The notes under the pieces: model-generated
Databases searched by the model: none
What the model was told of the DNA's origin: nothing
Seen by the model: only the letters and a program-made list of their open reading frames with translations
Program-made: the position numbers and the translations under genes
Assembly: GCA_019748235.1 (NCBI GenBank)
Contig: JAIEPU010000149.1
Span: 1 to 64,000 of the forward strand
Direction of reading: 5' to 3'
Length of the DNA stretch: 64,000 nucleotides
Source: a bacterium
GTDB taxonomy: Bacteria > Planctomycetota > Planctomycetia > Kolteriales > Kolteriaceae
Shown: piece after piece, positions 1 through 64,000 of the stretch
How the letters are laid out: each line of letters starts with the position of its first letter
How positions within the stretch are numbered: position 1 is the stretch's first letter

Positions 1-539
1 CCTCGATCAAGCACGGTACCGTGCTTGGTCACCCAGTGAAAGCGGGAGGCGAGATCGAGGAAAGTATCATTGAGCCTTACAGCAACAAGCAACATCACGG
101 CTTTCTCGGTCATGCTTACGTAGGGAGTTGGGTGAACCTCGGGGCAGGGACCTCGAACAGCGATCTCAAGAATACTTATGGTGAGATTTCCATCGACTGG
201 GATGGACGTTCAAAAAACACGGGACTTCAATTCCTGGGTTGCGTGGTTGGTGACTACACCAAGACAGCGATTAATACGTCGATCTTCACTGGAAAGTTGA
301 TTGGCGTCGCGAGCTTCCTTTACGGTTTCATTTCGACGAACGTTCCCAGCTTTACCAATTACGCCCGGAGTTTTGGGCAGGTCACTGAAGTCGGAGTAGA
401 TGTCGCGATCAAGACGCAGACGCGAGCCGCCGCGCGACGAAATGCTCCGATGACGTCGGTGGATACGCTCCTCATGCAGGATCTCTTCGAACTGACCAGG
501 CGCGAACGCCAGCTTTCTTCCGAGCAAATCGTGCTTTAG
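1..539 (+). CDS. GlmU-like sugar nucleotidyl/acyltransferase, C-terminal part (5' truncated by window edge)
   Basis: The reading frame is open to the first base of the window, so the true start lies upstream. The visible 175 or so residues contain a left-handed beta-helix type segment (GHAYVGSWVNLGAGTSNSD, then NTYGEISI and GCVVGDYTKTAINTSI) typical of the hexapeptide acyltransferase half of GlmU-like proteins. In planctomycetes this architecture is a putative sugar-1-phosphate nucleotidyltransferase with a helical C-terminal tail. By family knowledge it would make or modify nucleotide sugars for the envelope. The nucleotidyltransferase half is outside the window, so the substrate cannot be judged. 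It ends with TAG at 537-539. Confidence 0.75.
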   Translation, partial: SIKHGTVLGHPVKAGGEIEESIIEPYSNKQHHGFLGHAYVGSWVNLGAGTSNSDLKNTYGEISIDWDGRSKNTGLQFLGCVVGDYTKTAINTSIFTGKLIGVASFLYGFISTNVPSFTNYARSFGQVTEVGVDVAIKTQTRAAARRNAPMTSVDTLLMQDLFELTRRERQLSSEQIVL

Positions 540-690
540 TAGTCCAGCCGGAAAGGTCGGCGACCGACCGACTTCCGAAGAGACAGCGAATGATCTCCTA
601 TTTCGAGGGGCACCACGTTCCGTGGCGTTCAAAGAATCGTTAAGTCCGCCATAAATCCGATTGCAGAAAATAGATAGCTCCGTTTATCCC

Positions 691-718
691 TTGTCTAATC
701 GGGGAGAGAAGCTAGTAT
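691..718 (+). promoter_or_regulatory. Possible sigma70-like promoter for the EF-hand gene
   Basis: TTGTCT at 691-696 and TAGTAT at 713-718 are separated by 16 bases and lie about 40 bases ahead of the ATG at 759. This is a loose match to bacterial -35/-10 hexamers, and it is the best candidate I see in the 540-758 gap. Confidence 0.25.
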
Positions 719-758
719 TTCCGCGCGACCCTTTTGGGACCGCGGAAGGAGCTTAGAA

Positions 759-1889
759 ATGTTCGTGGCGATATGGTGGAGCGTTCTCGTTACTCAATCT
801 CCATATGCCCCATACTCTCCATCTGTCGCGCCCGTCGTGGCACCAGCTGCGATCGCCGTTCCGGCCCCGCTTCTATCCACGCAGCCAGAAACCGCTCATT
901 TTTTCCTTTTCGATCATGACACGAACCGGGACGGCGTCTTAACGATTAACGAGATTCCCGAGCGACTTCGTGGAGCGTTTGAAAGAACCGACACGGACGG
1001 AAATGGCAAACTCGATGCGCGCGAGATTTTGACGGGGGCAACTCGAATCAGTCGAGAAGCCCGCCGTGTCGAAGGGCTTCGCGTCAACAAACGAGATCTC
1101 GAACGTGGGCCAAACGGTGAAAAGGTTGTCTTTCGGGTTCCCGCCTCTTTGCTTCAACGACTCGATCAAAATCGAGACGGGTACGCGGATGCGAGGGAGC
1201 TTGGGACTCTTCTTCAGCAACCAGGAATCGTCTTTGGTGACCCACCCTATTCGATGACACCGGCCGATATCCGGGCGATGGCATCCGCAGCTCCCGCTCG
1301 TATTGGAGGTACCATTGTGCCACAAGCAACGGGGACTCCATCCGCCATCGCCGGTCCTTCGCCTGTTGCTCCCATCGCATCCACCAATGGGGTGATTCCA
1401 CCGCTCAACGTCCCCTCGCCGCAAGCTGCTGGAATGAGCCCTGCTCCGATAGCAACTGCTCGGCCGGCGCCTGCTGTCGCATCAATGAATTCACCGTTCA
1501 TGCAAGGGTTGGAAGGACCGTTGAGCCAACTCCCCGCCCGTCCGGATGCGGCGGAGGTCGTCAACCAGAGAACGATCGAACCGGTGACGCCTACTCCCGC
1601 ACCGAAGAAATCAACCCCACCTTCAGCAAGCTCCGCACCAGCGAAGGGGGGAGGGCTAGGACCCGATGGGATGCCGGACGCCGCTACGATCTTGCAGCAT
1701 CTCGACAAGAATGGGAATGGTCAACTCGATCGAAACGAGGCTGTCGATCAATTAGCAGATAACTTCGATCGTCTCGATCGAAATCGTGATGGCATGCTGA
1801 GTGAGCAGGAAATCAAACGAGGTCTAGCCCTCGCGAGAATGTTCGGCATCAAGCCGAAACAAGACCCACGCGCCTATCGTTCTCAATAA
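759..1889 (+). CDS. EF-hand calcium-binding protein with five loops and a proline-rich linker
   Basis: The 376-residue product starts at an ATG with a strong AAGGAG seven bases upstream. The N-terminus is hydrophobic and proline/alanine rich, which suggests export but is not a classical signal peptide. Five canonical 12-residue EF-hand loops are visible: about residues 54-65, 78-89 and 136-147, then 316-327 and 340-351 near the C-terminus. Each follows the D-x-[DN]-x-[DN]-G pattern and ends in E. Residues about 170-305 are low complexity, rich in Ala, Pro and Ser, and look like a flexible linker. The likely role is calcium binding in the periplasm or at the cell surface; no enzymatic domain is seen. 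Confidence 0.85.
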   Translation: MFVAIWWSVLVTQSPYAPYSPSVAPVVAPAAIAVPAPLLSTQPETAHFFLFDHDTNRDGVLTINEIPERLRGAFERTDTDGNGKLDAREILTGATRISREARRVEGLRVNKRDLERGPNGEKVVFRVPASLLQRLDQNRDGYADARELGTLLQQPGIVFGDPPYSMTPADIRAMASAAPARIGGTIVPQATGTPSAIAGPSPVAPIASTNGVIPPLNVPSPQAAGMSPAPIATARPAPAVASMNSPFMQGLEGPLSQLPARPDAAEVVNQRTIEPVTPTPAPKKSTPPSASSAPAKGGGLGPDGMPDAATILQHLDKNGNGQLDRNEAVDQLADNFDRLDRNRDGMLSEQEIKRGLALARMFGIKPKQDPRAYRSQ

Positions 1890-1901
1890 CTCACCGTCAA
1901 C

Positions 1902-1950
1902 GAAACTGAAATTGCGCGACCGAGCGATCGGCGTCAGTTTCTTTTCGTCT
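1902..1950. terminator. Candidate terminator between convergent genes
   Basis: GAAACTG at 1902-1908 pairs with CAGTTTC at 1935-1941, followed on the plus strand by TTTTCGTCTTT. A smaller CCGA/TCGG stem with a GCGA loop sits inside. It lies 13 bases after the EF-hand stop and overlaps the stop of the opposing small gene, so it could serve the plus strand. Confidence 0.4.
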
Positions 1951-2128
1951 TTACCTTCGCGCCATCCACCGGCGTCCAGGAAGGGGGATCGCTGGCAGGG
2001 AAGGAGTCCTCCGAGGTCACATCGACCTTCTTATCTTCGTCCACCCATTTCTTGTGGGCATTGCCCTGAATCGTCCGGCTGAGCCGTTCACCCAACTTCG
2101 ATGCCCATTGACGTAGTTCACGGAACAT
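1934..2128 (-). CDS. Small conserved protein with EDSFPASDPPSW motif
   Basis: The 64-residue start is chosen at the ATG at 2126-2128, because AGGAGAAG lies about six bases upstream of it; a longer frame reaching 2194 has no such signal. The C-terminal half carries SEDSFPASDPPSWTPV, a short motif I recognise from small uncharacterised bacterial proteins, followed by a basic tail. The N-terminal half is amphipathic and basic (RELRQWASKLGERLSR). There is no signal peptide or membrane segment. The function is unknown. It converges on the EF-hand gene. Confidence 0.6.
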   Translation of the reverse strand: MFRELRQWASKLGERLSRTIQGNAHKKWVDEDKKVDVTSEDSFPASDPPSWTPVDGAKVKTKRN

Positions 2129-2644
2129 GGCTGCTTCTCCTGCAACATTTGACCGCCCGTTCAACTCGGCCGTTAACCGCATGGTTTGATGCAACGGCGA
2201 GAGCGAATCTCCAGTCGAGCTTGGTGGGCTATCTCAATCGTAGCCAGCCCTAGAGGTGGCTCAGGACGTTCCGCCCTATTAGTGATGTGCCCGACCCCCT
2301 TTCATGTTCCAATCCTCGCCGAATTGATCGAACAGAAAGTAGCTGGTCCGTTGGGCGATTGAGAGAGGCGAAGCCGCCGAAAATGATTCTCACGGGTATG
2401 TCCGTGATCCTCAGCGGGCGAGGGGAGACAAATGCGGCCGAGGTTTCCGCCAAGATGCCGTGCTGGTCATTAATCCCTGTTTTTTATCAAGGATTCGTCG
2501 TTTCTAGCAAACGCAACATAACGCACATTATCGGACGTTGCGGATTGGCCTCAATCTGAATGAATGAGGTCATTCAGCGATCAAAGGGGGATGAGATGAG
2601 GCTCGACGATGCCCCACAATCGACGCGGATCAAAGATTTGATGT
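2129..2644. other. Intergenic region, no supported gene
   Basis: These 516 bases hold the upstream region of the small gene at 1934-2128 and the 3' flank of accA. Short open frames here lack ribosome sites and any recognisable protein character. The only structure seen is the hairpin listed at 2556-2577. Confidence 0.5.
2556..2577 (-). terminator. Hairpin downstream of accA
   Basis: CTGAATGA at 2556-2563 and TCATTCAG at 2570-2577 form a perfect 8-bp inverted repeat with a 6-base loop, about 70 bases beyond the accA stop. No T-run follows on the minus strand, so terminator function is only a possibility. Confidence 0.3.
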
Positions 2645-3628
2645 CTAGGTCGTCCCGCCCGCGGACGCTTCCTCGAAGACTCCCATGCGGCGGAACTTCG
2701 AGTAGCGTTGGTCGACGAGTTCTTCCCCGGACAGGTGGGAGATTTCGCGGAGGTAGCGGAGCCAAACCGACTTCAAGTTCCAGGCTGCCGTCCGGTGATC
2801 ACGATGTGCTCCACCCAGCGGTTCCTCGACGACATCGTCAATGACGCCCAGCCGATAAAGATCCTTGCTTGTCAGTTTCATGGCCTCGGCCGCTTCTTCC
2901 TTGTGGGAGTCTCCTTCCTTCCACAAGATGCCGCTGCACCCTTCCGGGCTGATCACCGAGTAATAAGCAAACTGAAGCATGCAGACTCGGTCTCCGATTC
3001 CAATCCCGAGCGCCCCGCCAGAACACCCTTCACCGATCACCGTGCAGATGATCGGCGTCTTCAGGCGAGACATCTCAAGCAGATTGTTCGCGATCATGAG
3101 CGACTGGCCGCGCTGTTCCGCGCCGATGCCGGGATAAGCACCCGGAGTGTCGATCATGCAGATGACAGGCAATCCATACTTTTCGGCAAGCTTCATTTTC
3201 TCGAGCGCTTTGCGGTATCCTTCGGGATGTGCACAGCCGAAGAACCGCTCACTACGTTCCTGAGTATTCTTTCCCTTCTGATGTCCCACCACGAGTACGC
3301 GATAATCGCCGAGCTTGGCGAAGCCGGTCACAATCGCTTTGTCGTCCCCAATCGCGCGATCACCGTGCAGTTCGAAGAACTCCTCAAAGATGAGTTCGAT
3401 ATAGTCCGAGCTTTGAGGACGGGCTTGATGACGGGCCACTTGCACGGTCTGCCATGCGGAAAGGTTTTCGTACACCTTTCGAACCAGGTTATCGAGATCA
3501 CGCCGCATCTTCCGGACTTCGTCGGTGACTCCTTTGCCGTTTGAATTCGCTTCGAGCTCAGAGAGCTGTGCCTCGAGTTCGTAGATCGGCTTCTCAAATG
3601 GAAGATAGAGGGAGCTCGATACCGCCAC
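2645..3628 (-). CDS. accA: Acetyl-CoA carboxylase carboxyltransferase subunit alpha
   Basis: The product is the alpha subunit of the carboxyltransferase that moves the carboxyl group from biotin to acetyl-CoA, the first step of fatty acid synthesis, working with AccD. The start FEKPIYELEAQLSELE, the HGDRAIGDDKAIVTG segment, the QKG and FGCAHPEGYRKALEKMKLAEKYGLP stretch and the GEGCSGGALGIGIGDRV oxyanion region are diagnostic. I choose a GTG start at 3626-3628, preceded by GAGGA seven bases away, giving 327 residues, close to the family length. The frame also runs upstream to an ATG at 3796, but that extension is Cys/Trp rich and unlike AccA. No accD is present in the window. Confidence 0.93.
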   Translation of the reverse strand: MAVSSSLYLPFEKPIYELEAQLSELEANSNGKGVTDEVRKMRRDLDNLVRKVYENLSAWQTVQVARHQARPQSSDYIELIFEEFFELHGDRAIGDDKAIVTGFAKLGDYRVLVVGHQKGKNTQERSERFFGCAHPEGYRKALEKMKLAEKYGLPVICMIDTPGAYPGIGAEQRGQSLMIANNLLEMSRLKTPIICTVIGEGCSGGALGIGIGDRVCMLQFAYYSVISPEGCSGILWKEGDSHKEEAAEAMKLTSKDLYRLGVIDDVVEEPLGGAHRDHRTAAWNLKSVWLRYLREISHLSGEELVDQRYSKFRRMGVFEEASAGGTT

Positions 3629-3837
3629 GGGATATTCCTCGTACCACCAAAGACAATTTTGATCACAGATCCGAATCGATCCGGACCGGCAGCGAACGCA
3701 TGCTATTGTTGCAGAGGCCACCAGATGATTCGACCCCAACATGTCGCCGAAACGGTTCTCCGACCGATTTCTGGCGAACTTTTGAAGGATCCCCATTCGC
3801 CGTTACTGACAATCTTGGGATGCCTAGCTGTTTTGTT

Positions 3838-4692
3838 TTATGATTCTCCTAAATCCTCGTCGGCAAAGATCTTGATCCCGCGGATTTCCTTTTCGAACTC
3901 TTCCATTGAGGCGGGGCGATCGCTGGGGTCTTTTCCCATCATTCGCTGCACCAATCGGGCGAAGGCTGGGTCGACACCAGTCTCCTTGGGGATCATGGGA
4001 ATCGCTGAACTTAAATGCTTCTTAAGAAGTTCGGACCCGGAATTGGCAACATACGGGAGCTTCCCGGTAATGATCTCGTAGAGCATGACCCCCGTGCTGT
4101 AGATGTCTGCTCGTTGATCGAGCGGTTTCCCTCGGATTTGCTCCGGAGACATGTATGACCTGGTTCCGGCCGCTTTAGTTTTTCCAGCGAATAACTTGGA
4201 TAGCCCCGTTGCCGCGCGCACCGAAATGGCAAAATCGATGAGTCGCACTTCCGCAGAGGAATTCACCAGCACGTTGTCAGGTTTGATGTCGCGATGGACC
4301 CAGCCTTTGGAGTGATAATAGCCGAGTGCCTGCGAGAACTGTTTCAGGATCTTCCTGAGTTTTGGTCGAAGCTTGACTCCTTCGCCGCGCATCACCTGTA
4401 ATTTTAGATTCGAGGAGCGGAAATGCTCCATGACGATATAAAAGATCTTGCGATCGACACCGCTTTTATAGAAACGAATGATATGGGGATGTTCGAGCTT
4501 CATTCCAATTCGGGCTTCATGTCGAAGAGCGACTTGCTGGGCTTTGTCATGCGATCGGTCAGGCAATAAAAGTTTCATGGCATATCGCTGCTTGCCGCCT
4601 ACTTCAGCGACTTCCCATACCTCGGAGTTCTGTCCCGTTTGAAGTATGCTGACTCGCTTATAACCACCAATGATGACTTCTTCTTCTGCCAA
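3838..4692 (-). CDS. Divergent Ser/Thr protein kinase (DFA in place of DFG)
   Basis: This 284-residue cytoplasmic protein is almost entirely a Hanks-type kinase domain with no membrane segment. Visible are the VAIK-equivalent lysine in YAMKLLLPD, the catalytic loop HRDIKPDNVLV, and GTRSYMSPEQIRG of the activation segment. The glycine-rich loop is degenerate (LQTGQNSEVWEV) and the magnesium-binding DFG reads DFA. The catalytic Asp and Asn are kept, so activity is possible. The start is a TTG at 4690-4692, because an in-frame TAA lies three codons upstream. The gene lies between accA and the histidine kinase on the same strand, with gaps over 100 bases on each side, so cotranscription is uncertain. 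Confidence 0.85.
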   Translation of the reverse strand: MAEEEVIIGGYKRVSILQTGQNSEVWEVAEVGGKQRYAMKLLLPDRSHDKAQQVALRHEARIGMKLEHPHIIRFYKSGVDRKIFYIVMEHFRSSNLKLQVMRGEGVKLRPKLRKILKQFSQALGYYHSKGWVHRDIKPDNVLVNSSAEVRLIDFAISVRAATGLSKLFAGKTKAAGTRSYMSPEQIRGKPLDQRADIYSTGVMLYEIITGKLPYVANSGSELLKKHLSSAIPMIPKETGVDPAFARLVQRMMGKDPSDRPASMEEFEKEIRGIKIFADEDLGES

Positions 4693-4815
4693 CCTTTTTT
4701 AATCTCCATCCACATTCATTACTTGCGACAGTCGATTTAGGAATTCTAGTTTATGAACAATGCCTAAGGCGTTAATGCCAATGGATTGTCGCAGCGACTC
4801 GCGTGGCAAAATGCA

Positions 4816-7017
4816 TTATTTATTAGGCCTGGCCATTTCGAGTCCAGGTGTATCGATATCTTCCGTCGGCTTTGACCGTGCTAGGTATAAGGTGAATCGA
4901 GTCCCCTTCCCTAATTCGCTATGGACATGAATCGCACCACGGATTCGCCGGATGATCTTGTAGATGGTCCAGAGTCCGAGTCCTGTCCCCTTCCCCTCCG
5001 TTTTGGTGCTAAAGAAAGGCTCGAAAATGGTGTCGAGCATTTCGGGCGACATGCCGATTCCGGTATCGGCGATTTCAATCATGCAGTAGTAGTCGGGCTG
5101 AAGCTGATCCGTCGCCTCTGCCGCATCGATCCATTTACCTCGGGCGCGGATGGTAAGAGTTCCCCCATTTGGCATCGCGTCACAAGCATTGACGACGAGA
5201 TTATCGAGCATTCTTCGAAGACTCGTGGGAGTGAGCCAAATCGAGGGGAGATCGCCGCGAACATCGTCGACAATCTCGATCTTCTCCGGTAAGAGCTTTC
5301 GCTGCTGTTGAATGAATTCCCGCAAGATTGATTCCGGGTGAACGGGAACGTCCGAAACGATATTCTGTCGGAACGACAAGAGATTGCCGACGAGCAATGC
5401 GGCATCATCGATTTTGTCCTCGATCGTCGCGAGGTCGCCATGAAGCGTGGATTCTTCCGGCAAGTCTGCTCGAAGATTTGAAACGAGAATCTGAACTTGT
5501 CCCAAGATGTTGTTGAAGTCGTGTGCCAATGTCGATGCGAGCGAGCCGACCGAGTCCATTCGTTTCAAACGAGCGATCTGTCGTTCGAGATCGCGGCGCT
5601 GCTCCACGTCTTGAACCATCAAGATCAATGATTCATTGATCTGACGCCCCCACGTTTCAACGAGGGTCGCTTTCCCGTCGCTTCGCCGAATCAGGCGTGC
5701 GTCCATCGACGAGAGTTGTCCGGAAGTTCTCAATCGATCCCAGATTCTTCTGATCGATTCTTCCTCAAAGAATTCAGTGATCTGGTGATCCACCGATTCC
5801 GAAGCTGAATTCCCAATGAGCCTTTCCGCGCTGTGATTTAAATCAATGATGCTCGCATCATCTCTTAGGATGATCATCGCAGTCGGATTTTCCGCGAAGA
5901 GCTCTCGATAGTTGTGTTGAATATCCTCGATTCGTGCTCTTTGCTCGCTGATTGCTTCAAACTGTAATCGTGTCCTTTGATAATTCAAAAGCACAAGACC
6001 GGCGCCAATCACTGCCAGAGTAAGGCCAGACAACACCAAAGTGAGCGTCTGTTGCCCGCGCGTCGATAAGACAGCATCGTTGTACGGCGTTGCAAGCCCC
6101 ATAAGCCAGCGGCGGTCTCCGAAGTTCATAGGTAACGTTGAAACGATCTCCCGTTGCATTCCTCCGTCACTTTGCGGGACATCGAGGATGATGTAACCTT
6201 CCGCTTCGTTTCGCCTCACTTCGTCCATGACTGCACGAACAAACGGATCAGTGTCTGAAAGATAGACGTCGGCCCATCGAGGATTTTTGAAGTGCCACAC
6301 GACACTGGCCGGATTCGTCGAACCATCCACGCTCCGGTCCTGCTCGAGGACGAACGTGTAACTCTCGGGAGTTAGGTGGGCCGCGATGAGATTCGCGCCG
6401 ATGAAATCCTTCACGGGAAACCGCACGATTAAGATACCCGCGGGCTTCGCCGTTCCGGATGAATCGGGCCGTGTCCAGACCGAAGCGACATCACGTGCGA
6501 TTAATCTCGTGTCGCTACTCGAATCCGGCCCACTTCGCTCCAATCCCGCAAGCGTTTTTCCACGGTTTTGCTCCTTCGAACCCCAGTCGAGAAGCTCTCC
6601 GAGCTCGTCGGTCGGTCGCCGTGAACGAAGGTCCGAGGAAAAAAGGGAGGGGCGAATCTCGAACAGAAGTCGGCCTTCGAGACTGTATCGCTGGAGGTGC
6701 AACCCTTCGATATCTTGGCCGGTAAGAGCTCGGTTGACCTCTTCGTTGATCGACGACAGATCTTCATTCGGATTGATGATCTCTCGCGAATCGGCGAGAA
6801 CGCGAATCCGTTGATCAAGGGACGTGAATCGATCCAGAATGCGCTCACGAGACTGCCGTAGCACCTGCAATTGGACGAGGCCCCACCGCTTGGCTTGTCG
6901 TTCCGGCGAACGAGACCCGAACCACCACGCGGCGAGAAGGATGGAAACGATCGCCATCCCAGCGATGCCGAGGTAGATGCGATTGATCCAGTGAGATCCA
7001 ACTCCTCCTGTCGCCAT
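4816..7017 (-). CDS. Membrane-bound sensor histidine kinase with PAS domain (orphan)
   Basis: The 733-residue protein has an N-terminal membrane helix (IYLGIAGMAIVSILLAAWW), a roughly 290-residue extracytoplasmic sensor region, a second helix (LTLVLSGLTLAVIGAGLVLL), then a PAS domain starting near NYRELFAENPTAMIIL. The HisKA segment is LAHDFNNILGQVQIL with the phospho-accepting His near residue 499. The ATP-binding domain shows NLVVNACDAMPNGG (N box), ADTGIGM (G1), FEPFFSTK and GKGTGLGLWTI (G2). The HDFNN form is the HisKA subtype common in hybrid and orphan kinases. No response regulator gene is adjacent. It starts nine bases after the upstream flavoprotein gene ends, so the two are very likely cotranscribed. 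Confidence 0.9.
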   Translation of the reverse strand: MATGGVGSHWINRIYLGIAGMAIVSILLAAWWFGSRSPERQAKRWGLVQLQVLRQSRERILDRFTSLDQRIRVLADSREIINPNEDLSSINEEVNRALTGQDIEGLHLQRYSLEGRLLFEIRPSLFSSDLRSRRPTDELGELLDWGSKEQNRGKTLAGLERSGPDSSSDTRLIARDVASVWTRPDSSGTAKPAGILIVRFPVKDFIGANLIAAHLTPESYTFVLEQDRSVDGSTNPASVVWHFKNPRWADVYLSDTDPFVRAVMDEVRRNEAEGYIILDVPQSDGGMQREIVSTLPMNFGDRRWLMGLATPYNDAVLSTRGQQTLTLVLSGLTLAVIGAGLVLLNYQRTRLQFEAISEQRARIEDIQHNYRELFAENPTAMIILRDDASIIDLNHSAERLIGNSASESVDHQITEFFEEESIRRIWDRLRTSGQLSSMDARLIRRSDGKATLVETWGRQINESLILMVQDVEQRRDLERQIARLKRMDSVGSLASTLAHDFNNILGQVQILVSNLRADLPEESTLHGDLATIEDKIDDAALLVGNLLSFRQNIVSDVPVHPESILREFIQQQRKLLPEKIEIVDDVRGDLPSIWLTPTSLRRMLDNLVVNACDAMPNGGTLTIRARGKWIDAAEATDQLQPDYYCMIEIADTGIGMSPEMLDTIFEPFFSTKTEGKGTGLGLWTIYKIIRRIRGAIHVHSELGKGTRFTLYLARSKPTEDIDTPGLEMARPNK

Positions 7018-7026
7018 TGCGCCTGA

Positions 7027-7734
7027 TTACCACTTCTCTGTGTTGATCTGCTCTTCCGGAAGCCCGAGTTGACGGCAGACATCTTCCATGGCACCCACCA
7101 TCGGCGTCGGTCCGCAAATGTATGAAACAGCGTCGGAGACATCCCCCGCCGTCTCGCGAATCCAGTCTGAAGAGATTCGCCCGTGCCGGCCATTCCATTC
7201 CTCAGGGCGGGCGCGTGTCACCGTCAGGTTGAATTGGAAATCCGGAAACTCTTGCATCATCTGAGGCCAGATGTTTTCGTAGATGATGTCGTCCGGTGTC
7301 TTCACGCTGTAATAGATCATCACTTTCGCATCTGGTAGTTTCTCTTTTAGGATGTACAGGGCGATCGAGTAGAGCGGCGTGATACCGCTTCCCGCGCCGA
7401 GAAGGAGTACCTTCTTGCCACGAGAGGGTTCGTAAAGATACTTCCCGCTCGGACCGCTTACTTCCATCTCATAACCGATCGGCACTTCCGACAACCGCGC
7501 GGACATCAGTCCGGGCAGCTCGCGCTTTATGGTGATGTCGACGAAATCGGTCTGCTGGGGAGTTGAAGCGATACTGTAGGCCCGTTTGACGGGTCGTTTA
7601 TATCCCCGGAACGTGTCTTCACAGACAATGAACTGACCGGCTTTGAAATCGATTGGATCGTCGCGAAAGTCGAACCGAAGAGTTCGAACATTGTGCGTTT
7701 CCATCCAAGCATCGACGATCTTTCGGCGCGGCAT
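7027..7734 (-). CDS. Ferredoxin reductase-like FAD/NAD(P)-binding oxidoreductase
   Basis: The 235-residue product has the two-domain ferredoxin-NADP reductase fold. RAYSIAS is the FAD-binding motif, LLLGAGSGITPLYSIA the pyridine nucleotide phosphate loop, and SYICGPTPMVGAMEDVCRQLG with a final aromatic residue (NTEKW) the usual C-terminal end. It lacks an iron-sulfur domain, so it needs a separate electron partner. The ATG is preceded by AAAAGGGGG seven bases upstream. It is followed after nine bases by the membrane histidine kinase, so the two may be expressed together and linked in redox sensing; that link is inference from spacing. Confidence 0.88.
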   Translation of the reverse strand: MPRRKIVDAWMETHNVRTLRFDFRDDPIDFKAGQFIVCEDTFRGYKRPVKRAYSIASTPQQTDFVDITIKRELPGLMSARLSEVPIGYEMEVSGPSGKYLYEPSRGKKVLLLGAGSGITPLYSIALYILKEKLPDAKVMIYYSVKTPDDIIYENIWPQMMQEFPDFQFNLTVTRARPEEWNGRHGRISSDWIRETAGDVSDAVSYICGPTPMVGAMEDVCRQLGLPEEQINTEKW

Positions 7735-7907
7735 CGCAACCCCCTTTTGTCATTCGCTTCGATGTATCCTAAGCGACTTTACAGCTCTCGGACACCTGGA
7801 TTTGCCTATTGTCCTGCGGTTGTTTCTTGATTCTGAGAATTGAACTTTTCCCCTCCCTCAGTAGAGGTCGATGAATGGCACACGTTTGCTTTCTCGTCAG
7901 ACTCTTC

Positions 7908-9047
7908 TCAGCCCGAGATTTGACGCAGCGCATCGATCAATTGGCGAATATCTTCAGACGAGGTCAGCGCGGAGCCGCTGACTCGCACCGTACCTTCTGG
8001 AGTCGTTCCCAGATGTCGATGAACAAGGGGAGCACAGTGAAGCCCTCCCCGCACGGCAACATCGAAAGCAGAGTCCAAGATCGAAACAATCTCCTGCGAA
8101 GTATAACCCTCGACATTAAATGTCGCTATCGCCACGCGGGCATTCTCTTGACCACGAGAAAGTACCTCGAGTCCTGGTACCGTTGCGAGCTGGTCATGGA
8201 GTTCCTTTGCCCACTGACGCTCATGAGATTGAATGGATGTGACGGTCGTCTCTCGAATATGGCGCAATCCAGCGACCAGGCCGGCGATGCCGTGCACGTT
8301 CGCCGTACCTGCCTCTAATCGATCGGGTAATTCCGCTGGTTGCTCGCGCTCTTCCGAATGACTGCCGGTCCCCCCTTCCCTCCATGGACGGACCTTCGCG
8401 CGCGGCCCGACATAGAGAAATCCAGTTCCCGTGGGGCCGAATAGTGCCTTATGCCCAGGAGCCGCGAGCAAATCGATTTTCATTTGCTCAATATCGATCG
8501 GCCAGCAGCCCGCCGTTTGCGCTGCATCGACGAGATAGAGCACATTATTCGCACGGCATATTTCCCCGAGTTCCTGAATCGGCTGGACGGTACCAAGCAC
8601 GTTTGAGGCATGAGTCAATGCCACGAGTTTCGTATTCGGCCGAATTGCTCGACGAAGGTCTTCGACGCGGTAGTAGCCTCTGTCATCAGCGTTCAGATAG
8701 TGGATCTCGATTTGCTTCGTCTGGCGAAGACCCTCCAAAGGCCGAAGAACGCTGTTATGCTCCAGCGTACCAGTGATGACATGGTCACCGGGCTCGATGA
8801 TTCCTTTGATTGCGATGTTCAGAGCATCGGTGCCATTGAGTGTCAGAATGAATCGTTCATAATCCTGCCCATGAAAAAGCTGATTCAACAAGTGCCGCGC
8901 GTCGGCGAGAATTTGTTCTCCTTGACGAGCCCAACGGTGTCCGGCACGGCCAGGGTTCCCGATCCCTTGCCGCCAGACATCATCCAAGGCAATCGCCACC
9001 GAGGCCGGCTTTGGAAAAGTTGTCGCCGCGTTATCGAGATAGACCAT
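7908..9047 (-). CDS. Cysteine desulfurase family aminotransferase (class V, PLP)
   Basis: The 379-residue protein starts MVYLDNAATTFPKP, typical of the cysteine desulfurase family. PLP-contacting His97 lies in TLEHNS, the internal aldimine Lys200 in APGHKALFGPTG, and a candidate catalytic Cys338 in GGLHCAPLVH. The GGLHCAP form groups it with the desulfurase-like class V subfamily rather than classic IscS. A putative role is mobilising sulfur from cysteine, though the substrate is not proven by the sequence. The ATG at 9045-9047 is chosen because AAAGGAGG lies four to five bases upstream; a TTG 15 bases earlier is inside that signal. It is divergent from the Tm-1-like gene. No scaffold protein gene is adjacent. 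Confidence 0.88.
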   Translation of the reverse strand: MVYLDNAATTFPKPASVAIALDDVWRQGIGNPGRAGHRWARQGEQILADARHLLNQLFHGQDYERFILTLNGTDALNIAIKGIIEPGDHVITGTLEHNSVLRPLEGLRQTKQIEIHYLNADDRGYYRVEDLRRAIRPNTKLVALTHASNVLGTVQPIQELGEICRANNVLYLVDAAQTAGCWPIDIEQMKIDLLAAPGHKALFGPTGTGFLYVGPRAKVRPWREGGTGSHSEEREQPAELPDRLEAGTANVHGIAGLVAGLRHIRETTVTSIQSHERQWAKELHDQLATVPGLEVLSRGQENARVAIATFNVEGYTSQEIVSILDSAFDVAVRGGLHCAPLVHRHLGTTPEGTVRVSGSALTSSEDIRQLIDALRQISG

Positions 9048-9163
9048 TATGCCTCCTTTCAAATTGTATGTTGGCGGCGGCTCCGTCCGATCAATCCTTG
9101 ACTTACGAATTCACTTCGCCACGATGGAGCATCGACCAATGTTCCTCAATTCGCGAGCAAACC

Positions 9164-10375
9164 ATGGCAGTCATTTTGGTGGGCACCCTGGATACCAAGG
9201 GAACTGAGATCGGGTTCGTTCGTGACCGTCTTCAGGAACTTGGAATCAACACGATTACAATTGATGCGAGCGTGATGGGGCCCCCTACCCTCGCCGCTGA
9301 TACTTCTCGGGAGAAGGTTTTCGAATCGGCCGGGACGACATTGAAAGAAGTCCAGCAGCGAGCCGATCGTGGCGAAGCGGTGACACTGGCTGCATTGGGA
9401 GCCACCAAAGTCGTTCTCGACCTCTTCAAGGCGAAGAAGGTCGAAGGAGTTCTCGGGCTTGGGGGCTCGGCGGGTACGACCATTGGAACGAGCGCCATGC
9501 GGGCCCTCCCCTTCGGCGTGCCGAAACTCATGGTCAGCACATTGGCCAGCGGCCAAGTTCGTCCTTTCGTCGGGCCTCGCGACATTCTCATGATGCACTC
9601 GGTGACTGACATTAGCGGAATCAATCGAATTAGCCGTACGATTCTCAGTCATGCTGCTTCGGCCATGGCGGGAATGGTGAAGAATCCGGTTCCTCATTCC
9701 AGCGAAGACAAGCCGATCATTACCGCCACTATGTTCGGCGTCACGACTCCCTGTGTGGAAGCTTGCCGAGCATTACTCGAAAAGCGAGGGAATGAAGTAC
9801 TCGTCTTCCATGCGGTGGGGACTGGGGGAGAGGCGATGGAATCGTTGATCGCCGATGGCCTAGTGGCGGGATCGTTGGATTTGACCACGACGGAGCTTGC
9901 CGATGAACTGGTCGGAGGAGTGCTCAGTGCCGGGGCAGATCGATTGACCGCCGCCGCGCGGGCCGGAGTTCCTCAGGTCGTCTCCGTCGGCGCTTTAGAC
10001 ATGGTGAATTTCGGACCGGGAGAAACGGTACCGAAGGCGTTCGATGATCGTCAATTCTACATCCATAATGCAAACGTCACGCTTATGCGGACGACGGTCG
10101 TTGAGAATCAGAAACTAGGAGATGAGATCGCTCGCAAGCTCTCCTCTTCGACTGGTCCGTACAAGGTTCTTCTTCCATTGAGAGGAATTTCAGCGATCGA
10201 TGCGGAAGGAAAGCCGTTTTGGAATCCAGAGGCGGACCAGGCGCTGTTTCATGCGATTCGCAAGGGTCTTCCCGCGAATCGTGTGACGGAGATTGATTGT
10301 CACATCAATGACCCGGAATTCGCCCGGCAGGCAGATGAAGAACTTTCGCGACTAATGCAAGAAAAGACGCGGTAA
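9164..10375 (+). CDS. Tm-1-like ATP-binding domain protein (UPF0261 family)
   Basis: The 403-residue protein begins MAVILVGTLDTKGTEI, the usual start of the Tm-1-like family. Further family segments are GLGGSAGTTIGTSAMRALPFGVPKLMVST, the VFHAVGTGGEAMESL motif and the C-terminal VLLPLRGISAIDAEGKPFWNPEADQALF. The ATP-binding fold is at the N-terminus. The family includes the N-terminal half of tomato Tm-1; the bacterial role is not established. The ATG at 9164 is preferred over an upstream frame extension to 9011 because the family start motif lies there, although the ribosome site is weak. Confidence 0.87.
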   Translation: MAVILVGTLDTKGTEIGFVRDRLQELGINTITIDASVMGPPTLAADTSREKVFESAGTTLKEVQQRADRGEAVTLAALGATKVVLDLFKAKKVEGVLGLGGSAGTTIGTSAMRALPFGVPKLMVSTLASGQVRPFVGPRDILMMHSVTDISGINRISRTILSHAASAMAGMVKNPVPHSSEDKPIITATMFGVTTPCVEACRALLEKRGNEVLVFHAVGTGGEAMESLIADGLVAGSLDLTTTELADELVGGVLSAGADRLTAAARAGVPQVVSVGALDMVNFGPGETVPKAFDDRQFYIHNANVTLMRTTVVENQKLGDEIARKLSSSTGPYKVLLPLRGISAIDAEGKPFWNPEADQALFHAIRKGLPANRVTEIDCHINDPEFARQADEELSRLMQEKTR

Positions 10376-10451
10376 CACGTTGGATGATTCAGGACTCTGA
10401 TGCCGACGTTCGTTGAACTCTGGAAGCGAGACGGTGCCACGACTGCGTCAA

Positions 10452-11831
10452 TCAAAATGTCGTTGTCACCACCAGTTCATGCCGCTGAATCGCATCACTG
10501 AGGTTATCATTAGCCTTGAGCAGGAATGATTCGACATTAACGTCGTTCTTGGAATCCTTGTCTCGCATCACGACGCCGAAAGCAAATTGAACTTCGATGG
10601 TCTCACCGCCGACTTCGACCGTCGTCGCCCCTAGCTTCGCCATTAAACGCTGAATGAGGCGTTCTACCCCCTCCATCGGCGTGTTGGTTGCCATCAAGCA
10701 GAACGTGCTGAGATTCAGCCGGAAGATCGCATCGCACTCGCGAGTCACTTCCTGCAAATGACGGGCCGCAACATGTTGCAGCTTTTCTGCCTCCTGTGTC
10801 TGCCCGGCCTTCGCAAGCTGTGACACGGTCATTAACCGGAGGAAGAGAAGTGACAAGCACCAGTTTTCTCGCTTGGCTCTCGCCAATTCTTGACGAACAC
10901 GGAGAGGAAGCTGCTCACGATTCTCAACACGCAGATCTTTCGACAATTCACGTGCGCGATCGAGGATCGTTTCGTAATCCATTCCCTCGGGAAGATTGAG
11001 TTCGAGTAGTTCCGCCATCTCGACGACTTGCATTTCCAATTTCTGAAGGAACTTGTCGACTTCGGAACTCGATTCGCCAAATGCGTCCGAGACCAGATTG
11101 AATTGATCCAGGTTCTTGACCGAAGGCTTTAAGAGAAATCCGCTGATGGCGGCAGCGGTGGCTAAGAGGACCGGTAGATCCCGATGCTGCGCATCGAAGG
11201 CTGCCTTTAAATCCACGCTTTCAAGTTCTTTGATCGCGGTGGTCAATCGATTCGGAAGTCGCCAGTGCTCCATGAGCTTTACGCTGACTTCAACATGTGA
11301 AACGCCGAAGTTCTCTCGCTCCAGGACCTCGAGATCAGGCTCATTCTCATCGCACGATCGTTCGACCAATTCCAGATACTTCGGGCCGAGATTCTGGGCA
11401 CACACCAGTGAGCCGATATCCTGCATGAGACCAGCGAGAAACGCTTCCTCGGCGTCGAGCTCGAAAAGTGGCCCGAGTAAGCGGCAGGCCATTGCGTTCG
11501 TAAGAATGCGACGCCAGCAATGCGCCATTGCTGTTGAACGTGAATTGGGTCCAAGGGAATCAAGCAGCGTGAAACTGAGTGCTGCGAGCTTGACGGTGCG
11601 AAGACCGAGAATCACGATCGCTTGACGAACGCTTGAGATGTCACGTGTCATTCCGAAGAGGGAACTGTTAGCCAAGCGAACAAGTCGAGCGGCGAGCGCG
11701 GGATCGTATTCAATAACCTTGCCAAGCGCTTGAACGTCAACGTCGGGATCTTGAACGAGTGCAATGACTTTTGCTGCCGCAGCAGGAAGACTGGGGAGCT
11801 TGATACACTGGATGTCGATCGCCGTACCCAT
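10452..11831 (-). CDS. HDOD domain signalling protein with degenerate GGDEF-like C-terminus
   Basis: The 459-residue soluble protein has an HDOD domain in residues about 1-230 (LPSLPAAAAKVIALVQDP, YDPALAARLVRLANSS, AIVILGLRTVKLAALS, FLAGLMQDIGSLV). After a helical linker, residues about 310-450 resemble a diguanylate cyclase domain, but the signature position reads RLNLSTF instead of R-x-GGDEF, so it should not make cyclic di-GMP. The ATG at 11829-11831 follows AAGGAA at short spacing; an in-frame GTG six codons earlier is an alternative. HDOD proteins usually act as signalling adaptors. The gene stands alone, convergent with the Tm-1-like gene. Confidence 0.83.
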   Translation of the reverse strand: MGTAIDIQCIKLPSLPAAAAKVIALVQDPDVDVQALGKVIEYDPALAARLVRLANSSLFGMTRDISSVRQAIVILGLRTVKLAALSFTLLDSLGPNSRSTAMAHCWRRILTNAMACRLLGPLFELDAEEAFLAGLMQDIGSLVCAQNLGPKYLELVERSCDENEPDLEVLERENFGVSHVEVSVKLMEHWRLPNRLTTAIKELESVDLKAAFDAQHRDLPVLLATAAAISGFLLKPSVKNLDQFNLVSDAFGESSSEVDKFLQKLEMQVVEMAELLELNLPEGMDYETILDRARELSKDLRVENREQLPLRVRQELARAKRENWCLSLLFLRLMTVSQLAKAGQTQEAEKLQHVAARHLQEVTRECDAIFRLNLSTFCLMATNTPMEGVERLIQRLMAKLGATTVEVGGETIEVQFAFGVVMRDKDSKNDVNVESFLLKANDNLSDAIQRHELVVTTTF

Positions 11832-12043
11832 GACTGTTCCTTGTCGCACTCGCGGTCACGTGTCTTCGATGTTCCGACGTTCGATGTGAATGGAGATGCG
11901 GATTGGACGATTCATTTCGCCGGCAAACCACAAGACGTGGACATCGATAATTCACGAAAATATAGCTCAGGATTGTGGCGAGAGTGGCGAATTTTAACTC
12001 GTCGATTCAGTAAGACTGGATTGACAATAGGCACGGGGGTGGA

Positions 12044-12643
12044 ATGAAGTCGTCCATTTTCGATGAAGGTTACTATCGCCGGTATTACGGCGAGCGCCAT
12101 TCTCGCGTGACAAGTCAAAAGGAGATTCATCGTCTTGGGAACTTCGTTTGCTCCTATCTGAAGTATCTGAAAATGCCTGTCGTTCGCGTTCTCGACGTCG
12201 GCTGCGGGATGGGTTACTGGCAAGCCGTGATCGAACGACATTTCCCTCGGGCTGAGTATACGGGAGTCGAATTCAGCAGTTATCTCTGTGATAAGAAAGG
12301 CTGGATCCAGGGCTCTGTTGTATCGTTTCGATCGGAGGAGGCGTTTGACCTAGTGATTTGCCAAGGGGTCTTGCAGTATCTGACCAATGGCGATGCCACC
12401 AAAGCAATTGCGAATCTCGGTCGGCTTTCACGCGGGGCGCTCTATTTAGAGGCGCTCACCGAAAATGACTGGAAGACGGTTTGCGACCAAGAAACCACGG
12501 ACGGGAATACTTACCTTCGAACGGGAGATTGGTACCACCAACGGCTCCGAAAGTCATTCATTCCCGTCGGGGGAGGCGTCTTTATTTCCCGGCAAGCGGA
12601 TGTTCCTCTTTATGAGATGGAAATGCTTCCCGACGAGAGTTAA
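12044..12643 (+). CDS. Class I SAM-dependent methyltransferase
   Basis: The 199-residue product has motif I VLDVGCGMGYWQAVI and a following acidic strand end (YTGVEFSSYLC), with DLVICQGVLQYL as the motif IV region. This is a small Rossmann-fold methyltransferase of the ubiE/biotin-synthesis-like broad group; the substrate cannot be told. A GGGGGTGGA stretch just ahead of the ATG provides the ribosome site. It ends six bases before the stop of pyruvate carboxylase on the other strand. Confidence 0.85.
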   Translation: MKSSIFDEGYYRRYYGERHSRVTSQKEIHRLGNFVCSYLKYLKMPVVRVLDVGCGMGYWQAVIERHFPRAEYTGVEFSSYLCDKKGWIQGSVVSFRSEEAFDLVICQGVLQYLTNGDATKAIANLGRLSRGALYLEALTENDWKTVCDQETTDGNTYLRTGDWYHQRLRKSFIPVGGGVFISRQADVPLYEMEMLPDES

Positions 12644-12649
12644 TCACCA

Positions 12650-15600
12650 CTATTCAAGCGAGATGATCAGGTCACCTGACTGCACGACGTCTCCGGGCTT
12701 GATCAATAGATCCTTGATCACCCCATCTCGATCCGAGTAGAGGACAGTCTCCATCTTCATCGCTTCAATGGTGAGGAGCTTTTGCCCCTTTGCGATCGAT
12801 TCTCCCTTCTTAACGACGACTCCGGAGATCATACCCGGCATCGGGCTACCAATTTGCTTAGTATTATCGGGATCTGCTTTCGGCTGAGTCCTGACTTCCG
12901 TGGCGAGGGATTTATCGCGTAAACGAACCTCGCGTGGCTGGCCGTTCAGTTCAAAGAAGACGTGGCGTGTTCCGTCGTCGTGCGGATGTGAGATCGCCGT
13001 CAGCTTGATGATCAGCGCCTTGCCTCGCTCGATCTCGATCAACACCTCTTGGTTTGGCTCGAGCCCATAGAAGAAGAGCGGAGTGGGAAGAATTGAGGGA
13101 TCACTGTATTCCCTCTGAAACTCGACGAATTCCTTGTAAACCTTGGGATAAAGAATTGACGAAAGTAGGTCCTGCTTCGTCGGAGGATGCTCCAGCATCT
13201 TTTCGAGTTTCTTAGCTTCCTCTGCAAAATCGGCATCCGGCAGTGACACCCCCGGACGATCCAATACGGGCTTCTTTCCCCGTAGCGCTTTCTTCTGAAG
13301 TTCCGGAGGCCATCCACCTGGGGGTTGGCCGAGATTACCATCGAGCATGCCGACGACGGACTGGGGAAAAGCGAGTTCACGATTCGGATCGAGCACCTGC
13401 TCATTCGTCAGATTGTTCGACACCATGAAGAGCGCCATATCCCCAACGACCTTGCTGGTGGGAGTGACTTTCACAATGTCGCCGAACAGTTTGTTGACGT
13501 CCGCATAAACTTTTTGGACCTTGTGGAATTCATCCCCAAGCCCGAGGGCGCGCGCTTGCTGCATTAAGTTGGTGTATTGCCCGCCGGGGATTTCAGACTC
13601 GTAGACCTCGGCCGTGCTCGTCTTCATGTCCGTTTCGAACGGGGCGTAGAACTCGCGAACCTTCTCCCAATAGTCGCCGGTTCGATTCAGTGAGTCGACG
13701 TCGATTTGCGTGTCGCGCCCCGTGAAGCGGAGAGACTCAATCAAGGAGTTCAAGCTTGGCTGCGACGTCAAACCGGAAAGAGGCGCGATCGCGGCGTCGG
13801 CAATGTCGAGACCCTCCTCGGCCGCGAGTAGAACGGCTCCTCCCTGGACACCCGCCGTATCGTGGGTGTGGAAGTGAATCGGAATTCCAATCTCTTCCTT
13901 CAACGCTTTGACCAATGCCCGCGCCGCATACGGCTTGCAAAGCCCCGACATATCCTTGATCGCCAGAATGTGCGCGCCGATCTTCTCGAGTTCCTTCGCG
14001 AGATTCACGTAATACTTCAGCGAGTACTTCGTGCGCTTCGGATCGAGGATGTCTCCGGTGTAGCAAATCGCCGCCTCACAGATCCGGTCCGTTTCCAACA
14101 CCGTTTCCATGGCGATTCGCATATTCTCGATCCAATTAAGCGAATCAAAAATGCGGAAGATGTCGATCCCGGCTTGAGCGGCTTCGTGAACGAATTCGCG
14201 AATGACATTGTCGGGATACGTCGCATAGCCGACCGCGTTCGACGCCCGGAACAGCATTTGGAAAAGAATGTTGGGGATTCGCGCGCGGAGCTCGGCCAAT
14301 CGTTCCCACGGGCATTCGTGCAGGAATCGCATGGACGTATCGAACGTTGCCCCGCCCCACATCTCGAGCGAGAAGAGATCAGAATGGAGATGGGCGTAAT
14401 TATCCGCGATCTGAAGCAAATCGTACGTTCGCATACGGGTGGCGAAAAGGGACTGGTGGGCATCCCGCATGGTGGTATCCGTCAGAAGGAGCTTCTTCTG
14501 ATCGAGAATCCACTTCACGAGTCCTTTTGGTCCCTGACGATCGAGAATTTGCTTCGTTCCGTCGGGCGGCGCCTTGCTCGTGTCAACGGGCATGACCGGT
14601 GCCGGTGCGCGGCGGATCTTGCTGCACCATTCTTTCGCGACCTCTGGATGGCCGTTGATGGTTACTTCGGCAAGGTAATTGAGTATCTTGGTCGCGCGAT
14701 CCTTGCGCGGTTTGAATTCGAAAAGTTCTCGTTTCTCATCGAGGCTTCGTGTCGTGAATTCCCCCGCGATGAATTCCGGGTGTTGGACTAGGTTTAGAAG
14801 GAACGGGATGTTCGTCTTTACTCCACGAATACGGAACTCCGCGAGTGACCGTTCCATGCGTCGGCAGGCGGTGGAGAAGTGATTTCCCTTAACCGTCACT
14901 TTGACGAGTAGCGAATCAAAATACGGCGTGATGATCGCTCCGGGATACGCATTGCCCGCATCCAGGCGAATTCCCATGCCCCCTGGACTGCGGTAGTGCA
15001 GAATTCGGCCGTAATCCGGGATGAAATCATTCGCCGGATCTTCCGTCGTCACGCGGCACTGGAGCGCGAATCCGTTGGTTTTAATCTGGTCTTGCGAACG
15101 AAGCCTGACGTCGTCCGAGTCTAGGCGATGCCCCGCCGCGATGAGGATCTGCCGGCTGACGATGTCGATACCGGTCACCTCTTCGGTGACGGTGTGTTCA
15201 ACCTGGATGCGCGGATTGACCTCAATGAAGAAGAATTTTCCCGTCTCTTTGTCGAGCAAGAATTCGACGGTGCCCGCGTTCTCGTAGCTCACTTGCTTGC
15301 CGATACGAACGGCGGCATCGCAAATGGCATTACGAACAGAGGGATCGAGATTGGGCGCCGGTGCGATTTCAGCGACCTTTTGATGACGCCTTTGGACCGA
15401 GCAATCCCGTTCCCAGAGGTGAAGCAGATTTCCATGCTTGTCCCCAAGGAGTTGCACTTCGATATGCCGGGCCCGTTCGATGAACTTCTCGATGAAGACC
15501 GAGTCGCTTCCAAATGCCTGCTTTGATTCGCGCTGAGCCGTCTCGATGTTGTCCTTCAAGTCTTCCGCGCGCCGAACGACGCGCATGCCGCGGCCACCAC

Positions 15601-16096
15601 CGCCGTGCGCCGCTTTAAGGATGACCGGAAAGCCCAGTTTCTTCGCTAGCTCCACCGCCTCATCGACGTTGCTGATTGGATCGGAGCTTCCTTGAAGGAC
15701 CGGAACCTTTGCAAGCTCCGCAATCTTGCGGGCTTCGACCTTATCGCCGAGCTTCTTCAAAATGTCGACCGAGGGACCAATGAAGGTGATCCCCGCATCC
15801 TGGCATGCTTGAGCGAAATTGGGATTCTCAGAGAGGAAGCCGTAGCCAGGATGGATCGCGTCGACCTGGTGTGCTTTAGCGACTTGGATGATGTCGGGGA
15901 TATTGATGTACGACTTGATCGGCTCGCCCGGTACACCGATGAGGTAGGCCTCATCGGCTTTAAATCGGTGAAGCGCGAATCGATCCTCGTGGCTGAAAAT
16001 CGCAATCGTCCGGATGCCAAGTTCATGGGCCGCCCGCATGATGCGAATGGCGATCTCGCTTCGATTGGCGACAAGCAAACGTTGGAACGGGGGCAT
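12650..16096 (-). CDS. pyc: Pyruvate carboxylase
   Basis: The 1148-residue single-chain enzyme carboxylates pyruvate to oxaloacetate using ATP and bicarbonate. The biotin carboxylase part (residues about 1-450) shows LLVANRSEIAIRIMRAAHELG, the ATP-grasp glycine loop KAAHGGGGRGMR and EVNPRIQVEHTVTEEVTGID. The carboxyltransferase part begins near LLTDTTMRDAHQSLFATRMRT and includes DMSGL and FHTHDT metal/substrate segments. The biotinyl domain ends the chain, with biotin-accepting Lys near residue 1114 in EAMKMET. Length and order match the classical alpha-4 enzyme. The ATG follows GGGAGGTTGA. The gene is monocistronic and divergent from the interrupted porin. Confidence 0.95.
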   Translation of the reverse strand: MPPFQRLLVANRSEIAIRIMRAAHELGIRTIAIFSHEDRFALHRFKADEAYLIGVPGEPIKSYINIPDIIQVAKAHQVDAIHPGYGFLSENPNFAQACQDAGITFIGPSVDILKKLGDKVEARKIAELAKVPVLQGSSDPISNVDEAVELAKKLGFPVILKAAHGGGGRGMRVVRRAEDLKDNIETAQRESKQAFGSDSVFIEKFIERARHIEVQLLGDKHGNLLHLWERDCSVQRRHQKVAEIAPAPNLDPSVRNAICDAAVRIGKQVSYENAGTVEFLLDKETGKFFFIEVNPRIQVEHTVTEEVTGIDIVSRQILIAAGHRLDSDDVRLRSQDQIKTNGFALQCRVTTEDPANDFIPDYGRILHYRSPGGMGIRLDAGNAYPGAIITPYFDSLLVKVTVKGNHFSTACRRMERSLAEFRIRGVKTNIPFLLNLVQHPEFIAGEFTTRSLDEKRELFEFKPRKDRATKILNYLAEVTINGHPEVAKEWCSKIRRAPAPVMPVDTSKAPPDGTKQILDRQGPKGLVKWILDQKKLLLTDTTMRDAHQSLFATRMRTYDLLQIADNYAHLHSDLFSLEMWGGATFDTSMRFLHECPWERLAELRARIPNILFQMLFRASNAVGYATYPDNVIREFVHEAAQAGIDIFRIFDSLNWIENMRIAMETVLETDRICEAAICYTGDILDPKRTKYSLKYYVNLAKELEKIGAHILAIKDMSGLCKPYAARALVKALKEEIGIPIHFHTHDTAGVQGGAVLLAAEEGLDIADAAIAPLSGLTSQPSLNSLIESLRFTGRDTQIDVDSLNRTGDYWEKVREFYAPFETDMKTSTAEVYESEIPGGQYTNLMQQARALGLGDEFHKVQKVYADVNKLFGDIVKVTPTSKVVGDMALFMVSNNLTNEQVLDPNRELAFPQSVVGMLDGNLGQPPGGWPPELQKKALRGKKPVLDRPGVSLPDADFAEEAKKLEKMLEHPPTKQDLLSSILYPKVYKEFVEFQREYSDPSILPTPLFFYGLEPNQEVLIEIERGKALIIKLTAISHPHDDGTRHVFFELNGQPREVRLRDKSLATEVRTQPKADPDNTKQIGSPMPGMISGVVVKKGESIAKGQKLLTIEAMKMETVLYSDRDGVIKDLLIKPGDVVQSGDLIISLE

Positions 16097-16430
16097 TCAA
16101 CCTCCCAAACGAGGAGAACTCGACGCTGGTATACGGACTCAACCTGTTGTGATCACACGCAGATACCCTATGGGACTTAGCTCGTGCAAGCGAGAGCTAA
16201 CTTTCATCCGAGGGTGAGAAAATTCGACTCCCTCCGCAAACATGTCGGCAAGGCGCTCGAAGCCTCATCCGAACCTGCTGCGAGACTTATCGTTCGATCG
16301 AAATCTGCCCATGTACAGAAGGCGTTTTTCTGGAGGTTTGGGAAGGATTAGACGATTTTAATGATAACGGACGACCGTCTTTCGGAACGGTAACACGGCG
16401 CAATCTGTCTCAAGTCAAAAGGTGTAATGG
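16097..16430. promoter_or_regulatory. Divergent intergenic region with two dyad elements upstream of pyc
   Basis: No gene is supported here. A perfect 10-bp palindrome TGTGATCACA lies at 16148-16157, about 50 bases ahead of pyc, and TTAGCTC/GAGCTAA (16177-16183 and 16194-16200) forms a 7-bp inverted repeat with a 10-base spacer. Either could be a regulator site for pyc, but neither matches a site I can name with confidence. Confidence 0.25.
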
Positions 16431-18029
16431 ATTTACGGCTATTCGCGAAAAGGTGGTTCCGCCCGCACGCTGGTCGTGGCTCTACTGCTGGTCATGATGG
16501 GAGCGGTCACGTCCTCCTTTACCGACGAGTCTGTCTCCATTCTAGCAACAAGCGATCTTCCCTCAACGCAGGGAGCCACTGCCGAGGGCAACCCCGCCAA
16601 CGGGTCATCGGACACGAATCTAACGTCGTTAGTCGAAGAACTCAGGCAAAGGATCGATCGCCTCGAAGAAGAGAAAGTAGCGCTAAGCAAATCTTCGGAC
16701 GATGCGATGGATTCGATTTCAGATCGAGCAACTGCCGACTCTGGGGATGATGACGATGAATCTCAGCCCTCTGACATTAGGACGGATGAGGCTTTCCACA
16801 ACGACAAGAACAGCCGGCTCGACGATTTCTTCAATGAAGGGTTTAAGTGGGAAACGAAGAATGGGCAGTTCACCCTAAACTTCCACAACGAGACGCAACT
16901 CGACATTCGAACGTATGCACAGCCTAATTCCGATCCAACGAATCAGTTTGGTTTCTACATTCCCCGCGTCCGATTCATCTTCAACGGCATATTGACGAAG
17001 CCGATTGAGTACAACGTGAGCATCAACAAGGGCCTTGGCAATCTCGATTTGCTCGACGCGTATTTGAACTTCAACTACGACAAGAGGTTTCAATTCCGGT
17101 TTGGAAGGTACCGAGTCCCTTTCATGTATGATTGGTATGCGCTCGCCAATCAATTCCTTCCGACACCCGAACGTTCTGAGTTCGCTCTTAATAACGGATA
17201 CAACCGAAATACGGCCGCGATGCTACATGGCGAACTCCTGCAAGGGCGTGTCGACTATGCGTTGGCTGCGACGAATGGACCGAGAAATTCCTACTTCGAC
17301 GATAATGCGAGTAAAGATGTCGTCGCTTATTTGAATGCTCGCCCTTTCCTCCATTGCGATTGCCTCGAGGCATTGCACCATCTGAATATGGGTGGCTCGA
17401 CGGCCTACGGATATCAAAATCAAGAGCCGTTGCCGGTCAGTTTTTACACGTCCGCGAATGCCTCAGAAAGCGAAGGTAGCCTCAAGGCGAATTCGACATT
17501 CCTTCGATTGAATTCGGATGTCATCGAGCATGGCACTCGCTCTCTCTGGGAAGTGCATTTGGCGTACTACTTCAAATCATTGACACTAATGGGCGCTTAC
17601 GATTCCGGGTTCAACAATTACGGTTGGAACGACCAATTTGGAAAGGTACATCTTCTCACGAAAGGTTATCACGCTCAGTTCGCGTACTTTTTGACGGGCG
17701 AGGAAATCGTGCGGCGAGAGTTCGTCGATGTGAAACGACCATTCGATCCGCTGGACGGCGACTTCGGACTAGGAGCTTGGGAAATCCAGAGCCGCTTCGA
17801 TCATTTTCAAGTCGGAGATCAAGTTTTCACCGATGGATTGGCGGATCCCTCGTTTTGGACTAACGAGGTCAACACCATTGATGCAGGTTTGAATTAGTAT
17901 CTGAACAAATACACGAAAGTGTATTTCGACTGGCAGCACGCGATGTACCGCAATCCCGTCCTCTATAAGCCGGGAGGATGGCACCGTACGAATGATCTCT
18001 TCTGGGTCCGGTTCCAAATCTACTTTTAG
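16431..18029 (+). pseudogene. Phosphate-selective porin (OprP/OprO type), interrupted by in-frame TAG
   Basis: The frame codes for an outer-membrane porin: a short coiled-coil stretch (LVEELRQRIDRLEEEKVAL) follows the exported N-terminus, then FKWETKNGQFTLNFHNETQLDIRTY and the PRVRFIFNGILTKPIEYNVSINKG and FRFGRYRVPFMYDWY strands typical of the phosphate-selective porin O/P family. At 17895-17897 a TAG stops the frame after GLN, but 43 further codons continue in frame (starting YLNKYTKVYFDWQHAMYR) to a final strand ending IYF and TAG at 18027-18029. A terminal aromatic residue is what outer-membrane assembly requires, so the truncated form should fold poorly. The 5' end is also odd: no in-frame ATG precedes the signal peptide, only ATT at 16431, six bases after AAAGGTG, or GTG at 16476; an ATG at 16427 is out of frame. 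Confidence 0.8.
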
Positions 18030-18180
18030 CCTACAGTTCCTTGATGCCTGGCTGAGACTAGGTGACAAGAGTCCGATTTTCTATCGAAGGATGTAGGCCA
18101 TCTAGAACAATTGGCCGATTACCTGCGGAAAATCTGCTAACCGCGATGTTGGAACTCATTCAAGAAGAGCTGATTCATTC

Positions 18181-18912
18181 ATGTCCACCGAACCAGAGAA
18201 CGGCCGCAATTTCGACCTCGATGCATTTGAACGACTCACGCGCACGCGTCGCTCCGTCCGAAAGTTCTCCACGGAACCGTTACCGGAGGGGCTTCTCGAC
18301 CGAATCCTTGAAATCTCGCACTGGGCACCGAGCGGCTATAACCTGCAGCCAACCCATGTGGTGGTAGTGACGGAGTCCAAGATCAAAGAGGAACTTTGCA
18401 AAGCGTGCCTTGGGCAAAAGCAGATCAGAGAGGCTCCCGCCACCGTCGTATTTACCGGCGATCGTAACGTCGCGCGCAACAACCTGGAAGCAGTCATTTC
18501 CTCCGAGATCGCCGCCGGCGCGTTGAACGAGGCCTACGCGAATATGCTCCGCCGTTTCGTCGGGCTCGGTTTCGACAGCGGTCCCTTAGGGCTTGGCTGG
18601 TGCTGGAAAGCGCTAGTCGCACCACTCATGCGATTGAACCGTCCGGTGCCTGAATTCCCTGCCGTCCACCGACGGTATTGGTTGGCCAAGCAGGTCATGC
18701 TCAATGCCATGGTCTTCATGCTCGCCGCCCATGCCGCCGGATTGGCGACGGTGCCAATGGAAGGCTTTGACGAAACGAGAGTTCGAAAGACACTCGCTAT
18801 TCCTCGCTCACACATCATTCCCATTGTCATTCCGATCGGGTACTCAGGAAGTGCCTATATCAAAAAGAGCAGGCTAGACGTCGAGCCGTTCATTCATCGG
18901 AATCGCTGGTGA
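18181..18912 (+). CDS. Nitroreductase family FMN-dependent oxidoreductase
   Basis: The 243-residue protein has the family opening TRRSVRKFSTEPLPEGLLDRILEISHWAPSGYNLQPTHVVVV, with the RRSVR FMN-phosphate contact and the APSGYNLQP loop. A later segment AAHAAGLATVPMEGFDETRVRKTLAIP is the usual C-terminal dimer/FMN region. It probably reduces nitro compounds or quinones with NAD(P)H in the cytoplasm; the true substrate is not inferable. About 60 residues in the middle (MLRRFVGLGFDSGPLGLGWCWKALV) are longer than minimal nitroreductases. A purine-rich AAGAAGAG stretch precedes the ATG. It lies about 150 bases after the interrupted porin. Confidence 0.85.
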   Translation: MSTEPENGRNFDLDAFERLTRTRRSVRKFSTEPLPEGLLDRILEISHWAPSGYNLQPTHVVVVTESKIKEELCKACLGQKQIREAPATVVFTGDRNVARNNLEAVISSEIAAGALNEAYANMLRRFVGLGFDSGPLGLGWCWKALVAPLMRLNRPVPEFPAVHRRYWLAKQVMLNAMVFMLAAHAAGLATVPMEGFDETRVRKTLAIPRSHIIPIVIPIGYSGSAYIKKSRLDVEPFIHRNRW

Positions 18913-19011
18913 TTGCCTCGCCATCCAAGTATCATCGATGCTGATTCAAACGCACATCGTCTGATGAGAATTCAATCGGAAAACTCTCCGGATCGAGACA
19001 GAGAGGAACTC

Positions 19012-21291
19012 ATGCGGCGGACTTCGTTCATTTGTTTTGTTTTTTGCGCCTGTGCTTCGATTGCCTCTGCGGAGTGGAAGCCAGCGCCCGTTCCCATCAG
19101 CACTCGCTGGGCGAAGGATGTCGCCCCCGATAAGGCTCATCCGGAGTATCCTCGTCCCCAATTCGTTCGAAAAGAGTGGCAGAATCTGAACGGTCTTTGG
19201 GAGTTCGCCCTCGGAAAATCGAACGACACTCCACCGATCGGTCGAAAGCTCGAACGACAGATTCTCGTCCCCTTCCCCATCGAGTCCTCTCTTTCGGGGG
19301 TTGGAGAGAAGGCAACTGACGTATGGTACCGACGCACGTTCAATGTCGATGAGTGGATCAAGGCCGGGAAGCGGGTCCATCTGCACTTCGGTGCCGTTGA
19401 CTGGGAATCGAATGTCTGGATCAACGGAAGATGGGCGGGTGATCATCGTGGAGGCTACGATGGATTCTCATTCGACATCACCGATCTGTTGAAGCCAACC
19501 GGTGAACAAGAGGTCGTGGTCGGCGTCTGGGATCCGTCCGATCAAGGATTCCAACCTTGCGGAAAGCAAGCGGTCAAGCCGGAAGGAATCTGGTACACGT
19601 CGACCACCGGGATCTGGCAGACGGTTTGGCTCGAACCGGTATCGCCGACGCATATTGCCTCTGTTCGACTCACTCCAGACATTGATAAAAGTCTCTTGCA
19701 CGTTGAAGCAACGATTACCGGCCTACCTGGCGAAGGACACGTCGAGTGCGTCGCGCACGATCCTGACGATAGGACCAAAATCGCGGGGAAAGCAAAGTTC
19801 AGTATCGATCAATCAACCGGCAAAGCGACTGGTGATCTGAGCATTGAGGACGTCAAACTTTGGTCTCCCGATGTGCCGGCACTTTACGATCTGGAAATCA
19901 CTCTCGATGCATCTCAGCCCGGCATCGACCGCGTGAACAGTTATTTCGGCATGCGGAAAATCTCTCTCGGGAAAGATCCGAACGGAGTCACACGATTATT
20001 TCTGAACAATAGCGAGGTCTTTCAATTCGGTCCTCTTGATCAGGGCTTTTGGCCAGACGGCCTCTACACGGCCCCGACGGACGAAGCGCTTCGATATGAC
20101 ATCGAAATCACCAAGCAGCTTGGCTTCAACATGTGCCGAAAGCACGTCAAAGTCGAACCTGATCGCTGGTACTACTGGGCAGACAAGTTGGGGCTTCTGG
20201 TTTGGCAGGACATGCCGAGCGGTGAGCAACGAATTGCACCCGGCTTTCCGGATATCAAACGATCGGCCCAATCCGCCAGGCAGTTCGAGAACGAATTGAA
20301 GGCCATGATCACGAATCTGCACAATCATCCCTCGATCGTGCATTGGGTGGTTTTTAACGAAGGGTGGGGACAGTACGAAACCAAGCGACTCACCGACTTC
20401 GCCAAGGGGTTAGATCCGTCTCGATTGGTGATCGGTGTCAGCGGTTGGAATGATCGCAAGACGGGAGACATTCATGACATTCATCACTACCCTCCTCCTC
20501 GATCTCCGAAGGCAGAAAAGAATCGCGCTGTGGTGAACGGGGAATACGGCGGACTTGGCCTCCCTGTCGAACTTCATACTTGGCAAGGGAAAAACAATTG
20601 GGGCTATCAGCAACTCAAATCGAATGAAGAATTGATGAGCAAGTACGCTGAGTTCGTCGATCAAGTGCGGGTCCTCCGAGGAACGCCAGGGATGTCCGCG
20701 GCCGTCTATACACAGATCACTGATGTCGAAATCGAAGTTAATGGCCTTCTCACCTATGATCGCGAACTCATCAAAGGCGATCTTTATCGGTACCGTGAGT
20801 TGAACACCTCCGTGCATGGTCCCCCGCCGACGCTGAATTCCTTACTTCCAACGTCACGAGACAAAGCACAAAGCTGGAGATTTACATTCGAAAAGCCCAC
20901 CGACGGCTGGCACGGCAAGGAGTTTGATGATTCGTCATGGAAGATCGGCGAAGCGGGATTCGGCAAGCCGGATACACCGAACACGAAAGTGAGAACGGGA
21001 TGGAAGGAAGCAGACATCTGGTTGCGAAAAGCATTCGAGTTGCCGGATCGTCCACTCGCGGAACTCTTCTTCGATGTCCATCATGACGACAACGTCGAGA
21101 TTTACATCAACGGTGAACTGGTGAAGACGCTCGACAAATGGACGAGCGATTATGGTTTAGTACCGCTCGGAGACGAAGCGAAGAAACATCTGAAGCCTGG
21201 GGCGAATGTGATTGCGGTCCATTGTCATCAGGATGCTGGCGGGCAATACATTGACCTGGGAATCGTCGAGCGAGTCGACCATCAAAAGTGA
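19012..21291 (+). CDS. Exported glycoside hydrolase family 2 enzyme
   Basis: The start is placed at the ATG at 19012 after GAGAGGAACTC, giving 759 residues with a clear signal peptide (MRRTSFICFVFCACASIASA). The N-terminal jelly roll shows FVRKEWQNLNGLWEFAL and WYRRTF, followed by an immunoglobulin-like domain and a TIM barrel. The acid/base Glu is E450 in VFNEGW and the nucleophile is E511 in NGEYGG, both intact. The C-terminal 120 residues (WRFTFEKPTDGWHGKEFDDSSW onward) look like an added beta-sandwich carbohydrate-binding module. The family includes beta-galactosidases, glucuronidases and mannosidases; substrate is uncertain. A longer frame to 18913 is rejected. It ends 16 bases before the stop of the opposing fusion gene. 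Confidence 0.9.
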   Translation: MRRTSFICFVFCACASIASAEWKPAPVPISTRWAKDVAPDKAHPEYPRPQFVRKEWQNLNGLWEFALGKSNDTPPIGRKLERQILVPFPIESSLSGVGEKATDVWYRRTFNVDEWIKAGKRVHLHFGAVDWESNVWINGRWAGDHRGGYDGFSFDITDLLKPTGEQEVVVGVWDPSDQGFQPCGKQAVKPEGIWYTSTTGIWQTVWLEPVSPTHIASVRLTPDIDKSLLHVEATITGLPGEGHVECVAHDPDDRTKIAGKAKFSIDQSTGKATGDLSIEDVKLWSPDVPALYDLEITLDASQPGIDRVNSYFGMRKISLGKDPNGVTRLFLNNSEVFQFGPLDQGFWPDGLYTAPTDEALRYDIEITKQLGFNMCRKHVKVEPDRWYYWADKLGLLVWQDMPSGEQRIAPGFPDIKRSAQSARQFENELKAMITNLHNHPSIVHWVVFNEGWGQYETKRLTDFAKGLDPSRLVIGVSGWNDRKTGDIHDIHHYPPPRSPKAEKNRAVVNGEYGGLGLPVELHTWQGKNNWGYQQLKSNEELMSKYAEFVDQVRVLRGTPGMSAAVYTQITDVEIEVNGLLTYDRELIKGDLYRYRELNTSVHGPPPTLNSLLPTSRDKAQSWRFTFEKPTDGWHGKEFDDSSWKIGEAGFGKPDTPNTKVRTGWKEADIWLRKAFELPDRPLAELFFDVHHDDNVEIYINGELVKTLDKWTSDYGLVPLGDEAKKHLKPGANVIAVHCHQDAGGQYIDLGIVERVDHQK

Positions 21292-21307
21292 TTCGGTAAA
21301 TCGTGGG

Positions 21308-24300
21308 TCACTTCACGGTCTCCGGATTCTGGGCGATGAAGCTGAAGATGTCCGCGAGGCCCTGTGGAGAAATATCCTTCTCGAGTCCTTCCGGCATGAA
21401 CGACTTCCCGCTTGAGACGAGTCGTTCAATATCCACGCGGAGGAGCTTTTCGACCTTTCCGTCGGGACGCGCCAGGGTAATGCTTCCCGACGTTTCAATC
21501 ACGATCATACCGGATAGAACCCGCCCGTCGGTCATCTCCGCTGTATAGCTCAAGTATTTTGACTCGACCGCTCGATTCGGATCGAGCACGGAGAGAAGAA
21601 GATAAGGAGGAGTTCGATCCCGAACTCCTCCCAGATCCGGCCCGACGATCTGCCCTAATCCGCCAAATCGATGGCAGTTGGCGCAATTCTTTACGAAGAG
21701 TTCTCGCCCCCGCGACGGATCACCTTTCGTAGTCAACACGGATTGATGTTCGTCGAGGACCGCTTGGCGACTTTGTTGGCTCGACGCCAGAATATCCATC
21801 GCGCGATTCGACACGGAACTTTTGGTGTGCGTGACAAGAGCCTGTTGCACAGACGCGCCCAAATCTGCGGGGAGTACATCCTTGGCCTCGAGGGCTCCTA
21901 GTAACTTGTCGATCCATTCAGGACGACTCATCAACACCGACAAAACTTCTGATCTCGCGGAAGGGCTTCGCGATCGCCAATCAGAGAGAAGGATTCGCGG
22001 AACGTCGTCGGTTCTCAACTTCCCCAGTGTTTGAATCGCTGCGAGTTGGACCTCAATGGGAGCGGTGGAAGGAAGACAATTCGCGAGCAGCGCTCGGTCT
22101 TCGGTCGTGCCGTCGATTCCACGCCCCAGAACGCTGATCGCTGCCACTCGATTCGAATTTTCTGTCTCGATCGCCTCTGCTCGCGCCGAATTCATCAAAG
22201 CTTGGACAGAGGAGACGAGTTCGTTATTCTTCTTTCCCGTCTGCTCGGACCATCTTTGCAACGACGTTGCTCGCCGATCCAATGCATCCATTAGCGTGGC
22301 GACTGATTGATACTGCCAGGCGGCCGGTCGCTCCCCCGTCGGAGGCAATACCTGGGCCAAGACTCTCTCAACCCCTGCTTCGCCGAACACTCCGATCGCC
22401 GTCGCTAACAGTCCATCAACGAGACTCCCCTTCCCCTTCGAATCCCCCGGGGCCGCGAGCACCTTTCGAAGTACGACTTCCGGGTGATGAATCGAGGAAC
22501 TGAGGATCGCAGCGCGCATCCATTCATTATCCGCATCACGGGCGGCCATGATCCCGAGAGCATCCGCGCTGCGAGCGTCCATCTGTTCCCCCAAAGAACA
22601 GGCAACCTGAAACCGCACACGGATCTCCTCATCAGAGGCGAGCTTGGCTACTTCATTGGCAAGAGATTCGTCTTTGTTCAAAAAGGGTTCCGAGAAACGG
22701 ATCGCCCAGCGCCTGACGTCCGGCTGAGCGTCACGAAGCGCTTCCTTTAGAATCTCGGGACGTAAGGCATTGAGGCCTTCGAGAGTCCCTAGTGCCGAGA
22801 GCTTTGCTTTCGGATTTGAGGGGAGCTTGATGATCGCTTCGATTTCTCCCGCCACGCCCGTCTCTTTTTCCATGATCAAGAGATGCTGGGCCGTGTCACG
22901 CTCCCAACCGTTCGAACTTTCTAATCTCTGCACGAGATCTGAAGGGTTATCTTGCCGGAGATTGGGTAGCGCGCCAGGTCGCTTTCCTTTCGGATAGACG
23001 CGATAGATTCGTCCCTTGTCGCTGCCAGACCGGACATCAAGTCGAGCGAGCCATGCCTCAGGGATCCAGTTAGGGTGCTCGATCACTTGACGATACATGT
23101 CCGCGATCCAAACCGCGCCGTCTGGGCCGGTGACCGCGCGAACAGGCCGTGACCAGGGGTCGGCCGATGAAAAAAACTCTGACTGCGCATCAACAGGGAA
23201 TCGCTCCGCCCGGAACTCAAGGCCGTCTTTCACGTACCGAGAACGATGAACGAGGTTATGGACCGGCTCGCAGGCGAAGATCGTTTCGCTAGATTGGTCG
23301 CCTAAAAGCGAGTCCCGATACGGATTCGGGCTGCATGCCGACGTGAATCGGCCCGCGGTGAAGAGATCATTGAATCGATCAACGATTCGGCTGGAAGGAA
23401 ACACCTGCGGATAAAATCCGCCATACAAGTCTTTCCAGGGTCGTGGCGAGGCGACGTAGGGATTTCGGCGAATGTATTTCTCCTCGAGCACATAGTGCCA
23501 ATAAGGGCAATAATTCGCGCCGCCGAACCAGTGACCGAAATCGTCGCGGGAGCGAAGGTGCTGCGTCATCCCGCACTCCGTTTCGAGTTCGCCCGTGAAT
23601 GGTTTGAATCGTCCGTCGCGACCTTGCATGTTGACTTTTTGATTGGTGACCGGAGAGCGGATCACTCCCGTATCGTCGCCGTTGATGTAAATCCAGTTGT
23701 CTATCCCAACGCAAAAGCCGTTCACCACATGCTGCGGATTGCCGACTTCGAATCCATCAAGGATGACTTGCTGCTTGCTTGCCTTCCCGGTAGCGGGGTC
23801 GATCTCAGCATAGATAATTGCCGGTGGCGCGCTGACGAGGACGCCCTCCTTCCAGGGGAAGACGCCGGTCGCGAAATGAAGTCCTTCCAGAAAGAGGGTG
23901 CTTTTGTCGAATCGGCCATCCCGGTCAGTGTCTTCCAAGTAGCGAATCCGCCCCCCCGGCGAACCGTGATTGTCCTCGCCGAGCGGGTAATCGCCCATTT
24001 CCGCGACCCAAAGTTTTCCATCAGGTCCAAAGGCGACGTTCACCGGATCCTTGACGAGCGGTTCCGCGGCGACGAGCTCTACCTCGAGTCCATCAGCCAC
24101 GTGAATATGCTTGAGAGACTCTTCCGGAGAAAGATTCCCTTCTCCTTCCGGATGCTCGATCAAATCATGCACGCGCCGGATGACGACCTCTTCCGTCCCC
24201 GTCGACCATGGACCGGGCTGATTGTAGAAGTACATCGAGTAGTCGTACTCGTAGCCCCCCTCCTTTCGCATTCGTTCCGACGCCAGGTACCCGTAAACGT

Positions 24301-25516
24301 CATTTGCATAAGCGGTGATCCAAAGCTTTTCGACAGGGGCAATCGCGGCCAATTCTTTGTCCAGCCTGAGCGTGTAATCGACCACGACTTCGCCACCGAG
24401 AAAAATCATGGTGAGCGCATCGCCAAAACGAATGACCTGAATCGGCGCCGGATACGTTTCTGGTAAACGATCCTTGCGCTCAAGGATGGCGAGCATGTTT
24501 TTCGCATGTTGCTGAATGACGGGATCTTTAGAGGCAAGTCTGGTGGTGAGTTCCACTCGATTGGGCCGATCCGAGGGCAGGCCGGCAAATCCCAGGATCG
24601 CGCTCGTGGGCGCATCGATCGATCGCATCGGTTTCTTCAGAACGTCCACGACAGCATCGTGAGCCTCTTTGCCGTGCTGTTTGGCGAGGTCCAGAGTGCC
24701 ACGCGGTTCGGGATTGGCATCCGCGCCGCATCCAATGAGTGTCAGTGCGATGACACCGGGAAAAGTCGATTCGAGTCCTGAAGAGGCGAAACCGGGCCAA
24801 TCGCCGCTCAGCCGATTATATTCGCCGGGGATGGTCGTCGCGTGACACGCATAGTTGGAGACGATTCCCCGAAGTTGTCCCTCGGCGTTCGTGATTCGAA
24901 TGACAGGAAGACGATGGTCGACCGGCCCATCCTTTTGCACGCCGAAACCTTTCCACTTTCCGTTGTTCAAGACTCGACGATTGGCGGCGAAGCTTCCCTT
25001 GCCCCATCCAATTTCGAGCTTTCCCGGTTTCAAGTCCTTCAATGCGTCAACGATGGATTGAGCAATTTGTTTAACCGCGAATGCGGTGTATTCGTTCATG
25101 GCGTCGATCTCGGCCGCGTTCATTTTCGGACCGAAGAGATTGCTCGCCACCCCCTTCACATGAGGCGCGGTGTGCGTATGAGTCGCACAGAGAATGAATC
25201 GCTCAGGAGAGAGCGAAGATTCACCAACAATATCGAGCACCTCCTGGCGCATGGCAGAGGTGACGCCGAGAAGTTCGACCGCCGTCCAGACGGTGAGTTC
25301 CCCTTTGCTGTCCCTGACGGCTAATGTCCGCGCGAAAATCGGCGCATCGATTCCCTCATAGGGACGATCTCGATTGCCATAGCCGGAAAGACGAAGTGGT
25401 CGGCTCGGAGTGATATCGGACTTCGCAAGCCCTACCTCGAATTCAGCTTGAACAGACGACGCTTCGACGAAAAGCAAAAACGATGCGGAGAGTACGATGA
25501 TTAAGCAAAGTCGCAT
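21308..25516 (-). CDS. Ceramidase-like / PVC membrane dehydrogenase / cytochrome c fusion protein
   Basis: The 1402-residue exported protein starts with a signal peptide (MRLCLIIVLSASFLLFVEA). Residues about 25-450 resemble the N-terminal domain of neutral/alkaline ceramidase, with the metal site ATHTHTAPH and GCGADANPEPRGT. Residues about 475-880 are the PVC-type dehydrogenase/beta-propeller domain (VAFGPDGKLWVAEMGDYP, GADGAVWIADMYRQVIEHP-like segments). Then comes a helical HEAT-like stretch, and a PVC-type haem domain with one c-type haem site CANCHRFGGLGQIVGPDLGG around residue 1290. AAGGG lies seven bases before the ATG. The mix suggests a periplasmic enzyme that couples lipid amide or related hydrolysis to electron transfer, which is inference. 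Confidence 0.88.
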   Translation of the reverse strand: MRLCLIIVLSASFLLFVEASSVQAEFEVGLAKSDITPSRPLRLSGYGNRDRPYEGIDAPIFARTLAVRDSKGELTVWTAVELLGVTSAMRQEVLDIVGESSLSPERFILCATHTHTAPHVKGVASNLFGPKMNAAEIDAMNEYTAFAVKQIAQSIVDALKDLKPGKLEIGWGKGSFAANRRVLNNGKWKGFGVQKDGPVDHRLPVIRITNAEGQLRGIVSNYACHATTIPGEYNRLSGDWPGFASSGLESTFPGVIALTLIGCGADANPEPRGTLDLAKQHGKEAHDAVVDVLKKPMRSIDAPTSAILGFAGLPSDRPNRVELTTRLASKDPVIQQHAKNMLAILERKDRLPETYPAPIQVIRFGDALTMIFLGGEVVVDYTLRLDKELAAIAPVEKLWITAYANDVYGYLASERMRKEGGYEYDYSMYFYNQPGPWSTGTEEVVIRRVHDLIEHPEGEGNLSPEESLKHIHVADGLEVELVAAEPLVKDPVNVAFGPDGKLWVAEMGDYPLGEDNHGSPGGRIRYLEDTDRDGRFDKSTLFLEGLHFATGVFPWKEGVLVSAPPAIIYAEIDPATGKASKQQVILDGFEVGNPQHVVNGFCVGIDNWIYINGDDTGVIRSPVTNQKVNMQGRDGRFKPFTGELETECGMTQHLRSRDDFGHWFGGANYCPYWHYVLEEKYIRRNPYVASPRPWKDLYGGFYPQVFPSSRIVDRFNDLFTAGRFTSACSPNPYRDSLLGDQSSETIFACEPVHNLVHRSRYVKDGLEFRAERFPVDAQSEFFSSADPWSRPVRAVTGPDGAVWIADMYRQVIEHPNWIPEAWLARLDVRSGSDKGRIYRVYPKGKRPGALPNLRQDNPSDLVQRLESSNGWERDTAQHLLIMEKETGVAGEIEAIIKLPSNPKAKLSALGTLEGLNALRPEILKEALRDAQPDVRRWAIRFSEPFLNKDESLANEVAKLASDEEIRVRFQVACSLGEQMDARSADALGIMAARDADNEWMRAAILSSSIHHPEVVLRKVLAAPGDSKGKGSLVDGLLATAIGVFGEAGVERVLAQVLPPTGERPAAWQYQSVATLMDALDRRATSLQRWSEQTGKKNNELVSSVQALMNSARAEAIETENSNRVAAISVLGRGIDGTTEDRALLANCLPSTAPIEVQLAAIQTLGKLRTDDVPRILLSDWRSRSPSARSEVLSVLMSRPEWIDKLLGALEAKDVLPADLGASVQQALVTHTKSSVSNRAMDILASSQQSRQAVLDEHQSVLTTKGDPSRGRELFVKNCANCHRFGGLGQIVGPDLGGVRDRTPPYLLLSVLDPNRAVESKYLSYTAEMTDGRVLSGMIVIETSGSITLARPDGKVEKLLRVDIERLVSSGKSFMPEGLEKDISPQGLADIFSFIAQNPETVK

Positions 25517-25715
25517 ACGAAGCCCTTAACGAAATCGGTCATCGTCATTGGAACTGGCAACATGATGATTCGGCAATCACCATACCTCGCAGGCCAGTCA
25601 CATTGAGCGGCCGCAGAGACCTTCATCTCAATGGCACGAACGGATGGTCCCCACCGATGGTAGCGGTTAGCGCGCATGTTCGCCATGAGAAGGTGGCCAT
25701 GACTTATCTCAGAGA

Positions 25716-26249
25716 TTACTCGGCCGGAGCCAGAAGTGATTCAACGGATTGCCGTGTTTCGACAGGCCAGTTTGCAATGGTTGTCGGCGACGCAAGTTCC
25801 CAATCGGAGAACTCAAAGCCGGGGGCGACGGTTGTTCCCAGGAGAGCCCACTTTCCTCCATCGATAAGCCGGGAGCCTTGCCATACTCCAGAGGGTACGA
25901 CCCCCTGGCACTGCTCATCATTAATCAAGCGATTGGAAAGAGTGACTTGCGAAAGTGCCCCAGAATCATCGACAAGCGAAAGAAGAATGGGATCGCCCGC
26001 ATGAAAGAAGTAAACCTCGTCCGACTTCAACCGATGCAGCGCGGAAAAGGTTTCATCGGTGAGAAGGTAGTAGATGGCCGTCGAACTCTGTCGAGACGAT
26101 CCTTGGTATCTTGATGGTAAAGCCTCACCCGGAATTGAAAGGAGACTTCGATGCGTCTCGCGAAAAAATCCCCCTTCACCCGGAAGAGGAACGAGGGCGA
26201 GCTTTTGAATTACTTCGAATGCGCTCAGCCGTTCGCCGTCAGACATCAT
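25716..26249 (-). CDS. Cupin superfamily protein (DUF985)
   Basis: The 177-residue protein matches the DUF985 cupin pattern: LALVPLPGEGGFFRETHRS, STAIYYLLTDETFSALHRLKSDEVYFFHAGDPI, GVVPSGVWQGSRL and LLGTTVAPGFEFSDWEL. Single-domain cupins of this family are small beta barrels of unknown function, often sugar or metal binding. The start ATG overlaps the stop of the upstream tetrahaem gene in ATGA, so translation is probably coupled. No signal peptide is seen. Confidence 0.88.
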   Translation of the reverse strand: MMSDGERLSAFEVIQKLALVPLPGEGGFFRETHRSLLSIPGEALPSRYQGSSRQSSTAIYYLLTDETFSALHRLKSDEVYFFHAGDPILLSLVDDSGALSQVTLSNRLINDEQCQGVVPSGVWQGSRLIDGGKWALLGTTVAPGFEFSDWELASPTTIANWPVETRQSVESLLAPAE

Positions 26250-27814
26250 GGCTTTCCAGGATGAGCTACTTTAGGCCAATAGGTTTCGAAGTTGAAGTGA
26301 ACACTGTTCTCCGCGTCGTGACACTTCTGGCAATCGTTGGCGTTCTTTGAAACTCGCATCAATGCGCGTCCCGCTTCATCCGCAGGATTACCCGCATGTC
26401 GACTACCGGGACCGTGACAGTTCTCACACCCCACGCCTCCCAGATCAGGAGTTTTATCCGGCGTGATGAATCCGCTTGTAAAGCCCTGCCCCACGACGTG
26501 ACATTTCACACATTCGGGGTTGTAGTCTTGTCCCTCGGGTTTTGCATCCTGCAGCGTGACGAGAGCATGACTATGCTTCGATTGTTTCCAGATGTCGAAT
26601 GCTCGCGGATGGCACGAGGCGCATCGACCTGAGCCGATGTATGTCGCGTCATTGGCCGGCGGCAATTGCGGCATCTTTGCCAAGTATTCCTCGTCTCCCA
26701 GATACTTCACGAACCGGCCGTAGATATCCTTGATCGGCTCATTCTCTTTGAACCTTGGATCGATCGGAACGATTTCGTAACGGATTTTCGGAGTGCCCTC
26801 GGGCCAGAATCCAAGGACACCGACCTCCATTCCCTTCTGACCGATCCACGTCACCAGGGTGTCACCGACTTGGGTGGAGTCCTCTTTCGTCGGATGTTCC
26901 AACAAACTTTGAGTGACGATGAGATCGAAACCAGGGTGTGACTTGGCTAGCTCGACCGCTTCCTCTTTCGTCATGTGCGCGAGCAACACTTTCAAATCAG
27001 CGCCGTCTTCCTTCATCTTTTCCAAGATTTTTGTCGTGGCTTCAGCGACAGGCTGGACCTTGATGGATTGATCCCGAATGTCCTTTTGCTCGGCATCGCC
27101 GATCACCGAACCGATCGCTACTTTTTTGCCAGCAATTTCAATCGTCTTCGAAGGAAGGATGAATTCACCGACGACCACATTGAAGTCGTCCTGGTCAGAT
27201 TTGATGTTGCCCGCAAGCAATGTCAGCGGATCCGCATTGAGCGCTTCTCCCGCGACCGTCATGGCTTTGATGGAAAGATCCTTCGTGCCTACTCCGACCA
27301 CTTTGTATCCCATGGTCTTCAGCGACTCGAGCACATAGCGATAGCGAGCTTCATCCCACGGAACTTCCGCCTTGATCAGGTCGCCGAAGTCAACGGGTAG
27401 CGTTTCCCACTTCTTTTCATTTTTCAGATACTCGATCAGTCCCGCTCGACGAGATAACCCGCCGCTCTGGCCTTCGCTGCAACCGCATGGACGCATGTAG
27501 CCGAACATTTCGCCGGACAGGAGCAAAACGAAAGCCGGATTCTCTTTCGGCCAGTCGTCGAATAAAGGGACTTCCTGGGCGACGGGAAAGCTTTCTCCCT
27601 TTCCCTCCTTGGCCGAGCTATCTCCGTGGGCAGGATCTTTCGCCTCGGGTCGTGACGTGGCCTTTTCCACCGCGCTGCCCAACTTGGCAACGCCAATGGC
27701 GCTGATGTAGCCGCTTCCTAAACCAAGCGCTGCCACGAGGACGATGCCGGCGAAGACGATGGGGACTAAGACGTAGGTCATCAGACGACCGGGCCGGGAA
27801 GCGGCATGTTTCAT
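26246..27814 (-). CDS. Phosphoesterase-fold (UshA/SoxB-like) protein fused to four c-type haem sites
   Basis: The 522-residue protein has an N-terminal membrane anchor (LMTYVLVPIVFAGIVLVAALGLG), so the rest is periplasmic. Residues about 90-370 follow the 5'-nucleotidase/metallophosphatase order, but the metal motifs look lost: the first strand reads LLLSGEMFGYMRPCGCSEGQSGG, the GNHE position reads GTKDL, and the H-x-H region reads LLAHMTKEEA. The C-terminal 130 residues hold four CXXCH haem sites: CASCH, CVKCH, CENCH and CQKCH, as in cytochrome c-554-like proteins. It is followed with ATGA overlap by the cupin gene and preceded by the DUF1573 gene. A periplasmic redox role is likely; the reaction is unknown. 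Confidence 0.85.
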   Translation of the reverse strand: MKHAASRPGRLMTYVLVPIVFAGIVLVAALGLGSGYISAIGVAKLGSAVEKATSRPEAKDPAHGDSSAKEGKGESFPVAQEVPLFDDWPKENPAFVLLLSGEMFGYMRPCGCSEGQSGGLSRRAGLIEYLKNEKKWETLPVDFGDLIKAEVPWDEARYRYVLESLKTMGYKVVGVGTKDLSIKAMTVAGEALNADPLTLLAGNIKSDQDDFNVVVGEFILPSKTIEIAGKKVAIGSVIGDAEQKDIRDQSIKVQPVAEATTKILEKMKEDGADLKVLLAHMTKEEAVELAKSHPGFDLIVTQSLLEHPTKEDSTQVGDTLVTWIGQKGMEVGVLGFWPEGTPKIRYEIVPIDPRFKENEPIKDIYGRFVKYLGDEEYLAKMPQLPPANDATYIGSGRCASCHPRAFDIWKQSKHSHALVTLQDAKPEGQDYNPECVKCHVVGQGFTSGFITPDKTPDLGGVGCENCHGPGSRHAGNPADEAGRALMRVSKNANDCQKCHDAENSVHFNFETYWPKVAHPGKP

Positions 27815-27859
27815 TCGATCAACATCCTGTCTATGCGATTGATCCTGAAGGCTTTCGCC

Positions 27860-29140
27860 TTACTTCGCTTCGCTGTCGGCGACGGTCCCCTCAAACGCGA
27901 CATTGAGTTGGATCTCACCTTTCGAATCGAATACGGGAACGAATCCCTGGAACTTACCTTGTGGGCGGTCCGGCTTCACAAACACTTCGAGGATCCATAG
28001 TTGTTTGGAATCCTCATGGCGACGAATCGTCGCCCCAATAAAGTCGGCTTGAATCGTCTTTCCGTCAACGTCAAGAAAATGAATCCGCTTCTCGTCGACG
28101 GAAAGTGTTTCCTCTGGAGGCAATCCGCGCGTCGAAATGCTGAGTTTCTTCGAGTGATTTCCCGGTCCGCGAATGAGGTCGAAGCGAGCTTTATCCGGGT
28201 GAACCTCGATCAGCCCATCCACAAACCCCGTCACCAGAACAACTAACTCCTTTTGCCCCTCGATGTTGGTCTTGAATTGCAGTTTCTGCTGCAAGTCGCC
28301 AAAGGGGAGCTTTCCATTCGCGGTCACCGTCACTTCGAAGCCTGATTTTGCCTTCTTTCTCTCCTTTTCCTCGTCCGTCATGGGGCGAAGCGTCGCGGAG
28401 ATCGATGGGTTCGTCGAAGATAGGAACTCAACCTGAAGATCTTCTCTAGTGGGAGAATAGATCGACAACGTCTCCTCACGGAGCTGATTCTCGCGCAGTT
28501 GCCCAAAGTTCACATGCGTTGGATTCATCATCAGCGATGCTTGCACGTGAAGGCGTACATCGAACGAAACGTTCTTCTTATTTGGATCATTCGTGAAGAT
28601 GTCTCCGCCGATCTGTTTGATCCCGACTTGATCTTTCGTGTCCCACTCAATCACATAGTCGGCGCTCTCGCCGGTTTTGAGCGTAATGATCGCCGAGGGA
28701 TTGACATTTCCCTGCCCGTCAACCGCCTCGCTAATGTGATCGCGCTTCTTCGGATCTTGTTCCGGATGAAGAGTCTTTTGACGATCCTCCATTTCTTTCG
28801 TCTTGGCGAATCGGCTCAGTACCTTTCCATCCTTTTCGAGCCGAACGGCGGCGCACGTACAACTCTTACTTCCAAGTCGGAGATTGAGCTCTCCCTCACC
28901 AACATTCTTTACAGGGAAACGTGTTTCGCCTGAGGTGAACTGCTTCACGTCGGGAAGATCAATCAGGATTTGATCGACTTGAATCTCGGGAGGCTTTTCG
29001 TCGGGGTTTCTCGGAATCGGCTTTTTGACCGTCGGACCTTTGTTTCCCCCTTTGAACGTATCGGGATTCCAAATGACGAGTGCGGTCGAAAAGGCAGAGA
29101 TCACGATGATCCCGAAACAGACAGTAAGCCAAAACTTCAT
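27860..29140 (-). CDS. Membrane-anchored DUF1573 domain protein
   Basis: The start ATG at 29138-29140 gives 426 residues with a membrane helix right at the N-terminus (MKFWLTVCFGIIVISAFSTALVIW); a longer frame to 29221 puts 27 polar residues before it and overlaps the preceding gene. Residues about 55-150 are a DUF1573 beta-sandwich, with the typical cysteine pair SCTCAA, which in this family suggests metal binding. Two or more further immunoglobulin-like sandwiches follow (GGDIFTNDPNKKNVSFDVRL, LQFKTNIEGQKELVVLVTGF). It probably acts on the periplasmic side and, from gene order, with the adjacent tetrahaem protein. Confidence 0.85.
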   Translation of the reverse strand: MKFWLTVCFGIIVISAFSTALVIWNPDTFKGGNKGPTVKKPIPRNPDEKPPEIQVDQILIDLPDVKQFTSGETRFPVKNVGEGELNLRLGSKSCTCAAVRLEKDGKVLSRFAKTKEMEDRQKTLHPEQDPKKRDHISEAVDGQGNVNPSAIITLKTGESADYVIEWDTKDQVGIKQIGGDIFTNDPNKKNVSFDVRLHVQASLMMNPTHVNFGQLRENQLREETLSIYSPTREDLQVEFLSSTNPSISATLRPMTDEEKERKKAKSGFEVTVTANGKLPFGDLQQKLQFKTNIEGQKELVVLVTGFVDGLIEVHPDKARFDLIRGPGNHSKKLSISTRGLPPEETLSVDEKRIHFLDVDGKTIQADFIGATIRRHEDSKQLWILEVFVKPDRPQGKFQGFVPVFDSKGEIQLNVAFEGTVADSEAK

Positions 29141-29189
29141 GATGCCGCTCTCAGTTCCTTTTAGGTCCAGGCTGACGTCGATTTCGCAA

Positions 29190-31454
29190 CTACGGTTTTC
29201 CGGCGATGTATTTTTCCGCAACCTTCCGCTGAATGTCGGTCAGTCGCTTGTCCAAATGTGGCGTCTTATCCAGTTCAAGGGCCCGCTTGAACTCAGTCAA
29301 CGCCTCTGCCCTGTCGTTCTGTTCTGACAGAATATTTCCAAGCTCCCATCGGCGAAGAGCCGAATTAGGATAAAGCTGCACGGCGCGTCGATACTCTTCT
29401 ACCGCAAGCTTAGTCGCATCGGCATCCAAGCCTGATCCTGCTGCTTCATGGTACAGCGCGCCGAGTTGACGGTGGGTCTCTGATCGGCGTGGATCCAACG
29501 CGATGGCTTGTTCCCAAGCCTTTACCGCCGCTCGATAGCTCCTGGCTTCATTCTTCGATCGAAGCTGTGCGGCTAGCCGCATTCGTGACATTTCCGCCGC
29601 TGCCAACCGTTCCCATCCCTGTCGGTCGCCGGGGACCTTCTCCGCCGCCTCGCGACAGGCATTCGCCCACTGCTCCATGAGTGGTACGAGCCGAGTCCAA
29701 ATTTGAGGAGTCACGGCCGAAGGATTCCTCGGTTGCGAGCGACTTAAGTCTTCCTCAATACTACGAGCTTTCTCGGCCGCGAGATCGCGTTCAATTCGAG
29801 GTACGAGCAAGGTGAATGCGTATCCGAGAGTAATTCCCGCCAAAACGACCACAAAGGCTGTGTGACCCCAGAAAGAGAATCTCATTTTGGAAGTCGAGGG
29901 GAGACTGGCTGCTCCCAATAATCCCCAGAGCGCCATCATCAATGAGGGGAAAGCGACTCCACCCGCCGCCAACCAATGAACGTGCAGACCGACAACCCCG
30001 GCGACAGTTCCTTTACGCAGAGATAAATCGTTCCATTCGATGCCACTCCCGTGAATAACCGCGAGCAGCATCGCCGCGAATGGGAAGGCGATCACTTGAG
30101 GATACTGATCGAAGCTCGCCAGCAGTGGAACGAGTCCAATATCGAACACCGCGACGACGATGGTAGCGAGGACGACGCCGACGAGCCAGGAACCATCAAT
30201 TCCGAGTCCTCTCGACGGATAGGGAACCGTTGAATGGCTGGGTCGTGTCGCCCCTCTTATGCCGATGAAAAGAAGAGCTAAATAAGCGATCAAAGTCAAC
30301 AATCCGCCGGTGGCCCATAACTCGATGAGAAAGTTATGCGGATCGGAAATCTCCTCACTTGAAAAGGGAAGCTTGTGTGCCAGGTAGTGTCCCCGGAAAT
30401 TTCCCGACCCCACCCCAAGTAACCAATGGTGACGAATGACGGGCATACTCGCTTGCCACCATTCCCATCGGTATTGCATCGATTGCGAAGACTGTGTGAT
30501 GACTTGTGGATCCAAGATGCCGCCGAGCACGAGGCCGACGACCGCCAGAATCAGTAGCGCAATGACCACTCCGACGACCGTTCGATACTTCCGCCATACG
30601 ACATAACTCACCCCGGACATAAGGAGATAGAGTCCGACGGCAACGACTGCTGCTATCCATGCGGAACGACTCTTTGTGAGAAGGAGCGTTACAACGATGG
30701 CCGCCGTCGTGACCAGTGAGAGGATCATGCCGACGACGCGCGGGCCTTTCGGAATCAAACTGTTCCAGGCCAACAACAGCGTGATGGGGAGGCCGAGAAC
30801 TAATAATCCGGCGAGGGAATTCGGGTGGCCCGTCGTCCCCAATGGCTCGGTTGAATAAAGGCGATTCTTGAATGCCTGCTCTGCCGGCCCTCCTTTCTCC
30901 ACACCGATCTCACGCATGGCTTTCGTGAGGGACTCATCTCCCTTCTCGTAAAGGGCACGCAATTGAGGAATGGTCACAAAGATTTCGTAGCCCGCGAGCG
31001 TGGACTGCATCAAACAGAGTGTAACGACGAGGATGGCGATATATTTGGGACCACGTAGCGCGCCCCAATGGACCGCATACAAACAAACCATTCCAACGCC
31101 GATCCATTCCCAAACCGCAATCTCCGCGGGATAACGGTACTCAGCCACACTCGCGCTCAGAATCCAGCCGGCGACGAGCATCAGCCAGCCAATCAGCCAG
31201 TTCCAAAGGGGGGGGCTCGGAATCCCCGCCAATCGTTCGATGATCAGGCAGAAACCACAAAGGAGTGCTGCCGGAAAAAAGTAAATTCCTGAACCGTCAC
31301 TAATGTTCTCAGCAGGGAAAAGGTTACGGCTGGCAATTGCCATTACGATCGCGACCGCACCGATTCGATGGACGATGGTGGCGATAAGATCGAGTGCTCC
31401 GCCGTTCGATACGGTCGGACTCGTGGAATTCAGATTTGTAGCCGTTGAGTTCAT
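29190..31454 (-). CDS. O-antigen ligase-like membrane protein with C-terminal TPR repeats
   Basis: The 754-residue protein has about twelve hydrophobic segments and an O-antigen ligase/polymerase core, with RYEWWQASMPVIRHHWLLGVGSGNF-like loop (around 30380-30480) and FLIELWATGGLLTLIAYLALLF. Residues about 570-750 form TPR-like helices (AVKAWEQAIALDPRRSETHRQLGALYHEA, AVEEYRRAVQLYPNSALRRWELGNIL, ALTEFKRALELDKT). It would polymerise or transfer envelope polysaccharide. An AAGGAG plus GGAG lies ahead of the ATG; a TTG one codon earlier is not needed. It sits 27 bases after the WecA-like gene and 49 before DUF1573, consistent with one transcript. Confidence 0.87.
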   Translation of the reverse strand: MNSTATNLNSTSPTVSNGGALDLIATIVHRIGAVAIVMAIASRNLFPAENISDGSGIYFFPAALLCGFCLIIERLAGIPSPPLWNWLIGWLMLVAGWILSASVAEYRYPAEIAVWEWIGVGMVCLYAVHWGALRGPKYIAILVVTLCLMQSTLAGYEIFVTIPQLRALYEKGDESLTKAMREIGVEKGGPAEQAFKNRLYSTEPLGTTGHPNSLAGLLVLGLPITLLLAWNSLIPKGPRVVGMILSLVTTAAIVVTLLLTKSRSAWIAAVVAVGLYLLMSGVSYVVWRKYRTVVGVVIALLILAVVGLVLGGILDPQVITQSSQSMQYRWEWWQASMPVIRHHWLLGVGSGNFRGHYLAHKLPFSSEEISDPHNFLIELWATGGLLTLIAYLALLFIGIRGATRPSHSTVPYPSRGLGIDGSWLVGVVLATIVVAVFDIGLVPLLASFDQYPQVIAFPFAAMLLAVIHGSGIEWNDLSLRKGTVAGVVGLHVHWLAAGGVAFPSLMMALWGLLGAASLPSTSKMRFSFWGHTAFVVVLAGITLGYAFTLLVPRIERDLAAEKARSIEEDLSRSQPRNPSAVTPQIWTRLVPLMEQWANACREAAEKVPGDRQGWERLAAAEMSRMRLAAQLRSKNEARSYRAAVKAWEQAIALDPRRSETHRQLGALYHEAAGSGLDADATKLAVEEYRRAVQLYPNSALRRWELGNILSEQNDRAEALTEFKRALELDKTPHLDKRLTDIQRKVAEKYIAGKP

Positions 31455-31481
31455 CAAAGAGAGCTCCGCACTCCTTGCGGT

Positions 31482-32591
31482 TTAATGATCATTCCGTTCG
31501 AGTGAATCACGACGACGCCACGTCGCCAATTCCAAAATGGCAAGTACACCGAGCGTGGCAGCGAGTTGCAGCAATACGATTGCAGCACCCTTGGGTTCGA
31601 CAAAGTACAGAATGAGTCCTGACAGCCCCGTGGCAAACGTCAGTAGATAAATTAGAAGGACGGCCCAGAGAGGGCGAAAGCCGAGTTCGACTAACCGATG
31701 AGAGAAGTGCTGCCGATCCGCTTGGAATGGACTTCGTCCTTGCGAGAGTCGCAAGAGGATGACGGTGCTGCTGTCATAGATGGGAACAGCCAAAATGCAG
31801 AGAGGTGCCAGCAATGTCACGTAGCTGTATTCCTCCGTTTTGAATGTGCTGATCACGGTTAACACACCAAGCCAAAACCCCAGGAAGTTACTCCCTGCGT
31901 CCCCCATGAAGATCTTTGCCGGAGGCCAATTGTGGACCAGGAAACCCACCAAAGAGCCTGCGAGTAACAGAAAGCACCCCGCGACGAATAGGTCCCCCAC
32001 CAGTAGTGACGTCGCCGCGAAAAAGAGAGACGCCAGCGCCGCCACCCCTCCCGACAAACCGTCCATGTTGTCGAGAAAGTTCAATGCATTGGTGAGCCCC
32101 ACAATCCACAGGACCGTGAGCGGAATCGTGATGACTTCCCATCCAGGAAGGACCGCGAGTCGAATTCCAAAACAAGTTAGGAGCAAGACGAGGAGGATTT
32201 CGGCAACTAAACGAACCCAAAAGGGCAAGCCAAAGAGATCATCCATCAATCCCAAGAGCATTTGAATCGCGGAAGCGCCGAGAACAATCCCAAGCAGAGG
32301 AGTCATTGAGAGGACGCCACGGGAATGACGAGCGAGAATCTCCGGTACCCAAGATTGGATTGCAGGGAAACGGAGGAGCAGCCAAGCCGTCCCAATGACA
32401 AGAACAAACGTGAGGCAGACGGCACCAAAAATCGCGATACCGCCACCCAGTGGAACGATGCGTCCGTGTGCTTTTCTTTCAGTGGGTTGATCGATAAGCC
32501 GCAGAGAAGGTGCCCAGTGAATCATCTGAGCGCACAATAGCCATGAGAGGATTAGAGGCACGAGGAATGCCGTCGTGCCAACTAGGATCAT
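31482..32591 (-). CDS. WecA/MraY-like undecaprenyl-phosphate glycosyl-1-phosphate transferase
   Basis: The 369-residue protein has about ten membrane helices and the family motifs: RKAHGRIVPLGGG after helix 1, GLMDD, NFLDNMDGLSGG, KIFMGDAGSNFLGF and the cytoplasmic DRQHFSHRL. It links a sugar-1-phosphate to undecaprenyl phosphate to begin polysaccharide or teichoic-type polymer synthesis. The ATG follows GGGGGAT at suitable spacing. It lies between a DPM1-like glycosyltransferase and an O-antigen ligase-like gene, which points to envelope polysaccharide assembly. A second member of the family is encoded at 35402-36958. Confidence 0.9.
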   Translation of the reverse strand: MILVGTTAFLVPLILSWLLCAQMIHWAPSLRLIDQPTERKAHGRIVPLGGGIAIFGAVCLTFVLVIGTAWLLLRFPAIQSWVPEILARHSRGVLSMTPLLGIVLGASAIQMLLGLMDDLFGLPFWVRLVAEILLVLLLTCFGIRLAVLPGWEVITIPLTVLWIVGLTNALNFLDNMDGLSGGVAALASLFFAATSLLVGDLFVAGCFLLLAGSLVGFLVHNWPPAKIFMGDAGSNFLGFWLGVLTVISTFKTEEYSYVTLLAPLCILAVPIYDSSTVILLRLSQGRSPFQADRQHFSHRLVELGFRPLWAVLLIYLLTFATGLSGLILYFVEPKGAAIVLLQLAATLGVLAILELATWRRRDSLERNDH

Positions 32592-32627
32592 CGAACCATT
32601 ATCCCCCTGGATGACTGGTGAAAGGTA

Positions 32628-33416
32628 CTAACCCCGCCGTACCGCCACGACAAGGAGCATCCATAGGGATCGTACGATCTCAGCGATGTTAAGGTTCGAT
32701 TTACCATGTTTACGATTCACGAATGTGATCGGGGTTTCGCCGATTCGACAGCCAATTCTCTGGCAGCGGAAGAGGAACTCCTCCTGAAAGGAATATCCTT
32801 TCGATCGAACCGAATCGCGCGGAATTTGCGAGACTTTTTCGACGCGGATACACCGAAAGTTACCGCTGCAATCCCGAGCGTGAATTCCGAGGGCAACGCG
32901 GGAGAACAGATTGATCCCGGCGCTCATGAACTTTCGCTTCCAGTCCCACCCCTCAATACCGCCGCCGGGAATGTAGCGGCTCCCGATCATGATGTCGTGA
33001 TCGTTCATTCCAGCCAAAAGAGCAGGGATTTTCTCAGGAGGATGGCTGAAATCGGCGTCCAAAAAGATGATGTAGTCATAATGCTCCCGGGCGGCGTACT
33101 CCAACGCATCGAGAACAGCCGACCCAAGCCCTAATTTCCCTGGCCGATGGAGCCCCCTTACCCGAGCATCATTCCTCGCGTACTCATCGACGAGCCCCCC
33201 TGTTCCGTCCGGGGAATTGTCATCGACGACCAGTATGTCGATCTCCGCTTTCCCCGCGACAGCGGCGAAAATCGCGTCCAGAAGACGAACAATGTTCTCC
33301 TTTTCGTTGTAAGTCGCTACCGCTACAAGAGTTTTGGCATTATTCACGAGGAGATCGACTTTCGAAGAGACTTGATCGAATTCAATCGTTGAAGATCCTG
33401 CTGTCATTTTGATCAC
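32628..33416 (-). CDS. Polyprenol monophosphomannose synthase-like glycosyltransferase (GT2)
   Basis: The product matches dolichol/polyprenol-phosphate mannose synthases: VAVATYNEKENIVRLL, ILVVDDNSPDGTGGLVDEYA, GKLGLGSAVLDAL, the metal motif FLDADFSHPPEKIPAL and IMIGSRYIPGGGIEGWDWKR. The C-terminal part ends without membrane helices. I place the start at GTG 33414-33416, five bases after AGGAG, giving about 262 residues; an ATG three codons later is possible. It would supply a lipid-linked sugar donor for later periplasmic transfer, in line with the O-antigen ligase and WecA-like genes downstream on the same strand (37-base gap). Confidence 0.88.
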   Translation of the reverse strand: MIKMTAGSSTIEFDQVSSKVDLLVNNAKTLVAVATYNEKENIVRLLDAIFAAVAGKAEIDILVVDDNSPDGTGGLVDEYARNDARVRGLHRPGKLGLGSAVLDALEYAAREHYDYIIFLDADFSHPPEKIPALLAGMNDHDIMIGSRYIPGGGIEGWDWKRKFMSAGINLFSRVALGIHARDCSGNFRCIRVEKVSQIPRDSVRSKGYSFQEEFLFRCQRIGCRIGETPITFVNRKHGKSNLNIAEIVRSLWMLLVVAVRRG

Positions 33417-33644
33417 TGACACTCCTAAAAGACGGCCAGGAGGGAAGCTCCTCGGCAATCAGGATCTGTTCAGAACGTATTGAGTCAAGTCCACTGCTTC
33501 CTTGATGCGAAGACAGGATAGTGCGAATGGACTGAATCGGACAACGATTAAACCTAGCACTTCGCTCGTCCAAAGTGGCGGAATCGAGTTAGACTTTTCA
33601 GGACACCGTCTTAATCACGTTTCCGCCTGCCGACGGAAGTCCAT

Positions 33645-35357
33645 TTGGGTCTCGTATTGATAGGAACTCCTGCGACGGGGGGATCGAGTTTGAGCGTTGG
33701 AATTCGCCGAACCTTCGACCTGCTCCTCCAATCGGAGAATCAAGCGGCTTTCGAGCTGATTCTCGAGCTGGTCTTCATTGGTCCTCCCGATGTGGCCGAT
33801 CACGCGTTCAATTATTTGCTCGAGCGGCGGCATCGGGATTCGATGGCGAAGTTTGTGGCCGGGTATCATCTGCTTTCCCCCGAAAAACAGGGCCGGCTCG
33901 CAGAGGCAGGAGCTGCTTTTTCTTACGGGATCAGGCAGGCCTATCTCGACAACGACCCGACCACTTATCGAAATGCCATCACTCTCATTCGCCGCGTTCC
34001 CGCCTATGAAATGGTGTCACTCATCCTGCAGTCGATCGAGAAGGATTCCTCAAGGCGGCAGGATGCGAGCGAGTTGGTTGAATTTCTCGCTGTCGAATTG
34101 TGTCACGAGCGAGAGCTACCCAAAGAGCAGCGAACGATTGCGGACGTGGATTCAGTCCGACGTCATTTTCTAAGTTCCCTCGAAACGGCGTTCAGACGTT
34201 TTCCACATCACAAGCTCGAAGCGGTCCCTCAGGCATACCTTCTCTTGGCGGACGAAAGTTCTGAACTGATCAACCACGTGCTCGAAGATCAGAACCATTC
34301 ATGTCACGGGCCGATCATCGACGCGATTTACACCAAGCAAAACGAACGATACACTCGCTGGATTTTTGCAGCGCTCAAATGGCGGCACCCTCCCCAGGCC
34401 ATCCTGCAAATTATCGCGCAGCGAAGAGATTTATGGTTCATACAGCAGTTGCTCGGCAAGATTGAACTACTGGCGGATCCTTCCATCAATCATTCCGTTC
34501 GGCTGATCCGTGAGATTGCTTGGCTGGATCCTGAGATTCTCAATCTTTCGAAGCTGACGCCCGAGCAACAGTGCGCCGTCGTGATCTTCGCCGTCAACAG
34601 CGGCATCTCGCTCTCTCAGAAGCTCGCGACTCTGGCGATTGTCTTTCACGAAGGGTCGGCGGCGGCGCGTCAAACGGCGGCCGCAGCTCTTTTCCCCCTC
34701 ACGGGTACGGGCGCCAATAATCTCGTCCTCGCTTGCATGAACGATAAAGATCCGCTCGTCCAACTTGCCGCGATCAAACAGATCAGACTACGGAATCTGC
34801 CTAATGCCCTTGCGATTCTCGTCGGGAAGCTCGATCACGCGGACGAACGCGTTCGCCAAGCGGCTCGAGTACTATTGGCGGATGAATACTCCTTCGAAAA
34901 GTATTCGCGCGGATTTGACCAGATGGATGAGCGAGCTCGTACGATTGTTGGTTCAGTAATCGCTAGAGTTGACGAACGGATCAACGATAAGATACGTGAG
35001 TACTTGCACGCGGAGCATCGCAATCACCGCATCCGAGCAATTCGAATCATTCACTCGCTCAATCGAACAAATGAGTTCTGGGAAGATATAGCCGAACTAC
35101 TGACTGACGCTGATCACGTGATTCGTCGGATTGCCATCGACGCTTTACTTCATGTGGATAACGATCGATTGGTTCCATTCCTCGCGACCTCGACGATCGA
35201 GGGGACAAGCCGATTAGCGCAAGGAGCAATGGAGGCGCTCGACGCATTACGCCGTGGATCACACCATCATAATATCCGCGTGGCGGCGCAAACGGCGTAT
35301 GAGGAACTCCCTACCATGGAGCATCGAAGCCCCTCAGAAATTGACATGGTCACTTGA
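33645..35357 (+). CDS. HEAT-repeat protein of unknown function
   Basis: The 570-residue product is almost entirely helical with HEAT-like repeats, clearest at CMNDKDPLVQLAAIKQIRLRNLPNALAILVGKLDHADERVRQAARVLL and LTDADHVIRRIAIDALLHVDNDRLVPFL. There is no signal peptide or enzymatic motif, so a cytoplasmic scaffold role is most likely. The start is uncertain: TTG at 33645 follows GGAAG by five bases, and TTG at 33690 follows GGGGGG by seven. No in-frame ATG precedes the helical part. It is divergent from the glycosyltransferase gene and convergent with the second WecA-like gene. Confidence 0.75.
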   Translation: MGLVLIGTPATGGSSLSVGIRRTFDLLLQSENQAAFELILELVFIGPPDVADHAFNYLLERRHRDSMAKFVAGYHLLSPEKQGRLAEAGAAFSYGIRQAYLDNDPTTYRNAITLIRRVPAYEMVSLILQSIEKDSSRRQDASELVEFLAVELCHERELPKEQRTIADVDSVRRHFLSSLETAFRRFPHHKLEAVPQAYLLLADESSELINHVLEDQNHSCHGPIIDAIYTKQNERYTRWIFAALKWRHPPQAILQIIAQRRDLWFIQQLLGKIELLADPSINHSVRLIREIAWLDPEILNLSKLTPEQQCAVVIFAVNSGISLSQKLATLAIVFHEGSAAARQTAAAALFPLTGTGANNLVLACMNDKDPLVQLAAIKQIRLRNLPNALAILVGKLDHADERVRQAARVLLADEYSFEKYSRGFDQMDERARTIVGSVIARVDERINDKIREYLHAEHRNHRIRAIRIIHSLNRTNEFWEDIAELLTDADHVIRRIAIDALLHVDNDRLVPFLATSTIEGTSRLAQGAMEALDALRRGSHHHNIRVAAQTAYEELPTMEHRSPSEIDMVT

Positions 35358-35401
35358 AATGATCACGCCTACATGAACGACGGTAATCAGCAAAGTCTGT
35401 T

Positions 35402-36958
35402 CTAGCTCGCGGACGAAATGACTTCTTTCTCAATCAGCTTTTCAGGCATCTTTGGAGCATGATTGGCGGGGCCATCTGAAACGTGGACGACGACCGGTTT
35501 GGCCGACACTTTGTTATGGCTTTGGACGAGATACGTGACGCGAAGCTCCACTTCCTCGACCAATTCTCCAACGCTCGTGAGCCAGTTCTGGAAGGAAGGA
35601 TTTTGACTTCGATCGCCGGATAGTTCGACGCGCCCAATCGATCGGCTATTGACGACTAGTGGAACGACCGCGTTCCATGATGCCGACTCTTCGGTTAGCC
35701 GAGCGCGGCTTTTCCACTCCGCATAATATCCTTCATGCATCGCGGGCAAATTGACGTCGAGCCGTACACGGCTAAGTCCCATTCGCTGAGCGGTCACCTT
35801 AAGCTCTTCCCAAAGTTCCTCCCAATTGCCTTCGCCCTGAAGCTGAACACGTAGATCATGGTCGGCCTCATCGCTGGGAGTGACAAAAGAGACGAAGAAA
35901 GCTTTCAGTCGTTGAAATAAAAGTTGAAGTTCATTGTGACCGAAGGACTTCGTCCCCGCGAGTAACAGCACGACAAGTAGCGAGCCTAGAATAGCGAACA
36001 GATCCTGGTGTGAAACCGCTGCGGCAATTGCTCCCAGACCCGCGATCACCGATAACAAAGCGATGCAGCTCATCGTCCAGCGAACATTCATTCCCTTGCG
36101 GCGAAAACAATGATGAATGTGCCCGCGATCAGTTGTGTAGATGCTTCTTCCGGTGAATTTTCGGCGAATCACCGCGACCGTCGTATCGAAAAATGGAATC
36201 GTCATGACCGCGATCGGAATGGCAATCGGGATGATCCCCGCGTCATTCGCGGTGACGCGGAGTGAAAGCGAGCCTACTCCGAGCCCGATGAGCATGCTTC
36301 CGGTGTCGCCAAGAAAGATCGAAGCGGGATAAAAATTGTAAACCAGAAAAGCGAGAAGCGCGCCGACCGCGGCAAGGGCGACCACACCTTGTGTGGAGTG
36401 GCCGAAGTAGAGGCCGATAATTGCGACCGCACCCATCATGCTCACGCCGACACTACTTGCGAGCCCATCCATCCCATCAATCAGGTTGACCGAATTGATT
36501 GCCCCAAGAATCCAAATAATGGCGAGGGGATAGATCAGAATCCCAAGGTGAAGTGGAAATCCAAAGAGACTGAAATCTTGAATCGGTGGCCCGGTCAGAA
36601 TCACAATGGTGGCCGATACCGCTTGGCCGAGGAGTTTCTTCTTTCCTCCAAGTCCCTTCCAATCATCCAGAAGTCCGACGGCACACAAAAGAACTGCCGC
36701 AAGGGTAAAGCCAATGAATTCCGTGGTGTGACGCTCGGCATGAACGTACCACGTGCTAGAGAGGAAATTGAAACAGAATAGGACCAGGATGACGGTGAAG
36801 AGAACCCCTACTCCACCCCCTACCGCTATTTCACGTCCATGTATTTTCCGATGAGCATCCGGACGGTCGATCAGACCGACCGAGATCGCCCCTAGGCGCA
36901 CGATCGGCACGACGATAAGTCCAACCGCGAACGCTAGTACCGTGATCGCGAAAAGAAT
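35402..36958 (-). CDS. Second WecA/MraY-like transferase with long cytoplasmic C-terminal domain, probable ATT start
   Basis: Family motifs are HRKIHGREIAVGGG, GLLDDWKG, VNLIDGMDGLASS, SIFLGDTGSMLIGLG and DRGHIHHCFRRKG. From the first GTG (36908-36910) the protein would lack the first membrane helix. In the same frame upstream the codons read LFAITVLAFAVGLIVVPIV, a perfect helix 1, opened by ATT at 36956-36958 with GAGGAGGG six bases before it and a stop 11 codons further up. This gives 518 residues. The last 180 residues after the eleventh helix are soluble (LRVQLQGEGNWEELWEELKVTAQ) and absent from minimal WecA. It initiates an undecaprenyl-linked glycan; use of two such enzymes suggests two polymers. 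Confidence 0.85.
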   Translation of the reverse strand: MLFAITVLAFAVGLIVVPIVRLGAISVGLIDRPDAHRKIHGREIAVGGGVGVLFTVILVLFCFNFLSSTWYVHAERHTTEFIGFTLAAVLLCAVGLLDDWKGLGGKKKLLGQAVSATIVILTGPPIQDFSLFGFPLHLGILIYPLAIIWILGAINSVNLIDGMDGLASSVGVSMMGAVAIIGLYFGHSTQGVVALAAVGALLAFLVYNFYPASIFLGDTGSMLIGLGVGSLSLRVTANDAGIIPIAIPIAVMTIPFFDTTVAVIRRKFTGRSIYTTDRGHIHHCFRRKGMNVRWTMSCIALLSVIAGLGAIAAAVSHQDLFAILGSLLVVLLLAGTKSFGHNELQLLFQRLKAFFVSFVTPSDEADHDLRVQLQGEGNWEELWEELKVTAQRMGLSRVRLDVNLPAMHEGYYAEWKSRARLTEESASWNAVVPLVVNSRSIGRVELSGDRSQNPSFQNWLTSVGELVEEVELRVTYLVQSHNKVSAKPVVVHVSDGPANHAPKMPEKLIEKEVISSAS

Positions 36959-36972
36959 AGTCGACCCTCCTC
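36956..36972 (-). promoter_or_regulatory. Strong ribosome binding site with ATT start codon
   Basis: On the minus strand GAGGAGGG (36965-36972) is followed by six bases and ATT (36956-36958), which opens the reading frame with the missing first membrane helix of the WecA-like protein. No ATG, GTG or TTG lies in frame at usable spacing. Confidence 0.55.
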
Positions 36973-37532
36973 TGCCGATCTCTCCATCCTACACCAAAAG
37001 CACCGGCAATTCAGCAAAATCCCGAATGTATCCTCTAGGGCAACCAGAACCATCTCGAGATGTTAATAATTCCTACAAGCCTTGCACGCGACGACGGTTA
37101 CGCTCTAATGACTGACGATCGAAACGTATCGCTCAGAAGCGAACGGGTCAACTGATGAAAACACTCGTCGCGTAGAGGAGATGCTATTGCCTTGTCGGAT
37201 TCCCTCATTACGAGAGTTCGAAATCACTCTTCGTTTTGAGTGCCGACCCGGACGAGGGCAGTCACTTCGGTGCTACTGGAACTGATTGTGCTGATTATGC
37301 CAGAGCCCAGGATGAGATGGAATAGAATCAGCCCGACTTTGATGATAATTTCCGTTAAACTACCAATAGCGCGACGATGCATGTACGGTGACTCGGACGG
37401 AATCCGCATTTTTCTCCGTCCGAGGAAACTTCGTTGCAACCTGGACGTAAGAAAAGTACCTTTGAGACAGCGCGGCTCGTGCCACCACCCCCGCTTCGTC
37501 CCCAGCCGTAGCGGATCGATTTTATTGGGTTG
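36973..37532. other. Divergent intergenic region, no convincing gene
   Basis: This 560-base gap separates the WecA-like gene from the kinase gene and must hold both promoters. A minus-strand frame at 37224-37382 could encode a 52-residue peptide with one hydrophobic stretch (GSLTEIIIKVGLILFHLILGSG), but it lacks a clear ribosome site, so I do not call it as a gene. Confidence 0.4.
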
Positions 37533-39311
37533 ATGTCTATGTCGCGACCTATCCAAGTTGGTGACGATTCGCCGAGGGAGGCGAAATCCAATTCGGGAAG
37601 TGGTCGTGGGGCCGATGAGACTCGTCAAGGTTCGGACACCGAAGCGGAGCCAAAGGCTCGGATGACGAAATCGGCAGAGGAGAACGCGACTGTGAATGGC
37701 GGCAGCTCGTCTGGTGCTGCCGACAGCGGTTATCCGAAGCGATTTGGTCCCTATGAGATTCACAAAGAGTTGGGGCGTGGCGGAATGGCTACGGTCTACC
37801 TCGCCACCGACACCCGCCTCGAACGGAAAGTTGCCCTAAAAGTCCCGCACAAGACGGTGGCAGCCGATCCCGAGTACATGGCGCGGTTTTTGCGCGAAGC
37901 ACGTTCCGCCGCAACACTGACTCATCCTAATATCTGCACGATCTTTGAAGTTGGTGAGATCGGTGGCACCCCTTACATGACGATGGCCCTCGTCGAGGGA
38001 AAAAGCCTCACCGAACTGATTGCGGAAGAGCACCCCGTTCCGCTGAAGCGAATCGCCATCATTGTGCGCAAAATCGCGCTCGCCATGGAAATGGCTCATC
38101 GCGAGGGAATCATCCACCGAGATCTCAAACCGGCCAACATCATGATCGACTCACGTCGTGAGCCGGTCATTATGGATTTCGGATTGGCGCGTCGCGAAGA
38201 TACCCAAGAGGACTCGCGACTGACGCAGGATGGACTTTTGATCGGAACTCCCATCTACATGGCTCCCGAAGTAGCGAAAAAAGGAGCCGGTGTTTCAGGC
38301 GCCATCACCGACATTTACAGTCTGGGAGCAATCCTCTACGAACTTCTCGCCGGTAGGCCTCCCTACAAGGGGACCGTGCAAGCGGTCCTGGTACAGGTCA
38401 TGCGCGGCCAACCCAAGCCACCCTCGGCAAGTCGAAGCGACATTGATGCTGGCATCGAGTCCATTTGTCTTCAGGCGATGGCCAAGGATCCCTCTGAACG
38501 ATTCCAGAGCATGTCGGATTTCGCCGCCGCGCTTCGGGATTACATTCAAAACCCAGATAGCGCGATGACTGCCGGTGTCGAAGTCGTCGAAGTGGTTGAG
38601 GAAAAGCCTTCCCTCGAGACGGAATCGCAGCGAACGCCGACCGAGCGAAAATCGAACAGTGAACGGGGCATTTCCTCGCGAAGTGGATCCAAAATCAGCC
38701 GTCGTCCTCCACCGAAGAAGGCGGACACTGTCAAATTCGTGTCGATCTTGATTGGCACTTGCGTTCTGGCCTTCGTCGTGATCATCGGTGCCATTATCTC
38801 GGTGAAGAAGATCGGGCGATCAGAGAAGCCTTCAGAAGTGACAGTGACCCCCAAACCGACGCCAGTGGCGCCGGCAGTGCCCGAGCCGCCACCCCCGATA
38901 CTTTCCAACGACGCGGGGATCAAATGGAACATGAAGCGAGCGAGAATTTCCTCGAACTTCAGAGGGTTCCTTCCTTTTCATTTTCCAGAGATTACCGCTG
39001 CGGACGGGTGGTATCGCTTCATCGATCTTCGAGTCATGATCAACGGTGAAACTCTCGATGCGGGCAGAATTGGAGACGATAACTGGACTCAGGAAGATCG
39101 GGCCAAGCCTCCGAAGACATTCAATCCCGTCTACAAGATTCCGGCTGATTGGTTAGGTGAACTCAAGGTGGGTAGTAAGCTCGAGGTGCGAGTGGATGCG
39201 TTTCTGGTCTACCTCAATCCCGGGAATGAAAAGAACCCCACCAGCTCGAAAAAGGTGAATTCAAAGTGTCAGATTGAAATCATTTCGCCGGAAGACGCCG
39301 CCAAAAAGTAA
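37533..39311 (+). CDS. Receptor-like Ser/Thr protein kinase (PknB type) with extracytoplasmic C-terminal domain
   Basis: The roughly 592-residue protein starts with a polar tail of about 70 residues, then a full kinase domain: LGRGGMATVYLA, VALKVPHK, IIHRDLKPANIMID, MDFGLARRE, GTPIYMAPEVA and YELLAGRPPYKG. All catalytic residues are intact. A juxtamembrane basic stretch (RRPPPKK) precedes one membrane helix (FVSILIGTCVLAFVVIIGAII), and about 165 residues, starting with a proline-rich spacer (KPTPVAPAVPEPPPP), lie outside. This is the standard receptor-like layout. FHA proteins are the usual readers of such kinases, and one is encoded at 43680-44192. The gene is convergent with the FIST gene. 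Confidence 0.93.
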   Translation: MSMSRPIQVGDDSPREAKSNSGSGRGADETRQGSDTEAEPKARMTKSAEENATVNGGSSSGAADSGYPKRFGPYEIHKELGRGGMATVYLATDTRLERKVALKVPHKTVAADPEYMARFLREARSAATLTHPNICTIFEVGEIGGTPYMTMALVEGKSLTELIAEEHPVPLKRIAIIVRKIALAMEMAHREGIIHRDLKPANIMIDSRREPVIMDFGLARREDTQEDSRLTQDGLLIGTPIYMAPEVAKKGAGVSGAITDIYSLGAILYELLAGRPPYKGTVQAVLVQVMRGQPKPPSASRSDIDAGIESICLQAMAKDPSERFQSMSDFAAALRDYIQNPDSAMTAGVEVVEVVEEKPSLETESQRTPTERKSNSERGISSRSGSKISRRPPPKKADTVKFVSILIGTCVLAFVVIIGAIISVKKIGRSEKPSEVTVTPKPTPVAPAVPEPPPPILSNDAGIKWNMKRARISSNFRGFLPFHFPEITAADGWYRFIDLRVMINGETLDAGRIGDDNWTQEDRAKPPKTFNPVYKIPADWLGELKVGSKLEVRVDAFLVYLNPGNEKNPTSSKKVNSKCQIEIISPEDAAKK

Positions 39312-39396
39312 GGAGCGGTGTTTTGCTCCGATGGGGATGCAGTATTCGAGTTGTCCAAAAATAGTTGATTCAGATTCTCACCATCCGACCTTCAAA

Positions 39397-40578
39397 TCAG
39401 CTTCCATTTTCATTCGACTCAAAAATCAAAACGCTCGCGGTAAAACCGTGAAGGAAATTCTTCTCTCCGACGGGACCAAGTTCACCAGCAGCGAAGAATC
39501 CCGCCAACGGCGCATGATGAAGGGCTTCGCTGACGATCCGAGCATCGTGATCCGGCTCACCGAACAGTCGCGATCCTCGTCCATTGCATGAGAATAGAAG
39601 AGCGCCCCGAGGCGTATCCCCAAGGTCGTGAAAGGCCTGCTTAAGATCCTCATCCGCTGATTCGGCATCGCGAAGATGAAATTGAATCGTCTGCCCAGGG
39701 CGAACGAAATCACCGATCGCAATCGCGCCTGTGCTCTGATCCGCGCCAATGACATTTCGTACGAGGAAATCGCCTCGGTCAAAGTGACTCTTGTATTCGT
39801 TGATTACCCGTCCGACGTGAATGCCGTGCTGAATCTTTTCCTTGTCCTCCGGACCGAGTTCCTCGAATAAGCCTTGTAATTGATCGAGGGCCTTTTTACC
39901 TCCGAGTTCAAAGATCACATTGCGATCCGCTTTGGTGATGACGTAAGGATGTCCGATGGGACGGCAACCTTGTGAAAGGATCATTCGAGTTGCGAGTGAG
40001 CCATGCAGTCTTACGCCGACAGCCCCTTCGTCGTGAAGCGACTCATTCAGAATCAATCGGTGCGACTTCGGTCGATCTCCACCACTCGCCATTCCGCCGA
40101 TGATCGGTATTCCAGGCTGTTCCTCGTTGAGAAGGACCGCTAAACGATCGGCTGGAAAGGTGAATGGCTCGCCGAAGAGAATGAGAATCGAACCCTTTGG
40201 CCAAGGCGAGAGTAAATCATCCGTCCAACCGAGAAACGAGCCTTGATCGATCTCAGAGGCATAACTGAGATGAAAAGGATTGAGTGTAACGCCGGGAAGT
40301 CGCGCCATCCAAAGCGATAAAGCATACTCTCCTTCAATCTCTTTACTTCCACCGACAATAGTTTCGCCGCAACTTCCGAGGATAATCGCGTTTGGAAATC
40401 GATGACGAAGTTGGTCACGGATTTGGGCCGCGTCATGCTTGATGGTAAAGAAAACGAACACCAGATCAGGAGCGTGATCGATCTGGTTCAAGCACTGCTC
40501 GGAGGCTTCTTCCACGGCACGCGTCGTATCATTCGTCAAAGACATAAAAGCGCCGCATACCAGGGAATCGTTCCCCAT
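39397..40578 (-). CDS. FIST sensory domain protein
   Basis: The 393-residue cytoplasmic protein carries FIST N and FIST C domains: DLVFVFFTIKHDAAQIRDQL, ILGSCGETIVGG, the middle IIGGMASGGDRPKSHRLI and the C-terminal ALLFSCNGRGSRLFGEPDHDARIV, AGFFAAGELGPVG and FLHGFTASVLIF. FIST modules bind small ligands, perhaps amino acids, and are usually fused to signalling outputs; here it stands alone. The neighbouring kinase and glutaminase make a nutrient-sensing link possible, but that is conjecture. The ATG follows GAGAGG. Confidence 0.9.
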   Translation of the reverse strand: MGNDSLVCGAFMSLTNDTTRAVEEASEQCLNQIDHAPDLVFVFFTIKHDAAQIRDQLRHRFPNAIILGSCGETIVGGSKEIEGEYALSLWMARLPGVTLNPFHLSYASEIDQGSFLGWTDDLLSPWPKGSILILFGEPFTFPADRLAVLLNEEQPGIPIIGGMASGGDRPKSHRLILNESLHDEGAVGVRLHGSLATRMILSQGCRPIGHPYVITKADRNVIFELGGKKALDQLQGLFEELGPEDKEKIQHGIHVGRVINEYKSHFDRGDFLVRNVIGADQSTGAIAIGDFVRPGQTIQFHLRDAESADEDLKQAFHDLGDTPRGALLFSCNGRGSRLFGEPDHDARIVSEALHHAPLAGFFAAGELGPVGEKNFLHGFTASVLIFESNENGS

Positions 40579-40645
40579 CCCGTGATCCTCTCTCTAAAAA
40601 CGTGAATGATTAATCGCGATCATTCGATCGAAATGCACCGGTACT

Positions 40646-41560
40646 TTATGGGGTGGCCGCGGGACTCTTCATCGGCTTAAGTTGTTTTTCGAGGAATTCA
40701 ATCGACGTCTGGACGGCTTGCAAATTCGTCGCCGCGGTGATGTGATCGCCTCCTGGAACCTTATAGAGCGAGGCCTCCACTCCTTTTTTCTGAAGTCGTT
40801 CGATCATGATTTCAGGACCACGGATCGTGACGAGTTCATCGGCGGTTCCGTGGAAGAACAGAATCGGAGGATCGTCTTCCGAGAGATAGAACGCGGGAGA
40901 TGCGGTCACATACACTTCAGGAACCTCGCCTTTGGTTCCACCGAGGAAGTGGGACAGTACCTTGTCATCTTCCTCAAGCACGGTGAAATCACACGGGCTC
41001 CCGCCGGCCACCACCGCTTTGAGTCGGCGACCAGTCTTCTGTCCCGGCTTCCAAGGGGGGACTACATCGTCCGGCTTGTTCTGATCGCCTGCCATCCCTA
41101 AGAGAAAGACCAGATGTGCGCCCGCCGAATAACCGATCGCTCCGATACGGTCCGCATCGACGTGATACTCGTCCGCGTGTTCTTCAATCCATCGAAGGGC
41201 CGCTCGGCAATCGTTGATCTGAGCCGGATGCTTGGAGTCAGGTGCCAGTCGATAATTGATGGCGAAAGCGGCGAATCCTCGAGCGGCGAGCCTCATTGCG
41301 TAGCCGGAGAGCTGCGTCTTATTGCCTGATTTCCATGAGCCTCCATGCACCACCAGTACAGCGGGGAAAGGTCCTAGGCCGTTCGGAACATAAGCATCGA
41401 GCAGTAGGTCTTTTCCGTCAGGAGATGAATACACGATGTCTCGCTTGATCGTGAATTTCCCCGGTGTCGATGCGGGCTCAGCCTGCGTCGGAGAAGTAAC
41501 GATCGCGATTACCACGAGGACTGAGACCGGCATAACGATTCCGATGCGCAACTGAAACAT
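40646..41560 (-). CDS. Exported alpha/beta hydrolase (esterase/lipase, BD-FAE like)
   Basis: The 304-residue protein has a signal peptide (IGIVMPVSVLVVIAIVTSPTQA) and an alpha/beta hydrolase core. VVHGGSWKSG carries the oxyanion HGG motif, GYSAGAH the nucleophilic serine, ILFFHGTADELV the acid and GGDHI the histidine. The family includes carbohydrate esterases and feruloyl-type esterases; the substrate is open. GAGGAAGCGAA ahead of the ATG is a good ribosome site. The gene is followed by the FIST gene on the same strand after a 67-base gap. Confidence 0.88.
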   Translation of the reverse strand: MFQLRIGIVMPVSVLVVIAIVTSPTQAEPASTPGKFTIKRDIVYSSPDGKDLLLDAYVPNGLGPFPAVLVVHGGSWKSGNKTQLSGYAMRLAARGFAAFAINYRLAPDSKHPAQINDCRAALRWIEEHADEYHVDADRIGAIGYSAGAHLVFLLGMAGDQNKPDDVVPPWKPGQKTGRRLKAVVAGGSPCDFTVLEEDDKVLSHFLGGTKGEVPEVYVTASPAFYLSEDDPPILFFHGTADELVTIRGPEIMIERLQKKGVEASLYKVPGGDHITAATNLQAVQTSIEFLEKQLKPMKSPAATP

Positions 41561-41805
41561 TTCGCTTCCTCAACACCAGCAGGAATAGGCGAGATCTTGA
41601 TTATGCTACTCGTCAGCGGTGACCTTTACTCTCACAGGAAAGGCATTGTCTGACGAGATGCATTATATGGGAAGTTCTTGGCGAGGATCGGCGCCGATTG
41701 ATGTGATGGTAACCAGAACGATTTTTAGGCGTCTGAAAAGTCTCCAAAGGCGAATCCCTCGGAAACGTTCGATTCGAAAACTCTTAACCGACTTGATGAC
41801 TGCGT

Positions 41806-42843
41806 TTAAGCATTTTGAGCTGAACTAACAGGGGAAAGGTGCTGAAGAATCGATTGCCGATCACTGCCAGTTTCGAATACGTGCAGATTAAACCGATTGG
41901 CTAGCTCCTGGCATACTTTCACGCCTCGGACACTGTTCCCTTTTGCATCGAGGCGTGGGGAGAAAATTCCGATCCCGACCTGTCCTGGGACCACCGCGAC
42001 GATGCCTCCACCGACGCCGCTCTTTGCCGGGATGCCCACCCGGTAGGCCCACTCGCCGGCATAGTCGTACATTCCGCAGGTATGCATGACGCTGAGCAGA
42101 TCTTTCACGTACTGTGATTCAATCGCCCGAACGCCCGTGACTGGATTGACCCCACCGTTTGCGAGGGTCGCTCCGATGACGGCGAGGTCATGTGACGTCA
42201 CCATGATGCTGCATTGTTGAAAGTAGAGATCGAGAGTTTCCTCGATCGAGGGGCTGACCATGCCGAAGTTCAGCATCAAGTGCGCCATCGCGCGATTTCG
42301 ATGTCCCGTGGCACGCTCCGAAGCGTAGACCGAACTGTTGACATAGACCTGGCGACCGCAATATCGGCCGAATGTGTCAAGCATCCTCGTCACGCGATCC
42401 GGGAAATCCTTTCCAACCACCAGATCGGCGGCCGCAATGGCGCCCGCATTGATCATCGGGTTGAACGGTCGATTCGATTCCTCATCGAGTGTGATCGAAT
42501 TGAATGCTTCGCCGATTGGTTGAACGCCGACTTTGGATAGGACATGTTCCCGGCCGAATTCCTCAAGTCCGATTCCGAACATGAAGGGTTTAGAGACGGA
42601 TTGAATCGTGAACTCTTGCTTGTGATCGCCGACGTCGATCGATTGTCCTTTGATGGAAACGATGGAGATCGCGAACCAATCCGGATTCGCTTTGGCGAGT
42701 TCTGGTATATAGTCGGCGACCTTTCCGTCATGCACATCCTTGTATTTCGCCAGCAACTCCATCAGCGTATCGCGCAGCGGAGAGGCAGCCGACTTCATTC
42801 GAGACAAGAACGCGTCGAGGTATCGGCCCGACTCATCAGACAT
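41806..42843 (-). CDS. glsA: Glutaminase
   Basis: The 345-residue protein matches the serine-dependent beta-lactamase-like glutaminases: the SxxK motif in QSVSKPF, FNPMINAGAIAA, NRAMAHLMLNFG, YFQQCSIMVTSHDLAVIGATLANGGVNPVTG, YRVGIPAKSGVGGGIVAVVPG and LDAKGNSVRGVKVCQEL. It hydrolyses glutamine to glutamate and ammonia. It is a little longer than the usual 310 residues at both ends (MSDESGRYLDAFLSRMKSAAS and a 15-residue tail). It begins only six bases after the stop of the ParA-like gene, whose 3' end supplies GGAG, so the pair is likely translationally coupled. Confidence 0.93.
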   Translation of the reverse strand: MSDESGRYLDAFLSRMKSAASPLRDTLMELLAKYKDVHDGKVADYIPELAKANPDWFAISIVSIKGQSIDVGDHKQEFTIQSVSKPFMFGIGLEEFGREHVLSKVGVQPIGEAFNSITLDEESNRPFNPMINAGAIAAADLVVGKDFPDRVTRMLDTFGRYCGRQVYVNSSVYASERATGHRNRAMAHLMLNFGMVSPSIEETLDLYFQQCSIMVTSHDLAVIGATLANGGVNPVTGVRAIESQYVKDLLSVMHTCGMYDYAGEWAYRVGIPAKSGVGGGIVAVVPGQVGIGIFSPRLDAKGNSVRGVKVCQELANRFNLHVFETGSDRQSILQHLSPVSSAQNA

Positions 42844-42849
42844 CAGTGA

Positions 42850-43614
42850 TTACTCCATCACGGCCAAAAGGGCGAACTCGAGTTCTTGCGTAAAGGGATG
42901 TTCAGGGAAGCGGTCGACAAAGATCGCGGAACTGGCGAGATGAACGATCTCGTTGTTCAAGGGGAGCATTGCGACGACCTTGGCATCGTAGCTCGCCTCG
43001 ACCTTCTGCTTAAGTCTCACGCGATCCATCCCAGGAGGGATCTTATTGACGATCAGCCCGATCTTTTCGACTTCCAGTCGTCGCGCCAGCTCAAGTGTGA
43101 CTGACGTTCCTTGAAAATCTTGACTATCGGGCCGGAGCACAAGGATCAGCATGTCTGAGATAATGATGGAGAGGAGCGTCTCCTCGTTCACACCCGGATG
43201 TGTATCGATCATGAGATAATCAAGATCGAGCTTTTGAATGAGCGTTCGAAAGCCGTCGTTGAGGAGCCCGACATCATAACCATCCTTCAAGACTCGTCCA
43301 ATCTCACCGGACTTGATGCTTGCCGGAACGAGAAAAAGACGACCTGTTCCTTCTGCGTTTTCACCAAGTATTCGGTCGGTCACGTCATAGGCGGCTTTAT
43401 CGATTTCAGATTTGCCCCAAAGGTAGTCGTTGAGCGAGTGTGTGATCTGCTCCTCATCAAAACCGAAGAGAACATGAACTCCAGGCGATTGAATGTCGGT
43501 GTCGACGATGGCGACTCGAAATCCCTTTCGTGCGAGCATCACCGAGAGATTGGCGGTGGTGTTTGACTTACCTGTCCCGCCACGAAATGAATGAATCGAA
43601 ATTGTTTTGGACAC
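42850..43614 (-). CDS. ParA/MinD-like P-loop ATPase
   Basis: The 254-residue protein has a deviant Walker A FRGGTGKSNTTANLSVMLA with the signature lysine, followed by VAIVDTDIQSPGVHVLFG and YLMIDTHPGVNEETLL (Walker B region). There is no partner ParB or MinC nearby, so chromosome partition is unlikely. Its place between an FHA protein and a glutaminase suggests a positioning or switching role for signalling or metabolic complexes. The start is GTG at 43612-43614 with GGGAG about 13 bases upstream. It is 65 bases after the FHA gene and 6 before glsA. Confidence 0.87.
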   Translation of the reverse strand: MSKTISIHSFRGGTGKSNTTANLSVMLARKGFRVAIVDTDIQSPGVHVLFGFDEEQITHSLNDYLWGKSEIDKAAYDVTDRILGENAEGTGRLFLVPASIKSGEIGRVLKDGYDVGLLNDGFRTLIQKLDLDYLMIDTHPGVNEETLLSIIISDMLILVLRPDSQDFQGTSVTLELARRLEVEKIGLIVNKIPPGMDRVRLKQKVEASYDAKVVAMLPLNNEIVHLASSAIFVDRFPEHPFTQELEFALLAVME

Positions 43615-43679
43615 GTCGGCGTCTCGCTCCCGTTGTAAGTCACGCGTTCTCAGTAAGGTTCCTTGGGATGGGCATGGTG

Positions 43680-44192
43680 TCAGCGCGCCGCATCGTTCCT
43701 CTCACGCTTGAGTTGCTTCGCTCGCTCGATAAGAGCGCGGAATGCGTCTCCCTCCGCGATCCTCGATACTTCCTCATTCTTTCGCTTTTGATCGATGGTC
43801 AGGAATTCGAGCGTAACTGTGTCGGTATCCCCCGTCACAGTCGCCGCCAAAGCGAGCATTTCATGCACATAAGACAACTGAAATTTAGGGCCGCTCGGAC
43901 CAAGTTGAATGATGGTTCGGTCCTTCGGCCGTGCCTCGGTGACCATTTCGCCGCCGATCAAGGTTCCGTTTCGGCCATGAGAGATGAGAACCCAATCTCC
44001 TTTCTCAGCATCCCAAATAAGCTCGACGTGAATGCGTGAAACCGACTTATCCGTGAGTCGAATGTCACATTCAGGCGATCGACCAATCACGACGCGGCTG
44101 GATCCCTCGAAACGCCACGTTTGAACGACGTGACCCTTCGCGGAGTCCACGAGGTGCAGAGTGAGAATCGTCGACTTGCCGTCCGTCGGCAT
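43680..44192 (-). CDS. FHA domain protein
   Basis: The 170-residue cytoplasmic protein has an FHA domain in residues about 30-110: VVIGRSPECDIRLTDKSVSRIHVELIWD, with the Gly-Arg-Ser, Ser-Arg and His residues that contact phosphothreonine. The last 60 residues are charged and helical (RKNEEVSRIAEGDAFRALIERAKQLK). It should dock on threonine-phosphorylated partners, probably substrates of the receptor kinases at 37533-39311 or 47696-52402. It heads the run FHA, ParA-like, glutaminase. AAAGG precedes the ATG. Confidence 0.88.
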   Translation of the reverse strand: MPTDGKSTILTLHLVDSAKGHVVQTWRFEGSSRVVIGRSPECDIRLTDKSVSRIHVELIWDAEKGDWVLISHGRNGTLIGGEMVTEARPKDRTIIQLGPSGPKFQLSYVHEMLALAATVTGDTDTVTLEFLTIDQKRKNEEVSRIAEGDAFRALIERAKQLKRERNDAAR

Positions 44193-44349
44193 GGAGGAGC
44201 CTTTATGTTGATGTGCGGATGGGCACCCGAGCCCAAATCAGCAAGCGTCATGCCGGATTCGGCTTCGGAAGGTATTTAGACACAAACCAATTCAGTGCCG
44301 AGGTTTTTGACGCGTGCGATGCGAATGCAATATGGATCGAAATGCCCGG

Positions 44350-44374
44350 TATTCCAGCAATCACTGCTGGAATA
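44350..44374 (-). terminator. Perfect 10-bp hairpin downstream of the TonB receptor gene
   Basis: TATTCCAGCA (44350-44359) and TGCTGGAATA (44365-44374) pair perfectly around a five-base loop, about 40 bases after the receptor stop. The following minus-strand bases have only a short T-run, so it is a candidate terminator or mRNA end stabiliser. Confidence 0.4.
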
Positions 44375-44415
44375 TGAGTCAACCTACCTAGGCGTTCTCA
44401 CAAAGGACTCAGCGA

Positions 44416-47133
44416 TCAAAAGGTCATTTCAAGCCCGAATCGAGCGGTAATCCCAGGGTTGGGGGTGAAGTTCGTGAAGCTCGAACTGGCGGGGGCAAGG
44501 CGATCGGTCAACAGCAGCGAGCCGTGTTGCGTGTACGAACGATCAAAGACGTTGATGATCGCGCTGGTCGCCTTGATGTTGTCGGTGAACCGGTAGTACC
44601 CCAAGAGGTCGAACGTTACGAATCCCGGCGTGGGAAGCTCAAAGAGCGTATTGGCAACGACGTTCTGGCTCATCGCCATCCGGGTGATGCCGGTAACACC
44701 CCAGCGATCCTCTTTCTGGTCGAAGTAGCGTAACCCGACGGTCCCATTGAAGGGATAGATTCCAGGCAAGTTGTCGGCGCCGCCGATCTGGGGAGAATTG
44801 TTGATACCTCTAACGTAGGCGGCCGTACCAAAAGCTGCGAGTCCGTCGAAGATTTTCACATCAACGAATGCATCGCTCCCGTACAGCGTGGCTCTTGCAA
44901 GGTTCGTGTATTGATAGACCTTTGACGTCACCGGATTGTTCGGATCGGGATTGATCGGATTCCCCGCGACTCCTTGAAAATCGTAGAGGATGAAGTCCGT
45001 CACGTTTGAATAGTAACCGCGAATGCTGGAGTTGATGATTTCACCCCGTCGAGACAGTCCAAGGTCGAACTGAGTGTTCTGCTCAGGCCGCAGATCAGAG
45101 TTACCGACGGCAATGCTGTTGCCGGATCGAATCAGCGGAGTGAACACCGTCTTGCTGTAGAGCTCCGAAAGCGTCGGATTCCGCATGCCGAAACCCATGC
45201 CATTTTCCAAATAGAACTTCTCGGTGAGGCGTGTTTCCGCCGCGATATACGCCATCCCTAAGAAATGGTTGGGAGTGGTGTAGCCGGAATTCGAGAAGCC
45301 TGGACTTGGCCCCCCCCCACTCACAGCATCGTTCGTGTCGACATATGTCTGAGTGAAGTCAAAGCGGCCGCCTGTGGTGATTTTGACATCTTCGGACACG
45401 GGAATCGCCACATCGGTGAACAAGCCGTAGTCGTTCATTGACGAATAGGGAATTCCCGACGGAGCGGGGCCGAATGGTCCGGTGAAGAACTTGCCGGTCC
45501 CGTCCACGTTTTGCTCGACATAAAACTGGCTGTACCGACGGAAGTCTGCTCCGAAGGTCGCAAGAATATAGTCCTCTTCTCCCAGGGTCATCAGGCTTCG
45601 AATGCCTTGGCTTTGCAGGTTACCGAACACAAACGTATTCGTCAGATTGAATTGGGGCTGAACGACGAAGCCAGAAAAGTTCTGCGTGATGAACTGATCG
45701 TAGAACGTCACATGTTTATTGTAACGGAGGGAGTTTCCATTGTAGTCGTCCCGTGAATTCCAATACTGCACCATGAACTTCTGCGGGCCGCTTCGGTCCT
45801 CTTGCACGATGTACCGGACATTGTACTGGTTCGTCACCATGCTATTGATGTCGTAAATGACACCCGCGAGTTGCAGGTTGTTGATCTCGTTGCGAAGGAA
45901 ATCGAATTCGACTCGAGAGTAGTTGCCGATGTCGAGCCCAGTGGCCAAATAACCATTCCAGTTCTGGTAGCCGCCGGGGATAGAGTTGAAATCCGACGCT
46001 CCACCTGGCCTAAAATCGGTCGCGAAGCGAAGGCCATAACTGAAGAAGACGCCCCAGTTCTTGCCGCCTGCCTCCAAAGAATCGCGATTATAAAACGTTC
46101 CGCCGTTCGTGCCGTAGTCGACCGTGCTGTAAACGTGAGCATTCGTTCCATCTTCGTAACGGGGCGATTCTCGCATGTCACTGATGATGAAGCCGAGTCC
46201 CGGACCATACAGAGAGGTGTAGGGTCCGTTATAAACCTTGGCATTCTGAATGAGGCCAGGATCCACCGTGCTGAAGAGTGAATCGATATCCACGCGAGTC
46301 TTCAATTGATTCACGCCACTCGCCGTTCCGACGAGTTGCTGGGTGGTGAATCCGCGAATGCGTGTATCAATTGTGAGAGGTGACGTTCGCCGGGTGTTGA
46401 CGGAAGGAGCTGACTCAAGAAGCTGACCCACCGTGTTTGGCAAAGTCTTGATATCCATGACCTGCGTATTGATCTCTTGCGACGGCGCAGGAGTCGGCTC
46501 TGCGGAAGGGCTGAATCCGGTGGCGCCCGATGCTCCCGCTAGCTCGGTGCGCTCGGTCACGGCGCGTATCGGTTCTTGTGAGTTCGATGAATCGGGAAGC
46601 TCGGGGTTCGGTTGCAAAGAGTCTGGCAGCTCTGGGTTTGGCTGCAACATGTCGGGTAGTTCTGGGTTCGGCAAGAGTGGGGGATTCGCTGCCCCCTCCC
46701 CTTGGGGATCTTGGTACATGACAATCCTCGTGTATCCAAGATCGACGGTGCCGCGCCGAGATCGAGTTCGTCGCGAAGCCTGCGGGACATTTTTCGAACG
46801 ATACTCGGGGAGAAGCGGCGCGTTGATGAGTTGAGGTAACGGTCTCTTCACCAGTTCCTGATGAGTGACCGGTGCCAGTCCGTCATGAGCGCTCGAGACG
46901 GAAACGATGGAACCCGAACGATCGGAACGATCACTGGCGTCGGAGTCCGCACTTCTGAGTGAGGCTCCTTGTTTGCGATCACCATCCGGAGACTTCCATC
47001 GCTGCGGAGACGGTTTCCATTCAGGGAGTCTCGGAAGATCCGCGCCGGCCAGGCGAGGTATTCCCATCGCAGGGAGAAGAATCAAAGCGAGCACAAAGTA
47101 GCTCGCTCCCCGATTCCGTCCCTCTCGCCGCAT
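44416..47133 (-). CDS. TonB-dependent outer-membrane receptor
   Basis: The 905-residue protein has a signal peptide (ASYFVLALILLPAMGIPRLAGA), then an unusually long spacer of about 175 residues that includes a 10-residue repeat in tandem (NPELPDMLQP, NPELPDSLQP, NPELPDSSN). A plug domain follows (VMDIKTLPNTVGQLLESAPSVNTR, IRGFTTQQLVG, VYNGPYTSLYGPGLGFIISDM) and then a beta barrel with many aromatic strand pairs, ending FGLEMTF with the terminal aromatic needed for assembly. The likely role is uptake of a chelated metal or a glycan. I choose the ATG at 47131-47133; AAAGG is about nine bases upstream. A GTG three codons earlier is too close to it. Confidence 0.92.
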   Translation of the reverse strand: MRREGRNRGASYFVLALILLPAMGIPRLAGADLPRLPEWKPSPQRWKSPDGDRKQGASLRSADSDASDRSDRSGSIVSVSSAHDGLAPVTHQELVKRPLPQLINAPLLPEYRSKNVPQASRRTRSRRGTVDLGYTRIVMYQDPQGEGAANPPLLPNPELPDMLQPNPELPDSLQPNPELPDSSNSQEPIRAVTERTELAGASGATGFSPSAEPTPAPSQEINTQVMDIKTLPNTVGQLLESAPSVNTRRTSPLTIDTRIRGFTTQQLVGTASGVNQLKTRVDIDSLFSTVDPGLIQNAKVYNGPYTSLYGPGLGFIISDMRESPRYEDGTNAHVYSTVDYGTNGGTFYNRDSLEAGGKNWGVFFSYGLRFATDFRPGGASDFNSIPGGYQNWNGYLATGLDIGNYSRVEFDFLRNEINNLQLAGVIYDINSMVTNQYNVRYIVQEDRSGPQKFMVQYWNSRDDYNGNSLRYNKHVTFYDQFITQNFSGFVVQPQFNLTNTFVFGNLQSQGIRSLMTLGEEDYILATFGADFRRYSQFYVEQNVDGTGKFFTGPFGPAPSGIPYSSMNDYGLFTDVAIPVSEDVKITTGGRFDFTQTYVDTNDAVSGGGPSPGFSNSGYTTPNHFLGMAYIAAETRLTEKFYLENGMGFGMRNPTLSELYSKTVFTPLIRSGNSIAVGNSDLRPEQNTQFDLGLSRRGEIINSSIRGYYSNVTDFILYDFQGVAGNPINPDPNNPVTSKVYQYTNLARATLYGSDAFVDVKIFDGLAAFGTAAYVRGINNSPQIGGADNLPGIYPFNGTVGLRYFDQKEDRWGVTGITRMAMSQNVVANTLFELPTPGFVTFDLLGYYRFTDNIKATSAIINVFDRSYTQHGSLLLTDRLAPASSSFTNFTPNPGITARFGLEMTF

Positions 47134-47695
47134 GTCCGACACCCTTTAAAGAGGCAGGCTTCATTCTCTTTTGAGGTTCTGCGTTAGACTCGCAGATGAA
47201 TATCTGTTCTGTCTGGACAAAGCATTTGTGTACGCCGTCTGAAAGCGGTGCGGATCAGCGAAGGAATTCATCAATGCGCGATCCTCCCGTTTCACGGGGA
47301 CGCGCCGTTTATGCCCTACTTTTCGTCAATTGGAGATGAAGGCATTAAAAGATTTAGGAGAGTGACGAGGATCAGGGGGATCCGTGGGATTTGGCGGATT
47401 GGCGGTGATAAGGAGAATGCACGGTCGTCTGCTCGTTCCAGGGTGGCGGTATCAGTACGAGTGGAACATTTCTATTGAAAGACGCCCACTCAAAGGGAAC
47501 AATGGCAACCATCAGCAGACGAAGAATTTACGATGCGGCTAGGACGCCTAATCTGATGTAAAACTGAATTGAGTGAGCCATCCCCAACTCTCGTAGTGCT
47601 CACGTGATCACCTGTGTTCTGTTTTAACGCAGCCCGCGTTTTCGAGTTTCAAAGCAACGATTCTCGGTCCCTAGATACCGTCGAGATTTGACTAC
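47134..47695. other. Divergent intergenic region, no supported gene
   Basis: This 562-base stretch separates the TonB receptor and the large kinase and should carry both promoters. The open frame at 47248-47478 (76 residues) has no ribosome site and no family resemblance. Nothing else is seen. Confidence 0.5.
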
Positions 47696-50600
47696 ATGCC
47701 AGACGATCCAAAGAAGAAGCAGTCACGTCCAAGTGCCGCCGATGTCACCAAACAGCAATTCGACATCACCACCGATTTTTCGGACAACCGAGAAACCGCA
47801 GCCAATCCTCGTTCGGCACAGACCAATCCACTTCTGGATGAGACGGCGGCTCCGACTTCAGAACGTCCCAAACTTACCTCGATCGATTCACGAAATGCCT
47901 CCCGCGGTGCTGGTTTGGGTGGCAACCGAGAATCTGAGGTTCAGCGACTCGATTTGTCAGGCGACTTGGGAGACATCGGTCGACAACTTGTTGAATGGCA
48001 GCTCGTCACTGAAGAAGAGTGGTACGCCGCGTTGGAGAAAGTCGGCGAGACAGCAAGCCTCAAAGAAGTTCTCGACATCCTTCGTCAGACACCGTCCAAA
48101 TGGGATGTGAAGTATCCGGTTTTGACTGAGTTCCAGTGCGAACGGATTAGGGAAGGCCGGACCGACGAGCTTATCTATGAGCATTACATTGTTCTTCATG
48201 AACTCGGCGAAGGTGGAATGGGGGTCGTGTACGTCGGCCGAAATACCGGGCTCGATAACATCGTCGCGATCAAGACCATCAGGACTCAATTCTTTCATGA
48301 AGGAACGAACGCCACACCAGCGATGACGAGCCTCGTCCGATTTAAGAATGAAGCAAAGACACTCGCGCGGCTCGAGCCTCGTTACTTCCCCTCGGTCTAC
48401 CACATCGGCCAAGCGGGCGGCTTTCCCTATTACGCGATGGAGTTAGTGCAGGGAAAAAATCTTGCTCAGCTCGTCGAGGAATGCAAAAAAGAAGAGCGGC
48501 AGATTCCGTTCAATTATTGCCTTAAGATCTTCATTGAGGTTGCCAACGCCATCGGCAAGGCGCACGCCGCGAACATCGTTCATCGAGACCTCTCCCCCAA
48601 GAACATCATGATCACGAACGAGGACGTGCCGAAGATTCTCGACTTTGGAATCGCCAAGCATGTCAAGCATCGCTCGGATGATCAGACATTCCGAAATCTC
48701 GGAGAGGTCGCGGAGACCGGACAAAAGATTGGCGCGCCGCTTTTCATGTCACCGGAACAACATTCCGGCGATGTTGATAGCGTCGATTTCTCGACAGACG
48801 TCTACAGCCTTGCCGCCACCATGTTCTTCGTTCTGACGCAGGAATATCCCTTCACGGGGAATACGCTTGCGGAAATCGCGGAGAAGGCGTTCTCGCCCGA
48901 GAGGCCGCACGTCTCCAAGTATCGCCCCGATGTCCCCGCGCGCCTCGATTCACTTTTGACACGCGCCCTCGCGGTCAATCCGAAGGATCGCCATCAGACG
49001 ATGGCTGAGTTTGCCGATGACTTGAGCGATGTTCTTCGGGTCATCGACACTCCGCCGGTGAACTGGACGAAGCGAATTCTGCTGGGAACCGGCCTGGCCG
49101 TTCTCATTCTCGCGACACCCACCTATCTGTTGTTTTTCTCGAAGTCCGTTCAGCCAGCAACGGCGGCGGAAATCGCCCAGGCGGAATGGTCGAAAAAAAT
49201 TAAGCAGGCCACGACTTGGAAGCAGCTTTTCCCATTGCTCGATGATGGAAAGAAAAATCACTACGCCGTTTTACCTCGCGACTATCTGCGGGGCGTTGAA
49301 AGCGCCGTCGATCAATTCGCCGTGCAATCCACCAAGCCGACCGGAGAGCAGTCCGCGAAGTTCTTTCTCGATAAGAGCACGCAGTTTCTGAAGAACTACG
49401 GCGAAGTGACGAAGACCCCGGCGGAGATCGATATCAGCAATCCCGTCAAGACCCTTATGAAAGCTCGCAAACGCGATGAACTTGTCACATTGGCCTCCAT
49501 GTTCGCACCCTACGGCAAGATCAGCGGCGGAATCATCGAGGTGCTGACGAGTTCAGCCTTTGATTCGAAGAATCGCCCTTCCAACGATGATGCAATGGAA
49601 TGGCTCGACATCGCGAGCGTCGCCGCTGCCGGTGCCGAGAAGCAAGGATACAAGTCTGGCCTTGTCGCCAAAGTTCGCGCTCAGCAGTATGAGTTACTGC
49701 ACAAGATCGGGGCTGGACTTGCCCGCACCAATCCATCGGAGGCCGTGGAGAAGCTTAAGCTTGCCGTAGATCAGTTCAAGGACGTGATTTCACCCACAAT
49801 TCGGACGAATGTGGAGCAAGAGATCGCTGTGGCGAACTTCTTAAAAACTCCCCCTTCGACGTTACAACAGGTCGTCGCATTCCTCGGTGCCGTCAATTCA
49901 ATTGAGAACGCCGACGATGTCGCGAAGCGGTTAGCGCTTTCGGAAGACCAGTATCCTGGCAAGATCGTTCAACAGGTTTCGAAATCTCGCGCAGAGGAAT
50001 TAAGCCAATCGGCCGATCGCGCGGAATCAATTCAGTGGGTCAACGATTTAAAGGCGAAGAACTGCTCGCCGGAGATCCGCAAGCTGGCGGCGAAGGAGTA
50101 TCTCTCGCGGGCAGAACAAAGCATCCTCCGAAAAGACTACGATAACGCCCGGCAAATGTTGAACGGCGTCGCCGATACAGACCCGGACCCGGTCGATTCT
50201 GACATTCACTATCAGACGTGTCTCAAGGCGAGCGATTACTACTCGCAGACGGCGGATAAAAGATCTGCGATCGCGGAAGAGTTGCTGAAGAATTCGGGAA
50301 ATGCTCAGAGTCTCGACAATCAACTTCTCCTCGTATTGGCGACCCTTTTCCTAAACGAAGGCGACCAGATTCTTTCGGCGAATCCCACAAAATCGGCGCT
50401 GTTCTACGCCGCCGGCGACGAATTGTTGGCGAAAAGGCCTGCGGGATCTGCCGATGAACCTCGACTACGATTGGATCTCCTGTTTGGTGCTGCAGAGGCT
50501 GCCGAGCCCTTGTCCACAAGCGAATCTGACTCGCTCGCAAAAGCGATATCCCTGTTGAAAGCGAAACAATCAGAGGGAATCGGTCAGAATTTCGAGATCA

Positions 50601-52402
50601 AGCAGCGCACGAATAAGACGATCAGTTACGTACTGAATCGAGCGGCAACTCTTCTGCGCGGAACGGATAGTGGGAAGAATGAGAAATCGCTCGATGCCGC
50701 GCAAGCATTGCTCGGTTCATCAGAGCAATTCCGATTGATTTTCGATACTGACGAAATCCATTTCTCGCAGCGTGAATTGAAATCTAGGATTCAATTCCTC
50801 GAGGGGGAGACTCAATTCAAGGTTGGTAAGCTTGGAGCGGCAGAGGAAAATCTCGGCGCGACTCGTGAAGAGCAAAAGTATTTCTATCTCGCCATTCTGC
50901 CTGTCTTGATGAAGGGTCAGCCCCCGGAGCAGCAACCGGCTTTTGAAAAGAAGACGGAGATACCCTCCGCATTGAAGTCGCAACCACTTGATTTGCTTTT
51001 ATCGGCAAGCCTGAAGCATTTGGATGTCTATCGCCACGATGCTCGCGATATGCGGCAATATGAAGAAGTCGCGCGACTCTATTCGGAGTCCGCGAAATCA
51101 TTTGCATCTCCCATTTTCCAGTGGGATCCGGCGCTCGCGGCGACCGCGAAGGGAAACATCATTCAAGTGGCTCGCCAGTGTTACAAGGATTACTCCGGTG
51201 AACTCATCAAGCATTTGAATGAGGAATTGAAGAAGAAGGGCTACATCGCATTTGAGATTCGTCAGGCGGTCGATTCGAGCAAAGCGGCAGGCGGCAAGGT
51301 TCCAGAGATCGTGGGTAAGAAACTGGAGGCCATTAAAGAAAAGCTCGACGAGACGGTCAAAGAAGCGGATCGGTTCGACGCTTTTGAAATCTACGAGGAA
51401 GGCCCGGGTGGAAAGATTGGTTGGGGGCTCAAGGCTCAGTGTCGCACGTTGACGGCTAGGCTTCTCTATTATGTGGCGAAAGGCGAAGCGGCCGGTCAGG
51501 ACAAGTTCCTTGGTAATCTTTCCAAAGCAGAACTCGAACGATTAACGGCATGGTGTGGAAAGATCTACGATTCCTTACGCGAATACGATGCTGACTCGAA
51601 CAAGGGTGACTTCCATCTGACGAGGAAGTTACCCGACCAACTCGATCCCGCTATTGATCCAGGTAAGGGAGCCGTTCTCTACACCATCCTTTGGACCGAT
51701 GCGGAGACGAAGTACGGGTTAGAGCAATGGATGGAAGTGGCTCATCTCTGCCGCTATTTCCGTGAAGCGGAAGCCGTCGAGGTATTCGCGGCGATTCCCC
51801 CGGACAAGTCGCGGGCGATCAAACCGGCACTGGCGGCGAGAACGATCGATGCCTATTTGATCGCCGCACTGATGAAGATGATCGATGACAAGGAATCACT
51901 AGGAAAATTGGAAGAGTATCTCAACTCCGATCGATGCCATCTATGGGGTGGACGTCCGCAATCAGAATTCGTCTATTACAGTCCCTCCGAAACCGACCCA
52001 AAAGTTAAAGAACGGGGCGACGCACTCAAGAAAGCCGATGCCGGACGATTGAAAGCAAGTCGTGACCGGGACATCGCTCTACTACATGCCGTGTCATTTA
52101 TTGGAAACGAAAAGCCGTCCGAGGAGACCAAAGCGGAGGCGACGAAATTCTTCGACGAACGATCGAAAGAATTCGCGACAGAGACGGAACTTGGGGATTG
52201 CTGGACCTTCTTCCTCTGTGAGGCAATCGCATTAAAACTGAATGACGAGACACGATTCCGAAAGCTCAAGCTTCCCAGCAAGGGATGGTACGGCATCGGC
52301 ATCACCGAAAAGGGATACGACGAAGCGAGGAGGAAATATTCGACCGAACCGCGACGAAAGCTCGGTTGGCTTCGTCCCGACGAACAAGCCAAAACGGAGT
52401 AA
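47696..52402 (+). CDS. Giant membrane Ser/Thr protein kinase with long C-terminal helical region
   Basis: The 1568-residue protein has an N-terminal region of about 160 residues typical of planctomycete kinases (RQLVEWQLVTEEEWYAAL, PVLTEFQCERIREG), then a kinase domain: LGEGGMGVVYVG, VAIKTIRTQ, IVHRDLSPKNIMIT, LDFGIAKH and APLFMSPEQHSG. The catalytic loop HRDLSPKN replaces the usual lysine-proline-x with serine-proline. One membrane helix (ILLGTGLAVLILATPTYLLFF) is near residue 470. About 1080 residues after it are mostly helical and charged, with TPR-like character but no clean consensus. It should be extracytoplasmic. The TAA stop touches the stop of the DUF1501 gene on the other strand. 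Confidence 0.9.
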   Translation: MPDDPKKKQSRPSAADVTKQQFDITTDFSDNRETAANPRSAQTNPLLDETAAPTSERPKLTSIDSRNASRGAGLGGNRESEVQRLDLSGDLGDIGRQLVEWQLVTEEEWYAALEKVGETASLKEVLDILRQTPSKWDVKYPVLTEFQCERIREGRTDELIYEHYIVLHELGEGGMGVVYVGRNTGLDNIVAIKTIRTQFFHEGTNATPAMTSLVRFKNEAKTLARLEPRYFPSVYHIGQAGGFPYYAMELVQGKNLAQLVEECKKEERQIPFNYCLKIFIEVANAIGKAHAANIVHRDLSPKNIMITNEDVPKILDFGIAKHVKHRSDDQTFRNLGEVAETGQKIGAPLFMSPEQHSGDVDSVDFSTDVYSLAATMFFVLTQEYPFTGNTLAEIAEKAFSPERPHVSKYRPDVPARLDSLLTRALAVNPKDRHQTMAEFADDLSDVLRVIDTPPVNWTKRILLGTGLAVLILATPTYLLFFSKSVQPATAAEIAQAEWSKKIKQATTWKQLFPLLDDGKKNHYAVLPRDYLRGVESAVDQFAVQSTKPTGEQSAKFFLDKSTQFLKNYGEVTKTPAEIDISNPVKTLMKARKRDELVTLASMFAPYGKISGGIIEVLTSSAFDSKNRPSNDDAMEWLDIASVAAAGAEKQGYKSGLVAKVRAQQYELLHKIGAGLARTNPSEAVEKLKLAVDQFKDVISPTIRTNVEQEIAVANFLKTPPSTLQQVVAFLGAVNSIENADDVAKRLALSEDQYPGKIVQQVSKSRAEELSQSADRAESIQWVNDLKAKNCSPEIRKLAAKEYLSRAEQSILRKDYDNARQMLNGVADTDPDPVDSDIHYQTCLKASDYYSQTADKRSAIAEELLKNSGNAQSLDNQLLLVLATLFLNEGDQILSANPTKSALFYAAGDELLAKRPAGSADEPRLRLDLLFGAAEAAEPLSTSESDSLAKAISLLKAKQSEGIGQNFEIKQRTNKTISYVLNRAATLLRGTDSGKNEKSLDAAQALLGSSEQFRLIFDTDEIHFSQRELKSRIQFLEGETQFKVGKLGAAEENLGATREEQKYFYLAILPVLMKGQPPEQQPAFEKKTEIPSALKSQPLDLLLSASLKHLDVYRHDARDMRQYEEVARLYSESAKSFASPIFQWDPALAATAKGNIIQVARQCYKDYSGELIKHLNEELKKKGYIAFEIRQAVDSSKAAGGKVPEIVGKKLEAIKEKLDETVKEADRFDAFEIYEEGPGGKIGWGLKAQCRTLTARLLYYVAKGEAAGQDKFLGNLSKAELERLTAWCGKIYDSLREYDADSNKGDFHLTRKLPDQLDPAIDPGKGAVLYTILWTDAETKYGLEQWMEVAHLCRYFREAEAVEVFAAIPPDKSRAIKPALAARTIDAYLIAALMKMIDDKESLGKLEEYLNSDRCHLWGGRPQSEFVYYSPSETDPKVKERGDALKKADAGRLKASRDRDIALLHAVSFIGNEKPSEETKAEATKFFDERSKEFATETELGDCWTFFLCEAIALKLNDETRFRKLKLPSKGWYGIGITEKGYDEARRKYSTEPRRKLGWLRPDEQAKTE

Positions 52403-53896
52403 TCATCTTTTAAAGACGCCGCTGATGATTTGGGAGCGACGCTCTGAGCCGGGGGAAGGACGCCTCGGGTCTTGTCGAAAAAGCTTATACGCATCGAGGC
52501 CAATCGCATCTAATAAAGTCGCGTGCAGATCTCCCACGTGGTGCCGCTCTTCGACGCTGACGAGTCCAATCTCGTCGGTTTTTCCAATAGCTTGGCCACC
52601 CTTGATGCAACCACCGGCAAGCCAAACGCTAAATCCGTGGCGGTTGTGATCGCGCCCCCCCTTGCCCAAGGGATCAAAAGTGGGAGTTCGACCAAACTCT
52701 CCTCCCCAAACCACAACGGTATCTTTCCAGAGTCCACGATCCTTCAAGTCTTGGAGAAAAGCAGCGATCGGCAAATCGGTTTCCGAGGCCCGCGCACGAT
52801 GATTCGCGGCGCAGTCCGTGTGTCCGTCCCAGCTATCCTCTAGTCCCGCGGCTCCAGAGTATATCTGAATGTAACGCACTCCCCGCTCAAGAAGTCGGCG
52901 GGCGAGCAGGCATTGTCGTCCGAAGATATTAGTGGGCGATTTTCCGATTCCGTACCGCGATTTGATCGCTTCCGGTTCTTGATCAATCCCCACGGATTCG
53001 ACGGCGCTATGCTGGAGCCGATAGGCGAGCTCATACGACTTGATCCTTGCCACTATCTCGTGGTTTACTCCCACCGCGACGCCATGTTCTTGATTGAGAT
53101 CTTTGATGAGATCAATCACCCGTTTCTGAGATTCATCCGTCACCCCAGGTGGATTCGCGAGATCGCGTAATGGCGGCATTTGCTCCCGAAAGATGAGCCC
53201 TTGATGCTCTGGGGAGAGAAATCCCGAGCCCCAATTCGATGCGCCACTACTGGGTCCACCACGCGGATCCAGCATGACGACGAACGGCGGAAGGTTTTCG
53301 TTTAAGCTTCCAAGGCCAAGATTCGTCCATGAGCCGATCGATGGATTTCCGATTCGCGATGACCCAGTGTTCATTTCGAGGCATGCTGAACCATGGGCTG
53401 ATGAATCGGTGAACATAGAGCGTATGACGCAAAGATCATCCGCGTGAATGGCCAATTGGGGGAATAGCTCGCTGATTTCCAGGCCCGATTTTCCTCGTTT
53501 TTCGAACTTCAACGGCGAAGGAGTCAGTCGACCGACGCGACGCCCAAGCGTGCCGATCTGCTTTACGTCGCCGGAATAAGTTTTCCCTTCGAATTTCGAA
53601 AGTTCCGGCTTGGGGTCAAAGGTGTCGAGTTGGCTTGGTCCACCGGACATAAAGAAGTAAACGATTCGGGTCGCCTTCTGCGGCACCCGCCAAGCAGGCA
53701 GTGGGGAAGAATCCTCTGCCGATACGGACGTGGCGAGGCCGAGATCCCCACTGAGCAGATCGGCCAACGCAATGCTACCCAATCCATAACCGAACTGGCC
53801 GAAGAATTCACGGCGCGACGGATGGCGTCGGGTACATTCTGTATCGTCACCGGGGGACAAAAGACTTGTCTCCTTACTCTGAGCAAAGGAATTCAT
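52403..53896 (-). CDS. DUF1501 protein (Tat-exported, sulfatase-like fold)
   Basis: The 497-residue protein has a twin-arginine signal region (HPSRREFFGQFGYGLGSIALADLL). The DUF1501 body shows YFFMSGGPSQLDTFDPKP, LCVIRSMFTDSSAHGSACL, YIQIYSGAAGLEDSWDGH and WGGEFGRTPTFDPLGKGGRDHNRHGFSVWLAGG. The fold is of the alkaline phosphatase/sulfatase type, but activity is not known. The gene overlaps the 3' end of the DUF1549/DUF1553 gene by 23 bases, the usual planctomycete pairing. Its own stop abuts that of the large kinase with no spacer. Confidence 0.92.
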   Translation of the reverse strand: MNSFAQSKETSLLSPGDDTECTRRHPSRREFFGQFGYGLGSIALADLLSGDLGLATSVSAEDSSPLPAWRVPQKATRIVYFFMSGGPSQLDTFDPKPELSKFEGKTYSGDVKQIGTLGRRVGRLTPSPLKFEKRGKSGLEISELFPQLAIHADDLCVIRSMFTDSSAHGSACLEMNTGSSRIGNPSIGSWTNLGLGSLNENLPPFVVMLDPRGGPSSGASNWGSGFLSPEHQGLIFREQMPPLRDLANPPGVTDESQKRVIDLIKDLNQEHGVAVGVNHEIVARIKSYELAYRLQHSAVESVGIDQEPEAIKSRYGIGKSPTNIFGRQCLLARRLLERGVRYIQIYSGAAGLEDSWDGHTDCAANHRARASETDLPIAAFLQDLKDRGLWKDTVVVWGGEFGRTPTFDPLGKGGRDHNRHGFSVWLAGGCIKGGQAIGKTDEIGLVSVEERHHVGDLHATLLDAIGLDAYKLFRQDPRRPSPGSERRSQIISGVFKR

Positions 53897-56030
53897 CGAG
53901 ATTGTAGATCACTCGACACAACTGTGTCACCGCCGCCCGGCGCGCTTCCGACTGACTCATCGATTTCTCTTTGTTGCTCCGCTTCAAATGATCGGCGGTT
54001 TCCACATCCAAGAACTGACTCAGCCGCTCCAATTCTGCCGCTGTCGGTTTTCGGCACAACGCGAGTTGGAATGAGAGATCGATCAACTCGTTCGTGTTGT
54101 CTTTACATTCAGTGAGCAAGTAATCAGCAAAGTGCCTTGCTTGACGGTTGGACAACTCGCCATTCAAAAGAGTCAGTGCTTGGGACGAAGTAGTCGTGGC
54201 TTGGCGCTTTGGAATTGACAGGGATGACGGGCACGCGTCGAACGTTTCAAAGAAGGGAACAGGAAGGGAGCGTTTCGCACATGCATAGACGGCCCGCCTG
54301 GAAGCCTCGCGTTCGTCGAATCGCTCCCAGCCCGATGCGGCATAACGATGAGACATCAAGGTTTGAATGTCGATGTAGGGGTACGTCGGAGGACCGAACA
54401 TTCGGCGATTCAGTTGTCTATTCGTTGCGAGCATGCAATCGTGAATAACCTCGGCATCGAGACGGTGGCGAGGAAATCGTGAAAGGTAAAGGTTTTCCGG
54501 ATCTGATTCCGACGGCACTTGATCATTCTTCTGGCTCATTCGATAAGTGTTACTTGAAAGAATGAGGCGGTGAAGTTCCTTTAAACTCCAATCAGCATCA
54601 TTGACGAGCCAATCCGCCAACCAGTCGAGTAACTCTGCGTGAGTCGGAGGCTGCCCCGCCATACCGAAATCATCAGGTGTTCTCACCAATCCGACGCCGA
54701 AGTGAAACTGCCAGACGCGATTGACGATGACACGAGCCGTTAACGGATTCCTCGCAGAGGCAATCCATTTTGCCATCGTTAGCCGATCGTGCTTTAGGTC
54801 ATCTGAGAAATTGATGTTTGTTTGCGTCGTACGTAGAAGTATCGCGGGTACCGACGGAACTGCTTTATCTCCAGGGTTAGTCGTTTCACCACGCCGAAGG
54901 ACGAAGACAGACTCAGCAGTGTTGGCGAGCTTCGGAATGTATACTAACGGCTCCGTGGAATCAGGATCCTTTCACGGAGGAACGTGATCCCCCTCCGGAT
55001 GACCCAACTCCAACTGCATCGATTCATTCGCCAGAGAATCTTCTTTCGTGCGCGACTGTTTCACAATATCGCTCGGCATCTCCTTGGATGCTAAATCCAT
55101 TTCGATCGGTGTTGGCTTTTCATCAGTCCGATTAACCAGGTTGGCGGGGATCGCGTCATCCTCTCGCGGAGCCCGTTGACCCGATGCAAGGATCGCCGGC
55201 AGCGCGATTTCTCGACCTCTCACGACGGGTCGTTCCAGTGGAGCGAATATTGCCGCTAATCCGTAGTAGTCCTGCTGAGTGAACGCATCCAGCTTGTGAT
55301 CATGACAGCGCGCACAACCCAGTGAAATCCCAAGGAATGCCTGTCCTGTTGTATTCACGAAGTCATCGAGTTGATCATAACGGTCCTTTTTTGCGTCCGA
55401 TGGGGCATCATCCCATGCCCCGAGCAAATAGTATCCGGTCGCGATCAGGGACGAAACCGTCGCGTCTTCCACAAGATCGCCGGCAAGTTGCTCAATGATG
55501 AAGCGGTCGAACGGCTTGTCTTGATTGAACGCCCGAATGACATAATCGCGATATCGCCACGCATACGGCTTGTTCGAGTCTCTCTCATAGCCATTGGTGT
55601 CCGCATAGCGAACGACATCTAGCCAATGACGTCCCCATCGCTCTCCATAGGCCGGGCTCCGCAACAAGTCATTGATGACGACATCAAGCAGTTTCGCCGA
55701 TGGGCGATCCAGAAAGTCCTTTTGGGCCGCGAGGTTCGGCGGAAGTCCCGTAATCCCTAAATGAACTCGCCGGAGAATCTGATGAGGAGAAGCCGGCGGC
55801 GCGGGTTTCAGTCCGCGTGACTCCAACTTCGCGAGAATGAACCGGTCGATAGGGTTTCTGACCCAGGTCGTATCAGCGACGTTCGGAATCTCGGGACGCT
55901 TAACTGGTTGATAGGCCCAATGACCGAGGGCCGCCGTTTGTAACTTATCTTCATCCGCTCGAAGTTTTGACTCCGCAGGCGCGCAGAGCAGCAGAGTCAT
56001 GCAGACGACGCGAGCGAGTCGCCAAGTCAT
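53874..56030 (-). pseudogene. DUF1549/DUF1553 exported protein, interrupted by in-frame TGA
   Basis: Starting at ATG 56028-56030 (GGAGGGG just upstream), the frame encodes a signal peptide (WRLARVVCMTLLLCAPAES), the DUF1549 domain (NPIDRFILAKLESRGLKPAPPAS, AYGERWGRHWLDVVRYADTNGYERD) and its CARCHDHK haem-type motif. At 54972-54974 a TGA ends the frame after 352 residues. The same frame continues at once with a plausible linker (KLANTAESVFVLRRGE) and the DUF1553 domain (MAKWIASARNPLTARVIVNR, TPDDFGMAGQPPTHAELLDWLA) up to 53874, giving about 718 codons. A restart at the ATG at 54774-54776 would make only an unexported half. It pairs with the DUF1501 gene. Confidence 0.85.
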
Positions 56031-59000
56031 GAACCCCTCCGAGCATGCGAGCTTTTCAACGAGTCGGAACCAATTCAATACTGCCTCTACGAACTCCTAT
56101 TCACAAGGAAAAGTTGGCCGACGAAACGAGGATTCCGACACATCTTTCGTGTTATCAAAATCAGCCACCCGCGAAGACTTCGTCCACCTCGCGGCGGGTT
56201 GGAAGCCGACGAACGCCTCCCTTTAAATTGTCATACATGACTCCACTCGGCTGGACATCCTGATCCTCTAAACCGAGTAAATGTCCCATCTCATGTAAGA
56301 CCACTGTCAACACGTCGACGCCCGACGCCGAGCGGGTTTTAGCCGTCATCGAACCATCCGCGGAGACGTCGAACTCCTCATTCCGCCCTGGAGTGCGGTC
56401 GATAAACCAGCCCTGCCCTGCTCCGTTGATGTCAATCGTTACGCCATTGGTCCATGCGGCTCCTAGCAGTTCACCTGATAAATCGCCGATGCGATATTCC
56501 GCGCGACGAAGTCGATTGATTTGGCCCGTGTTCAGCCCAGCCTGTGACCAAATCGCAATGGCCTGATCGACCATTGAATTCAATTGCGACTGCGTCAACG
56601 TTTGAGATGCCGCTGTTCCGCTTTTGAAGCTATCCGTCGAGAGGACGAGCGCGTGGAATACGTCGCTGTTATTGATGATTGGCAAAGCCGAGCCGATCGA
56701 CATCGCATAGATGGTGTCGCTTGTTTGCCAACCGAGCACTCCGTTGGAATCAAGATACCAGTTGCCGTTACTTCGATACACACCGATGTGATCTTTACCA
56801 TCACCGTTCCATGAACCGACCACGGGAAGATCGCCGCTCATACCGAACTGAAGTTGAGGATCTGTGTTCTGCCAACCAAATGCGCCGTAATCGAGGTACC
56901 AAACACCGTTGGACCGGAAGACACCGATTCGATCGCGTCCCGTCCCCTCCCAATCGCCAGCGACGGGCGTATCACCTGCGATGCCGAAGCGCACCACCGT
57001 GTCACTGGACTGCCAACCCAAAATGCCGTTGGAGTCTAGGTACCAAACCCCGTCACGATAGACGCCGACATCATCCCGACCATCGCCGTTCCAATCACCA
57101 ACGATGGGCTTGTCTCCGGCGATGCCGAATTGAAGCCAAGTATCATAAACGGGATTCCCGTATGCGTCGTAAACTCCCCGCGTGTCGAGTTTCCATGTCC
57201 CGTTGGCAGTGTTGAAGACTCCGGGTAATTCTTTTCCCGCTCCGTTCCAATCGCCGAGCACCGGCACTTCGTTGGATGAAGTTGTAAACACCACCGGAGC
57301 CATTCCCGGAAAAGTAACGACTCCGTTTTGGTTGGTGCCGAGCATGTCATACGGCTCGAGATATTTCTTGAGCGAGCTGAATTGTTGTGGATCTTGAGCA
57401 ATGGCGATTCGCGCCGCCGTTCGAAGAACTTCCGGACTGTTCAAGATGCGATCGAGCGCAAGCTCCCAATTTCCGTTCGAATTTAATGTGGAGAGGGCGA
57501 CATTGATCAGTCGATCGGGAGACTCTTGAACGATGCTTTGGCCGTATACACTTTGAACGATGGATGGAATTCGACTGAGAATGTTCGTGACCCAATTAAC
57601 CGCGAGTGATTGATTGGAAGGATAGAGTCCCGCGTTGTTGGCAACAATCTTGAGACTGGGTGCAATGGCGTTTCGTGCCGCGTTCGCCAATGCCGCCGCG
57701 TTTCGTGGTGCAGAACCAAAGACCGCGGGGGCAAACAGAGTTCCAAGCTGCTTCGACAGTTCTATCGCTTTGCGATCACTCCCATTCAAAGGATTAGCTT
57801 GCGACGCGCCGAAGAAATAGTTGAAGAAGTCGTTATTGAGTCCTGGAATGACGCTCGAGAGGTTCGTTCGTTGGAGAATACGTTCCAATTCGAAACTTCG
57901 AGCACGATCGACGGAAACGAAGTTCAGCCAGAATTGCAACTCATTATTCGTTGGAAGTCGTCCCGCCAGAATGAGGAACAGGAAACGAACGTTCGCTTGA
58001 ATCGTCAGCGTCAGATCAGGCTTCGCGATATCACCGTCAAAGAATGCTCCTACTTCGGGTTTCGGCAACTTTACATTGAGTGAGTAATAGAGGTTCTCTC
58101 CCTCTTTTGCAGAGGCTGCTTGCTGCTTGGGAGCTTTTCCCACCGTCCCATTTCCGATGAGAATCTGCGTAGAGTCCGCTCCCCCTGGAAGAAGAGTGAT
58201 TCCCTCCTGGAAGCGAATTACGTTCGTAACGGCAGGATTCACCGTGACCAGTGTCCCTCCCACGAGCGTGAAATAGTGCCCGACGCTAGACTTCGTCGTG
58301 TCGAGAGTTCCATTGATGGGAAGGCTCGTCTGAAGAAAGTTAATTGCCGTGATTTGAAAGTTGAGCGTGTCGGTCAAAGTGTAAGTGTTTGAGTTCAAGT
58401 AGATTAACTGGAGAGAACTACCGACATTCGTCGCATCGAGCGTGTTTCCCGCCAAGCTGTTCTTTGTCGCTTCCGAAGGCGTGACGTTCGATCCCCCTGC
58501 TCCATCGAGCACTGGCATCTTCAGAAAGGTGCCACCAAAGGTGTCTAGGCTGCCGGCTCCGTTTGCAACTCCGTCGAAAGCCAATGTGAACTTATCATCC
58601 GCGCCGGTTCCCCGAAGCGTGTCGGTGCCACCGTTTCCATCGAGAACGCTGAACCGTGAGAACGAACCGCCGAATGGGTTCAACGTCCCCGCGCCGGTTC
58701 CGGTGATCGTGAAGAGATCATTCCCTGTCGTTCCTTGAAGAGTGTCTATTCCACCATTCCCGTCAAGAAGAGCCATCTTCACAAATGTGCCCGAAAACGT
58801 ATTGAGTGAACCTGCACCCAGGCCCGTGGTCGTGAAGATGTCATTACCAGTTGTCCCTTGGACGGAATCTAAACCTCCATTGCCGTCAAGAATGCTGATC
58901 CTCGTGAAGTTGCCTGCAAACGTGTTCAATGATCCCTTGTTCGATCCCGTGGTAGTAAAGAGATCGTTTACTGTCGTTCCCTTGAGCGTGTTGACTCCCG

Positions 59001-60511
59001 TATTTCCATCAATCGTCTCTATGGAAGCGAACGAGCCGCCAAAAGTGTCGAGAGAACCGGCACCGGGTCCGGAGATCGTGAAGAGGTCGCTCCCCGAGGT
59101 GCCGAGAAGCGTGTCATTTCCGTCGCGCCCATTCAAAGACTCGAATGCGACGAAAGAACCTGAGAAGGTATCGAGAGTCCCCGCGCCGACGGAGCTGATT
59201 GAGTAAAGATCATTCCCTAACGTTCCCTCGAGTGTGTCGCTCCCTCCATTTCCGTCAAGCACCTGAATCTTGCTGAACGAACCGCCGAAGGTATTCAAAG
59301 AACCTGAGCGAACTCCCGTAATAGTGAAGACATCACTTCCAGCGGTCCCTCGAAGAGTGTCGATGCCTCCTCCGCCGTCCAGTTTGCTGAATTGATGGAA
59401 CGATCCGCCAAAGGTGTTAACCGATCCTGAGCCGACCGCCGTGATGGAGAATAGATCGTTCCCATTTGTTCCTTGAAGTGAATCGACGCCGCCGTTGCCG
59501 TCGAGATGATTGATGGCGGAAAAAGTTCCCGCGAATGTATCGAGCGAACCACTTCCAGGCCCGCTAAGGAAGAACGAATCATTCGCCGTCGTGCCTCGGA
59601 GGGTGTCGTCACCGCCACCACCCTGGAGGTGATCTATGTTGGCGAATCCGCCGCCGAAGCTGTCCAGAGTTCCCTGGCCGCTCCCGGTCACCGTAAAGAG
59701 TTCGTTCCCCGAAGTTCCCTGAAGCGTATCGGTCCCGCTATTTCCATCAAGCAATTCGAAATTGGCAAAAGTTCCTCCGAACGAATTCAACAAACCGGCA
59801 CCGAGTCCTGTTACGTTAAATAAATCGTTCGCATTCGTTCCTCGCAGGGTGTCTGTACCCCCATTCCCGTCGAGGAAACTGAATCCAACGAAACTCCCGC
59901 CGAATGTATCGAGCGATCCTGCTCCCACAGATGAGACAGCAAAAAGATCGCTACTCGTGGTCCCTTGCAGTGAATCGATGCCGCCATTCCCATCAAGAAC
60001 TTCCATCGCACTGAACGCGCCGCCGAAGGTATTCAGGCTGCCGGCACCAGTGCCTGTGACAGCGGTGAGTTCATTGGCTGAGGTTCCCTGGAGCGTATCG
60101 GTCCCTAACCCTCCTAGGAGAGAGTTGACGTTTAGGAAGGCTCCGCCGAATGAATCAACGCTCCCCGCATGCGTTCCCGTGATCTTAAATAGATCGTTGG
60201 CGGCCGTTCCTTCGAGCGAGTTATCTCCCCCGTTTCCATCCAGTATGCCAATGTTGAGAAACGAGCCACCGAAGCGATCAAGTGTTCCCTGACCGATGCC
60301 GCTAATAACGAAATGATCATCCCCGCTCGTCCCGCGAAGAGTGTCGGTACCACCGTTCCCATCAAGCACGTTGATGCCAGAAATCGTTCCGGCAAACGTA
60401 TCGATACTCCCCGCACCGGTTCCAGTGATTGTGAAGAGGTCGTTTCCTGTCGTGCCTTGAACCGTATCCACTCCACCATTGCCGACGATGGAATTGATTT
60501 GAGTGAAACTT

Positions 60512-60739
60512 CCACCGAAGGTGCTAAGCGTTCCTGCGCCACTCCCGGTGATCGTGAAGAGATCGTTGCCGCTACTTCCCTGCAACGAGTCGCTCCCGCC
60601 GTTGCCGTCGAGGAGATCCATGCCGGCAAAAGTACCGCCGAATGTATTCAGGCTGCCGGCACCGGTTCCGGTGATGGTGAAGAGATCGTTGCTGGAGGTT
60701 CCTCGAAGCGTGTCGGTTCCGAGCGTCCCATCGAGCACG
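60512..60739. repeat. Exact 228-bp direct repeat, copy 1
   Basis: Identical base for base to 60881-61108, offset by 369 bases (three 123-bp units). The neighbouring units are only similar, so the identity points to a recent duplication or gene conversion in the array. Confidence 0.85.
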
Positions 60740-60880
60740 CTCATGTTGATGAATGTTCCGCCGAAGGTGTCAACGCCTCCGGCGCCATTGCCTGTGATCG
60801 AGAAAAGATCACTCCCCCCTGTTCCTCGCAAAGTATCGGTGCCACTGTTCCCATTGAGAAGGACGATGCCGACAAAGGAA

Positions 60881-61108
60881 CCACCGAAGGTGCTAAGCGT
60901 TCCTGCGCCACTCCCGGTGATCGTGAAGAGATCGTTGCCGCTACTTCCCTGCAACGAGTCGCTCCCGCCGTTGCCGTCGAGGAGATCCATGCCGGCAAAA
61001 GTACCGCCGAATGTATTCAGGCTGCCGGCACCGGTTCCGGTGATGGTGAAGAGATCGTTGCTGGAGGTTCCTCGAAGCGTGTCGGTTCCGAGCGTCCCAT
61101 CGAGCACG
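60881..61108. repeat. Exact 228-bp direct repeat, copy 2
   Basis: Second copy of the repeat at 60512-60739. Its upstream edge in gene sense lies 14 bases from the in-frame TAG at 61123-61125. Confidence 0.85.
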
Positions 61109-63759
61109 TCGATATGGATGAACTAACCGCCGAAGGTGTCGAGAGTTCCCGAATTTAGGCCGGAGATAGTAAAGAGGTCGGCTCCGTTCGTTCCTTCGAG
61201 CGTATCGTCCCCGGCAAGTCCGTCGATCAAACTCATGCCATTGAATGACCCACCGAACGTACTAGCGGAGCCCGAACCGACCGACGAGATCGTGAAACGA
61301 TCATTTCCATTGGTACCCGAGATTGAGTCGTTACCGCCGTTACCGCTGAGAACATCGATTCCAAGAAAGCTGCCATTGAATGAGTTGAGCGTGCCGGACC
61401 CGTTCCCCGTGATGTTGAAAACCTCAGCGGCCGCCGTTCCTTGAAGCGTGTCCGTTCCGAGATCACCATCGATCACCGTGATGCCGACGAACGATCCGCC
61501 AAATGTATTCAACGATCCCGCGTTCGGTCCCGAGATGGAAAAGAGATCGGCGCCTGCAGTCCCTCTCAGAGTGTCGCTGCCTCCATTTCCATCGATCGAA
61601 TCGATGTTGAGGAACGAGAGCGAGACGGGATCAACCGTTCCGGATCCGGTGCCCGTAATCGTGTAACGTTCATCGCTCGTCGTACCACGAAGAACATCGT
61701 TGCCGCCGTTTCCATCAATGACGCTGATGCCGCTAAGGATGCCGCCAAATGAATTGAGTGATAGCTGTTGAACACCGGTGATGCTGAAAAGGTCATTCCC
61801 CGTGGTTCCTCGAACAGTATCAGTTCCGCCCCCACCGACGAGAGTTCCAATTCCGAGGAACGAGCCGGCAAACGTGCTGACGGAGCCGCGAGCAATACCA
61901 GTCACTGTGAACTGATCATTTCCGGTAGTCCCTTGAAGGGTATCGAGCCCTCCGTTGCCGTCGAGGAGGTCCATCCCTTCGAATCCGCCAGCGAACGAAT
62001 TCAACGTACCCGCACCCGTCCCGCTCAGCTGGTAAAGTTCATCAACGCCAAGTCCGCGCAACGTATCGATTCCAAGTCCACCGTTGACGACGCTAATATT
62101 CGCGAATGCGCCACCAAATGTATCGAGCGAGCCGGCGTGGACGCCCGTGATGCTAAAAAGATCATCTCCAGACGTGCCCGAGAGCGTGTCGTTACCCCCG
62201 GCACCATTGATGGAAGTGAATCCATTAAACGATCCGTCGAATGAACTCGACGTTCCCGAGCCAATCCCCGTAATCGTGAAGAGGTCGTTCCCCGAGGTAC
62301 CTTGAAGGGTGTCATTTCCTCCGTTGCCACTCAGGGCATCCATCCCAGCGAAGCTGCCCGCAAAAGAGGTGACGGTTCCCGAACCGAATCCGGAAATCGT
62401 GAACGTTTCGTTCGCGGACGTCCCCAGAAGAGTATCGCTACCCAGTCCACCATTGAGGAGCGATATGCCGACGAAAGATCCGCCAAAGGTGTCAACCGTA
62501 ACTGAATCGAGGCCTGTTATTGAGAAGAGATCGTCTCCCGTGCTTCCTTCGAGAGTGTCAATTCCACCATTTCCATCGATTGATGAGATACCTAGAAACG
62601 AAAGGCCGAGCACGCTCCCCGAGCCAAGCCCGGTGACATTCCAATAGTCGTTGCCCGTTGTCCCGAGAACCTCGTCGTTACCGCCGTTTCCGTCGACAAC
62701 GCTCATTTCGACGAAGGAGCCCCCAAGGGTATTGATGGTCCCTTCACCCGTTCCCGTCACGCCGAATATGTCGTTCGAGCTCGATCCTTGAACGGTGTCC
62801 GTTCCACCGTTGCCATCCAAGACAAAAAAGTTGTTAAAGGTCCCGCCGAAGGTGTTAAGTGTTCCGGTTCCCACACCGGTGATGGTGAATAAGTCATTCC
62901 CCGTTGTGCCCTGGATCGTATCGACGCCATCGTACCCGTCGAGGATATCCATCCCCTGGAAGGCGATCGGAAATGAACTGAGAATTCCGGAGCCGACGCC
63001 AGTGATCGTATAGACCTCGTCACCGGCAACAGTCTGAAGCCTATCTGTTCCTCCCGCACCATCAAGGATGGACATACCAAGAAAGAAGCCGCCGAACGAA
63101 CTGACAATGCCGAGAGATTTACTGTTCAGAACGAACGTCTCGTTACTGCTACTCCCGCGGAGAGTATCTACTCCTCCCTTCCCCTCGAGGATGGCGATCT
63201 GAGAGAATGATCCTCCAAATGTATCGACCGTTCCCGATCCGAATCCGGTGATCGAGAAGACGTCGTCTCCCGCTGAACCGACTACCGTATCCAGGCCGAT
63301 CCCAATCAAATGATCGGTTCCAGAGAACTGAAATGCGGCATTGCCGTTCTGGAATACACCTTCTCCCGCGCCGGAAATAGTAAAGGTGTTGCTCCCAATG
63401 AGATCTTGAATGGTGTCGTTCTGATCCCCCAACGAGATGTTCACGCTGTTGGTCGAGAAGAAACTGGAACTGATCGAAAGAGTGTTCGTTCCATTGCCTG
63501 AAACGCCGGCGATCGAACCGATCACGTTAAACGCGTTCGCGGTATCGTTTAGCCTGTACTGAGCACCACTTAAACTGATCGAGAGATGATTTGTTTCGCC
63601 GACACCCGAGACGATATTCAGCGTCGAGCCGACAAGCGTGACATCGTAAGCCATCGCAAGACGTGTTTCGAGCGGCTCGAAGCAGGGTGTGAACTTGCTG
63701 GTCTCCCGATGCCTTCGGTTTCTCTTAGGGTGAAAAAGTGAGCGACGAGGTCGCGGCAT

Positions 63760-64000
63760 TACTGACTCCGGAGTGCGCGGGGACCGAGAATCTGCGGGGG
63801 GAGAATCGAAGCCCGAAAATAACCGCAAGTTGTGCTGCTTGCAATGATTGGATTGGATTTGAAAAGACTTATCGTTTAGAGAGTACAGGCGTACATTTTG
63901 CGATCTCTCATTCGTCTCAATTCAGGCTTTGAAGGTGTAAAAAACAGAGAACGATTCGCCTAAAACCGGTAAGAGTCGATCTGCTTTTGTGTCTGCTCGG
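63760..64000. other. Upstream region of the giant repeat gene
   Basis: These 241 bases hold no supported gene. They should contain the promoter of the giant repeat gene, but I see no convincing hexamer pair. Confidence 0.4.

Follow-up and report, generated by a model that had tools for sequence, protein, structure and literature searches.

A putative OprO/OprP-type porin gene in the 64,000-nucleotide stretch of DNA analyzed here (the window) is interrupted near its end by an in-frame TAG, at a column that is tryptophan in every aligned relative. The case calls for no new mechanism: either the porin gene is broken in an ordinary way or the sequencing contains a slip. Our preferred reading, towards which we lean slightly, is that a once-intact 16-stranded porin of the OprO/OprP family has been truncated by a real and recent nonsense mutation; an error in the sequence is the main alternative. 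The window covers bases 1-64000 of a 75,649-base contig, in a genome of 6.34 Mb that is spread over 326 contigs and is 89.8% complete.

The porin frame runs on beyond a premature TAG

The porin gene, recognized from the list of open reading frames, the Porin_O_P profile (PF07396) and its relatives, occupies positions 16476-17897 of the forward strand up to and including the premature TAG (17895-17897), and encodes 473 amino acids from GTG, the listed candidate start, to ...NTIDAGLN. Reading on in the same frame gives YLNKYTKVYFDWQHAMYRNPVLYKPGGWHRTNDLFWVRFQIYF (17898-18026, forward strand), exactly 43 codons, and then a second TAG (18027-18029) at the point where the relatives end; direct reading of the frame thus confirms the arrangement of the two stops described in the first-pass annotation. 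PF07396 matches the part upstream of the stop with an E-value of 2.5e-10 (40.6 bits against a gathering score of 20.9), and on the read-through sequence the match covers profile positions 7-347 compared with 7-318 without the tail, although the score stays flat (40.0 versus 40.6 bits). The codon score of the tail is +0.21 in the porin frame, compared with -0.26 and -0.32 in the other two forward frames. The C-terminal aromatic residue, a Phe, is found only beyond the TAG, and the truncated product ends in Asn.

At the other end of the gene the open frame is preceded by an in-frame TAA (16425-16427), after which the frame holds no ATG, the ATG at 16427 being in a different frame. The upstream stretch (16431-16475, forward strand), translated as IYGYSRKGGSARTLV, would make a plausible start of a signal peptide and contains no ATG, GTG or TTG. 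The GTG at 16476 is the only usual start codon ahead of the hydrophobic stretch, and beginning there excludes the positively charged part of the signal peptide. The N-termini of the related porins are too diverse to decide the start, which is possibly a second defect of this gene. In a scan for promoters and terminators, sites were no more frequent than in shuffled sequence.

Relatives carry tryptophan at the position of the stop

Among 39 relatives, 12 genomes gave porin matches, which together with those of the same genome amounted to 38 table rows besides the window gene. We aligned 25 of these, 24 from relatives and one paralogue from the same genome (L021), excluding nine rows for which no locus had been fetched and four that were weak (L012, L013, L022 and L023). 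All 25 have Trp at the TAG column and end in a Phe or Tyr at a roughly equal distance beyond it, with 32-56% identity to the window porin upstream of the stop. Their C-termini align residue by residue with the 43-codon tail (35-63% identity), as do those of five closer orthologues, and the tail is for this reason not a product of chance, which upholds the earlier description of it as porin-like. Judged by these alignments, it is real porin sequence that belongs to the gene.

The proposal that tryptophan would fit at the TAG is borne out by all of these sets, and also by an alignment overlapping the 25-row set (A1, Trp in 29/29 relatives), by six loci from a contig search (6/6; Schlesneria, Pirellula, Paludisphaera, Planctomycetales 71-10 twice, and one other member of the Planctomycetota) and by OprO, which reads GVNWYVN. 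As all six contig-search loci come from Planctomycetota, the uncultured source bacterium is probably a planctomycete itself. In a search of the class, 78 of 397 genomes gave 143 matches, with at most three candidates scored per genome and some matches partial and ending short of the stop column; among them the window gene alone has an internal stop. Its five closest orthologues in that search (57-65% identity) all have N-W-YLNK at the stop position, the Trp being encoded by TGG. The first-pass annotation had also called for a comparison with homologues that might likewise end at GLN; no relative ends there, and among the relatives aligned we found no porin family with members that terminate at the TAG position.

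Three of the nearest porins, those of Schlesneria sp. RYN_441 (L238, 67% identity), Planctomycetales bacterium 71-10 (L239, 66%) and Pirellula sp. PB1.3.31 (L240, 60%), align over a nearly equal length and share the C-terminal end of the window porin, but they have a Trp codon instead of the stop and a frame that is intact through the site. The nearest orthologues as a whole (L090-L094 and L238-L240, 57-67% identity) sit in other families, and the distribution is patchy; of two genomes from the same family, one (G001) has only distant relatives (38%) and the other (G002) gave none with the porin query. No other copy of the locus was found in viral contigs, and the genus is represented by one genome.

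The stop lies at the end of strand 14 of a 16-stranded barrel model

Modeling of the read-through protein with the six contig-search relatives gave 16 barrel strands (counted by eye from the strand list, with three short ones excluded), a mean pLDDT of 72.9 and a pTM of 0.73. The best two Foldseek matches of the model are OprO (PDB 4rjw) and OprP (PDB 2o4v) of Pseudomonas aeruginosa, with TM scores of 0.61-0.66, and the family profile matches the whole barrel of OprO with an E-value of 1.1e-22 and OprP with one of 4.5e-19. Identity of the window porin to these proteins in the structural alignment is just 15-17%, and the window gene differs in its premature TAG, but the NWY stretch at the stop site is common to OprO and the window family. 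By profile and predicted fold, the window gene is a Porin_O_P member of the OprO/OprP type; OprP-type porins are among the annotations described for Planctomycetes (PMC3422733).

In the model the TAG maps to residue 366, in the last part of strand 14 (356-367), and strands 15 (373-388) and 16 (396-408), which make up the stranded tail, would be lost, leaving only 14 of the 16 strands up to the TAG. The model thereby supports the view that the barrel is unlikely to assemble without this end.

The frame shows no clear sign of long decay

From the GTG at 16476 the porin frame contains no further stop over 516 codons. If the gene has been neutral since its loss, the divergence accumulated since then is bounded at between about 1.4% (assuming one indel per ten substitutions) and 5.5% (from stops alone). 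Where the other five orthologues share a fixed residue, the window porin departs from it at 13/170 columns, compared with a range of 7/164 to 20/177 for the orthologues themselves. Given that no other stop is present and that the window porin falls within the orthologue range, there is no clear sign of long decay, and with constraint not visibly relaxed the stop is either young or a sequencing or assembly error. Nonsense pseudogenes of bacteria, whether true or spurious, likewise have one internal stop in a conserved frame that is intact elsewhere, and in this respect there is nothing distinctive about the window porin, whose stop lies inside a conserved domain with homology continuing behind it.

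Other split genes and the quality of the assembly

Two further genes of the window, both on the reverse strand, contain in-frame stops. A repeat protein of ∼2550 codons (56161-63828) has a TAG at 61123-61125 inside the repeat unit TFGG*FIHIDVLDG, at a position occupied by Ser, Thr or Ala in other units, and a PSCyt2/PSD1 (DUF1549/DUF1553) gene (53874-56078) has a TGA at 54972-54974 in the linker between its two domains. Three split genes within one 64-kb window are a warning. Elsewhere in the genome we found an amino-acid permease with an in-frame TAG (L149, 4300-4302), a protein kinase domain with an internal TAA (L148, 10632-10634), a PSD1 gene with a TAG inside PSD1 (L177, 10729-10731) and a repeat-type protein with an in-frame TAA (L155, near 9227), all on the reverse strand, and on the forward strand a probable frameshift (L127, near 11353), where a single protein gives two collinear matches that lie in different frames.

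A first homology scan for such events (333 in number) was swamped by antisense open reading frames and was dropped. A second scan, on a greedy gene set, gave 12 events, of which five were judged genuine splits on visual inspection: L148, L155 and L177 along with the window porin in this genome, and L199 in the control genome G003. The remaining seven (L146 and L153 with two each, L209 with one and L215 with two) were discarded, as their stops were closely spaced, fell at the ends of genes or occurred where the alignment had gaps or was weak. Neither L177 nor the window porin enters the rate, since they had been chosen for an already-seen stop and for the finding itself, respectively. The ∼368 kb of homology-covered sequence in unselected stretches of this genome then held two internal stops (L148 and L155) and one frameshift (L127), compared with one internal stop in about 234 kb for the control genomes G001 and G003 together; an unusually high rate of broken genes was thus rejected, there being no excess in these small numbers. 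None of the 33 sulfatase-domain matches of the genome has an internal stop, and for PSD1 the count by eye was one among the 26 matches listed of 40. With a stop rate not clearly above that of the controls and no stop in the sulfatase matches, the assembly is not visibly error-ridden. Our literature search for internal stops in metagenome-assembled genomes found no paper on the subject. A study of 126,564 genomes does attribute many internal-stop pseudogenes to errors of assembly that are associated with coverage and the quality of reads (PMC11017572).

Nonsense mutation, sequence error or read-through

The first-pass annotation had offered recent loss, read-through and sequence error as explanations of the TAG, and of these loss and error both stand. 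It is very improbable that the TAG is read through, by recoding or suppression, to give a full-length porin, even though the tail is apparently constrained and further genes of the assembly are split by TAG. Release factor RF1 is present in the genome (466.6 bits, above the curated cut-off), a CTA anticodon was absent from all 45 tRNA places found (scoring covered 150 of 218 candidates, and the genome is 89.8% complete), and in 0.876 Mb of the genome TAG terminates 124 of 491 genes, alongside 178 for TAA and 189 for TGA. For these reasons, and because other broken genes carry TAA or TGA, recoding is unlikely; recoding of TAG across the genome, which was tested after the other split genes had been seen, is rejected on the grounds of RF1, the tRNAs, the use of TAG as a terminator and the scan. 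The residues found in relatives at the in-frame TAGs also differ, being Trp in the porin and mostly Ser, but also Asp, Asn, Thr and Arg, in the PSD1 gene, and three kinds of stop together with such differing residues point to scattered nonsense changes or errors and not to one recoded codon. Nor is the RNA around the stop unusual (z-scores of -1.34, 0.90 and -0.95), including the fold after it (z -1.34). Partial near-cognate read-through of TAG in this lineage, by which the porin and the other split genes would yield both short and full-length products, we consider extremely improbable. No tRNA-Trp was seen among the same 45 tRNA places, and this tRNA probably either falls outside the incomplete assembly or is one of the candidates left unscored. 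There is hardly any likelihood, either, that the 14-strand product is itself stable and useful: nothing speaks positively for it beyond an upstream part that is open and conserved, and all aligned relatives retain strands 15 and 16 as well as an aromatic C-terminal residue (Phe or Tyr). A C-terminal signal with Phe or Tyr is described as bound by BamA (PMC3706956), and a signal in the final strand as starting assembly (PMC10945584); since this signal lies in the lost part, the truncated product would be expected to fail in assembly.

That the stop results from a miscalled base or a misassembly, or reflects a minor allele that the assembler selected, with the gene intact in the living population, is a serious possibility that we place somewhat short of even. 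The difference is of a single-substitution type in a frame that is otherwise open from the GTG at 16476 and under apparently unrelaxed constraint, and the same data also fit an error, because one miscalled base in an intact gene gives just such a single lesion. The fragmented and incomplete assembly, the two other interrupted genes of the window, the two internal stops and one frameshift in unselected stretches of the genome, and the frequency with which internal stops in assemblies are reported as spurious (PMC11017572) all favor this explanation, although the comparison with the control genomes and the stop-free sulfatase matches argue against it. The gradings given to error and to a real recent mutation are judgements and not computed values, and an early stop found in a draft genome of many contigs should with due caution be treated as a pseudogene candidate, for which reads are needed to separate decay from error.

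If the preferred reading of a real nonsense mutation holds, a single substitution would have hit the invariant Trp codon where barrel strand 14 ends, and the change would be recent and carried by the organism itself. The product would then stop after strand 14, leaving the barrel unclosed and with no C-terminal signal for the BAM machinery, and would presumably be degraded. Three further Porin_O_P loci of the genome (C243, C299 and C191) are all free of stops, so the family would not be stripped by loss of the window porin, and these loci may make such a loss bearable. If real, this would be another instance of a genome losing an outer-membrane porin while retaining three of its relatives.

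Follow-up and report, generated by a model that had tools for sequence, protein, structure and literature searches.

A UshA-like phosphoesterase fold with a decayed metal site and an invariant Cys-Gly-Cys motif, fused to a tetrahaem cytochrome in Planctomycetia: a candidate periplasmic dithiol oxidoreductase

The window analyzed here, a stretch of 64,000 nucleotides (contig JAIEPU010000149.1, positions 1 to 64,000) from a planctomycete of the family Kolteriaceae, carries on its minus strand a gene for a 522-residue protein, called the CGC protein below after its Cys-Gly-Cys motif, and, 46 bp upstream of it, a gene for a protein related to DUF1573. The relevant features are as follows:

26246-27814, minus strand: gene of the CGC tetrahaem protein (522 aa; UshA-like, NF041198-like)
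27695-27784, minus strand: putative N-terminal hydrophobic membrane anchor (approximately residues 11 to 40, read from the sequence)
26750-27550, minus strand: predicted calcineurin-like phosphoesterase fold of the UshA type, metal-free (approximately residues 89 to 355; model, profile match and Foldseek)
27479-27487, minus strand: Cys110-Gly111-Cys112, with the position of Cys112 taken by selenocysteine (UGA) in other lineages
26249-26650, minus strand: cytochrome c554-like tetrahaem domain (CXXCH at residues 398, 435, 463 and 495)
27860-29221, minus strand: gene of a DUF1573/HYDIN-type Ig-like protein (453 aa; N-terminal membrane helix, Cys-Thr-Cys motif)

From its N terminus, the CGC protein consists of the anchor, a linker, a domain of some 270 residues that contains the CGC motif (residues 110 to 112, inside GYMRPCGCSEGQSGGL; RPCGC spans residues 108 to 112) and a C-terminal stretch with the four CXXCH sites. 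It is most likely anchored in the membrane and faces the periplasm. Matches to Pfam were confined to cytochrome families, all of them in the C-terminal part.

A Cupin_5/DUF985 gene (25716-26249, minus strand) shares its first 4 bp with the end of the CGC protein gene; comparison of the loci showed this neighbor again only in the nearest relative (G001). Further along lie a gene (21308-25516, minus strand) for a 1,402-aa fusion of a neutral/alkaline ceramidase-like N terminus, DUF7133, HEAT repeats and a C-terminal single-haem cytochrome c, an odd combination of lipid hydrolase and redox modules, and an ordinary glycoside hydrolase family 2 gene (18913-21291, plus strand). On the other side, an O-antigen ligase (Wzy_C) fused to C-terminal TPR repeats (29190-31457, minus strand) is followed by a WecA/MraY-like gene; both are syntenic with the DUF1573/CGC pair in several Planctomycetia, and no functional tie of the O-antigen ligase/TPR gene to the CGC protein was evident.

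A preliminary description of this DNA had proposed that the N-terminal part follows the order of UshA/SoxB-like phosphoesterases, and both structural and profile comparisons upheld this. The structure predicted from an alignment with 66 homologues (mean pLDDT, 93.5; pTM, 0.92) retrieved 5'-nucleotidases as the top matches in a Foldseek search of the PDB (3ivd, 4e-20; UshA 1hp1, 2e-18; SoxB, 2e-16), and a profile built from the same alignment matched, with its N-terminal part, 5'-nucleotidases (4.6e-25), UshA (2e-14) and SoxB (1e-11). The modeled fold is UshA/SoxB-like, with nucleotidases nearer than SoxB. While the N-terminal fold and the order of its elements are thus those of the 5'-nucleotidase/UshA family (COG0737), the CGC protein lacks conserved metal ligands or catalytic residues and carries the tetrahaem domain in place of the nucleotide-binding C-terminal domain of UshA.

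Mapped by profile alignment to 3ivd, the eight metal-binding or catalytic positions of UshA correspond to E102, F104, D145, T177, K178, H280, S303 and L305 of the CGC protein, which keeps the ancestral residue at two of them (D145 and H280). The canonical residue was found, in the same order of positions, in 11, 18, 17, 2, 1, 33, 8 and 0 of the 66 homologues. None of the eight positions is conserved in this set and no homologue retains more than three of the residues, so the metal site is apparently no longer under selection. The absence of Asp, His and Asn ligands, as initially described, therefore stands in the sense that no ligand position is conserved, but not for every residue, since D145 and H280 remain in the CGC protein itself; the aligned UshA positions keep no dinuclear metal site. 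Where UshA has its first metal loop (NDxH), the CGC protein has a different stretch, and the CGC motif comes immediately after it.

The C-terminal part proved to be the tetrahaem cytochrome that had been anticipated from four CXXCH sites, and the haem count is kept in all 66 homologues. It scored 61.7 bits against PF13435 (cut-off, 20.8), and the C-terminal part of the alignment-built profile matched cytochrome c554 with an E value of 5e-28. The four CXXCH sites have the same arrangement as in cytochrome c554 of Nitrosomonas, from which the domain differs in being fused to the CGC domain and in a fourth-haem region that aligns only loosely. Beyond the CXXCH sites, only three histidines (H414, H473 and H518) are invariant in the 66 homologues, a number consistent with the haem ligation pattern of c554, that is, three bis-His haems and one five-coordinate haem, the latter reportedly present in c554.

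Together with all four CXXCH sites, C110, G111 and C112 are invariant in 30/30 Planctomycetia homologues and in 66/66 of the wider aligned set, which is far beyond chance; the conserved residues around the motif are P109, C110, G111, C112, G118 and G119. Among 80 named loci, covering Planctomycetota (anammox genera included), Verrucomicrobiota, Armatimonadota and a few MAGs assigned elsewhere, 79 encode CGC, and the 80th, from a Myxococcales MAG (L146) whose genome contains SelA, reads PCG-UGA (CGU). One apparent exception (L145) was rejected, as its assembly is frameshifted and CGC is present in another frame. Two distant Planctomycetota homologues (L031 and L032) read CDC and CAC, so the middle Gly is variable, and the survey yielded no variation of either Cys other than to selenocysteine: the motif is present and kept, as the preliminary description had required of it.

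The exchange for selenocysteine is confined to the second Cys. Thirty Myxococcota homologues, fetched from a search of 113 genomes, comprised 19 with PCGC and 11 with PCG-UGA; in each of the latter, UGA takes the place of the second Cys codon and the frame has no other stop. In addition, five Planctomycetota genomes (G053, G080, G118, G135 and G150), belonging to families other than that of the host of the CGC protein, contain tandem pairs with one CG-UGA copy and, where the motif was read, an adjoining CGC copy; all five encode SelB and tRNA-Sec over cut-off. The UshA-like tetrahaem tandem at L041:8003-11069 (plus strand), found also in L042, L043 and L044, is a natural Sec/Cys pair. Judged by simple rules for bacterial SECIS elements (a hairpin loop 12 to 37 nucleotides downstream of the UGA, with a G near the start of the loop), a SECIS-like hairpin follows the motif in 15 of 16 Sec genes, compared to 9 of 23 Cys genes, and in several of the Sec genes its apical loop is GGUCU, as in the SECIS of Escherichia coli fdhF. 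At least three Cys/Sec changes are required by a tree of 106 proteins, which was inferred by a quick method (LG+G4) and is indicative only. In the gene studied here, the motif reads CGC and there is no in-frame UGA; since neither SelA nor SelB was found over cut-off in the host genome (G000), nor in its two nearest relatives (G001 and G002), residue 112 is a plain Cys here. Exchange of a Cys for Sec usually marks a redox-active residue, and with such replacement at one position in several lineages, a purely structural role for CGC is hard to argue.

The best NCBIfam match of the CGC protein is NF041198, "UshA-like (seleno)protein" (UshA_like_PCGU), at 214.7 bits against a cut-off of 275, a score that makes it a homologous outlier rather than a formal member. 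The match spans both halves and is collinear to the end of the model (protein residues 385 to 510 correspond to model positions 398 to 519 of 519), and all 66 aligned homologues match NF041198 as well. Full-length collinear homology, the PCG[C/U] motif and the four-haem C terminus are shared with this family (the GOS "COG0737 UshA-like, CxU" family); what sets the CGC protein apart is that it is a Cys form, encoded in a genome without SelA or SelB over cut-off and paired with DUF1573. On the strength of these comparisons, we regard it as an outlying, Cys-only branch of a named, uncharacterized family. That family was first noticed in 2008 in marine metagenomes as COG0737 "UshA-like" with CxU (PMC2398784), in a paper whose main text mentions neither a cytochrome nor planctomycetes; later reviews list it, the entries giving no function (PMC9312934, PMC13188914), and the Sec/Cys motif is given in PMC2398784 and PMC13188914. 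Where these papers name the family, the haem domain, the pairing with DUF1573 and a function go unmentioned; Haft and Tolstoy (2025, mSystems) may treat the family. An UshA-like CGC protein was found in all 39 Planctomycetia genomes searched, and the main text of a study of gene essentiality in Planctopirus limnophila does not name its gene. The universality in Planctomycetia, the DUF1573 pairing and a concrete redox hypothesis may be new.

Membership of SoxB in the same superfamily had led to the guess of a sulfur substrate, and on that ground the guess was not supported. SoxB is one of several relatives, with nucleotidases closer; the SoxB model TIGR04486 scores 30.4 bits on the CGC protein (cut-off, 550); and the protein differs from SoxB thiosulfohydrolase in having no conserved dinuclear metal ligands. 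Moreover, not one of the 39 Planctomycetia genomes, all of which carry the CGC protein, has SoxB over cut-off, although two have strong subthreshold SoxB relatives, and a Sox-like sulfur pathway was rejected on this count. As regards gene context, the CGC protein gene has a DUF1573-like gene, an O-antigen ligase-type gene and a cupin gene for neighbors. The other part of the original proposal, a redox domain rather than a phosphatase, fared better, with the metal site gone, CGC invariant and Cys and Sec exchanged at the second position; a thiol/disulfide role, on grounds other than kinship to SoxB, is our best guess.

The upstream neighbor provides a possible partner. Its predicted structure consists of about three Ig-like beta domains behind an N-terminal membrane helix, and the best hits in a fold search were HYDIN/ASH-type Ig domains. 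The host copy scores 19.9 bits against the DUF1573 model of Pfam (gathering score, 26.1), and 49 of 51 homologues of the neighbor match that model at an E value of ≤0.001, on which basis we assign it as a divergent DUF1573 protein. Of the 77 loci whose flank extends for 1 kb or more, 56 have a DUF1573-like gene immediately upstream in the same orientation. The Pfam model, with just 2 to 10 matches per genome, independently places one match beside the UshA-like gene in eight Planctomycetia genomes, and in the anammox genus Scalindua, the UshA-like and DUF1573-like genes form a pair standing alone. Across 51 rows, the first Cys of the neighbor's CxC motif never varies and the second is kept in at least 90%, CxC being replaced by CxxC or CC or lost in a few copies; none of these reads UGA, and a Sec form of the neighbor was discarded. 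The CxC motif is shared with the OS_HP2/DUF1573 selenoprotein family, from which the host copy differs in its Cys form and its three Ig-like domains. That family is listed with UxC/UGC in PMC2398784 and PMC13188914. We found no literature on DUF1573 in planctomycetes, nor, where the UshA-like family is named, a description of the adjacency. SoxYZ proteins are Ig-like; a role of the neighbor as SoxYZ-like carrier was considered and rejected, as no SoxYZ appeared in the top 50 of the fold search. In Myxococcota, as well as in several Verrucomicrobia, no DUF1573 gene adjoins the homologue, so the neighbor is not an obligate partner across the family. In the verrucomicrobial loci L144 (3303-3935), L148 (3208-3858) and L150 (2931-3602), the upstream gene encodes a GCCCCGG-motif DUF4159 protein, not DUF1573, with the DUF4159 identity confirmed for L150 only. 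In L150, the downstream gene, overlapping that of the CGC homologue by 4 nucleotides, encodes a thioredoxin-fold protein.

Taken together, the CGC protein most probably acts on sulfur groups as an electron-transfer enzyme, and not as a phosphatase. With a probability of roughly one-half, we propose a periplasmic dithiol (in other lineages, selenol) oxidoreductase that would pass electrons from thiols via its four haems to the cytochrome chain, with the DUF1573 protein as partner. The invariant CG[C/U], the decayed metal site, the fusion to a c554-like domain and the CxC-bearing neighbor argue for this, as do the thioredoxin-fold neighbor in L150 and the lack of both DsbB and VKOR in 28 of the 39 Planctomycetia genomes. 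Cys110 and Cys112 would cycle between dithiol and disulfide, and CGC would accept an electron pair from a sulfur substrate. The likeliest candidates for this substrate are the CxC of the DUF1573 protein, whose conservation suggests a thiol relay, or else protein thiols relayed by it; the electrons would then leave singly through the haems toward a cytochrome c/terminal oxidase chain. In other lineages, Sec in place of the second Cys would make this exchange faster. We infer the substrate, the direction and the partner, the direction (thiol oxidation instead of disulfide reduction) being the least certain step.

The anatomy of the protein fits either direction of electron flow, and a reductase, in which electrons from a cytochrome chain would reach CGC through the haems and reduce periplasmic disulfides, peroxides or oxidized sulfur or selenium compounds, has a modest chance of being correct. 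Many selenoproteins are reductases, and the thioredoxin-fold gene adjoining in L150 would suit such a role. However, many Planctomycetia, in which the family is universal among the genomes searched, are aerobes, where electrons flow downhill from thiols to oxygen, and the neighborhood of the gene showed no protein dedicated to supplying the haems with electrons.

The main structural rival concerns the haems themselves: the thiolate or selenolate of CGC/CGU might bind or approach a five-coordinate, c554-like haem, as in SoxAX and TsdA, yielding a one-center enzyme for sulfur compounds. The three extra invariant histidines are one short of what four bis-His haems need, and c554 itself is said to contain one five-coordinate haem, while Cys-/His ligation of catalytic haems is documented in thiosulfate dehydrogenase (PMC9562282). 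On the other hand, CGC belongs to the N-terminal domain, and haem ligation leaves unexplained why two Cys are conserved and why only the second is replaced by Sec; we consider it rather unlikely. Less probable still is a metal sensor or chaperone in which CGC would hold an ion such as Cu(I) or Zn and the haems would serve as conduit: other proteins use CxC pairs to bind soft metals, and Sec is able to ligate metals too, yet no further soft-metal ligand is found among the conserved residues near the motif. That the protein is an inactive phosphoesterase relic, in which CGC would be no more than a structural disulfide and only the haems would still function, would agree with a 5'-nucleotidase fold whose metal site has decayed but is highly improbable, since repeated Cys/Sec replacement at one position is unexpected for a structural disulfide.

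DsbB was found in 3 and VKOR in 9 of the 39 Planctomycetia genomes, and 11 have one of the two; Thioredoxin_4/DsbA-like proteins were over cut-off in 8, and a search for Erv/ALR was uninformative, as its controls gave no match. Cysteine-rich cell wall proteins have been described in planctomycetes (PMC8567305), and with DsbB and VKOR lacking in most genomes, this makes thiol oxidation the more attractive direction, although the relation is a correlation only and the absence of DsbB and VKOR is not tied to the CGC protein gene specifically. A bolder version, that the CGC tetrahaem and DUF1573 proteins together form the thiol oxidase of Planctomycetes, replacing DsbB and VKOR in periplasmic (cell wall) disulfide formation where both are missing and delivering thiol electrons to cytochromes instead of quinones, is speculative, and we would not bet on it.

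Should the dithiol oxidoreductase reading be correct, a phosphatase fold would have turned into a selenol- or thiol-haem oxidoreductase, a chemical shift that is seldom seen. Both families of the pair are selenoproteins elsewhere (CxU in the UshA-like family, UxC in DUF1573), and their pairing offers a concrete and testable partner. The CGC protein, present in 39/39 genomes, apparently belongs to the core gene set of Planctomycetia. The absence of DsbB and VKOR from most of these genomes raises the question of how Planctomycetes, with their cysteine-rich wall proteins, make disulfides.
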